A DNA stretch of 39,808 nt from a virus: positions 1 to 39,808 of the IMG/VR virus record IMGVR_UViG_3300013108_000255. One strand, written 5' to 3'. Below are positions 1-39,808 of the stretch, one piece after another. The translations under genes were made by a program, and so were the position numbers. The notes beneath the pieces were generated by a model, which had not been told where the DNA came from, searched no databases, and saw nothing but the letters and a program-made list of their open reading frames with translations. Positions within the stretch are counted from its first letter, which is position 1. The number at the start of each line of letters is the position of its first letter.

Positions 1-45
1 ATATTTACGTCATCAAATTAATAATAACACAATAAATTAAAAATT

Positions 46-540
46 ATGAAAACTATTAAATTAGGTATTTTAACATTAGTATTAGGATTATTTACATTAA
101 CCTCTTGTGAAAAAGAGGAATTGGAAGTAGACATTCCACCAACAAGCTCAAGTACTGGTGAGTCAACAACAGAACCAGTCGATACTGTAGCTTTTATTGA
201 CAGCATGATGACAGTCTGGACAACAACTGGAGGTGCTAAGTTACATAATGGTGGTATGGGTGATATTAACTTCTTAGTTAGTTCATCTGGTGAATTGGAT
301 TCATTAACCTTTGGAAATGACTGGGGTAACGATTATTATGTTGAAGATGGTTCTTTTGAATACTTAGGTGATGGTAAATTTGTATTTAAATATGACCAAT
401 ATAGATTTTCTGATTATGAATCATTTGTTGATACTGTAACTATGATTCAAAGTCCAGATTATCCAGATTATATTGACGTTTATTGGAAAAATTTCACAAC
501 CTTAGCACCAAAAAGCTACTTCTACCAATACGTAGATTAA
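46..540 (+). CDS. Secreted lipoprotein, unknown function
   Basis: A 164-residue protein. Residues 1-20 form a lipoprotein signal peptide with lipobox L-T-S-C, so Cys21 should be lipidated. The residues after it (E-K-E-E) resemble the acidic surface-export signal of Bacteroidetes lipoproteins. A Thr/Ser/Pro-rich linker (about 30-47) leads to an acidic, aromatic-rich C-terminal domain that I do not recognise. The start follows an A-rich stretch ending in AAAAATT, typical of this window. A strong terminator follows 23 bases downstream. A phage lipoprotein made in the infected cell could alter the host envelope, for example superinfection exclusion, but that is inference from location only. The upstream promoter is cut by the window edge. 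Confidence 0.85.
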   Translation: MKTIKLGILTLVLGLFTLTSCEKEELEVDIPPTSSSTGESTTEPVDTVAFIDSMMTVWTTTGGAKLHNGGMGDINFLVSSSGELDSLTFGNDWGNDYYVEDGSFEYLGDGKFVFKYDQYRFSDYESFVDTVTMIQSPDYPDYIDVYWKNFTTLAPKSYFYQYVD

Positions 541-562
541 GAAAAAGATATATTAATAAGAT

Positions 563-595
563 AAAGACTCATCATTAATTTGGTGAGTCTTTTTT
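563..595 (+). terminator. Rho-independent terminator
   Basis: A 12-bp stem (563-574 with 581-592, one G-U pair), a 6-base loop and a T run. It closes the lipoprotein gene at 46-540. Confidence 0.88.
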
Positions 596-619
596 ATTTA
601 CAAATATTCTGTATTTGAT

Positions 620-630
620 TATTTATATTA
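620..630 (+). promoter_or_regulatory. Putative late-type promoter motif
   Basis: TATTTATATTA, two bases before the ATG at 633. It matches the TATTTAT(A/T) motif found before many structural genes here. If it is a -10 element the mRNA would be almost leaderless. Confidence 0.4.
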
Positions 631-632
631 AT

Positions 633-857
633 ATGAGTAGTAAATACCGAAACAATACTCCAGAAAATGATGTGGAATTAGCTAACGCTATAGCCACTAT
701 TTTTGGTGAAGTAGGTACTACCATAGGAAAAACAATTATTATTGAAGAAATGTTAAAACAGTTCGTTGATGAACATGAGGAAAACCTTAAATCAATTAGA
801 ATAATTTGGGATGAGAAATCTAACGGCTTTAACAGATTTGATTTTAACTTTAAGTAA
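633..857 (+). CDS. Hypothetical small protein
   Basis: A 74-residue protein beginning M-S-S-K-Y-R. A longer reading frame opens at 615, but its first codons lie over the TATTTATATTA motif, so the ATG at 633 is preferred. The middle (about 15-45) is predicted helical with a hydrophobic stretch containing T-I-I-I-E-E, and the end is basic/aromatic. No family recognised. It is followed after 23 bases by the OmpA-like gene, with another promoter-like motif between them. Confidence 0.7.
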   Translation: MSSKYRNNTPENDVELANAIATIFGEVGTTIGKTIIIEEMLKQFVDEHEENLKSIRIIWDEKSNGFNRFDFNFK

Positions 858-858
858 C

Positions 859-870
859 TATTTATTATAA
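859..870 (+). promoter_or_regulatory. Putative late-type promoter motif
   Basis: TATTTATTATAA, 10 bases before the ATG at 881. The same 12-mer precedes the tail gene at 12537, and it occurs reverse-oriented before the minus-strand gene at 2716. Confidence 0.5.
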
Positions 871-880
871 AAGATTTATA

Positions 881-1924
881 ATGACTAAGATTATAGTAAC
901 CGAATCACAATTCAATAAATTGATATCATCATCTTCAGAAGATGAAGTTTTAGAAGAAGGATTTAAAGAAATTCTTTTAGGTGCTGCGATGTTAATGGGG
1001 TTAAACTTAAACGCACAAAATACTGACATTGCACAAGACGCATTAGAAAAGGAACAAGTAGTTCAGCAAATCCAAAACACAATCGAAAATGACTCAACTA
1101 GGAATAAAATGGTATCGGCAATGGAGAATGCTGGTGTTCAGAATGCTGAGGAGAAATTGATGGACGTTAATAAGAAATTATTAAAGAAACTTAAGAAGAA
1201 AGGTTATACGGCTGGAGAAGTACAAGACTTTAAAGGGACACAAGCTCAATTGGATACTAAACTAAGAAGTGGTGAATATGCAATCTTAGATGTGACTGAA
1301 TTTAGGGAGATGGTAGAAACTGTTGACTACATTGATACCACTATAACTATTGATATCGCATCAGATAATAATTTCGCCACTGGAAGTTTTTCATTGGAAG
1401 GTGAGTTATCATCACAAATTTTAAGTACGTTAAAAGATATTAATGAAACGTATGATGATGTGGAAATAACTATAGAGTCATCTACTGATAAAGAACCTGT
1501 TAGAAAATATATTTCAGATGAAGACCCAACTGGTAATAAAACGTTAGCAAAAAACAGAGCTAATTCTATTATGTCATTAATCAATCAATCTGGTATAGAC
1601 TCCTCATCGGTAAGTGTTAAATTATTAAATGACCAAGGAGAACCAGAATTCCCAACTAGTATGTCAAGAGATGAGAGAGTTAAAACTAGAAAGGTTACTG
1701 CAGAATTTCGTTATGTTAAAGTAACTATTAAAGCTAAAGTCAAAATTGATAAACCACAAGTATCAACAGATGAAAAAGTTGAAACTTACTGTAAAGTAGT
1801 TCAAGTTAGAAAAAAGTCAAAAGGTATTGATAAAAATGACGGGACTTCAACTAATGAGAAAAGTTTCCAAGTTAAAATTGGTAGTGACACCAAGACTGAT
1901 GTCTTATCTAAATGTGTTAAATAA
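881..1924 (+). CDS. OmpA-like domain protein with virion-type N-terminus
   Basis: A 347-residue protein in three parts. Residues 1-26 carry V-T-E-S-Q-F-N-K-L, resembling the N-terminus of the virion-like protein at 33503, and end in L-E-E|G, which fits the T4 gp21 prohead-protease consensus (L/I)-x-E|(A/G/S). Residues 28-46 form a hydrophobic stretch ending N-A-Q, like a flavobacterial signal-peptide end. Residues about 155-280 look like an OmpA-family peptidoglycan-binding fold: a T-D motif, then L-A-K-N-R-A-N-S-I, a G-I-D turn and a basic R-D-E-R-V-K-T-R-K segment. The Lys-rich C-terminal 60 residues are unassigned. Likely a virion or ejected protein that contacts the cell wall; the role is inferred. 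Confidence 0.75.
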   Translation: MTKIIVTESQFNKLISSSSEDEVLEEGFKEILLGAAMLMGLNLNAQNTDIAQDALEKEQVVQQIQNTIENDSTRNKMVSAMENAGVQNAEEKLMDVNKKLLKKLKKKGYTAGEVQDFKGTQAQLDTKLRSGEYAILDVTEFREMVETVDYIDTTITIDIASDNNFATGSFSLEGELSSQILSTLKDINETYDDVEITIESSTDKEPVRKYISDEDPTGNKTLAKNRANSIMSLINQSGIDSSSVSVKLLNDQGEPEFPTSMSRDERVKTRKVTAEFRYVKVTIKAKVKIDKPQVSTDEKVETYCKVVQVRKKSKGIDKNDGTSTNEKSFQVKIGSDTKTDVLSKCVK

Positions 1925-1925
1925 T

Positions 1926-1955
1926 AAAAACCTCCATTAATAGTGGAGGTTTTTT
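1926..1955. terminator. Bidirectional terminator between convergent genes
   Basis: An 11-bp perfect stem (1926-1936 with 1944-1954), a 7-base loop, and T runs on both strands. It lies between the + gene ending at 1924 and the - gene ending at 1958, so it can serve both. Confidence 0.9.
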
Positions 1956-1957
1956 AT

Positions 1958-2716
1958 TTATTGTACATTTACTACCGAGATAGTAAAACTATTATAATTA
2001 CAAGTCTCATATGATATATCCTTAACGTATGGACTTAATATTCGTTTTTTATAAACTGTATTTTTTACCATATTGTTAAGAATATAAATAGATTTAACCA
2101 CTTCTTTAGTTGTTTTATCTAAAGTATTTAATTTAAAACAAGATATTGTTTTGTTAGTTATTGATTTAGAACCACTATACCAAGTAACTTTTTCATCACC
2201 AATAGTAACTACATTGATTGTAGTACCATTATAATCGTATATACCGTCAGCTACATCTTTAGAAACGGAATAACTATTACCACTTCGTTTACCTTTTATT
2301 GTGATATTAGTTGTAATTTTATTGGTAATTGATGGGAAATTTTTAGTTATGAAGTATTTTAGACTTTCATCTTTAAATATATTAATATCCAACGTATCAA
2401 ATCTAATACCATCAAGATATTCTAAAAAGTTTATCTCACCATTGTTATTAGGTAATGATATCCTTCTATATGTGTTTATAGTATTGTTACTATCACTATA
2501 ATGGGATGGACTAATATTTGAAATATATTCATTAATAGTTTCTAACGATACATCATCTAAGGTCAAATCAAATTTAAGTGGCTTACATTTATTATTAATT
2601 CTATATGTATTAATAACATCGATAAAGGGGTCATTATTAGTCTTAACACCAATATTTTTAATTGAATTACAACTAACCAAAATAAATCCAATAATAAATA
2701 AACTTAAAGTTTTCAT
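1958..2716 (-). CDS. Lipoprotein, unknown function
   Basis: A 252-residue protein and the only convincing minus-strand gene in the window. Residues 1-15 are a short hydrophobic signal ending in L-V-S-C, a lipobox with Cys16. The mature part is Asn/Ser/Thr-rich and looks beta-rich, with V-T-Y-S-G-S near the middle. No family recognised. It is convergent with the OmpA-like gene and shares its terminator. A TATTTAT-type motif lies upstream in the orientation of this gene, which helps fix the start at 2716. Confidence 0.8.
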   Translation of the reverse strand: MKTLSLFIIGFILVSCNSIKNIGVKTNNDPFIDVINTYRINNKCKPLKFDLTLDDVSLETINEYISNISPSHYSDSNNTINTYRRISLPNNNGEINFLEYLDGIRFDTLDINIFKDESLKYFITKNFPSITNKITTNITIKGKRSGNSYSVSKDVADGIYDYNGTTINVVTIGDEKVTWYSGSKSITNKTISCFKLNTLDKTTKEVVKSIYILNNMVKNTVYKKRILSPYVKDISYETCNYNSFTISVVNVQ

Positions 2717-2745
2717 ATCAATAAAATTTAATGTTCAGTTACAAT

Positions 2746-2757
2746 TATAATAAATAT
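2746..2757 (-). promoter_or_regulatory. Putative late-type promoter motif, minus strand
   Basis: Read on the minus strand this is ATATTTATTATA, 29 bases upstream of the ATG of the 1958-2716 gene. Its orientation follows the gene, supporting a directional promoter rather than general AT richness. Confidence 0.5.
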
Positions 2758-2817
2758 TTAGCGGTTTTCCAAATAAAAACACTAAAAAATGTCATTTTTT
2801 AAAAAAAGTGGCAAAAA

Positions 2818-2849
2818 TTTGTTTAAACAAAAAGTTATTCTTATATTTA
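2818..2849 (+). promoter_or_regulatory. Bacteroidetes-type promoter
   Basis: TTTG at 2818-2821, 20 bases, then TATATTTA at 2842-2849, one mismatch from TAnnTTTG. Transcription would start near 2853, inside an upstream-extended reading of the next gene, so it decides that gene's start at 2874. Confidence 0.65.
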
Positions 2850-2873
2850 CAACAGAACATTAAATTAAACGTT

Positions 2874-4307
2874 ATGTATTTCACAAGTGCTAAACAGATA
2901 GTAGATAGTAATCAGTTAATTACATATTCACAAATGACTGATTCTGAAAAAAGACAAGAAATTTCTAATATTTCTAGAAATGGTGCTGTTATTGATGCTA
3001 TTAATAAAGGTTACAAACAAAATCTAGAGCAGTCTGACAGACAACATAGAGAAGAAATGTCTAGATTAGCTGACAACACTAGAGAACTTGAGAGAAATAA
3101 TGCGTTAGTGTCAGACCAAAACAATAAGTTAGGTGAAATATCTGGTATTTTATACGATACTAACGTGATTTTAAACACAGGGTTTGGTGATTTATCACTT
3201 AAAGCACAATCGTTAGTTAAATTAGCTGAAATTAACTCAGATAAGATGAATAAACTTATTGAAGTTATGAAAATTCCAGATTACGAGAAGGAAAGGTTAT
3301 TTAAGTTTGCTAAAGCTACTGATTACCTTAGACAATCTATTAAGTTTCCAGACCGTATGGATGATGCGATAGAAATATTAGAAGAGATTTATAAAACTGA
3401 TACTAGAGACCCATTAGTATTGAATAAATTAGCTAATTGCTACTTACATTCAACTAAACACGCTAATTTAGTTCGTAGTAAAGAGTTATTTGAAAGAGCT
3501 ATTAGTTATACTGACTCTAAATTTAATGATAAAAATCTATTGAAGTATGATAACTACATCAATTACGCTTACATTAAAATGTTATTAGACCCATCATATG
3601 TAATTTCTATAGATGAGTTAACTGAAATAGTTAATAATACTATTAATGCTAAAGATATGGATAAATCATTATACCAATTAGTGGCGGTTAGTTTATTTAG
3701 ATGTGGACACACATACTCTGATTATCATGATGAAGTAATTAAGTTAATGTTAACAGACAAAGGCGTAATAAGACATACCGCTACCAATGAAATGGTATTG
3801 AGTTTAGCAAATGGTCTTGACGAAGTAACTAAAAAACATGATTTAGGTGAAGAACCAACGGAACCTATGATTATGGCATTATTATCGGCTTATTATAGTA
3901 ATAGAAGTTTTAAACATAAAACTATCTTAACTCATATAGATTCTTGTAGAGGTGAGGTATTAAATGCACCTAATGTTATTAGTGCGGCAAAAATATTATA
4001 TAGTAGACTAAAAACACCAATAGACGAGATTGACTCTACTGAGGATAGACGTATCGAAGAAAAGATACAAAGAAAGAAAGATAGAGCAGAGCAAAAACTA
4101 AGAGAAGAAGAAGAAAAAATACTTGCTGCCGAAAGAAAATTAATCGAAGAACAAGAAAGACGTGAACGTGAAGAAAAATTAGCCGAACAAAGAGAAACTA
4201 ATGAAATGCTTGCGGATATGAAAAGAAGAGAGAGAATTGGTAAAATCATAATGTGGATTTTAGTTGGCTTTATTTTTATAACAATTCGTTCTTGTATTAA
4301 AGGTTAA
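2874..4307 (+). CDS. Membrane-anchored coiled-coil protein with TPR-like middle
   Basis: 477 residues from the preferred start (M-Y-F-T-S-A-K-Q). An upstream in-frame start at 2808 would lie before the promoter. Residues about 20-75 are helical and charged. Residues about 140-230 contain alanine/leucine helical pairs including L-A-N-C-Y-L-H and S-K-E-L-F-E-R-A-I, resembling tetratricopeptide repeats. Residues about 380-455 form a long Glu/Lys/Arg coiled coil. A single C-terminal membrane helix (about 457-473) precedes a short basic tail. It is monocistronic with a host-type promoter, unlike the structural operon beside it, so expression early in infection is likely. A role at the host membrane is plausible but unproven. 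Confidence 0.8.
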   Translation: MYFTSAKQIVDSNQLITYSQMTDSEKRQEISNISRNGAVIDAINKGYKQNLEQSDRQHREEMSRLADNTRELERNNALVSDQNNKLGEISGILYDTNVILNTGFGDLSLKAQSLVKLAEINSDKMNKLIEVMKIPDYEKERLFKFAKATDYLRQSIKFPDRMDDAIEILEEIYKTDTRDPLVLNKLANCYLHSTKHANLVRSKELFERAISYTDSKFNDKNLLKYDNYINYAYIKMLLDPSYVISIDELTEIVNNTINAKDMDKSLYQLVAVSLFRCGHTYSDYHDEVIKLMLTDKGVIRHTATNEMVLSLANGLDEVTKKHDLGEEPTEPMIMALLSAYYSNRSFKHKTILTHIDSCRGEVLNAPNVISAAKILYSRLKTPIDEIDSTEDRRIEEKIQRKKDRAEQKLREEEEKILAAERKLIEEQERREREEKLAEQRETNEMLADMKRRERIGKIIMWILVGFIFITIRSCIKG

Positions 4308-4326
4308 AAATAAATTACTGATACCA

Positions 4327-4338
4327 TATTTATTAATA
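4327..4338 (+). promoter_or_regulatory. Putative late-type promoter motif
   Basis: TATTTATTAATA, 27 bases before the ATG at 4366, at the head of the structural gene block. Confidence 0.45.
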
Positions 4339-4365
4339 TATAAGTAATTAGTATATTAATGATAT

Positions 4366-6045
4366 ATGGGTAAAAGAATCAGACATCTTTTAAATACCAG
4401 AAGAAACAAAATAAGTAACCCTAGCGATGTTTATCTCAAGACTGAATTTAAACAAACCGCTAGGGCTTTACCGTATGACGACATTAATTATGTTCTAAGT
4501 GAGAATGACGTATTTAATGAAGAAAGACAATCGTCTAAATGTTATAGAATTATTAGTACTGTCAGCATTTTAGTTGGCAACCCATTGTATGACACCACTG
4601 GTCAAATTAAAGGAACTCAAGTAGGGTTATCATTTTTAGGTACTTCAGACTTTATTACAGCTGACGAACCTAACGGTGGTGACGATTTAGATTTCGATAC
4701 CGTCATAGATAGGTTCATAACAGAAAGAGACGGTTGGTTTGGATTTAAATATCCAGAAATTAGTACAACATCTTTTAAACCATCTATAGAATATAAGTTT
4801 ACACCATCCCCAGACCAATTACTACCACAATACGCAGGTACTGACAACTGGAAATTCAGACTAACTTATCCAGCCTTTTCAGCTCAAACCACAGGTGATA
4901 TAACTGATGGTGGATTATTAATGGTAGAAACTCAAAGTATTGTTGTTGGAGGTAGGGATATAACATTATTTACTACACCAGTAAAACATAATCTTAATGT
5001 TAATAGTCAAGTATTATTAAAAGATTTAGTATCGTCATCATTTGATGGTAAATATACGGTAGTAAAAATTGGTGATATTAATGGTAATGATGAAGAATAT
5101 ACATTTGGTGTTGATTTAGGTACGACAACTAACCAGTTAGCACCAGATTCTAGAATGGTTAGGGTAGTTAATGGTATTGAATCTAAATATTATTTCAGAA
5201 AGTTTAAAGTATTAAGTAATGATTATGAGATTTATAAATTACCATTCTCTAAACAGCTTTTTGATGATAATAATTACCAAGTATCTTTTGAAGATATTAA
5301 TATTAGCGGATTAACAGACAACTTAAATAGACCGTTAAGTGAACTATATATCACCAGTATTAAATTAAAAGGTGATGTAACTGTACCTACTAGGTATACA
5401 CCAATTAAATCTGGTTTAGAAATACCGTTTATATCTAATATGAGTGCAAGTCCATCAGTATATTCGTCAGTTCCAGATATCAGACGTATAACTAGTGATA
5501 CTATAAATACTTTTGATGAGATTGAAAATGATGTGACTGAACTTTATGATGAATATTATGGTGATGTAGTTGAGTATAACGATAGTGAATTATTGGAATA
5601 TGTTTTAGCTGACATTCATCATAGATTTAATACCCTAAATAGGGAGACTAGTCCATCAATTAACGGTAAAACGGTAGGACCTAAATACGAAGGTTACTAT
5701 TATAAAGCACACAATAAAATAACACTTAAGAATTTTTCAAATTATATTGAACAAGGTGATATAAATACTGCTGGTATACCAGATTATGCTACAACATTAC
5801 CAGATGGTAGAATCATTTGGAGAGACTTATTAGATATAGGTGTTAATGACGGTCAACAACAAACCATAGATTATCCATTTGCTAATGGATGTCATTATTT
5901 ATATGATGTTAATTGTGTGAGTGTTAAAAGACAAGACCCATATAATGCGTATGGTGTATATTATACTGGTGATTACCCAGATATATCTGGAGATATATAC
6001 GATACTACAGATTTTGAAACTAACGATGCTGGAGATAACTGCTAA
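4366..6045 (+). CDS. Phage structural protein, probably baseplate/tail
   Basis: 559 residues, soluble and beta-rich, with a basic N-terminus (G-K-R-I-R-H-L) and an acidic C-terminus with many Asp/Tyr. No signal peptide, membrane segment or catalytic motif is visible. The C-terminal part has L-P-D-G-R-I-I-W-R-D-L-L-D, a segment I associate loosely with uncharacterised structural proteins of marine T4-like phages. It is first in a tightly packed run of tail genes; its stop codon overlaps the next start (TAATG), indicating translational coupling. A baseplate or tail-completion role is inferred from position. Confidence 0.75.
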   Translation: MGKRIRHLLNTRRNKISNPSDVYLKTEFKQTARALPYDDINYVLSENDVFNEERQSSKCYRIISTVSILVGNPLYDTTGQIKGTQVGLSFLGTSDFITADEPNGGDDLDFDTVIDRFITERDGWFGFKYPEISTTSFKPSIEYKFTPSPDQLLPQYAGTDNWKFRLTYPAFSAQTTGDITDGGLLMVETQSIVVGGRDITLFTTPVKHNLNVNSQVLLKDLVSSSFDGKYTVVKIGDINGNDEEYTFGVDLGTTTNQLAPDSRMVRVVNGIESKYYFRKFKVLSNDYEIYKLPFSKQLFDDNNYQVSFEDINISGLTDNLNRPLSELYITSIKLKGDVTVPTRYTPIKSGLEIPFISNMSASPSVYSSVPDIRRITSDTINTFDEIENDVTELYDEYYGDVVEYNDSELLEYVLADIHHRFNTLNRETSPSINGKTVGPKYEGYYYKAHNKITLKNFSNYIEQGDINTAGIPDYATTLPDGRIIWRDLLDIGVNDGQQQTIDYPFANGCHYLYDVNCVSVKRQDPYNAYGVYYTGDYPDISGDIYDTTDFETNDAGDNC

Positions 6046-6803
6046 TGAAATTTAAAATTAACATAAGTACATTAACTGGTGATACTGTAGATATTAGTGT
6101 ACCCATTAGTACAGAAATGGGGTTTGCTGGGCAAGAAGATGTCATTAACGAACAATTTGTTGAAGAAGAAGTTAAACGAGTTACTAATGCTACAGAAGAT
6201 TATGAACAAGTTAGATTAAGACCTAAAACACCTAGAATTGATTACAAATTAACATTTTCTAGTGGTGTAGATACATTCTTTGATTTAGGATTCACGGTTG
6301 ATGACATCAAATTCAATAGGAATAATTTTAAAAATAGTTTTTTAAGTTTAGATTTTTACGATAGTGACATTACTACTGCAAATAACTTAGTTGCTAGAAT
6401 AACCTTATTTCCACAAGTTAATAGAGCAGCTATTGCTGACGCTGATAGTATTAAAGCAATTAAAACCATATTCTCAACTATAGACCCGAATGATGATAGA
6501 GTAGCAAATAGGTTCATAGCTTCTGAAGGGTACTTTATGTACTACTTTAAAGACCAAATTGTTGAATCTCCATCAGTGACTAGTCTATATATGGAAGCTA
6601 GATTTAATAATGCTAAAACTGGAATCAGTACCCCTATGATTATAATATCTAATCCGACAACTCTTACCGATATATTAAGTAACACTTTTACTGAATATGA
6701 ATTAACTAAAGGAGTTAATGGATATGAGTATAACATAGTTGGTAATACTGCGGGGTCAACCCTTACTACAACAGTAGTTAATTTATTCGAAAGAGCGTTA
6801 TAA
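6045..6803 (+). CDS. Phage structural protein, unknown
   Basis: 252 residues, acidic and beta-rich. It starts inside the stop codon of the preceding gene (TAATG at 6043-6047), so the two are coupled. The N-terminus contains alternating hydrophobic residues followed by an acidic E-E-E-V-K stretch. No known domain recognised. Its place between tail/baseplate genes argues for a minor virion component. A TATTTAT-type motif follows it before the next gene. Confidence 0.72.
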   Translation: MKFKINISTLTGDTVDISVPISTEMGFAGQEDVINEQFVEEEVKRVTNATEDYEQVRLRPKTPRIDYKLTFSSGVDTFFDLGFTVDDIKFNRNNFKNSFLSLDFYDSDITTANNLVARITLFPQVNRAAIADADSIKAIKTIFSTIDPNDDRVANRFIASEGYFMYYFKDQIVESPSVTSLYMEARFNNAKTGISTPMIIISNPTTLTDILSNTFTEYELTKGVNGYEYNIVGNTAGSTLTTTVVNLFERAL

Positions 6804-6821
6804 GATAATCCTACGACTAAC

Positions 6822-6832
6822 TATTTATTTAA
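6822..6832 (+). promoter_or_regulatory. Putative late-type promoter motif
   Basis: TATTTATTTAA, 28 bases before the ATG at 6861. A weaker member of the set because the 3' half deviates. Confidence 0.35.
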
Positions 6833-6860
6833 TGTAATAAGTTAATTATATTAATATTAG

Positions 6861-7748
6861 ATGGAGGTTATTAAAAGGCGTATATTATTAGAGGATTTCA
6901 TAAGTAGAGATGAACTAAATTATGGTGCATTTACCGCACAAACCATCAATATAAACGTTTTTATAACCCAAAAATTTGATGATTTAGGTGTATCAATTAC
7001 ATCTGATTACATTGACGAAGATTGGTTAACCCCAGCAACGTTAGACGGTATTCCGAATCTAGATAATTATTTAGTTGAACGGGCTACATTATCTGGATTA
7101 ACATACCCATTTGAAAAATGGGATAACCCAGACCCATTAATATTAAGTGGTGACACATATTCATTAAGACCCTCTGGCTCCACAATATCCGATTTCTCAA
7201 AAGACGCTGGATATGTAACTGGATTTACTGATAGTAAAGAAAGTAGTGTTCGGTCATATAGTGCTACTGAGCCATATCCAATCGGATTGGATATGAAGGT
7301 AGAAACTTACGATGATTATCGTGGTGACACAATTATTGGTTTGACTAGAATAACGTCATTTAGTCCACCAGAAATGAATTATGTTATAGATGCAAATGAT
7401 GATGCAAATATAGGTACATTAAATCAGAATACTGGTATTTTATATAATGATAATACTGGTATTACTAGAACGGTGGTACATACCGATACAAACACTATTT
7501 ATGAAATACCACAAACTACCGCTAGGTATTTTGGACAAGGATTTCATGAATTAAATGTAGGGTTATTCGCTAATTTTAGAAAAGATTACCATTTTGGTAT
7601 TTCTGATGTTAGAGAAACGGAATCGGATATATTTATTGAACGTGGAGAACAAGACATTGCTGGTAGGCATTTAAGATTAAGTGAGATTAAAACCATCGAT
7701 GATTTAATGAATTACAATAACGGATATTATAATATAGAAAAACAATAA
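6861..7748 (+). CDS. Phage structural protein, unknown
   Basis: 295 residues. N-terminus M-E-V-I-K-R-R-I-L-L-E-D-F-I, then an acidic, Thr/Asp/Tyr-rich body of beta character. Neither transmembrane segments nor enzymatic motifs are seen. Only three bases separate it from the next gene, so they are co-transcribed. Position within the tail cluster suggests a baseplate or tail-tube-associated protein; I cannot name the family. Confidence 0.72.
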   Translation: MEVIKRRILLEDFISRDELNYGAFTAQTININVFITQKFDDLGVSITSDYIDEDWLTPATLDGIPNLDNYLVERATLSGLTYPFEKWDNPDPLILSGDTYSLRPSGSTISDFSKDAGYVTGFTDSKESSVRSYSATEPYPIGLDMKVETYDDYRGDTIIGLTRITSFSPPEMNYVIDANDDANIGTLNQNTGILYNDNTGITRTVVHTDTNTIYEIPQTTARYFGQGFHELNVGLFANFRKDYHFGISDVRETESDIFIERGEQDIAGRHLRLSEIKTIDDLMNYNNGYYNIEKQ

Positions 7749-7751
7749 GAT

Positions 7752-8663
7752 ATGAATGTATATGGAACAGTAAGACCAGCTGATATTACTCCAAGTGATG
7801 TGGAGATATTTGTACAATATTCAGCTAGTAGAGATGTGGTGGGTGATAGTGAATTATTTAAACTAAATCCTAGTGATGTTTTATTTAAAACTAATAACCC
7901 AAATAACCCAGACCCAAGTAAGTTTGAATTATTTGGTGGACTATATACATTAAAATTACCAGCAACTCAATTTAAAAATAAAGGTATTTACAATATTATT
8001 ATTAAACCAGTTGAGATTAGAACTAGAATTATTGATTGTGGGGTTTTGTCAGCATTTCCAGATAAAAAGGGATTAGTGTTTGACACATCACAAATTGATA
8101 ACACTCAAGTTAACAGGTTTGAAAACGGTGGGTTAGTCGGATATAGAATTGAATATATCACTACAGACCCTAACTCAAATGAAAGAAAAGTTAGTAACTT
8201 CTTCACTGTAGTTACAACTAATAATAGGGTTGAACCAGTTAACCAAAACTTAACCAACTCAAATCAAAAAGCAATTAGATATAGATTCAATGATAATTCA
8301 TCGTTAGTATATGCTACGGTAACCTCTAGTACCGCATCTAGTATTAAACCTAATGCAGTACCATTCATTGGTGAACCTAACCAAGAGGTTATTATTACAA
8401 ATACATTCTTCAACCCAATCTCTATTGAGGTAGAAATGGTAGAGCATGATTTTGAAACATTAGCTTACGGTATTTTAGGTAACCAAACTAAATCACTTGA
8501 GGATGGTAAATACACTATCTATAACTTTGATAATGAAATATATAAACAGTACGATTTATTTGAAATTAAAAATAGATTTACTGGTGAACCATTATATGAG
8601 GTTAGAGAGGAAAGAGGAACTATTGATTTTTCTAAGCAATTTAATGATATTACTAATGTATAA
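7752..8663 (+). CDS. Phage structural protein, unknown
   Basis: 303 residues, largely beta-rich. It starts M-N-V-Y-G-T-V-R-P and has regular spacing of Val/Ile/Thr and several N-N-P/N-P-D turns. No catalytic motif or signal peptide. It directly follows the 6861 gene and precedes the large tail/adhesin gene, so it is probably part of the baseplate or fibre attachment apparatus. A TATTTAT-type motif follows, suggesting an internal promoter for the next gene. Confidence 0.72.
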   Translation: MNVYGTVRPADITPSDVEIFVQYSASRDVVGDSELFKLNPSDVLFKTNNPNNPDPSKFELFGGLYTLKLPATQFKNKGIYNIIIKPVEIRTRIIDCGVLSAFPDKKGLVFDTSQIDNTQVNRFENGGLVGYRIEYITTDPNSNERKVSNFFTVVTTNNRVEPVNQNLTNSNQKAIRYRFNDNSSLVYATVTSSTASSIKPNAVPFIGEPNQEVIITNTFFNPISIEVEMVEHDFETLAYGILGNQTKSLEDGKYTIYNFDNEIYKQYDLFEIKNRFTGEPLYEVREERGTIDFSKQFNDITNV

Positions 8664-8677
8664 AATAGATTAAAATC

Positions 8678-8690
8678 TATTTATATTTAA
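8678..8690 (+). promoter_or_regulatory. Putative late-type promoter motif
   Basis: TATTTATATTTAA, 12 bases before the ATG at 8703. Confidence 0.45.
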
Positions 8691-8702
8691 AGCACATTTT
8701 TA

Positions 8703-11700
8703 ATGAGTGATGAAAGAGTAAAAGTTGTTGGATATGCCAAGCGCATTTTCTTTAACGATGGTATAGAGTATAGAAATTTTAGTGATGACCTAGTAGGACA
8801 ACAAAGTGCTACTGGTAACTCATCATTAACATTTAATAATTTCATCACTACAACGAATTTAAACGCTAGAATAGCTAATAATTTTCCTACATCTGACTTA
8901 TCGGATTTTATAACATTAGATACATTAACATCTAATGATGGTAATCTTAACATACCAACAATTAATAGTATATCACTTAATGCTGATTATACTAAATTGG
9001 ACGGTTATGCTTATTTTGGGTCATTAAAAGAATATATTAGAGTATCTTTAGAGGATATTATTATGAGATGGCCCGCCTCTTTACATGTTAGAGAGATAAG
9101 CGTGTTAGATGATATTAGTACTGGTATCACAACTAATAATATTAGCTACGACTCAGTGTTGGATACTACTACATTTGAGATAGAAACTAATTTTATTGAA
9201 AATAAATACGGGTTAAATTTCTTACAAAATGGTACTATCATAAATTCGTTCGCCACAGAGAACGATATTAAACAAATTAGTGCTAATTTTAGTGAATACA
9301 CCATATCAATAGATAATGTTGAGTATAATGTATTAGAATTTACTGGTGCGACACAACAATTTAATGATGTATTAAAAGTAGTTGTTAAAGGTAACCCATT
9401 TACAGGGTCAACATATACTGGAAGTTATCATTTTAAACCAAATAATAAGAATAGAGAACTTTATTTTAAAAGTTTAGATAGATTACAGGGGTATTTACTA
9501 AACAGGCTTGTAATACCATCATATACATCTACATTTACATTTCCAGTTAGGACTGACGGTGGAGTTTTACTGTATAATAGTGAAACAATTACATGGCCCG
9601 TGTCAGATGGTTATAATTTAGATTTTAACAACACATTATATACAGATTACGTCAATTCTATAATAGATATTGCCGATAATTATGATGATAATAAGACAGA
9701 TTTAATACATAGGTTCTTAACTGCTGAATCTATTTCATCTTTCGATACGGTTTCTGATGAAGACGACGAGGATTCGCCAGAACAAAAAATTACCAAATTA
9801 TTAAGGGTACACGGTAGAGGTTATGATGAGATAAAACAATATATTGATGGAATATCTTACGCTAATACGGTAACATATGATAAGAAAAATAATATACCAG
9901 ATACTCTAATAAAAATATTAGGTAGAACATTAGGTTGGGAAGTAACTTCGTCATTATTGGATAATGATGTTATAAATTATTTCTTAACAACTGGTGAAGC
10001 AGCATTTTCTGGACAATCTAGAAGTTTAACGTTGGCTGAATCTGAAGTTGAACTATGGAGAAGATTGATTATGAATAGTTCATGGTTATTTAAGTCAAAA
10101 GGTACTAGAAAAGCTATAGAATTCATTTTAAATTTCATTGGGACTCCAGATGGTTTAATAGAATTTAAAGAACATCTTTATGTTGCTGATAGACCAGTTG
10201 ATGTTGACCTAATAAGTGAGATTTTTGAGGAAAGAGGTGAACCATTCGACATTAGTGAATTAAACTTCGATTCAGACGGTTATCCAAAAGTATTGGAAGA
10301 TACAGATGAGATGTATTTCCAAAAAGGTGGGTTGTGGTATAGAGAAACTGCGGGACCTAATAGTAATATTTACTTACTAACTGGAAATAACCCTCATATA
10401 GGACCTTACGATGGTGGAGAAGAATATATCAACCAATTTAATTGTTTAGTACCTAATTTTGAACCAATTGAAATTACTAATGAGATATTTACTACTGGTA
10501 GTACCGAATTTTATATAAACTATAATGAAGGATTTGTAAATCAATGTGTAGAAAACTGTGTTAGTGGTGGTACCGTTATCATTGATACGGTTCCAGCAAC
10601 ATTAAATGGTAGTCTATTAGCGGTAGAACAAGGGGATGATGATAGTTCCTATGGGTCTTCTGGTGGTAGATTTTATGCTCCATTAGATAATTCTCAAATA
10701 CCAGTAACATTAACACAATATAGTGATGGTTCACCAATTGTGGTAGACCAAGTAGTTAGCAACTCATTATGGAATAATAGATTAAGAACTGTCGGTGTAT
10801 GGAATGACACTTTAGGTGGTTCGGTGTGGGCTGGATTCACTAAATGTATTAACTTAGAAAATAGTGGAACATACACAATAGCAATTGCTGCAGATAATTA
10901 CACTAGATTTAGATTAAACGGGCAGGCTTATGTTAATTTAGAAACATTAACAGGTCAAAACTTTAATTTCTGGCACATGTACCAAGTAGAGTTAACTGCT
11001 GGAACTAACATTATTGAAATGGAAGGTCAAAATCAAGGAACTGGTGACGCATCTTTTGGTGCTGAGATTTACTCAGTAGGTACTGACGTTTTAAGCGGTT
11101 ATACAACAACCACAGAATTAGACGCTGTTACCATTTTCACCACTGGTGATTTAATCGATAACGCAGTATTTGATTTAGGCTCTACTAACGGTTATAGCTG
11201 CCCTCCAAGTTATTCATTAAATTTATGTGACGGAGGGGCACCAACATGTACGTTAATAAGTGGTAGTACTGGTAATACATGTCAACCAGACGTTTATTTT
11301 AGTGTGCTAAACTCCAATAACGATAATAATAGATGTTACACATTAGGGTTAGACGTAATCGATGACCCAAATCCAATTGTTGAAAGAACAGATTGCGGTT
11401 GTCCAATCGACGATTGTGACGAAGCGTTAGAAATAACGATAACCAAAAACAATGAACCTATATTAGGTGATGGGGTTATTGTAAATAATTGTAATATTAG
11501 TAGTTTTGAATTAGAATCTGACGGGCTAGTGTTATTTACTTTAGGTGATGGTACTATTACTAACGGAGTTTCTACAGAATGTTGTACGTCATCTGGATTT
11601 AATACATATGAACAAGTTGCACAAGAAATATTACTTAGCACGACTCAAACAATTAATAACTTAAGTAATGGGTTATATGTAATCGATGACGCAATTAGAG

Positions 11701-12512
11701 TTATAGGTGGTGGTTTCACAGACGTAACTAGTATTGGAAATACCATGACAATAATTGATGGTTCATTTAATGTAGTAACATATAAATTTGATGAAGGTTT
11801 AGGTACTAGTGTTCCAGAAAATATAATTGATATAGAAACAGAAATTTTAGCTGGTACTAGTACAGTAACTGATTTAAACAACTATTTAGTTAATATTTTA
11901 GGGTTACAAACCGAAATTGGTTGTCATTGGAACATAACACCTATTTATACCGCTGGTTCCCCAGCATCAACTACCACGCCTATTGCACCAGTACTTAGTT
12001 TGGTTAGTACTACCGATGCTACTTGTGGTGTGGATGATGGTACTATGACAATCGGTTTAACTGATGGTACATTACCAGTTAATCTACAAATTGTAGATGA
12101 GGTTGGAAATATAACTAATGAAACATTTACTACTTATAGTAACTTAACTATTGATAATTTAGAAGCTGGAACATACATTATAGATGGTACTGATATTAAT
12201 ACTTTAACATCTAATACACTAACTGTCGATATTGGTAGTGGTGATGCAGTAATTTTAACTGTAAACGTTGTTGAAGACACTATAAATCCATCTTTGTCTA
12301 ATATGGTGGTATCGGTAACTGGAGGAGTGCCAAGTTATGATATTAGAACATTTATTGGTGGAACTGGAACTGCAACACCATTTAATGTAAACTTAGAACC
12401 ATCAGATGGCACTACTTGGACATTCTTCAATGTAACTAGTGGTAATTACTACGTTAGTGTTACCGATGGTAATGGATGTGAAGACACAGTTTATAATGTT
12501 GTAGTACCGTAA
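8703..12512 (+). CDS. Large tail protein: tail protein I-like region plus adhesin domains with SprB-like repeats
   Basis: 1269 residues, a mosaic. Residues about 370-500 resemble the P2 gpI/tail_TIGR02242 family: a hydrophobic L-G-W-E-V segment, W-R-R-L-I-M-N-S-S-W-L, then K-S-K-G-T-R-K-A-I-E-F. This family joins baseplate to fibres. Residues about 620-860 are a beta-sandwich module rich in Trp/Asn/Gly (W-A-G-F-T-K-C, F-R-L-N-G, I-I-E-M-E-G), PA14/carbohydrate-binding-like, and clearly related to one in the gene at 15226. A Cys-rich patch follows (C-G-C-P-I-D-D-C). Residues about 1095-1269 hold two SprB-type repeats; the second has V-T-G-G-V-P-S-Y and S-V-T-D-G-N-G-C. SprB is the flavobacterial gliding adhesin. 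Receptor binding is inferred. Confidence 0.82.
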   Translation: MSDERVKVVGYAKRIFFNDGIEYRNFSDDLVGQQSATGNSSLTFNNFITTTNLNARIANNFPTSDLSDFITLDTLTSNDGNLNIPTINSISLNADYTKLDGYAYFGSLKEYIRVSLEDIIMRWPASLHVREISVLDDISTGITTNNISYDSVLDTTTFEIETNFIENKYGLNFLQNGTIINSFATENDIKQISANFSEYTISIDNVEYNVLEFTGATQQFNDVLKVVVKGNPFTGSTYTGSYHFKPNNKNRELYFKSLDRLQGYLLNRLVIPSYTSTFTFPVRTDGGVLLYNSETITWPVSDGYNLDFNNTLYTDYVNSIIDIADNYDDNKTDLIHRFLTAESISSFDTVSDEDDEDSPEQKITKLLRVHGRGYDEIKQYIDGISYANTVTYDKKNNIPDTLIKILGRTLGWEVTSSLLDNDVINYFLTTGEAAFSGQSRSLTLAESEVELWRRLIMNSSWLFKSKGTRKAIEFILNFIGTPDGLIEFKEHLYVADRPVDVDLISEIFEERGEPFDISELNFDSDGYPKVLEDTDEMYFQKGGLWYRETAGPNSNIYLLTGNNPHIGPYDGGEEYINQFNCLVPNFEPIEITNEIFTTGSTEFYINYNEGFVNQCVENCVSGGTVIIDTVPATLNGSLLAVEQGDDDSSYGSSGGRFYAPLDNSQIPVTLTQYSDGSPIVVDQVVSNSLWNNRLRTVGVWNDTLGGSVWAGFTKCINLENSGTYTIAIAADNYTRFRLNGQAYVNLETLTGQNFNFWHMYQVELTAGTNIIEMEGQNQGTGDASFGAEIYSVGTDVLSGYTTTTELDAVTIFTTGDLIDNAVFDLGSTNGYSCPPSYSLNLCDGGAPTCTLISGSTGNTCQPDVYFSVLNSNNDNNRCYTLGLDVIDDPNPIVERTDCGCPIDDCDEALEITITKNNEPILGDGVIVNNCNISSFELESDGLVLFTLGDGTITNGVSTECCTSSGFNTYEQVAQEILLSTTQTINNLSNGLYVIDDAIRVIGGGFTDVTSIGNTMTIIDGSFNVVTYKFDEGLGTSVPENIIDIETEILAGTSTVTDLNNYLVNILGLQTEIGCHWNITPIYTAGSPASTTTPIAPVLSLVSTTDATCGVDDGTMTIGLTDGTLPVNLQIVDEVGNITNETFTTYSNLTIDNLEAGTYIIDGTDINTLTSNTLTVDIGSGDAVILTVNVVEDTINPSLSNMVVSVTGGVPSYDIRTFIGGTGTATPFNVNLEPSDGTTWTFFNVTSGNYYVSVTDGNGCEDTVYNVVVP

Positions 12513-12524
12513 TATTTATTATAA
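12513..12524 (+). promoter_or_regulatory. Putative late-type promoter motif
   Basis: TATTTATTATAA, 12 bases before the ATG at 12537; the 16-base context with trailing AAGA is shared with the site at 859. Confidence 0.5.
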
Positions 12525-12536
12525 AAGAAAAAATTA

Positions 12537-14996
12537 ATGGCACAATGCTTTGGAACAGATAGTGGACAGTTATTTAACCGATTCGTTTTTAATGATGATG
12601 GTACAGTTTCTGGTTATTTTAACGATATTGATGAAACTTCAATAACTAGTTATGGGTCAACACCTATAACTGACAACCCTAGTAGCTTACCTAAAGAATG
12701 TTGTACTGCATTAGGTTATACTTTTGACAGTCAAAGCGGTAAATGTTTCTATGCTGAACCGTGTGCTGAAGACGATACAGTTAAAGTACTGTTCGGAATT
12801 GACCAGATGGACGGATTCAATTTCCAAGTTGTGTCTGGAGAAACAGCTAGTTTAGAAATTAAATTTGATTATATTTTTAAATATGACTGTAACACATTAT
12901 TTGATTGTGGTACAGCAGAAGCTAAAGACTTATTGTCTGGTATAACTGGATTAGAATATACTAGAAACGAAATATCTAATCAATTATCTGGGTATACTGC
13001 ACAATTTCAGTTTTTAACTGAAAATCCTAGTACCGCACCTGGATTCGAAGAACTTATGACATCCCTACAAGAAAAAATTACATTCTTAAGTGGACAAACA
13101 ATACAGATAGATTCTGATTTAGAAGTATTAAATGCTAGATATTCGGAAATAAGTGGTGGGACAATAGCCGATATATTATCTAATTTTAATGCTACGGTAA
13201 GTATTGATAGAGTTGACCCGCCAGTATCTGGTACAACACCAGTATATACAACAATAACTGAATTACCGTTATTAAGTATAGGTGACTTTGAAGAGTACAT
13301 CACTGATAATCCAACAACTGGATTAATAATTACTTGTGATGATTGTGGGTTAGTCGATACCGTATTAAGGGAGGAATTAGATGACCCAACCGTATTAACT
13401 GAAGAGACAATAAATTCAGACTGGTTAAACTTTGAAACAGTAATTAATGATACTGCAATAATAAGTGCAATAACTAATGAAGATATACATATTAGTATCA
13501 AAATAGATGATGTTAGATGTAATACTTCTATATTAGTTGATAGAATATCGGTTAATAAATTAAGTACTTTCTTAGAAAGAGAAGAAGTTTATGTTAGTAA
13601 GTGCCCTGGTTTTGATTTAAAGAGATTAGTTGACAATAAAAAATCTTGGACTCAAGTTTCTAAAACGACTAATAGAGAATATGATTTTGAAACTAGAGAA
13701 ACTAAATATTCATTAAATGATTCTAAATTAGTTGTAAACACTAAGGAATTAGATTTAAATGTTGACGCAGCAAATGCGGTTGAGTTTGACTTGACACAAT
13801 ATGTTAAGAATAACTTTGAATGTATTTTAACTGGTAGTACAACAGATTTTAGTGAGTTATTAAGTTCTGATATTTCTGAAGTAATGACTAAGGATGAGTT
13901 AATTGACATTCTAACAACTGAATTAATTGATGCTAAGACTAGAAAAGTACTTAGTGGGTATCCAACCTTAAAGAAATTTTTTGAGATTTACACTGGTGCG
14001 GTATCAACAACTTGTACTACTTCTAATATGTTATCAATAACTGAGGTAGATATGTTTATTGATTTATTTGGTGATTACTGGACAGATATTGTGGAACAAT
14101 TTATTCCAGCAACAACTATTTGGGGGTCAACTAACATTTATAGAAATACGGCATTTTGTACTGATAAATACAAATACACTCCTAACACGATAAATTGGGG
14201 TTGTGGTAGTGGTTTAACTCAAACTATAATTACTGGTGATACAGCAACAACAAATGTAAATAGGTTAGCATTTATAAGTGGATTTGATTATAATACAGTA
14301 CCTAGACCATTAAGTATTGACGCTTCAGGTAAAATATATGATAATATCGGAAACGAATTAACATTTTTACCCACGACTAGTACTAACCCATGGGATGTAC
14401 CAGGAGATTTTATAAATCAGTCATCAATATGGTTAAACGGGTTAGCTGATGGTAATTGGGGATATGTTACATCAAATATCACTGTTAGTACTACTAAAGA
14501 TTATTATTTAGCAATTTCAGCAAATAACTTTTATACACTAAAAATAAATGGAGAGGATTATATTGATGCATCACCATTCAGTCTTAATGATGTAGTAACT
14601 ACTATTTATCCTGTTAATTTAGTGTCGGGGGTTAATGAAATTGAGTTTGGATTTAGACATGATTTTGACGCCAACACAACTGGTAAAACAATTTCAGCGG
14701 AAATATATGACGCTACAGTAACTGATATCATAAATGCTCCAGACAGAGCAACTATAGAGACTTATAAAATATATAGTCTATCAGAGGAGATAAGTTCTGT
14801 GGTTGGTTCTGAGGATGACTACCTTACGGTGAATGTTGGTGTTGAAGTAATGCCTCCAGATGTAAACCCTAATGATTGTGATACAACATTAATTGAGAGG
14901 TATGATAATATATGTTTAATAAAGGTAGATAATGGAGCCGAATATTTAGGTTCTATTGAAGTAAGAGATGGTGGAATAGTAAATAACGCATGGTAA
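12537..14996 (+). CDS. Tail fibre/adhesin-like structural protein
   Basis: 819 residues. The N-terminus is Cys-rich (E-C-C-T-A-L-G-Y-T-F then C-F-Y-A-E-P-C), a pattern also seen as C-P-S-G-Y/C-P-P-S-Y in the two neighbouring fibre genes. Residues about 120-215 are helical with heptad character. Residues about 555-740 hold a more divergent copy of the beta-sandwich module shared with the 8703 and 15226 proteins (N-F-Y-T-L-K-I-N-G, N-E-I-E-F-G, I-S-A-E-I-Y-D). No enzymatic motif. Its last codons overlap the start of the next gene at 14990, so the two are translationally coupled. Confidence 0.78.
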   Translation: MAQCFGTDSGQLFNRFVFNDDGTVSGYFNDIDETSITSYGSTPITDNPSSLPKECCTALGYTFDSQSGKCFYAEPCAEDDTVKVLFGIDQMDGFNFQVVSGETASLEIKFDYIFKYDCNTLFDCGTAEAKDLLSGITGLEYTRNEISNQLSGYTAQFQFLTENPSTAPGFEELMTSLQEKITFLSGQTIQIDSDLEVLNARYSEISGGTIADILSNFNATVSIDRVDPPVSGTTPVYTTITELPLLSIGDFEEYITDNPTTGLIITCDDCGLVDTVLREELDDPTVLTEETINSDWLNFETVINDTAIISAITNEDIHISIKIDDVRCNTSILVDRISVNKLSTFLEREEVYVSKCPGFDLKRLVDNKKSWTQVSKTTNREYDFETRETKYSLNDSKLVVNTKELDLNVDAANAVEFDLTQYVKNNFECILTGSTTDFSELLSSDISEVMTKDELIDILTTELIDAKTRKVLSGYPTLKKFFEIYTGAVSTTCTTSNMLSITEVDMFIDLFGDYWTDIVEQFIPATTIWGSTNIYRNTAFCTDKYKYTPNTINWGCGSGLTQTIITGDTATTNVNRLAFISGFDYNTVPRPLSIDASGKIYDNIGNELTFLPTTSTNPWDVPGDFINQSSIWLNGLADGNWGYVTSNITVSTTKDYYLAISANNFYTLKINGEDYIDASPFSLNDVVTTIYPVNLVSGVNEIEFGFRHDFDANTTGKTISAEIYDATVTDIINAPDRATIETYKIYSLSEEISSVVGSEDDYLTVNVGVEVMPPDVNPNDCDTTLIERYDNICLIKVDNGAEYLGSIEVRDGGIVNNAW

Positions 14997-15226
14997 AATT
15001 AGTAAAAAATATAGAAGGAAATGTTACATTAATGAATCAAACCGAGATTAAGACTAAATCTATTGATATTGAATTAGATGGTGGTGATTACATTGAAGTA
15101 ACTAATTTCATAGGATTCTTCCAAGACTTGACGTTTGTGGATGAAACTGAAATATTGAATAAACCACCCTTTTTTGGGTTAAATAACGGTAGTAGACCTT
15201 GTACTACGATTGAAATATCATATTAA
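14990..15226 (+). CDS. Small protein between fibre genes
   Basis: 78 residues, beginning M-V-K-L-V-K-N-I-E-G-N. It overlaps the previous gene by seven bases, and its stop overlaps the start of the next (TAATG at 15224-15228), so it belongs to a coupled three-gene unit. It looks beta-rich and has no signal or membrane segment. A fibre chaperone or small connector is possible from position; nothing in the sequence decides. Confidence 0.7.
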   Translation: MVKLVKNIEGNVTLMNQTEIKTKSIDIELDGGDYIEVTNFIGFFQDLTFVDETEILNKPPFFGLNNGSRPCTTIEISY

Positions 15227-17874
15227 TGAGAAGAGAAGAATACATATACGTACAAACTGGAGTCTGTGTAAGAAACAGAGACCAAATTAATGTTAACACT
15301 AGCTCAGATTTTTGTTTTAGTGATGACACTTCATTTGTTGTAAGTGGAGCAACTAAAGTTGTTACAGATGAAAAGATTTGTGATTTCTCTGGTATTTCAT
15401 TTTCGGATATTTATTCTGGTGCAACTGAGTGTTTCGAAGACTTACAATTAACCGATGAATGTTTTGAAACAATCGATTGGTATATTTTAATAAATGAAAA
15501 TGGTGAAGAAGTTAGTAGGGAACTATTCTATACCAGTGAAACAACTGGAGCTACACCAACTGAGGCTGTATTCTTAGCGGGAGTTAATGGTTCATTCTTA
15601 CAACAACAATACACATACACTCAAAGCGGTACAACTTTTACAATTGAAAAACCATTTGGGGTTACAGATTTAAGAATTGATATTTGCACAGAAGTTAATT
15701 TACATAATGACTGTATGTCACAAAACGCTAATGAATGTGGTTGTCCAGATGGGTACATTCCTAATACGGGTGGAGACGCTTGTGTTTCGGGAGATACTAT
15801 ATCGGCTACGGTTAACACTGGAGGAACAATAACCGCAATCGCTGGTGATAAAATTACCGATTACGGTATTGACGGAGCAACATTTTATGAAAATGTAAGT
15901 AATGGGTTTGTATATCCGATATCAAGTACTACATCAACACTAGAAGATGCTACTGGTAATACAGTGACTAAATTACAATCGACAGTTAGAAATTCATTAT
16001 GGGGTGATAGTACTACCGTAAAAGACGGTAGATTGAACGAAGTAGGATTGTGGACTCCACCATCCCCAAACAGCGAATGGGTAGGATTCTCAAAATGTTT
16101 AGAATTAGATAAGACGGGTACATTTGTCTTAGGTATTGGCGCTGATGACTTTTGCCGTTTTAGAATAAACGGTGAATTAATTGTTGAATTCCTAAGTGGT
16201 TCGTTTACGTTCAAAACGTGGCATATGATTCCGATAACCTTAAATTCTGGTAAGAATATTATTGAAATGGAGGGTTACGATAGTGGTGGTTTTGGTGGTT
16301 TTGCGGCTGAAATCTATGATGAAACTAATGAAGTCCTTAGTGGTATGACTACCGAGTCGGAACTTAGTGCTGTTACTGTTTTCACTACTGGTGATTTATT
16401 GAATGAAGAATATGAACTGGGTGAAGATACTGGATATTCATGCCCATCTGGTTATGCATTAGACACTTGTTTATCTGGAATACCAGTATGTACTAAAATA
16501 GAATATGTAGACCCTAATATATGTGAGTTTACTGGAACTTGTGAAACTGATTGTTACACGGCTTGTACTGAAACATTTGATAGTATTCAGTCTGGTGATA
16601 CTGGGGTTTATATTATTGATGATGAAACAACAATAGATTTTACTTTTGATTTGACTGGTAATACATCTTCATTAGGTGAATCACATAACTTTAAGTATGA
16701 AGTCTACAAGTATAATAATTTCTCTAAGATATGGAATCGTCCAGCAGTATATAAATCACCAGAAGTGTTGTACTCTACAATTAGCGGAACTACAGGTAAT
16801 GATTTCGTACAACAAATTCCAGTAGATTCATTACAATTAGATGGTGATTATTTAATTAAAGGATTCTTCAAGTATGATGCTTGTACTGAATTTGCAAATA
16901 GATTAGGTGTTAGCGTAGATACATCACTATACTCAAATGGTCAATATGTTGAGTCATTAGATTGGTATTTTATAGCTATAAGAGAATCTGAAACCCCAGA
17001 GTTAACTATTTCTGGTCAAGAAACTCCAGAGTTTACTAATTTATTCTCATATTCATTATTTAATAGTTTTGACGGACAAACCGATTACGTTATGACTATT
17101 ATACCAGATGGTGAACCGATAGTTGCATTAAACGGGTTAACATTAGGTATTGGATTAGATTACAACGTAATATCGGGTAATACGATACAATTATCTGGAG
17201 AAAGTTATAGCGGGGATGTAATAACGGTAATTGGTGCTAAGGGTGATGGTGTAACTGACCCTATACAAGTAGATACTTATTTAGTTGACGCACCAGTAGT
17301 AAGTGGAACTACAGATAATCAAGGTTCTGAGAATGTTTATTACAATACAAATACAAGTAAATATGAAATTTACTCATCAGTTAATATAGCAACTAGTGAT
17401 GTGGTTGTAACTATAAATGGTGTTACATTAGCAAATAATATCGATTATTATGTGTCAATATCTAACCCTAGAAGAGTAATATTAGAAGGTGATGTATTAG
17501 AAAATGATGTAATTAATATTTATTACACACCATCAACAGACGCTAGTGGTCAGTTAACTGTAAATCCATTTAATTTAAATTGGAATATACCAACAGCACC
17601 AGTTAATAACAATGGTAAATTCATTATCGAAGTAACAAGTTCTACAGATACTGGATTTGCTAGTATACAACAATCTATAGAAGTGCCTTACCAAGCTGGA
17701 GTTGCAGCATATAATGGTCAAGTTACTTTAACTGGTTCAGTTGGGGATGAATATATTTATAGAATTAAAAATCGTAAAGAATATGTGTCATTAAATGGTG
17801 ATATAATTGTATCTGAAAACTATAGTGAAGTAGTTTCGATATTTATAGCGTCTAATAATATTAATAGCTATTAA
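15226..17874 (+). CDS. Tail fibre-like protein with shared beta-sandwich module
   Basis: 882 residues. The N-terminal 180 residues are Cys-containing and beta-rich. Residues about 190-425 hold the module shared with the 8703 protein: W-V-G-F-S-K-C-L-E-L, C-R-F-R-I-N-G, N-I-I-E-M-E-G, A-A-E-I-Y-D, then V-F-T-T-G-D-L-L and Y-S-C-P-S-G-Y in the same order. Residues about 610-790 contain two tandem copies of a phage-fibre fold with L-N-G-L-T-L-G-I-G-L-D-Y and I-N-G-V-T-L-A-N-N-I-D-Y, each followed by a G-D-V/N-D-V-I strand. Probably a receptor-binding or distal tail protein. Confidence 0.78.
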   Translation: MRREEYIYVQTGVCVRNRDQINVNTSSDFCFSDDTSFVVSGATKVVTDEKICDFSGISFSDIYSGATECFEDLQLTDECFETIDWYILINENGEEVSRELFYTSETTGATPTEAVFLAGVNGSFLQQQYTYTQSGTTFTIEKPFGVTDLRIDICTEVNLHNDCMSQNANECGCPDGYIPNTGGDACVSGDTISATVNTGGTITAIAGDKITDYGIDGATFYENVSNGFVYPISSTTSTLEDATGNTVTKLQSTVRNSLWGDSTTVKDGRLNEVGLWTPPSPNSEWVGFSKCLELDKTGTFVLGIGADDFCRFRINGELIVEFLSGSFTFKTWHMIPITLNSGKNIIEMEGYDSGGFGGFAAEIYDETNEVLSGMTTESELSAVTVFTTGDLLNEEYELGEDTGYSCPSGYALDTCLSGIPVCTKIEYVDPNICEFTGTCETDCYTACTETFDSIQSGDTGVYIIDDETTIDFTFDLTGNTSSLGESHNFKYEVYKYNNFSKIWNRPAVYKSPEVLYSTISGTTGNDFVQQIPVDSLQLDGDYLIKGFFKYDACTEFANRLGVSVDTSLYSNGQYVESLDWYFIAIRESETPELTISGQETPEFTNLFSYSLFNSFDGQTDYVMTIIPDGEPIVALNGLTLGIGLDYNVISGNTIQLSGESYSGDVITVIGAKGDGVTDPIQVDTYLVDAPVVSGTTDNQGSENVYYNTNTSKYEIYSSVNIATSDVVVTINGVTLANNIDYYVSISNPRRVILEGDVLENDVINIYYTPSTDASGQLTVNPFNLNWNIPTAPVNNNGKFIIEVTSSTDTGFASIQQSIEVPYQAGVAAYNGQVTLTGSVGDEYIYRIKNRKEYVSLNGDIIVSENYSEVVSIFIASNNINSY

Positions 17875-17901
17875 AATTTAAATTAAATGACTAATACATT
17901 A

Positions 17902-17912
17902 TATTTATAATA
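17902..17912 (+). promoter_or_regulatory. Putative late-type promoter motif
   Basis: TATTTATAATA, 19 bases before the ATG at 17932. Confidence 0.45.
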
Positions 17913-17931
17913 TAAGAAGTAAAAAAACGTT

Positions 17932-20037
17932 ATGAGTTATAATATAGACAATAGTAATGGATTTGTTAGTGTAAAATTAACAAACATCGGTAGACAAATG
18001 TTAGCGTCTGGTCAACTAACCTTTAATCAATGGGCTTTAGGTGATTCAGAAATTAACTACGATAGAGAAGAAGTAGTTGAAACTAATAGTACTGATGTAG
18101 CATTTTCTGCAAACACTAAAATCCTTAGACCGAAGGATAAACAACCAAATATTAAATATTTTGTTAGTACTGGTTCAACAGTATTTAATCCTATTACGAA
18201 TGCTAACATTAATGTAGTAAAAGCATTAGTAAACAATAAAGCTACTGAAAGAGGATTCTTTAGTGGAACTACTGGGTCTTACAACACATTAACTACTTCT
18301 GAATATGTAAAATTAACAGGTACTGTAACTGAAGCTGAAATTGACGGTACAGATACTATTGATTTAGGTAGCACTGGGTCAACAGTGGGTGATAAATTAT
18401 TGGTAGTTGTTAGTAATGGTACTTTAGGTGATATTACTGGTAACACTAACAACACCCCAGCACCTTACTTATGGTATGATGTACAAGACTTAACTGGCAC
18501 AACGGTTGAGCTAGACAGAAACTTGCCAGATATTAGTGCTGGTGGGTCAGTTAATATAACATACTACGTTTATAGTGGCGGTGAAGTAAAAGATGCTTTC
18601 GGTACTGGTAATACTGCATCGTATTGGGATACAGGAACTTTATCGTTCTCAACTGGTTGCGACGTTACAAACGATGACGTACCAGTTTGGAATATGAATA
18701 ACGTTTGGTCTGAAGATATTGCTGGATTTACGGGAGTAACCAGTTCAATTAATGAAGGTTACCAAAGATTCGGTTCTTATGATTATGTAGGTACTAAAGA
18801 CCCATACTTAGGGTTTGATTTAGATTCTGATAGTACAAATGCTCTAGCACAAGTTTGTGAGGGTGTTAGTAACTTAGATGGTGTTAGAAAAGCGATTTCA
18901 GTATTACATTATACTAATAATACAATTTCTAACTTATATGGTGAATCATTTTATATAGATGCAACTACTAATAAGTTATTAAGAGTTGATTTACCAACAT
19001 TAATGTATCATAGATATAGTGGTAGTACAGCAAGTGGTGTAACACAAGGTATGTCATTTGTTTCCGACACCGTATTGAAGTTTGAACCGACTACTGATAT
19101 TGAATACTATGACTTATTAGAAGATTCTACATTAATTAGTTCTGGTAGGACAGCAAACGTTGTTGGTAGAGTTTATCCACAGTTAAAAGTGGTTATATTT
19201 ACCGATGATGAAATAGTTGCTACAATGTCATACAAGTCTAACAGAAACTGGACTTTACCAGCATTAGACGCTGTATTAGCTCCACCAGCTGGAGGTATTG
19301 GTAGTGGTGTATTAGCTAAAGATGAGGTTATGTATTTAACGTATGTGTTAGAAACGACTAGTGGATTAACTAATTCAATACCATGTCAAAGTTACGTTAA
19401 AGTTGAAAACACTAGTAATGCTAGTAAAGATGTGGACTTTAACATTTCCGACGTTGATTTACTACCTTACATGAGAAAGATTGAAAGCGGATGGGACGGA
19501 AAAGGGTTTTATGCTCATAATTTTAAACTGTTATATCAGATTGTTCCTAACTCATCTACTAGACCATCGTCGGACGCATGGAAAGAAGTTGATTTCACTA
19601 GTACTTCAATTACAAGTGGAGCTGGTGAAACAATTGACCCAACATTACTAGAAACTCAAAATCCAGCATTAATAGGGTTTAAATTAGATTCTACTAAAGT
19701 AGCAACTGCGGTAGATTATGAGTTAAACACAAAATTAAATTTACCAGATATTAATTCGTCAGAAAAATTACAATTTGGTGATGAGAGATTCTTATATGGT
19801 AATATTGATACATATATCGGTGCTACAATTTACAAAACAATATTTTTGATTAACATTAATGCTAATCAATTTGTTCAAACTACTAACCCTACTAAAGTTA
19901 ACACCACTAATATTAGAGTTACTGAAGTTGGTATTTATGATAACAATAATAATTTGGTATTGATTGGTAAATTAAGTAGACCAGTAGAATTAGTTTCTGG
20001 AAGGACAATTACTATGGAACTTAGTATTGATTTTTAA
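17932..20037 (+). CDS. Tail collar/fibre-like structural protein
   Basis: 701 residues. The N-terminus (K-L-T-N-I-G-R-Q-M-L, F-N-Q-W-A-L-G-D-S-E-I-N-Y) and C-terminus (R-V-T-E-V-G-I-Y-D-N-N-N-N-L-V-L-I-G-K) both match the next gene, so the two are paralogues with different middles. The C-terminal E-V-G-x-Y-D...L-x-x-I-x-K pattern resembles phage tail-collar fibre proteins. The middle is Thr/Ser/Gly-rich beta structure. Likely a fibre or collar component; exact place in the virion unknown. Confidence 0.78.
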   Translation: MSYNIDNSNGFVSVKLTNIGRQMLASGQLTFNQWALGDSEINYDREEVVETNSTDVAFSANTKILRPKDKQPNIKYFVSTGSTVFNPITNANINVVKALVNNKATERGFFSGTTGSYNTLTTSEYVKLTGTVTEAEIDGTDTIDLGSTGSTVGDKLLVVVSNGTLGDITGNTNNTPAPYLWYDVQDLTGTTVELDRNLPDISAGGSVNITYYVYSGGEVKDAFGTGNTASYWDTGTLSFSTGCDVTNDDVPVWNMNNVWSEDIAGFTGVTSSINEGYQRFGSYDYVGTKDPYLGFDLDSDSTNALAQVCEGVSNLDGVRKAISVLHYTNNTISNLYGESFYIDATTNKLLRVDLPTLMYHRYSGSTASGVTQGMSFVSDTVLKFEPTTDIEYYDLLEDSTLISSGRTANVVGRVYPQLKVVIFTDDEIVATMSYKSNRNWTLPALDAVLAPPAGGIGSGVLAKDEVMYLTYVLETTSGLTNSIPCQSYVKVENTSNASKDVDFNISDVDLLPYMRKIESGWDGKGFYAHNFKLLYQIVPNSSTRPSSDAWKEVDFTSTSITSGAGETIDPTLLETQNPALIGFKLDSTKVATAVDYELNTKLNLPDINSSEKLQFGDERFLYGNIDTYIGATIYKTIFLININANQFVQTTNPTKVNTTNIRVTEVGIYDNNNNLVLIGKLSRPVELVSGRTITMELSIDF

Positions 20038-20055
20038 TATAAATAAAAAACAAAT

Positions 20056-21240
20056 ATGGGATTTTTAAATTCATCATCATCAGTAACATTAACCGCTAAA
20101 CTAACTCCGTTTGGTAGAAAGCAATTATTAGCAAATAATAATGCGATAATCACTCAATTTACTTTAGGTGATTCAGATGCTAATTATCAAACTGACGAAA
20201 CTATTAGTACTGGTAATATGCCAGCAATTTCTGGTAACTTAGGACAAAATAATTCATTTAGTAATAGTTCAGCATACAACACTTCTATAAGAAATGTTGT
20301 TCCGTTTTCAGCTAGTGTACAATATAAACCAGTTGAATTAGGTTCATCATCAGTTACCGAAGAGATGGTTAAAAACCAAACTAGAGCATTCGCTTATAGT
20401 GCGGTAACTCAAAATGTAATTGATAGAACTAACTTAGGTACTGGTTCAACATTAACTAATCTATTTAAAACATTTAATCTACCAATTACTGAAGGTGATA
20501 AAACGCTATTTACAAGTATTGCTAATTTAGGTGGTGGGTTCTCAGATACTGCATTAAGTGGATTTAATCAAGACCAAGTATTAGTAATTTCCATTCCAAC
20601 TGGTAGTTATGGTGAACAAATCGATGGTAAAAGCCTTAAGGTTGATATGGAAACTACTGGAGGTACATTTGAAGTTTACGGTACTTACCAAAATTTAAAT
20701 CAAATTAAATCAACTCAAGATAACAAATTATCTGAAGACACAGTAACATCTAAAAAATTTGGCGATAATGTGGTGTTCTTATTTTCTGATGACATATTAA
20801 GACCTAACTCAGATACGGGTAAAACATGGTCAACTGGTTATGGAACTACAAAACCATATAGTGTTAATGGTAAGGAGTTATTTAATTTAGTTTCTGGGAC
20901 AAATAAAGTTACAGATAAATCTGTGGGTATTGCATTTTTAGATAAAGGGTTTATTGTGATTACTGAACCAACTATCGTTAATGATTATGTTTCATCTGGT
21001 ACTACAGTACAATTTAATGACTATTATTCCGAAATATATCAAAGTGTAAATATATTAGCTAATAGAAGCGAATTCAATATTTCAAATAATCCAACATTCC
21101 AAACTGGTGATATTATAAGAATTAGTGAAGTTGGTTTATACGATAAAGGAGGTAATCTAATTGCGATAGCTAAACCAGATAGACACATAACAAAACGTAC
21201 TAACGAAATATTTGCTTCGGCAATTAAAATAGTTATTTAA
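20056..21240 (+). CDS. Tail collar/fibre-like paralogue
   Basis: 394 residues, a shorter paralogue of the preceding protein. Shared N-terminal pattern: L-T-P-F-G-R-K-Q-L-L, then F-T-L-G-D-S-D-A-N-Y. Shared C-terminal pattern: R-I-S-E-V-G-L-Y-D-K-G-G-N-L-I-A-I-A-K-P. The intervening 300 residues are unlike the neighbour's. It starts 18 bases after the previous stop and is followed by a strong terminator, closing the structural block. Tandem duplication followed by replacement of the middle is the simplest explanation. Confidence 0.77.
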   Translation: MGFLNSSSSVTLTAKLTPFGRKQLLANNNAIITQFTLGDSDANYQTDETISTGNMPAISGNLGQNNSFSNSSAYNTSIRNVVPFSASVQYKPVELGSSSVTEEMVKNQTRAFAYSAVTQNVIDRTNLGTGSTLTNLFKTFNLPITEGDKTLFTSIANLGGGFSDTALSGFNQDQVLVISIPTGSYGEQIDGKSLKVDMETTGGTFEVYGTYQNLNQIKSTQDNKLSEDTVTSKKFGDNVVFLFSDDILRPNSDTGKTWSTGYGTTKPYSVNGKELFNLVSGTNKVTDKSVGIAFLDKGFIVITEPTIVNDYVSSGTTVQFNDYYSEIYQSVNILANRSEFNISNNPTFQTGDIIRISEVGLYDKGGNLIAIAKPDRHITKRTNEIFASAIKIVI

Positions 21241-21261
21241 AACTATTTAAAAACAATTATT

Positions 21262-21292
21262 AAAGCTATATATTAACTTATATAGCTTTTTT
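21262..21292 (+). terminator. Rho-independent terminator ending the structural block
   Basis: An 11-bp stem (21262-21272 with 21279-21289), a 6-base loop, and a T run to 21292. The next gene's ATG is only three bases further on, so this hairpin also sits directly on its ribosome-binding region. Confidence 0.88.
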
Positions 21293-21295
21293 ATT

Positions 21296-21970
21296 ATGAA
21301 GTATAAAGACGATGCGGAAGTATTAGTAAGTGGTGAATATGTGCTGGCACTGGATGTGTCAACTAAAACAATTGGTGTAGCATTATTTAAAGATAATGGT
21401 ACCGAAGGTGAGTTGGTTTTAGTAACACATGTTACTCCAAAAGCTAAACCTAAGCCAGATAGTAAAATAGAGGAATTAATAGTTAAAGTCAGAGCATTTG
21501 AGGAGGAATTTCTTAACAAATATGCTGATGTTAATATAACTAAAGTTATTATTGAAGAACCTTTATTACGTTCTAATAACGTTAGAACAGTAGGTACATT
21601 ATTAAAGTTTAATGGAATGGTATCTAGGTCAGTATATGAAGTATTTGGTATAGTACCAGAATATATTTCATCTTACGACTCAAGAAAGTACGGGTTTCCT
21701 CAATTAATGGCGGTTCGTACAGTTGACACTAAAGGTAACCCAATTGAAGAACGTAAGATAGCTAAAGCTAAACCAGTATTATTCGGAGCTTACCCATCTA
21801 ATGTTGATAAAAAACAAATAGTTCTAGAAATGGTTACCGAATTACACCCTCAAATTAAATGGCCCTACAATAGAAATATGAAAATTGCTAAAGAAGCCTA
21901 TGACCAAGCTGATGCAGTATGTTGTGCATATGGTTTTATGCAAATGATTGATAAATGGAAAATAATTTAA
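21296..21970 (+). CDS. RuvC/RNase H-fold Holliday-junction resolvase-like nuclease
   Basis: 224 residues. The RuvC-type metal site is visible: Asp20 in A-L-D-V-S-T-K-T-I-G, Glu87/88 in V-I-I-E-E-P, and Asp203/Asp206 in E-A-Y-D-Q-A-D-A near the C-terminus. In phages this fold resolves branched DNA before packaging. The ATG at 21296 lies three bases after the terminator T run, leaving almost no untranslated leader of its own; no promoter is seen between, so it is presumably read by transcription that passes the terminator. The next gene starts two bases after its stop. Confidence 0.85.
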   Translation: MKYKDDAEVLVSGEYVLALDVSTKTIGVALFKDNGTEGELVLVTHVTPKAKPKPDSKIEELIVKVRAFEEEFLNKYADVNITKVIIEEPLLRSNNVRTVGTLLKFNGMVSRSVYEVFGIVPEYISSYDSRKYGFPQLMAVRTVDTKGNPIEERKIAKAKPVLFGAYPSNVDKKQIVLEMVTELHPQIKWPYNRNMKIAKEAYDQADAVCCAYGFMQMIDKWKII

Positions 21971-21971
21971 T

Positions 21972-22313
21972 ATGGATAATTTAGAAAAAGGATTAGATAA
22001 TTGGGAAAAAGTTGGAGTGTTAGATGGTTTATCTCCAGAAGATAAATTAGAGATAGCTAGGTTATTTCAAGACGCTTCTATATATTTAATTACTTCAGAC
22101 ATCGAATCCAAACACGAGGGAGTACTAGAGATTTTAACATTGCCAGCATTACGTAGAGTATATTTAGCTGGTAAGAAAGATATTAATGTTAAAGACTTAT
22201 GTAATGATTTGGCTAAATATATCGATAATACTATCGATGAATTAAAAGGTTTTCATGACCCTGAGAAAGAGGTACTTAAGATGTTTGTTGAATATTATTT
22301 AGAAAAAAAATAA
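21972..22313 (+). CDS. Hypothetical helical protein
   Basis: 113 residues, strongly acidic and mostly helical. It has L-S-P-E-D-K-L-E-I-A-R-L-F near the N-terminus and a charged C-terminal helix ending L-E-K-K. No domain recognised. It forms a two-gene unit with the RuvC-like nuclease (one-base gap) and immediately precedes the structured RNA locus. A partner of the nuclease is possible but rests only on adjacency. Confidence 0.72.
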   Translation: MDNLEKGLDNWEKVGVLDGLSPEDKLEIARLFQDASIYLITSDIESKHEGVLEILTLPALRRVYLAGKKDINVKDLCNDLAKYIDNTIDELKGFHDPEKEVLKMFVEYYLEKK

Positions 22314-22330
22314 AATTTTTTACATTTTAC

Positions 22331-22361
22331 TTGTTTATAGAAAAAAAGCGTAGTATATTTG
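22331..22361 (+). promoter_or_regulatory. Bacteroidetes-type promoter of the structured RNA
   Basis: TTG at 22331-22333, exactly 20 bases, then TATATTTG at 22354-22361, a perfect TAnnTTTG box. Transcription should start about four bases later, near 22365. Confidence 0.82.
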
Positions 22362-22380
22362 TGAAACAAAACAAGAAAAC

Positions 22381-22390
22381 GTTCTTTGAA
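22381..22390 (+). promoter_or_regulatory. boxA-like antitermination element
   Basis: GTTCTTTGAA, about 16 bases after the predicted transcription start. It matches the bacterial rRNA-leader boxA core (TGYTCTTTGA), which binds NusB/S10 and lets polymerase traverse long untranslated RNA. Here it would protect the giant RNA from Rho. Confidence 0.6.
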
Positions 22391-23108
22391 GATATTAAAC
22401 TCTGATGCTGTCCAGAGTATAAAAGAGCCTGCTAAAGCTCTGAAATGAATCTACTTTGTAGGTTCACGTAATAGACAGAACATCGTAGTAGGTTGGGTGT
22501 GGCAACACCTTTAGGAGCCTATTCTTGTCGATGGCGGCGTATTCTCGAAAGAGATACTTAAAACACAATCCCTATAGGAAGGGAGAAAAACCGTATTAGT
22601 GTAATAACAGAATAACGTCCTATGCGTTGTGTGGTGGATTACATAATTGGGGATTCGAAAGTTATCCCAGTAAAGCGTTTATCCTTAAGATAAATTAAAT
22701 GTTCCGAGAAAAGCAATTTCCTATTAAGGTGGTTGCAAACTTTAATTCTAGTGCGAGAAGTGCCTAATTCGTCAAGGTAAAAATTGACGAATCCCGAAAG
22801 GGGATACTAGCAGCTATGCTCGGTAGTTTGTGAAATATCACTTAAAAACGTCTCTGAATTGCAAACAGATGGGTTGGAGAGTAGAATTGTACTAGTCTTA
22901 AGTCTTACGATAGACGCCAATAATCGTAGGGTGAAAGTTGTGAACAGTGATAACAGCTGGTGTGCTAACTTATAGATACTATACTAAGTAATTATAAGGT
23001 CACAACAACGAAGTTTAAGTAGTGCTATTAACTTCATTTTTAATATTGTTTTAAAAAATTATGTGTCGGTTATAAGTCTTGCTAATTGTTAATAACTGAC
23101 AACTATTT

Positions 23109-23143
23109 AAGTCATAAGGTGTAAAAACTTTATGACTTTTTTT
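23109..23143 (+). terminator. Rho-independent terminator of the structured RNA
   Basis: An 11-bp stem (23109-23119 with 23128-23138, one G-U), an 8-base A-rich loop, and a seven-T run. The T tract overlaps the TTG box of the next promoter. Confidence 0.9.
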
Positions 23144-23171
23144 GTTTTTATTAATTTTATTATTATATTTG
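23142..23171 (+). promoter_or_regulatory. Bacteroidetes-type promoter of the primase gene
   Basis: TTG at 23142-23144, 19 bases, then TATATTTG at 23164-23171. Expected start near 23175 gives a leader of about 44 bases before the ATG at 23219. Confidence 0.75.
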
Positions 23172-23218
23172 TGATATAAGTAAAAAAGAACCCTAAGACA
23201 TTATTAAATGAAAACCTT

Positions 23219-24160
23219 ATGAGTGATTTAATGATTGGTATTTTCGAAGAGATATTAGGTTCTCCTAGAAAACATAGTGAAAGTAAATGTCAAATAGCTT
23301 TTGATTGTCCAGAATGTTCTGCAGAGAAAGGTATGATTGATGGTGACGGTAAGGGTAAATTAGAAATTAATTATTCCAAAGATGTTTATAAATGTTGGGT
23401 CTGTTTTCAAACTAATGGAACTCATGGTAGTGTTGCTAAGTTAATTAAAAAATATGGTAACAATAAATTATTAGATGAATATAAACTATTTAGACCAGAA
23501 AAGGTAAGACAATACGAAAAAAAAGAACGTATTAATGAGTTACCAGAAAGTTATCAGAGTTTATCTAATATTAGTGGTGGATATCATTACAGTAAAGCTA
23601 TGTACTACCTTAACCAACGTAGGATAACCCCAGACATTATTCAAAGATATAATATTGGAGTATGTTCTAGTGGATTATATAAAGATAGGATTGTAATCCC
23701 ATCATATGATTCATATGGTGATATAAATTATTTCGTAACCAGAGCTTACGATTCGAATAACTTCATGAAATACCTCAATCCAGAGGTTGACAAGACTCAA
23801 ATGATATTCAATGAAAAATTAGTATCTTGGGATAGCACTATCTATATAGTTGAAGGGGTATTTGACCATATGGTTGTACCTAACTCAATACCAATTTTAG
23901 GTAAATTCATATCGGATAAGTTGTTGAGTATGTTATTAAATAAAGCTTCAGCTAACGTTGTTGTATTACTAGACGATGATGCGTATAATGATGCTATATC
24001 ATTATATAAAACATTAAATATTGATGAATTATATGGTAGAGTTAGAATCATAAAAATGCCTAAAGGTTATGATATATCATTAATCAACGAAAAATACGGT
24101 AAGGTTGGTGTTATGAAACTATTACGTAGTGCTTATAGATTAAAAGAACCTATTATATAA
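23219..24160 (+). CDS. DnaG-type DNA primase
   Basis: 313 residues. The N-terminal zinc ribbon is visible: C-P-E-C at 30-33 and C-W-V-C at 59-62. The TOPRIM catalytic domain follows: an acidic I-V-E-G-V-F-D motif near residue 213 and the metal-binding L-L-D-D-D-A near residue 250. It would lay RNA primers for lagging-strand synthesis. It is about half the length of bacterial DnaG, lacking the C-terminal helicase-interaction domain, as in compact phage primases such as T4 gp61. It has its own host-type promoter just after the structured RNA and heads the replication cluster. Confidence 0.88.
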   Translation: MSDLMIGIFEEILGSPRKHSESKCQIAFDCPECSAEKGMIDGDGKGKLEINYSKDVYKCWVCFQTNGTHGSVAKLIKKYGNNKLLDEYKLFRPEKVRQYEKKERINELPESYQSLSNISGGYHYSKAMYYLNQRRITPDIIQRYNIGVCSSGLYKDRIVIPSYDSYGDINYFVTRAYDSNNFMKYLNPEVDKTQMIFNEKLVSWDSTIYIVEGVFDHMVVPNSIPILGKFISDKLLSMLLNKASANVVVLLDDDAYNDAISLYKTLNIDELYGRVRIIKMPKGYDISLINEKYGKVGVMKLLRSAYRLKEPII

Positions 24161-24171
24161 TACGGGTTTAA

Positions 24172-24202
24172 TTGGTTTAAATAATATTTTGTGGTAACTT
24201 TG
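24172..24202 (+). promoter_or_regulatory. Bacteroidetes-type promoter of the SbcD-like gene
   Basis: TTG at 24172-24174, 20 bases, then TAACTTTG at 24195-24202, a perfect TAnnTTTG box. The expected transcription start falls at about 24206, essentially at the ATG (24207), implying a leaderless mRNA. Confidence 0.72.
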
Positions 24203-24206
24203 GAAC

Positions 24207-25028
24207 ATGAGTAACAAAATAATTAAACTTATTCATTGTTCTGATATCCATATCAGAACTTTTAAATATCACGATGAATATAAAGAACAGTTTGATAAGT
24301 TCTTAGTTTCCGCAAAAAAAGAGTTAGAAACAATAGAATATAATGAAGGTAGGATTGTAATCGTCGGTGATTTAGTCCACCAAAAGATTACTATATCTAA
24401 TGAATTAATTACATTAGCATCTTACTTCTTAAATGAATGTTCTAAATTAGCACCAGTAATATTAGTAGCTGGTAATCACGATTTGTTAGAAAACAATCCA
24501 GATAGATTAGATAGTATTACACCTATCGTTAAATTATTAGATAACCCCAATATTCACTACTTTAAAGAAAGGGGATGTTATGAAGATAATAATATAGTTT
24601 GGTGTAATTATTCTATCTTCGAAGGTAACCAAAGACCAGATATTGAAGAAGCTAGAGCAAAATATGGTAATGATAAAACATATTTAGGATTATTTCATGC
24701 TCCAGTAATTGGTGCAACCACAGATATTGGGTATGAGTTAGACCATGGTGCTAATCTAGAACATTTTAAAGGTTGTAATGCAGTACTACTCGGAGACATA
24801 CATAAACGTCAAGTATTTGAGTTTGAAGGTATTAAAGCTATTTTTCCATCTAGCATGATTCAACAAAATTATGGGGAAACAGTAACTAAACACGGTTATA
24901 CAGTATGGGATGTTGATACTTTAAAGGATAGACATGTTGAAATCCCTAGTGAAGCTGGATTCTTTCAATTCAAAATGAATTCACTAGATGATTTAGATAA
25001 TGGAAATTATAAATTAACTAATGCATAA
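24207..25028 (+). CDS. SbcD/Mre11-type nuclease subunit (T4 gp47-like)
   Basis: 273 residues with the calcineurin-type phosphoesterase motifs in order: H-C-S-D-I-H at 10-15, G-D-L-V-H near 54, G-N-H-D near 93, a H-A-P near 155, and G-D-I-H near 194. Together with the SbcC-like protein at 25619 it should form the Mre11-Rad50-type complex that processes DNA ends for recombination-dependent replication. It is shorter than T4 gp47, with a minimal C-terminal cap. The stop overlaps the next start (TAATG at 25026-25030). Confidence 0.9.
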   Translation: MSNKIIKLIHCSDIHIRTFKYHDEYKEQFDKFLVSAKKELETIEYNEGRIVIVGDLVHQKITISNELITLASYFLNECSKLAPVILVAGNHDLLENNPDRLDSITPIVKLLDNPNIHYFKERGCYEDNNIVWCNYSIFEGNQRPDIEEARAKYGNDKTYLGLFHAPVIGATTDIGYELDHGANLEHFKGCNAVLLGDIHKRQVFEFEGIKAIFPSSMIQQNYGETVTKHGYTVWDVDTLKDRHVEIPSEAGFFQFKMNSLDDLDNGNYKLTNA

Positions 25029-25615
25029 TGATTAACAGTGATTTAGTTAAACAAATCGAGGAATATTGTGAATTAAATAATATTCCAGATACTAATAAGT
25101 ATATTAACCAATTACTAAGAGATGGGTTTAACGTAGCTAAGTATGGGTCAGGTCCTTTCACATCACAACCACAAGAAAAAATAGTAGAAAAAGAGGTAAT
25201 TAAGACCGTTGAGGTACCAGTCGAGGTGGAAGTGATTAAAGAGGTTAGGGTTGAGGTAGAAGTACCTGTAGAAGTGGAGAAAATAGTTGAAAAGGAGAAG
25301 ATAACCTATATTAGTGATGACACTAAAATAAATGAATTATTAGATAAAATAAAAAAATTAGAAAACGATGGTGTTGAGCAAGAGAATAAAAAACAACAAG
25401 AGATTGAAACATTGCAGAGTAGCATCAAAAGTATTCAAACTGACTTCGGAATCAAAGAACAAGAGTACAAAGACCTCATCGAAGAAAAGAACAAGAATGA
25501 GACTTTACTTAAAGAGAAAGTAGAAGAATTACAAAATATAAAAAATGAATCTAAAAAAGATATTTACGGAGAAAATAGAGGTGGATATAGCTTTGGTTCA
25601 AATTTAATGGATTAG
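25028..25615 (+). CDS. Val/Glu repeat and coiled-coil protein between SbcD and SbcC
   Basis: 195 residues in three parts. Residues 1-40 are a small helical domain (D-L-V-K-Q-I-E-E-Y-C, then Y-I-N-Q-L-L-R-D-G-F-N-V-A-K-Y-G). Residues about 50-93 are a low-complexity alternation of Val and Glu (units like V-E-V-P-V-E-V). Residues about 100-180 form a Lys/Glu coiled coil. It is translationally coupled to the SbcD-like gene and ends three bases before the SbcC-like gene, so it likely works with that complex, perhaps as a tether or scaffold; this is inference. Confidence 0.8.
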   Translation: MINSDLVKQIEEYCELNNIPDTNKYINQLLRDGFNVAKYGSGPFTSQPQEKIVEKEVIKTVEVPVEVEVIKEVRVEVEVPVEVEKIVEKEKITYISDDTKINELLDKIKKLENDGVEQENKKQQEIETLQSSIKSIQTDFGIKEQEYKDLIEEKNKNETLLKEKVEELQNIKNESKKDIYGENRGGYSFGSNLMD

Positions 25616-25618
25616 GAT

Positions 25619-27973
25619 ATGAATATTGGTGATAATAAAATAACTGAAAAAAGTAGAATTAAAGTTTATTGGGATGATAAACCAGAAAATTATAGTACTG
25701 AGGGTAAGAATAGGATTAAAGCTCACTTCTCTAATCAGTATGGTGTGCCAAAAACTAGAATTAATGTAGTATTCAGACCAGTCAAAAGTGGGGATAACGA
25801 AGATTTAATATCTATTGAGGATGCTACCGTAGATAATATAATGGATGTACAATACCAAAGGGAATTGTATAAAGAGTGGATAAAACGTGAGGAAAAGGAC
25901 GTTGATTTTGACCGTTTAATGAAGTTGGATGACCAAGTAAACGCCGCACTTAATTTAGAAGATGTTGAAACTAAACATAGAAAGTGGGAAATCAAGAAAT
26001 TGTTAATTGATAACTTTTTATGTTATGGTGATGATAACAATGTAGACTTCTCTAAGTTACTAGGATTTAATGTTGTAACTTCGGAACCAGCCAATCAAGG
26101 GGGTAAGAGTACTTTTATAGTGGACGCTATTAAATTCCTGTTATATGGTATTACAACCAAAACTGATAAAAATGAAGAAGTTTTTAATATGTTCCGTGAT
26201 AAAGATTCAGTTAAACTTGAAGGTCATATTGAAACTGAAAACGGATTATTCGCTATCGAAAGAACATTAACACGTAAATTAAAAAAAGCGGGTGGCTACA
26301 ACATAAAGAATACGGTTAATTACTACGAGATTTTACCAAATGGTGATAAGGTAATTAAAGAGGGTGAACACGCTATACAAACAACTAAGTTATTAGAGGA
26401 AGTGATTGGACCTAAAAATGACTTTGAGATGGTAATCATGGCTACGGGTTCTAACTTAGAGAATTTAATCGAAACTAAACCTACTGAACGTGGAAAGTTA
26501 TTGACTAGATTTATTGGTTTAGAAATAATAGAGAAAAAAGAAATTACTGCCAAAAAATTATATAGTGACTTCTCTAAGACGATGAAATCTAATGTCTACA
26601 ATTTAATAGATTTAAATGATGAAATCGAACAGATGAAAAAAACTATTGAAGACTCTGGTTTATTAAATAAACAATTAGATTCTGAATTAAAGGATACTGA
26701 AGCAGAAATTACTACTAAAAATGGTGAGAAAGAAACACTTTTAAGTAGGAAAATTGTGATTGACCAAGCTATTCTTAGTTTAAATCCAGCAAATATTAAA
26801 AATGAGTTAAAGAATATTGAAGCTAAGGGTAAAGGGTTAAATACTAAAAAAACTGAAATTAATGAAGAAGTTGCTAAAATCTCTGGGATAACTTATGATG
26901 AATTATTGTATAGTGAATTAAATACTCAAAGAAATACATTGCAAGCGACTAATATGCAATTAGAATCGGAAATACTTAGACTTAATAAGTTAGTAAAAGA
27001 GTTAAAAGAAGGTGAGATATGTCCAACTTGCAAACGACCATTAGATGACGTTGACCACAGCCAAGACATTAAGAAAAATGAAGAATTGGCTGCAGCTCAT
27101 AGAATCACAATAACTGAAAATACAACATCTATCGGTAATATTACTAAACAAATAGAGGAAATCGATAAGATTAAAGTTATTATAGATAAGAAAAATAAGT
27201 TAGAATTAGAACTAAGTAAGATTGAGGTTGATTTAGGTTCATTGAAGAATGATTATCGTGAAAAGAAATTAGACTTAAAGGGTTATGAAAATAACATGAC
27301 AGCAATTACTAATAATCAGAATATAGATTCAGAGGTTACAAAGATTAGTACTGAATTATTGGTGTTAAGTAATACTAAAACGGTTAAAATAACTGAAATT
27401 GAACGAAATAAGAACGTTATCGCAAACAGTCAGACAAAAATTGACGAAAATAATAGTCTAATCAAGACAATTAATAAGGAGTCTGAGGTTGAAAAAATAT
27501 TTAAGTCATATATTGAGATGGTTGGTAAGAAAGGTATTAGTAAATTAGTATTACGTTCGGTATTACCAGTAATTAACTCTGAATTATATAACTTATTAGA
27601 CGGTGTGTGTGATTTCTCTATTGAGATGACTATGAATTCTAAAAATGAGGTTGATTTCTCGTTAATTAAAGATGATGTACCTAAATCTCTTAAAAGTGGT
27701 TCTGGATTTGAACGAACCGCATCTGCATTAGCATTAAGATGTGTGTTAGGTAAATTATCTTCATTACCTAAACCCAATTTTATTGCTTTTGATGAAGTAC
27801 TTGGAAAAGTATCTGATGAAAATTTGGATAATATTAGATTATTATTTGATAGAATCAAAGACATGTATGATATAGTATTTTTAATAACGCACAATCACAT
27901 TGTGAATGATTGGGCAGATAATATAATATCGGTAGTTAAGAAAGACAACATATCCACTATTACAACAAAATAG
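25619..27973 (+). CDS. SbcC/Rad50-type ATPase subunit (T4 gp46-like) with N-terminal extension
   Basis: 784 residues. A roughly 120-residue N-terminal extension precedes the usual start of the family (W-E-I-K-K-L-L-I-D-N-F). Walker A is A-N-Q-G-G-K-S-T near residue 157, lacking the usual N-G-x-G form. Two coiled-coil arms flank a zinc hook C-P-T-C near 467. The signature region is K-S-G-S-G-F-E-R near 692, Walker B is F-I-A-F-D-E-V near 720, and the H-loop is L-I-T-H-N near 757. ATP binding would drive DNA-end processing with SbcD. Length is greater than T4 gp46 (about 560) owing to longer coils plus the extension. Confidence 0.9.
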   Translation: MNIGDNKITEKSRIKVYWDDKPENYSTEGKNRIKAHFSNQYGVPKTRINVVFRPVKSGDNEDLISIEDATVDNIMDVQYQRELYKEWIKREEKDVDFDRLMKLDDQVNAALNLEDVETKHRKWEIKKLLIDNFLCYGDDNNVDFSKLLGFNVVTSEPANQGGKSTFIVDAIKFLLYGITTKTDKNEEVFNMFRDKDSVKLEGHIETENGLFAIERTLTRKLKKAGGYNIKNTVNYYEILPNGDKVIKEGEHAIQTTKLLEEVIGPKNDFEMVIMATGSNLENLIETKPTERGKLLTRFIGLEIIEKKEITAKKLYSDFSKTMKSNVYNLIDLNDEIEQMKKTIEDSGLLNKQLDSELKDTEAEITTKNGEKETLLSRKIVIDQAILSLNPANIKNELKNIEAKGKGLNTKKTEINEEVAKISGITYDELLYSELNTQRNTLQATNMQLESEILRLNKLVKELKEGEICPTCKRPLDDVDHSQDIKKNEELAAAHRITITENTTSIGNITKQIEEIDKIKVIIDKKNKLELELSKIEVDLGSLKNDYREKKLDLKGYENNMTAITNNQNIDSEVTKISTELLVLSNTKTVKITEIERNKNVIANSQTKIDENNSLIKTINKESEVEKIFKSYIEMVGKKGISKLVLRSVLPVINSELYNLLDGVCDFSIEMTMNSKNEVDFSLIKDDVPKSLKSGSGFERTASALALRCVLGKLSSLPKPNFIAFDEVLGKVSDENLDNIRLLFDRIKDMYDIVFLITHNHIVNDWADNIISVVKKDNISTITTK

Positions 27974-27983
27974 TGGATAATAT

Positions 27984-28014
27984 TTGGTTGGTTATAAAAA
28001 AATTAGTATCTTAG
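27984..28014 (+). promoter_or_regulatory. Bacteroidetes-type promoter, imperfect
   Basis: TTG at 27984-27986, 20 bases, then TATCTTAG at 28007-28014 (one mismatch to TAnnTTTG). It precedes the two-gene unit at 28041-29043. Confidence 0.6.
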
Positions 28015-28040
28015 AATAATAAACAATAAAAAAATATGAT

Positions 28041-28532
28041 ATGGAGTTTAAAAATTTTATAATTTTTGCCTTTGGTGAGTTACATGATATGGAACTATAT
28101 ATTGAAAAAATTGCATGTAAAGACGTTAATTTATTTTCAGATGGTAAAGGTTTTGCTATTTATAATTTAACTAGTACTGCTAACGCTCACGAAATTAAGG
28201 ATTTTATTTCTAGTAAGAGTCGAACTATTATGGTTTATGAATTAGATGACAATAAAGTAGCCATGGACTTTCAAGATATAAATTTTGCTAAAATGTTGTT
28301 TCCAGATACTTATAAAAAGTACGTTAACAATATATCAGTAGATGAAATCATGAACGAATATAAAGGTCGGACAGAAGTTAGTGATAGTGTAGTTGATGTA
28401 GAAGAACTAAATATAGAAGATTTGAGTAGCTTTGAAGCCAAACAAGAAATTGATAAATTATTAGATAAAGGTTATAATAATTTAAATAATAAGGAATTGG
28501 AAAACTTAAAACTACTCACAAAGATGGTGTAA
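28041..28532 (+). CDS. Hypothetical protein
   Basis: 163 residues. The first 100 residues are alpha/beta with a hydrophobic start (F-I-I-F-A-F-G); the centre is acidic. The C-terminal segment E-I-D-K-L-L-D-K-G-Y-N-N-L-N-N-K-E resembles a short helical tail found on many Bacteroidetes proteins, in which a helix is followed by a G-x-x-x-L-T/N-x-x-E turn. No catalytic motif. It is co-transcribed with the YfiR-like gene (one-base gap). Confidence 0.72.
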   Translation: MEFKNFIIFAFGELHDMELYIEKIACKDVNLFSDGKGFAIYNLTSTANAHEIKDFISSKSRTIMVYELDDNKVAMDFQDINFAKMLFPDTYKKYVNNISVDEIMNEYKGRTEVSDSVVDVEELNIEDLSSFEAKQEIDKLLDKGYNNLNNKELENLKLLTKMV

Positions 28533-28533
28533 A

Positions 28534-29043
28534 ATGTATAAGAGATTACTTATATTATTTACTTTTATAACTATAACCCTAACTAGTATGTCTCTTTTAG
28601 TGGAAGACTTAATACACGTTAGGGCTTTTTTGGTTTATAATGTATCTAAACATATCACATATGGAATTGAAAAACAAAAAGGTGATTTTGTTATAGGTGT
28701 TTATGGTGATAAACCAGTTGCGGAGTATCTAATAAGCTTGTCTAAATATAAGTCAGTAAATGAACGTAAATTAGTCGTTAAAAAAATAAATAGCGTATTT
28801 GAAGTGGTTGATTGTCATATCGTGGTAGCCCCAAATGATAAAATTGGTGACTTTAATGGTATATGTTATGTTGGTAATGTATTATTATTTTCTTATGGTA
28901 AAGACGCATTAGACAAAGGGGCGCATATTGCATCATATGTTGGTTCAGATAATAAACCTAAAATTATAATTTCAGTAGATAATATGTTAAACTGTAATTT
29001 GACTCCTAGTAAGGAATTAATTAATATGGTTGAAACTAAATAA
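28534..29043 (+). CDS. YfiR/DUF4154-like periplasmic protein
   Basis: 169 residues. Residues 4-22 form a signal peptide or membrane anchor. The rest follows the YfiR (DUF4154) pattern: an aromatic/hydrophobic opening helix, G-D-F-V-I-G-V-Y-G-D-K-P, a middle R-K-L-V-V-K-K, then C-H-I-V-V-A, a glycine-ended strand L-L-F-S-Y-G, and a late helix with L-T-P-S-K-E-L-I-N-M. In bacteria YfiR is a periplasmic repressor of a c-di-GMP synthase, and related proteins occur beside two-component systems. In a phage it might intercept an envelope signalling pathway. The family call is by pattern; the function is inferred. Confidence 0.68.
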   Translation: MYKRLLILFTFITITLTSMSLLVEDLIHVRAFLVYNVSKHITYGIEKQKGDFVIGVYGDKPVAEYLISLSKYKSVNERKLVVKKINSVFEVVDCHIVVAPNDKIGDFNGICYVGNVLLFSYGKDALDKGAHIASYVGSDNKPKIIISVDNMLNCNLTPSKELINMVETK

Positions 29044-29074
29044 TTGTTTTTTACTTTAAAAAATAGTATCTTTG
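29044..29074 (+). promoter_or_regulatory. Bacteroidetes-type promoter of the sigma gene
   Basis: TTG at 29044-29046, 20 bases, then TATCTTTG at 29067-29074, a perfect TAnnTTTG box; expected start near 29078 and a leader of about 36 bases. Confidence 0.8.
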
Positions 29075-29113
29075 TATTATAATAAATAATTTTATTTAAA
29101 GTAATATGAAATA

Positions 29114-29920
29114 ATGCAGAGTAATGATATAGTATTTAATTACTATCACGATATACATAAAGAAAATCCTTTAGAAGCTAAAGAAGAATTAAAATTAATT
29201 TCTAAAGCGCAGAAAGGTGATGAAAAGGCTAAAGATAAGGTAATAACATCTAACTTAAAGTTTGTAATAACCATTGCTAAAAAATATCAGAATCAAGGAT
29301 TACCATTAATAGATTTAATTAACGAAGGCAATATAGGTTTAATAAAGGCTATAGATAGATTTGAGGTAAGTAAAGGTTACAAATTTATATCTTATGCAGT
29401 TTGGTGGGTCAGACAAACAATAATTTCCGCAATTAACGAACAATCCAGAATCGTTAGAATACCAGTAAATCATGTAAACAGAATATTTTCATCAAAGGAT
29501 AGTGTTAATCGTTTTATTATGGAAAACGAAAGACTTCCAGAAATTGGCGATGAGTTAGATAATGGTGAGGTGGTTGATTTATATTTATTACCAGATAGTT
29601 TTACTTCAGAATCGTTAAACAACACTGTTGGTGATAAAGATACCGAATATTTAGATTTTTTAAATTCTGAAACTTCTGATATTATTCCAGATAAATCCTT
29701 AGAGACCGAATTATATAATATTATGGATTTTTTACCCGATAGAGAACATGATATCGTATTGAAATATTATGGTATGATGGGTAATGACGAACATAATCTA
29801 GAAGACTTGGCTAATGAATACGGAATTACAAAAGAAAGAGTTAGACAAATCAAAGAAAAAGCTATTCGCAAGTTAAGACATAATTCAATTAAACTATTCG
29901 AAATAATTAAAAATAAGTAA
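29114..29920 (+). CDS. RpoD-type sigma factor encoded by the phage
   Basis: 268 residues, close to the compact Bacteroidetes housekeeping sigma (about 287). Region 2 is well kept: N-L-K-F-V-I-T-I-A-K-K-Y at 47-58, D-L-I-N-E-G-N-I-G-L-I-K at 67-78, F-I-S-Y-A-V-W-W-V-R-Q at 91-101. The region-3 part (about 120-195) is divergent. Region 4 contains the helix-turn-helix L-E-D-L-A-N-E-Y-G-I-T-K-E-R-V-R-Q-I at 229-246. It should bind host RNA polymerase and redirect it to phage promoters. It is transcribed from a host-type promoter, so it can be made early; the TATTTAT motif before structural genes is the obvious candidate target, which is inference. Confidence 0.88.
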   Translation: MQSNDIVFNYYHDIHKENPLEAKEELKLISKAQKGDEKAKDKVITSNLKFVITIAKKYQNQGLPLIDLINEGNIGLIKAIDRFEVSKGYKFISYAVWWVRQTIISAINEQSRIVRIPVNHVNRIFSSKDSVNRFIMENERLPEIGDELDNGEVVDLYLLPDSFTSESLNNTVGDKDTEYLDFLNSETSDIIPDKSLETELYNIMDFLPDREHDIVLKYYGMMGNDEHNLEDLANEYGITKERVRQIKEKAIRKLRHNSIKLFEIIKNK

Positions 29921-29925
29921 TCGGA

Positions 29926-29940
29926 TATTTATCGTTATAA
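29926..29940 (+). promoter_or_regulatory. Putative late-type promoter motif
   Basis: TATTTATCGTTATAA, 11 bases before the ATG at 29952. Its centre deviates from the other copies. Confidence 0.38.
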
Positions 29941-29951
29941 ACTAATAATAA

Positions 29952-31487
29952 ATGAAATTATTTAAATTTAAGTATTTGGTTACGTTAACCGCATTAACCT
30001 TAGCTGGTTGTGCGGCTTACTTCTCAGTAATTGGTTTAAGTCAGTTGTTTGCTGGTGCTGGTACCGCCATAGTTGTAATGGCGTCAATATTAGAAGGTTC
30101 TAAATTAGTAGCGGCTTCACTATTAGAAAGATATTGGAAAATCATTAGTATTGGTCAAAAAACATTCTTCTCTATCGCCGTTGGAGTTTTAATGTGTATC
30201 ACTTCTGCTGGTATTTACGGGTTATTATCTAGTGGATACGAGAAGACGGCATCCAAATTAGGTATTCATGATACTGAAGTTGAATTAATTAATGCTAAAG
30301 TTGAGAATTACGAAAAAAATATTAGTAGTAATACTGAAATTATAACCACTAAAACTGAACGTGTTAAATCTTTAAGTGGACTGAGGGATAGACAAGAATC
30401 TAGATTAGATTCGTTAGATATTAAATCTGATTGGAGAAGTAGAAGTACTGCTAATAAAATTAGAAAGGATATTAAAATAGCTAACGAAGAAATTCAAAAG
30501 TTAAACTCCGAGATAGATGGGTTAGTAATTACTAATAGTGTTTTAATGGATTCTGTAGGTGCTAAGAAAATTACTATATTAGAAAAGGAAGCGAATAACG
30601 AAGCTGGGGCTGAATTAGGTCCACTTAAGTATTTAGCGGAACTTACTGATTCGGATATGGATACGGTTATTAGTTATTTCATATTAGCAATCATTATTGT
30701 ATTTGACCCACTGGCTATAGCTTTAGTTGTTGTTGCTAACAAATTAGCTATGAAAGACGAAAAAGAACAACCTAAAGTTGTCAATACCCCAAATATTAAT
30801 AATAGTGATGGTACTATATCAGAATCTAGAGAAGTAACGTATAAACACGGTATAGACCACCAAGAGTCAAATGACGATAAAACACCAGAAAACACTAAGG
30901 AAATATTAAATGAGGTATCACCTAAATTTAAAGAAGAGTTACAGTTTAATCCAGAAGATTGGCAAATAAAAGATTTCGAGTTTGAACCAAAAGGTATGCC
31001 TGAAGAAGTAGCTCAAGCTTCTGACGAAGTGTTTTGGGATGTGATAAATCAAGAGGAATCTGAGTTACTAGAAGATGATAATTATTGGGAATCATTAGAT
31101 GATGAAGAAAGTGATAAATCGGAAGAGACTACTAATGAAGTGTCAGATGTTCCGTTTGTTGTTAGTAAAATTGAAGAACCAGTTATTGACCCTTTGAATA
31201 TTCAAAAGAAAATAACTGAGAACCCATTACCACTAACTGCGGTAGTTGAAGAAGATAAAATTGAAATCCCAGAACTTCAAGTTGTTGAGAAACCAGTAAA
31301 AAATGCTTCAGAAATCTTAGATGATAAAATTTCGGAAGTTGAAGAAAAAGAAAATAAAGTAAATGAAATAATTAAACAAACTTTGGATAAAAAAGAACTT
31401 ACTAGAAGAGGTTTTTCAGTTAATGTCCCAAAGAATAAAAAACCTAATACTTCAATTAAGACTAACATAATAGAAACTAATGATTGA
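29952..31487 (+). CDS. Multi-pass membrane protein with coiled coil
   Basis: 511 residues. Probable membrane helices at about 8-28, 34-52, 70-92 and 239-262. The sequence L-E-G-S-K-L-V-A-A-S-L-L lies around the second helix and T-S-A-G-I-Y-G-L-L-S after the third. Residues about 105-215 are a coiled coil between membrane segments. The C-terminal 240 residues are highly acidic and look disordered. I recall similar membrane proteins as uncharacterised but common in marine T4-like phages. It overlaps the endolysin start by eight bases. A role in lysis or membrane association of the virion is possible; it does not look like a classical small holin. Confidence 0.75.
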   Translation: MKLFKFKYLVTLTALTLAGCAAYFSVIGLSQLFAGAGTAIVVMASILEGSKLVAASLLERYWKIISIGQKTFFSIAVGVLMCITSAGIYGLLSSGYEKTASKLGIHDTEVELINAKVENYEKNISSNTEIITTKTERVKSLSGLRDRQESRLDSLDIKSDWRSRSTANKIRKDIKIANEEIQKLNSEIDGLVITNSVLMDSVGAKKITILEKEANNEAGAELGPLKYLAELTDSDMDTVISYFILAIIIVFDPLAIALVVVANKLAMKDEKEQPKVVNTPNINNSDGTISESREVTYKHGIDHQESNDDKTPENTKEILNEVSPKFKEELQFNPEDWQIKDFEFEPKGMPEEVAQASDEVFWDVINQEESELLEDDNYWESLDDEESDKSEETTNEVSDVPFVVSKIEEPVIDPLNIQKKITENPLPLTAVVEEDKIEIPELQVVEKPVKNASEILDDKISEVEEKENKVNEIIKQTLDKKELTRRGFSVNVPKNKKPNTSIKTNIIETND

Positions 31488-32073
31488 TTATACGTTAGAA
31501 TTACCAGATAGTAATTATATTAGTGAGATGTCTGATAAACACCAAATAGTTATCGGACATTCTTATAGTAAGGATATGAATTACATTAGTCGTTGGACTA
31601 ATAGGTTGAATGGTAAATATCTTTACACGGTACCATTTAATATAGACAAAGATGGAACAGTATATCAACACTATGATGCTGATTTTACTAGTAGAATGTT
31701 TAATGATAAGTTCGATAGATATTTAATTGGTATTAATTTAGTTAATGAGGGATGGTTAGATTATAATGATAATGGTATTCTTTTAAATACATATAATGAT
31801 ATTTATAATATAGATGATGGTATTACCGAAATAGAATGGAGAGGTAAAACTATTTGGGCTAATTATACTGAAGAACAAATAAATTCTTTAGTTAGTTTAT
31901 GTAAGTATTTATGTGAGGAATATGATATACCACAATTTCCTTTATCACATAACACTTATAAGCCCAGAATGGAACATGTTGAAGGTATTGTATATAAGTC
32001 AAATTATAATGACTTATATAGAGATATAAGTCCAGCATTTCCATTTGTAAAATTTTTAGAAAACTTTAAATAA
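31480..32073 (+). CDS. Endolysin: N-acetylmuramoyl-L-alanine amidase (Amidase_2/PGRP fold)
   Basis: 197 residues. The Amidase_2 pattern is visible: I-V-I-G-H-S with zinc ligand His27, Y-T-V-P-F-N-I-D-K-D-G-T-V-Y-Q as the substrate-lining strand, I-G-I-N-L-V-N-E-G, and L-S-H-N-T-Y-K-P-R with His157. The third ligand is uncertain (His166 or Asp182 in Y-R-D-I-S-P). It would cut the amide bond between N-acetylmuramic acid and the peptide, releasing progeny. There is no signal peptide, so it needs a holin-like partner. It overlaps the upstream membrane-protein gene and is one base from the next gene. Confidence 0.85.
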   Translation: MIDYTLELPDSNYISEMSDKHQIVIGHSYSKDMNYISRWTNRLNGKYLYTVPFNIDKDGTVYQHYDADFTSRMFNDKFDRYLIGINLVNEGWLDYNDNGILLNTYNDIYNIDDGITEIEWRGKTIWANYTEEQINSLVSLCKYLCEEYDIPQFPLSHNTYKPRMEHVEGIVYKSNYNDLYRDISPAFPFVKFLENFK

Positions 32074-32074
32074 A

Positions 32075-32464
32075 ATGAATAAAACTAACGAAAGAGAAAT
32101 TAATAAAAAAATGATTCAGACTATCAATGAATATAAAACTATTGATAACGATAATGCAACTACGGATATCAGCAGTGAAGATTTGAATAGTGAGTTGGAA
32201 CAACTTAGAGCCATTAATGGTAGTGTAGAAATTAATAGTTTTAAAACATTTCCAGAAGATAAAAATGTTGTTATGACAGGTAAGTTTAATAACTTAGGTG
32301 ATTTTTCATTTCAAATGACTTTAGATAATAATGATGGGTTATATATTATTGCCAATAATGTTCAATTAGATAAAACTGTTAGTGACGTATTAACTAAATT
32401 AAGAGGACATTATAAAAATTGGTCTAACGAATGGAATCAAAAAATTATTGACGATTATAAATAA
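32075..32464 (+). CDS. Hypothetical phage protein
   Basis: 129 residues. The N-terminal half is polar and helical (N-E-R-E-I-N-K-K, S-E-D-L-N-S-E-L-E-Q-L). The C-terminal half is beta-rich and ends in a helix with Y-K-N-W-S-N-E-W-N. No known enzymatic motif. It sits between endolysin and spanin-like gene with one-base gaps on each side, so it is part of the same transcript. Confidence 0.72.
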   Translation: MNKTNEREINKKMIQTINEYKTIDNDNATTDISSEDLNSELEQLRAINGSVEINSFKTFPEDKNVVMTGKFNNLGDFSFQMTLDNNDGLYIIANNVQLDKTVSDVLTKLRGHYKNWSNEWNQKIIDDYK

Positions 32465-32465
32465 T

Positions 32466-33233
32466 ATGAAAGATAATAAGCAAAGAAATATGTTACTAGT
32501 GATAATCTTACTCTTAGGGGTAGGATTATTTGCTATGTATGATAGAACAAGAAAGTTAAGTAATAAGTTGGATATATCCGAACAAAATACTAAAGCGTTA
32601 ACCGATAGTATTAGGGTTGAAAAGAACAAATACGGTGAAGTAGTTACCTCTAAAAACGTTTTAGTCACTAAAAGTAAGGATTTATCTGATTTGAATAGTC
32701 AACTAGGTAATGAACTAAAAAGAACTAAAGGTAAAGTGAGTCAACTTAATATTATGATAGCTAAATTAGGTTTAGCTACTGGAGATACGATACATGACAC
32801 AATAGTTATAGAAACTAATTTAGTTAAAAAAGCTAATGGGATAAATGATTTAAAATGGAAATTAGACACAGCTTTCAACGATTCCAATTCTAGACATATT
32901 TCTGGTGTAACTACGGTTAAGGTAATTAATAAAGATAGTCTAATCTCGTTAGGTACTAAATTAGTAAAAGACGAAATGACCATTAAAATTACCACTGGTC
33001 TTAGAAAAAAGGATGGTAATATTGAAACATTTGCTAAATCTAGTTATCCTGGTTTTGAAACTTTAGAACAGCAAGGAGTGATTCTAGACCCTAAAAAACA
33101 TCCAGTACTAAAAGAATTTATTAAGAAAAAAAAGTGGGGCGTAGGACCTTATATTGGTATAGGGTTCGATGGAAACCTTAATTCTTCTATGCAAGTTGGA
33201 TTTGGTTTAAACTACTCATTATTTAAATTCTAA
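32466..33233 (+). CDS. Spanin-like envelope-spanning protein
   Basis: 255 residues from the ATG at 32466; an upstream in-frame codon at 32448 would overlap the previous gene. Residues about 9-25 are a single N-terminal membrane helix with a short cytoplasmic head. Residues about 30-105 are a coiled coil. The C-terminal segment (about 220-255) has alternating glycine and aromatic residues (G-V-G-P-Y-I-G-I-G-F, then G-F-G-L-N-Y-S) and ends in Phe, like an outer-membrane beta-hairpin. This inner helix, periplasmic coil and outer-membrane end layout, next to the endolysin, fits a unimolecular spanin that fuses the two membranes in lysis. The assignment is structural inference. Confidence 0.68.
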   Translation: MKDNKQRNMLLVIILLLGVGLFAMYDRTRKLSNKLDISEQNTKALTDSIRVEKNKYGEVVTSKNVLVTKSKDLSDLNSQLGNELKRTKGKVSQLNIMIAKLGLATGDTIHDTIVIETNLVKKANGINDLKWKLDTAFNDSNSRHISGVTTVKVINKDSLISLGTKLVKDEMTIKITTGLRKKDGNIETFAKSSYPGFETLEQQGVILDPKKHPVLKEFIKKKKWGVGPYIGIGFDGNLNSSMQVGFGLNYSLFKF

Positions 33234-33235
33234 AC

Positions 33236-33247
33236 TATTTATAATAT
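33236..33247 (+). promoter_or_regulatory. Putative late-type promoter motif
   Basis: TATTTATAATAT, ending at the base before the ATG at 33248. If active from here the mRNA could not include this start, so it may instead serve the gene at 33503. Confidence 0.38.
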
Positions 33248-33493
33248 ATGAGCAAAGTAAGGCAAATAATCAAAGAAGAGTTGACCAAATCTGAGGTGAA
33301 AGACGAGATTTCTAAAGCTATAACATCTAAGAAGCTAGAAGATGTTATAATCAAAGTAGTTAAGGATGAAATTGATTCTAAACATAAAGAATTAGACGAT
33401 AAGATTGTTGATATTGTAAAAGACGTTTTAGTTCAGTTTCATAAGACTTTATGGACAAAACGTAATTTCTGGAGCAATACATTAAAAAAATAA
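33248..33493 (+). CDS. Conserved-looking small phage protein
   Basis: 81 residues, almost entirely helical and rich in Lys/Glu/Asp. It starts S-K-V-R-Q-I-I-K-E-E-L and ends with H-K-T-L-W-T-K-R-N-F-W, a Trp-rich tail I recall from small proteins of marine T4-like phages, function unknown. It is ten bases from the large head-like protein downstream. A TATTTAT motif abuts its start codon. Confidence 0.74.
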   Translation: MSKVRQIIKEELTKSEVKDEISKAITSKKLEDVIIKVVKDEIDSKHKELDDKIVDIVKDVLVQFHKTLWTKRNFWSNTLKK

Positions 33494-33502
33494 TATAATA
33501 AA

Positions 33503-35800
33503 ATGAGAATTAAACTAACTAACGAACAAGTAAAAAGATTGCAAGAAAATTCTAAAAGAAAGAATGTTATCTTAAGTGAGGGACAGTTTAATAGATTGTT
33601 TGATGTAGACGACACTTTTGACGTGGATGCGGCTATGAAACAATTTAGAGGGGATTATAAACCACAATCAGAAACTGAACATGAAAAGACTTTTAATTCA
33701 TTTAACGAATCCGATGCGACACCAATGAGTTTTGAAGAATTTGGTTCTAAAATTAAAGGTGTGTTTAAGGGACTACATAATGGTGATAAAACTAAACTAG
33801 AAAAGTTTGCTAATGAAATAAAGGCTACGACATCCGAAATGTTGTCACAAATGAAGGATTTAGGAATGTTTAACATATTGACTAAAGATGAGATTGATTA
33901 TTTAAGATTCTCTAAGAATAACATAGTTGACAACGTTAAAACATTATATTCTTACTACCAGAATAAATTTACTAGAGAAGGTATGGTACAATTCGGTGAT
34001 GATATTGAAATGATTGATGAATACCAAGACCCAAGAGAGGAAACTCCAGAATTTAATAAACCAACCGAACCAAAGGTAAAAACTTTTGCGGTAAAATATT
34101 ATAATAATGAAATCGCCATATTATCAGATGCTGAAGGTAATGATTATCTATTTAATTATACTGATATTGACCCAAAAGAATTTTTAGAGTTTTCCGATAC
34201 TGAAATTGTTGGTTATGAAGAAGACCCAGACGATGGAACTATGTCTCCAGAGTATGGTGAAACTAATATTAATGATGAAACTATAGAAAGATTTGTAAAC
34301 ACATATGCCAGTACCTTAAGTCAAGGTGAAGGTATTAGTGGTTATAATGATGGTGAAGATATTGTTTTAATCGACTCACAATTAGGTGATGAAATCGTAA
34401 GGTTATATTCTGAAGACGCCTCTAAGATTATGTCAATATTAAATGACGTTGAAGAGTCAACTGGTGCTGCATCTGCTGGGGCGTATGTAGGTCCAGCATT
34501 TTTAGAGGAAGATTTAGGTGAAGATAAACAAATTATTCAAGGATTATTAGGTAAAACCCTATTAGATAGAGATTCTGAAACTAAATATTTAGTATTAGAT
34601 ATTGATAGTATTGATGAGAAAAGATATAAAGACCATATTGTAGTATTTTTTAATGTGATGGATGTTAATCACGGTAATCAAACTAAAATTGGTTTAAACA
34701 TTGAATCTATCATGGATTTATTAATGGGTAAAAGTGCCGCTAAATTTGGCTATGACCAATTAGTAATGTTAAAAGAAGGTGGTGTACCTAAATTAAATAT
34801 GTTCTCTTCTGAGTCTGGTAAAGAATGTAAGACTTCTGACAATATTGCCGACCATAACGCTAAATATGGTGTAATTCAGTTAAGTGAAGAAGAAATTGAT
34901 GAACTTTATGGTAGACCTAAATCACCTAAACCTAAGAAGGAAGATAATCCAGAATTAGGTAAACCTAAATCTAGAAAAGATATGTCACCTAAACCTAAGA
35001 AGGAAGATAATCCAGAAATTTCTAAGGAGAAAGAAATTGATGAGGCGACTGGTGCAGCATCCGCTGGAGCATACTCAACACCTAAAATGTGGGCTAAATC
35101 TAAAAAAGACCATAGAGGTTCACAAACTCCAATGTATAAAGGTGGTACATTCGTAACTGAATCTAGAGAGAAAGCACAAATATATGTTGCATTAAAGAAA
35201 AATGGATACGATTTAGATACTGATTTTACTTTTAATAAAAGAGGGTTTATTGCTAACGATATAGAAACAGCTAGAAATATGGTTGACGCTATGGCTGGTG
35301 AATACAATGCTAATATTGGTAAAGAATTACCAGACGGTAAAACACCAGTAGAATTTTTCAAAGTAGTTAAACCAACTAAACAAGCTGAATTACAATTCCC
35401 AATGGACGAGTCTAAAGATGGTAAGTTTGTAGAGTTAGACGATTGTACTAAATTAAACAACAATAAAGAAGCTCAAGAAGGTGGGTGTTCGCAAGGTGCA
35501 GTTGATAATGTTGTTAAAACTTTTGAATCTGTTTGTAAACAAGTTGCTGAAGCTACTAAAAAAGACATCGACGAGGTTAGAAAGACTTTAATTGAGAATA
35601 AACTACATGAAAGTTTTGATATGGAAGACTATTATAACTATATGTGGACTGAAATGGGTATGGGTAGTAGAACCGCCGATAATTTAAAGGATTTTTTGGA
35701 GACCAGAGAAATTGATGGGGATACATTTGAGGAGGTATATAGAATATTTAAAATTAATGACGTTGACTTACAGAATATATTAGATATTTTGGGTCTTTAA
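33503..35800 (+). CDS. Virion/head-like protein with putative prohead-protease sites
   Basis: 765 residues, acidic with Lys-rich linkers. The N-terminus repeats a short pattern: L-T-N-E-Q-V-K-R-L and L-S-E-G-Q-F-N-R-L. Three sites fit or nearly fit the T4 gp21 consensus (L/I)-x-E|(A/G/S): L-S-E|G at 24-27, V-E-E|S at 316-319 and I-D-E|A at 512-515. The last two are each followed by the same T-G-A-A-S-A-G-A-Y motif. An 11-residue element (S-P-K-P-K-K-E-D-N-P-E) occurs at 474-484 and 495-505. No enzymatic motif. It is probably an internal head protein or precursor cut during maturation; the T-G-A-A-S-A-G-A-Y motif recurs, to my knowledge, in uncharacterised marine phage proteins. Confidence 0.76.
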   Translation: MRIKLTNEQVKRLQENSKRKNVILSEGQFNRLFDVDDTFDVDAAMKQFRGDYKPQSETEHEKTFNSFNESDATPMSFEEFGSKIKGVFKGLHNGDKTKLEKFANEIKATTSEMLSQMKDLGMFNILTKDEIDYLRFSKNNIVDNVKTLYSYYQNKFTREGMVQFGDDIEMIDEYQDPREETPEFNKPTEPKVKTFAVKYYNNEIAILSDAEGNDYLFNYTDIDPKEFLEFSDTEIVGYEEDPDDGTMSPEYGETNINDETIERFVNTYASTLSQGEGISGYNDGEDIVLIDSQLGDEIVRLYSEDASKIMSILNDVEESTGAASAGAYVGPAFLEEDLGEDKQIIQGLLGKTLLDRDSETKYLVLDIDSIDEKRYKDHIVVFFNVMDVNHGNQTKIGLNIESIMDLLMGKSAAKFGYDQLVMLKEGGVPKLNMFSSESGKECKTSDNIADHNAKYGVIQLSEEEIDELYGRPKSPKPKKEDNPELGKPKSRKDMSPKPKKEDNPEISKEKEIDEATGAASAGAYSTPKMWAKSKKDHRGSQTPMYKGGTFVTESREKAQIYVALKKNGYDLDTDFTFNKRGFIANDIETARNMVDAMAGEYNANIGKELPDGKTPVEFFKVVKPTKQAELQFPMDESKDGKFVELDDCTKLNNNKEAQEGGCSQGAVDNVVKTFESVCKQVAEATKKDIDEVRKTLIENKLHESFDMEDYYNYMWTEMGMGSRTADNLKDFLETREIDGDTFEEVYRIFKINDVDLQNILDILGL

Positions 35801-35804
35801 TAAC

Positions 35805-35815
35805 TATTTATATAA
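35805..35815 (+). promoter_or_regulatory. Putative late-type promoter motif
   Basis: TATTTATATAA, 14 bases before the ATG at 35830. Confidence 0.45.
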
Positions 35816-35829
35816 AAACATTTTGCAAA

Positions 35830-36858
35830 ATGAATAAGAAAGAAATTAAAGAAGCGGTGTCTGGAGAAAAAGTAACTAAAGCTGCACAAAGTGGTAGTGG
35901 TAAAGAAGCTAAAGCTCAATTGAAAGATACGACTAAGAAAATTGACGATTTCCAAAAGACTGACGCTGACCAAGAGATTGTACCACCTAAATTTACACCA
36001 ACCGAAGAACAGCAAGAATATATCGAGGATATTGAGCGTGGTTTAGGTATGCAAGACTTAAGATACGATAATGAACCATCTGACGTGTATAAGGAAAGAC
36101 AAAAAAAAGCGATAGAGGGTGACTCAACTTTAGGTAATAAGACTACTGATGACCAAGAAAATGATGAATTTGGTAAGAAGTTTGCCGAAATTACTAAAAG
36201 ACGTGCTGAAAGGATGGATGCTGCTGAAGTAGCAACAATAGGTTTAGGTGACGATATTGAAACAGTACCTAAAGCTAAGAATCCTAAAACTAAAAAAATA
36301 GCATTAGAAAGTAAAAGAACAACAACTAAGTTAACCACTAAAACTGAAATAGGTGGTCTAGATAGGGCAATTTCACTTATTCCAGAAAACCTAAAGGTTG
36401 ATGGTAAGAAAGTTATTATGACTGACGGTAATGAAACTTATAAATTTAGATGGAATGGTGAGTTAAATGAAGTTGAGGTTCTTTTTAAAGAAAATAAAAA
36501 ACAAATTGCCGAATCTAAATCACAATTGGATAGATTCTTTAATCATAAGGTTGGTGATAAAACTGGCGCTTCAGTAATGACAGAAAAATTCAATATTGAT
36601 ATGTTAGCTAAGACTAGAAAAATATCTAAAGATATTACTAGAAAAACTATCAATGAATCAGTTAACGACGCAATTAAAAATGGTGACTTACCAAAACCAA
36701 AATATGGTAAAAACGCTAAAGTAAATTTAGTTGAGTCTGAAGGCACTAAAGTGGTTACTGCTATTAGTGCATATAAGAATGAAGATATTTTCACTTACGT
36801 TTATAAATTAGACGATGGTTCGAAAGTATTTGAATCAGATATAAAAGGTAGAATCTAA
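35830..36858 (+). CDS. Virion-like phage protein, unknown
   Basis: 342 residues, Lys/Glu-rich. It begins M-N-K-K-E-I-K-E-A-V, again with an I-K-E|A gp21-like site at 6-9. Residues about 50-105 contain Y-I-E-D-I-E-R-G-L-G-M-Q-D and V-Y-K-E-R-Q-K-K-A-I-E-G-D-S, a pattern I associate with uncharacterised marine T4-like phage proteins. Residues about 185-235 look like a small beta domain (Y-K-F-R-W-N-G-E). The C-terminal 40 residues form another beta unit. It follows the 33503 protein by 29 bases, with a promoter-like motif between, and a terminator follows. Confidence 0.74.
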   Translation: MNKKEIKEAVSGEKVTKAAQSGSGKEAKAQLKDTTKKIDDFQKTDADQEIVPPKFTPTEEQQEYIEDIERGLGMQDLRYDNEPSDVYKERQKKAIEGDSTLGNKTTDDQENDEFGKKFAEITKRRAERMDAAEVATIGLGDDIETVPKAKNPKTKKIALESKRTTTKLTTKTEIGGLDRAISLIPENLKVDGKKVIMTDGNETYKFRWNGELNEVEVLFKENKKQIAESKSQLDRFFNHKVGDKTGASVMTEKFNIDMLAKTRKISKDITRKTINESVNDAIKNGDLPKPKYGKNAKVNLVESEGTKVVTAISAYKNEDIFTYVYKLDDGSKVFESDIKGRI

Positions 36859-36882
36859 TCACCAAAATATATTTATCTTAAT

Positions 36883-36908
36883 AGCCTCGATGAAAATCGG
36901 GGCTTTTT
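36883..36908 (+). terminator. Rho-independent terminator closing the phage gene block
   Basis: A 9-bp stem with one G-U pair (36883-36891 with 36896-36904), a GAAA loop and a five-T run. Confidence 0.9.
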
Positions 36909-36910
36909 AT

Positions 36911-36941
36911 TTGTGTAATTAAAAAATTTACCTTATATTTG
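36911..36941 (+). promoter_or_regulatory. Bacteroidetes-type promoter upstream of the cassette array
   Basis: TTG at 36911-36913, 20 bases, then TATATTTG at 36934-36941. Predicted start is about 36945, next to the ATG at 36946 (leaderless). It is the only clear promoter before the array and could act like an integron Pc. Confidence 0.75.
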
Positions 36942-36945
36942 TGAT

Positions 36946-37125
36946 ATGGATTTATTCGACGAATATGATACACTTCCAGAAGATATTCAGAAGATTATAG
37001 ATGATTTTGACGTTTGTAAGGAATTATATCAAGAATGTTCCAAAATGGAGTACAAAATGTTAAAGAAGGGCTACACGTTTGAATATAGTTTGGATGGTAT
37101 TCCTTATCATTTAAGAAAGGTTTAA
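36946..37125 (+). CDS. Small acidic protein at the array boundary
   Basis: 59 residues: acidic N-terminus (M-D-L-F-D-E-Y-D), a helical middle with C-K-E-L-Y-Q-E-C, and a C-terminus with G-I-P-Y-H-L-R-K-V. No family recognised. Its stop codon forms part of the R'' box of the first attC-like site. Unlike the cassettes that follow, it has its own promoter, and no sequence complementary to that R'' box is visible at its 5' end. It may therefore be the resident phage gene into whose 3' hairpin the cassettes were inserted, rather than a cassette. Confidence 0.7.
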   Translation: MDLFDEYDTLPEDIQKIIDDFDVCKELYQECSKMEYKMLKKGYTFEYSLDGIPYHLRKV

Positions 37126-37172
37126 CGGTATAAGTAAATACCGTTTTAACGGAATTTAATTAATGTTATAAA
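37120..37172 (+). other. attC-like site A, doubling as terminator hairpin
   Basis: R'' TTAACG at 37122-37127 is complementary to R' GTTA at 37165-37168. The inner arms pair between GTAAATACCG (37134-37143) and CGGAATTTAA (37150-37159). The left part alone (37124-37131 with 37138-37145) also forms an 8-bp hairpin with a T run, a plausible terminator. The cut is expected between G37165 and T37166. It is the leftmost site seen and the only one without a matching upstream partner. Confidence 0.65.
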
Positions 37173-37182
37173 TAGTAAAATT

Positions 37183-37356
37183 ATGGATGAAAAGATATTA
37201 AGAACAATGAGACATATGGCTTGGAGTAGAGCAAAAGGAGAACTTGAAAGTATGTTAGATACTTACTGGAGTGGTAGTGCTGAAAAATTTAACACTATGA
37301 AAAAAACCATTGATGATTTCATTAATGATGTTGAAGACAACGGAAAGCAAGAATAA
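37183..37356 (+). CDS. Cassette 1 gene, hypothetical
   Basis: 57 residues, helical: M-R-H-M-A-W-S-R-A-K-G-E-L near the N-terminus and an acidic C-terminal helix. No family recognised. It starts 17 bases into its cassette after the context TAAAATTATG, which is shared by the genes of cassettes 4, 5 and 8. Its stop lies eight bases before the R'' box of site B. Short, single-gene, promoterless: a typical cassette ORF. Confidence 0.68.
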   Translation: MDEKILRTMRHMAWSRAKGELESMLDTYWSGSAEKFNTMKKTIDDFINDVEDNGKQE

Positions 37357-37364
37357 TTTTATTG

Positions 37365-37497
37365 TTTATAACGGCTAAGTATATGAAGCGGTGGCGATTA
37401 ATGGCTGATAGATTGCTAACTGTATAAAACTAAATTAAACCGCTAAAAGTGGTTAAGCAGACGTACAACGCCACTGATTTATATACAATGTTGTACG
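37365..37497 (+). other. attC-like site B (long type)
   Basis: R'' TTTATAAC at 37365-37372 is complementary to the start of its own cassette at 37165-37172. The outer arms pair between AAGTATATGAA and TTTATATAC, and an inner stem pairs GTGGCG (37391-37396) with CGCCAC (37469-37474). The terminal loop region includes the perfect hairpin AACCGCT/AGTGGTT at 37438-37454. The cut is at G37490/T37491. A second GTACAAC copy at 37463-37469 suggests past rearrangement. Confidence 0.75.
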
Positions 37498-37514
37498 CAG
37501 TTAAATTTACTACA

Positions 37515-37706
37515 ATGACACAAGGAAAAGCTAATGAGATTTTTGAAACAAAACTTGGACAACAACTTCTGAGTTTTTATGCAACTTCTGATGACCAAGT
37601 ATTTATTAGGTACAACGAAGCAGTTGCTCATACTAATGATATGATAAATGCAGTTGGTGGACAAGAGTTTGTTGATACAACAATAACTGAATGGTTTCCC
37701 GAATAA
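37515..37706 (+). CDS. Cassette 2 gene, hypothetical
   Basis: 63 residues from the ATG at 37515 (M-T-Q-G-K-A-N-E-I-F). Longer in-frame readings would start within the upstream attC site and are rejected. Sequence highlights: an N-terminal helix, F-I-R-Y-N-E-A-V, then a C-terminal G-G-Q-E-F-V-D-T-T-I-T-E-W-F. No family recognised. The stop codon is two bases before the R'' box of site C, the tight packing usual for integron cassettes. Confidence 0.68.
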   Translation: MTQGKANEIFETKLGQQLLSFYATSDDQVFIRYNEAVAHTNDMINAVGGQEFVDTTITEWFPE

Positions 37707-37708
37707 TT

Positions 37709-37766
37709 GCGTACAACAGTTAAAGTAAATGTCTGCCGTAGGTTGTATTTACATACGTGTTATGTT
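37709..37766 (+). other. attC-like site C
   Basis: R'' GCGTACAAC at 37709-37717 matches the reverse complement of its own cassette start (37490-37498). The inner arms pair over GTAAAT (37724-37729) with ATTTAC (37747-37752). The cut is at G37759/T37760, followed by TTATG. Confidence 0.82.
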
Positions 37767-37789
37767 TTGTTAAATGTAAATTGATTAAT

Positions 37790-38191
37790 ATGAAAAAATA
37801 TGTGCAGTTTAGTGAAATTGAAACTGAGTTCACTGAAAAATTAATAGAACTAGATAGAAAATTTTCTAATAAGTTAGAAACTGAAGAAGACTATATAAAA
37901 GATAGGGAAAATAAGTTTTTAGAGAATGGAGCTTTCCACTTAAATGATTTACCAGTATCTAGTATATTATTAAAACCTTCCGACTTACCAAACATAACTA
38001 AAGGAGATAGAGTTTTTTGGAGGTTAGGTCATTGGGAAGACTATGACCAACCATATAAATATTGGTCTAAAACTGATTGGTTTAAAGAGGTTGATGACCC
38101 AATATCTACCTTTATTGATTCACCTTATAAGGATAAATACACCCAAGAGTACGTTAACAGACAAGAGTTTTATATACTGAAAAATAATTAA
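37790..38191 (+). CDS. Cassette 3 gene, hypothetical
   Basis: 133 residues from the ATG at 37790 (M-K-K-Y-V-Q-F-S). The longer reading from 37757 would start inside the recombination site. The first 55 residues are charged helices (L-I-E-L-D-R-K-F-S-N-K-L). The second half is rich in Trp and Tyr (V-F-W-R-L-G-H-W-E-D-Y, Y-K-Y-W-S-K-T-D-W-F). No signal peptide or known catalytic motif. This is the largest cassette protein here. Its stop codon overlaps the R'' box of site D. Confidence 0.7.
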   Translation: MKKYVQFSEIETEFTEKLIELDRKFSNKLETEEDYIKDRENKFLENGAFHLNDLPVSSILLKPSDLPNITKGDRVFWRLGHWEDYDQPYKYWSKTDWFKEVDDPISTFIDSPYKDKYTQEYVNRQEFYILKNN

Positions 38192-38284
38192 ACATAACGG
38201 TTTGGGTATGTGTAGTTGCCGATAAGAAATACACTTTAAATTAAACAACGGACTTAGCAATAACTTATAGCCGTTGTTATATAT
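38190..38284 (+). other. attC-like site D (long type)
   Basis: R'' AAACATAAC at 38190-38198 is the reverse complement of its own cassette start (37759-37767). The central loop carries GATAAGAA...CTTTAAATTAAAC, closely like site E. The cut is at G38276/T38277. Confidence 0.8.
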
Positions 38285-38294
38285 CTGTAAAATT

Positions 38295-38462
38295 ATGGAA
38301 GGATTAAAATTACAAGTAGCAACATTTGATAATGTTACAGGCGATAACGCCACAGAATGCAATGAGTTTTTAAAAGTGATAGGCGATAAGGCTAAAGATG
38401 TAAATACACACTATAACACTATACTTGGTGGCGTGATTTATATAGTAATATATTTTGATTAA
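38295..38462 (+). CDS. Cassette 4 gene, hypothetical
   Basis: 55 residues from the ATG at 38295, which follows the shared TAAAATTATG context. An in-frame TTG within the R' box (38274) is rejected. N-terminus M-E-G-L-K-L-Q-V-A-T-F, then N-E-F-L-K-V-I-G-D-K-A-K-D-V-N and a hydrophobic C-terminal strand G-G-V-I-Y-I-V-I-Y-F. Probably a small alpha/beta protein; no family recognised. Stop eight bases before the R'' box. Confidence 0.66.
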   Translation: MEGLKLQVATFDNVTGDNATECNEFLKVIGDKAKDVNTHYNTILGGVIYIVIYFD

Positions 38463-38470
38463 TTTTATTG

Positions 38471-38565
38471 TATATAACGACTTGACTATGATTTGTAGCT
38501 AATAGAACAAACTTTAAATTATGTACAATAAACGAGGGTATAAATTCATAGCCCTTGTTAGCAAT
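38471..38565 (+). other. attC-like site E (long type)
   Basis: R'' TATATAAC at 38471-38478 is the reverse complement of its own cassette start (38276-38283). The arms pair over CTATGA (38485-38490) with TTCATAG (38545-38551). The loop carries ACTTTAAATTA as in site D. The cut is at G38557/T38558. Confidence 0.82.
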
Positions 38566-38576
38566 CTTTTAAAATT

Positions 38577-38741
38577 ATGACAGAGAAAATAATAAAATTA
38601 GAAGTAGAATTTAAAATCAGCTATGAAAGTAAGGCTGATTTACAGGAAGGTATTAGGATAGCTAAATACCATGTTTTAAGTGATGAAACCCACATGAGCA
38701 ACATAACTGTTAAGCCTTTAAAAGCAAAGAAGATTAAATAA
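38577..38741 (+). CDS. Cassette 5 gene, hypothetical
   Basis: 54 residues, too short for a typical gene finder: M-T-E-K-I-I-K-L-E-V-E-F, then Y-E-S-K-A-D-L-Q-E-G-I-R-I-A-K-Y and a basic tail ending K-A-K-K-I-K. The start follows the shared TAAAATTATG context 19 bases into the cassette. The pattern of a strand, a helix with E-G-I-R-I-A, and a basic end could be a small nucleic-acid-binding or antitoxin-like fold, but no family is recognised. Its stop is nine bases before the R'' box of site F. Confidence 0.66.
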   Translation: MTEKIIKLEVEFKISYESKADLQEGIRIAKYHVLSDETHMSNITVKPLKAKKIK

Positions 38742-38750
38742 TTTTTATTG

Positions 38751-38814
38751 TTGCTAACGATTAGTATATGAAATGTGGAGCAAAGCGGAATTTTTTATAT
38801 ACCGTGTTATGCTC
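38751..38814 (+). other. attC-like site F
   Basis: R'' TTGCTAAC at 38751-38758 is the reverse complement of its own cassette start (38557-38564). The arms pair over TATAT (38765-38769 with 38797-38801). The cut is at G38806/T38807. Confidence 0.82.
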
Positions 38815-38831
38815 TTTTAAATTTAGATGAA

Positions 38832-39020
38832 ATGGAAAGAAACTACAAGGCAGTAAAATTTTTAGATAAGTGGTACGTGCAATATGAATACTACAATAGA
38901 CTAAAAGAAAAATGGCTAAAAAAATTATTTAAAGATTGGAATCGTGAAGATTTAGAATTTCACACTAAGGAAGATGCTGATAATTGGATTAAAGCAAGGA
39001 TTGAAATAATGAATATCTAA
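38832..39020 (+). CDS. Cassette 6 gene, hypothetical
   Basis: 62 residues from the ATG at 38832 (M-E-R-N-Y-K-A-V-K-F). A longer reading from a GTG at 38775 would start within site F. Very Trp/Tyr/Lys-rich: D-K-W-Y-V-Q-Y-E-Y-Y-N-R-L, E-K-W-L-K-K-L-F-K-D-W, then H-T-K-E-D-A-D-N-W-I-K-A-R. No family recognised. The stop is two bases before R'' of site G. Confidence 0.68.
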   Translation: MERNYKAVKFLDKWYVQYEYYNRLKEKWLKKLFKDWNREDLEFHTKEDADNWIKARIEIMNI

Positions 39021-39022
39021 TT

Positions 39023-39080
39023 GAGCATAACGGTTTGAATAAAAAACTGTTTTAATATTTTTTATTTATTGTTATAATTT
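39023..39080 (+). other. attC-like site G
   Basis: R'' GAGCATAAC at 39023-39031 is the exact reverse complement of its own cassette start (38806-38814). The arms pair over AATAAAAAA (38-46 past 39000) with TTTTTTATT. The cut is at G39071/T39072. Confidence 0.85.
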
Positions 39081-39089
39081 GTAATTGGA

Positions 39090-39281
39090 ATGGAATTAGA
39101 AAAATACTTAATTGACGTAGGGATAAGAGCCTCAGACTACGGACACGAAATAAGCGATGAGGAAAGAAAGCAATTAAAAAATAATGTTGAGTACTTTAAA
39201 AAATGTTATAAAAAAGGATTGAGTGCATATAAGGCTCTTCTTTTCTTTCCTGACTATCTTAATGGAGATTATGAATTATAA
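39090..39281 (+). CDS. Cassette 7 first gene, hypothetical
   Basis: 63 residues: M-E-L-E-K-Y-L-I-D-V-G, then H-E-I-S-D-E-E-R-K-Q-L-K-N-N and Y-K-A-L-L-F-F-P-D-Y-L. Helical; no family recognised. It starts 19 bases into the cassette. Its last codons (39274-39281, AATTATAA) equal the R'' box expected for this cassette except for the final C, but no complete attC follows. Instead a second gene begins 26 bases later. Confidence 0.66.
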   Translation: MELEKYLIDVGIRASDYGHEISDEERKQLKNNVEYFKKCYKKGLSAYKALLFFPDYLNGDYEL

Positions 39282-39283
39282 TG
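39274..39283 (+). other. Possible remnant R'' box of a lost attC site
   Basis: The cassette begins G+TTATAATT at 39071. The complement expected at its end is AATTATAAC. Here AATTATAAT is seen directly at the gene's stop, one base different, with no L or R' boxes after it. It may be the scar of a fused cassette. Confidence 0.4.
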
Positions 39284-39307
39284 TATAAATGTAAACTTTG
39301 AAGCAAT

Positions 39308-39520
39308 ATGAAGGAGAATATTGATAAAATAATAGATGATTTAATTAATCACGAAATAAGTAAACAACAGGCTAAAGCAATGCTTTTGAGTTTACATAAT
39401 GTTAGTGGTAGCGACTTTATATTTGACCATAGTTCTAAACTTGAACCAGAACTACCACAAATAAAAACTCAATTACCTCTTAAATTAGTTGATGGAAGAT
39501 TAACTTATGACTTTGATTGA
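39308..39520 (+). CDS. Cassette 7 second gene, hypothetical
   Basis: 70 residues: M-K-E-N-I-D-K-I-I-D-D-L-I-N-H-E-I-S-K-Q-Q-A-K-A (a helical start), then a polar linker and a C-terminal strand V-D-G-R-L-T-Y-D-F. No family recognised. The start follows GCAAT. Its stop is five bases before site H, whose R'' box does not match the start of the cassette at 39072, so this gene probably came from a different cassette. Confidence 0.66.
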   Translation: MKENIDKIIDDLINHEISKQQAKAMLLSLHNVSGSDFIFDHSSKLEPELPQIKTQLPLKLVDGRLTYDFD

Positions 39521-39525
39521 GTTAC

Positions 39526-39583
39526 CACTAACGCTAAGTATATGAGGCTGTACTTGTATGCCTTCATATACAATGTTAGCATT
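39526..39583 (+). other. attC-like site H
   Basis: R'' CCACTAAC at 39525-39532 and R' GTTAGCA at 39575-39581. The arms pair over GTATATGA (39538-39545) with TCATATAC (39564-39571). The cut is at G39575/T39576. Its R'' does not match the start of the cassette at 39072. Confidence 0.82.
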
Positions 39584-39607
39584 AGTACGGATTTAAAGAT
39601 AAAAATT

Positions 39608-39808
39608 ATGAAATACGATTTACCAATAGATTATACAAAACTGCATTGGACTGAACGCAGACAAGTTAGAGAGCAGTATGTTGAAGAGCAAGAACATAAA
39701 TGCTATTACTGTGGATGCAGTTTAAAAGAACCTGCACCTAAACACATAACAGATAAAAAAATAAATTGGAAGTTATTTCCTGTCAATTTCTTGAAATACC
39801 CAATACAC
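39608..39808 (+). CDS. Cassette 8 gene, HNH-type endonuclease-like, cut by window end
   Basis: The first 67 residues are in the window: M-K-Y-D-L-P-I-D-Y-T-K-L-H-W, then R-R-Q-V-R-E-Q-Y and H-K-C-Y-Y-C-G-C-S-L with a C-x2-C pair at 32 and 35. The opening arginine-rich helix followed by a Cys pair is like the N-terminus of HNH endonucleases, whose histidine-containing core would lie beyond the window. The start follows the shared AAAAATTATG context. The family call is tentative because the catalytic half is missing. Confidence 0.62.
   Translation, partial: MKYDLPIDYTKLHWTERRQVREQYVEEQEHKCYYCGCSLKEPAPKHITDKKINWKLFPVNFLKYPIH

Follow-up and report, generated by a model that had tools for sequence, protein, structure and literature searches.

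We analysed a stretch of viral DNA of 39,808 bases (hereafter, the window), which is the complete IMG/VR record IMGVR_UViG_3300013108_000255; the record is classed as linear and is probably a fragment. The genes in the window include SbcC/SbcD, a primase, a sigma factor, RuvC and a phage-type amidase/endolysin. The closest relatives found through SbcC are 44-52% identical, and their contigs reach 353 and 380 kb; the window is therefore probably one part of a large phage genome. We take the phage to be a tailed one, with a host probably in the phylum Bacteroidota. A search for a close isolated phage returned none, and Rfam gave zero matches to the window.

Towards the end of the window, a block of phage genes closes with an intrinsic terminator and is followed by a run of small genes on the same strand that are separated by attC sites (Table 1). 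A promoter-like sequence between the terminator and the first small gene is a candidate only; we take it to resemble the Bacteroidota consensus TTTG/TAnnTTTG. The first gene has homologs, 42-44% identical, on Marinobacter plasmids. The array has at least nine attC sites and continues off the contig end.

Table 1. Features of the array region, in window coordinates (CM, covariance model)
Feature	Position	Strand	Basis or remark
Conserved phage gene upstream of array	35830..36858	+	Six related phage contigs have syntenic homologs
Intrinsic terminator between phage gene block and array	36883..36904	+	9-pair stem and T tail; 0.1 expected from shuffles
Bacteroidota-type promoter-like sequence, TTTG-N20-TATATTTG	36910..36941	+	Sequence only
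First gene, 59 aa, ends in attC0	36946..37125	+	ORF; without own cassette start/boundary
attC0	37118..37172	+	R' crossover 37165; CM R1 39.4 bits, E 5e-7
Cassette 1	37165..37372	+	ORF 37183-37356; signature; L051 homolog ends exactly at R'' TTTATAACG
attC1 (long)	37364..37497	+	CM E 2e-4; 90% identical attC in L069
Cassette 2	37490..37717	+	ORF 37515-37706; exact 10-nt signature
attC2	37709..37766	+	Weak CM match, E 0.36; signature on both sides
Cassette 3	37759..38198	+	ORF 37790-38191, 133 aa, without known family; 9-nt signature
attC3	38190..38283	+	CM E 3e-4
Cassette 4	38276..38478	+	ORF 38295-38462; 8-nt signature
attC4	38470..38564	+	CM E 0.014; holds short leader frame MYNKRGYKFIALV
Cassette 5	38557..38758	+	ORF 38577-38741; 8-nt signature
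attC5	38750..38813	+	CM E 6e-8; near-identical attC in L075
Cassette 6	38806..39031	+	ORF 38832-39020; 9-nt signature
attC6	39023..39078	+	CM 54.1 bits, E 2e-10
Cassette 7	39071..39282	+	ORF 39090-39281; degenerate R'' AATTATAAT; signature with C to T at core
attC7, coding type	39274..39408	+	Stem 39289-39305/39381-39397 (inverted repeat); homologous leaders in other phages
attC7 leader	39308-39403	+	32 codons, the last being GTT, the R' crossover at 39401
Fusion ORF, attC7 leader and cassette 8 body, 70 aa	39308..39520	+	Frame test
Cassette 8 body	39401..39532	+	Exact 10-nt signature GTTAGTGGTA/TACCACTAAC
attC8	39524..39582	+	CM E 2e-7
Cassette 9	39575..39808	+	Endonuclease VII-like gene from 39608, cut by contig end

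Identification of the attC sites

Exact signatures of 8-10 nt, in which each cassette start pairs with the R'' that ends the same cassette, chain six consecutive cassettes (starts at 37165, 37490, 37759, 38276, 38557, and 38806). Shuffled sequences gave chains of at most three (500 shuffles of the 3 kb region) or four (50 shuffles of the whole window). The cut-off was set at 8 nt or more because a minimum of 7 nt gives chance chains as long as the real one. When starts were paired with R'' for the eight cassettes having both ends in the window, the true assignment was the single best of 40,320 permutations.

A covariance model was built from 32 attC sites of other viral contigs, leaving out the window sequences and the two contigs that share attC1 and attC5. 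Its consensus has 14 pairs, 8 of them with compensatory changes, and the AAC and GTT columns are invariant in the viral set. The model search, proposed as a check in an earlier note on this DNA, placed its seven best matches in the window (in rank order attC6, 5, 8, 0, 1, 3 and 4; E from 2e-10 to 0.014) on the plus strand and within 37118-39582, with nothing outside the array at E < 0.05. Two further sites, attC2 and attC7, are supported by signature and stem; the latter was missed by the model and found through its stem, its signature and homologous sites elsewhere. Searching IMG/VR with two sequence probes brought up about 90 stretches, in which the longest arrays have about 22 cassettes; the site counts are lower bounds from a sample biased by probes of particular attC sequences. 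The attC-bearing viral loci contain 137 sites, against 2 in shuffles.

The array is an integron cassette array without an integrase (CALIN). Its attC sites are clustered (seven by the model and two by signature and stem, where at least two define a CALIN), they have R'' (..AAC) and R' (GTT..) cores with a covarying L''/L' stem, and cassette starts are complementary to their own 3' R''. The pair of intI and attI that marks a complete integron was not found beside the array on this contig, itself a fragment, and neither an integron integrase gene, which the earlier note had proposed to look for, nor any tyrosine recombinase was found in the window. That note had described attC-like sites with reciprocal signatures and had read them as integron-type cassettes on a phage, and the signature chains, the permutation test and the model bear this out. 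It had also placed the array in the right region, but the array begins earlier, with the first gene and attC0.

In loci L036-L095, cassette start and R'' pair at positions 1-10 and again at 12-14; at position 11, where the pairing is almost always interrupted, a T stands opposite G or T, and only 5% are paired, which is below chance.

Reading frames within attC sites

Integrons are thought to shuffle whole genes. Many of the phage attC sites, however, appear to be coding, a feature that the earlier note overlooked and that is the new point here, phage CALINs themselves being already known. An internal ATG with a frame running at least 20 codons past R' is present in 44 of 134 unique sites, and GTT is a codon in 33. 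The clearest class has AAGGCATTACATATAG..GTT on its 3' side (the KALHI class): the ATG lies 48-69 nt upstream of GTT, at a multiple of three, in 26/26 unique sites. The frame is open for at least 20 codons into the next cassette in 25 of these, and the remaining one meets the contig end. In the two other frames this interval has no ATG. In a second class, found in other phages, the leaders are exactly 32 codons long and 28-50% identical to the attC7 leader. The relative G072 has the same kind of leader as attC7 joined to a different body. At random GTT sites, many of which lie in genes, frame-0 leaders also exceed those in other frames, and the weight is therefore placed on the KALHI class and the leader families.

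One body of about 50 aa (the SHST body; 48% identical, E 2e-18) follows a leader of 32 aa in L084, whereas in L049 an unrelated leader of 50 aa precedes it; the joint is at the same residue in both. Leader exchange is claimed for this body only, because bodies with a RELL motif look alike but gave weak pairwise BLAST matches. Two cultured phages, P12002L and P12002S, have annotated proteins that start inside such sites.

These frames suggest that attC sites may be exon-like. The site would supply the start codon and an N-terminal module, the next cassette would supply the rest, and the crossover would fall in frame at Val. Integron recombination in Bacteroidota phages would then be a natural form of combinatorial protein assembly, probably making small anti-defence or takeover proteins. 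We favour this reading, with considerable reserve. The frames could instead be a by-product of a process in which translation reopens the hairpin, by termination and re-initiation, and the next protein starts at its own codon. Short ORFs in attC sites that aid downstream translation are already known (PMC8876359), the attC4 leader frame crosses R' and, as we read the sequence, has its stop at the ATG with which the next gene begins, and a Met lies within ten residues in 14 of 47 bodies. There is no Met at all, however, in 16 of the 47. The 25 open frames of the KALHI class run without a stop into bodies most of which are unrelated, whereas the alternative frames tend to close early, and one leader family is fixed at 32 codons with a codon-like substitution pattern (404/318/462). 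We regard the by-product explanation as unlikely.

The ORF-11, ORF-17 and ORF-18 of attI1, like the short attC ORFs, are translation signals inside a recombination site that assist the following cassette, and ORF-11 and ORF-18 extend over the crossover (PMC8876359). All of these work through translational coupling and terminate shortly past the crossover. In contrast, the frame described here goes on to form the main protein, and it lies in an attC, which travels with the cassettes. Nivina et al. are said to have designed, in 2020, attC sites that encode protein linkers for domain shuffling. Those sites also lie within a reading frame; they are synthetic, whereas the present ones are natural and widespread. 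The coding attC sites can be read as natural integron-borne shuffling of protein N-termini, and the open-access literature gave no report of an attC encoding the N-terminus of the next cassette's protein. If the exon-like reading is true, integrons shuffle protein parts, and do so in viruses that need a fast answer to host defences.

A GTG frame at 37449-37706 of the window begins in attC1 and enters cassette 2 across R', in a phase that divides GTT between two codons (YTM|L). This second phase recurs at several other attC sites (YTL|L), which perhaps form another leader class.

Exchange of cassettes between phages

Cassette 9 encodes a protein 91% identical to one in L031, an unrelated 36 kb phage with a terminase; the full L031 protein matches Pfam Endonuclease_7. 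The endonuclease VII cassette has different neighbours in the two phages. Similarity begins at the crossover GTTAGCATTAGTACGG, at the same cassette start, which fits movement with a G|TT boundary. Homologs in three other viral contigs are without attC, and relatives of the gene are common in Vibrio and Pseudomonas phages. Cassette 1 has a homolog in L051 (71 kb contig; 78% DNA identity), where R'' is kept and the sequences diverge just after it, into a different stem. The counterpart of attC1 in L069 (69 kb contig) accompanies another gene, and that of attC5 in L075 (71 kb contig) lies between other genes with 98% identity over 82 nt. Matches in array-versus-array BLAST typically start at R'' and stop at R', so that families of attC are common to many genes.

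Of the two sister lytic phages, P12002S has three cassettes that are absent from P12002L (L124:2717-3811 versus L123:2717). The breakpoints are not at R' but within the half of attC formed by R''/L'', a part in which the flanking attC sites are alike. Since crossover at R' cannot directly give such breakpoints, homologous recombination between attC repeats is probably involved in the exchange as well. The earlier note's view of the cassettes as integrase products suits the boundary in L031 but not these breakpoints.

The same note had supposed a built-in exchange system. The results give no support for one, as the phage contig is without an integrase and no integron integrase was found in 40 attC-bearing viral records; a search for tyrosine recombinases in 18 shorter attC-bearing records also found none. 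Exact attC1 and attC8 patterns had no match in IMG/VR or GTDB genomes, and a host integron was not found with so narrow a pattern, the GTDB search consisting of one such pattern and one protein. Among Bacteroidota that have been sequenced, complete integrons are reported to be very rare (Salinibacter ruber M1; IntegronFinder 2.0 survey, PMC9024848). The abundance of cassettes in probable Bacteroidota phages suggests, given this rarity, a large unseen pool of integrons.

The array, its signatures and covarying stems, the sharing between phages, the reading frames and the leader exchange were computed here, and the following explanation is built on them. The terminator would end the phage gene block, and a host-type promoter with the first gene, ending in attC0, would head the array. 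In an infected cell, the integrase of a host or co-resident integron may act in trans on folded bottom strands of attC, inserting or removing cassettes, and similar attC repeats may recombine, also swapping pieces. A large subset of attC would be coding, the variable part of the site holding the start codon and the leader peptide. Translation would take the crossover G|TT as a codon for Val and go on into the body supplied by the next cassette, often without a start of its own, so that cassette movement would give a new in-frame fusion protein. We put the probability of this explanation as a whole, an integrase-less phage array served in trans and with a coding subset of attC, at roughly 0.8.

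We consider it very unlikely that homologous recombination alone, without any integron integrase, accounts for the exchange, the hairpins being ordinary repeats or a family of small units that have inverted ends and resemble transposons. Inverted repeats do bound the cassettes, the breakpoints between P12002L and P12002S and in L051 fall in R''/L'', and an integrase was not seen. The conserved AAC/GTT cores, asymmetric spacers and single orientation of the sites argue against such units, as does the boundary at GTT in L031. Moreover, a P12002L attC recombines with attI1 through IntI1 (Qi et al., 2023; PMC9892861), and the P12002L sites match the covariance model built here.

Phage lineage, cargo and known systems

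In six relatives, a conserved block of phage genes comes after the homolog of orf35830, and there is no array. The relatives G072 (162 kb) and G067 (161 kb) have attC arrays; those of G072 are at three places, one just beyond the conserved phage block (L129, L130, L131; the record behind L119). No attC arrays were found in G001 and G007 (353 and 380 kb contigs). The comparison of related genomes, suggested in advance, thus finds that the presence, absence and place of arrays vary within one phage lineage. Of the attC-bearing viral records that were examined, 19 have a terminase gene; the remaining records have none in the part covered, and some may not be viral. An assembly join with a host integron at about 36860-37170 would agree with the position of the array at the contig end, the conserved phage genes directly after the orf35830 homolog in G001-G007 and the plasmid homologs of the first gene, but it is very unlikely, because G072 and G067, of the same lineage, carry such arrays; the conserved block lies directly left of one G072 array, GC is alike on both sides (0.308 and 0.296), and the endonuclease VII cassette is found inside another phage contig.

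The cargo that can be recognised in related phage arrays consists mainly of DNA methyltransferases and Mom: 93 cassette ORFs of at least 75 aa include about ten DNA methyltransferases of several families and one Mom, and most of the remainder are without a family. The methyltransferases and Mom fit a role in protection from restriction, which would benefit the phage and has been suggested earlier (Qi et al., 2023; PMC9892861). The expectation of anti-defence cargo agrees with these arrays. In the window itself, Pfam and PHROGs gave no function for the cassette proteins, endonuclease VII being the only recognisable family, and the 133 aa cassette 3 protein had no homologs among plasmids, phages and IMG/VR.

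Sites of the attC type in phages, which the earlier note took to be sparsely reported, have been described as CALINs with functional attC sites in 21 phages (Qi et al., 2023; PMC9892861), among them P12002L, a phage of Polaribacter in the Bacteroidota. Those CALINs resemble the present one in being integrase-less attC arrays, in virulent phages, with methyltransferase cargo. The differences are that the array described here belongs to a large-genome phage lineage with long arrays in related contigs, that the same cassette occurs in unrelated phages, and that attC sites appear to be coding; the main text of Qi et al. mentions no start codon. The superintegron of Vibrio cholerae and other sedentary chromosomal integrons also have many cassettes and families of similar attC; unlike these, the present array is phage-borne, and neither intI nor attI was found with it. 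P12002L also encodes a fusion protein that is related to those of the coding attC sites. In the same phage, a complete ORF of 44 codons (L123:2760-2894, annotated gp57) apparently lies wholly within one attC.
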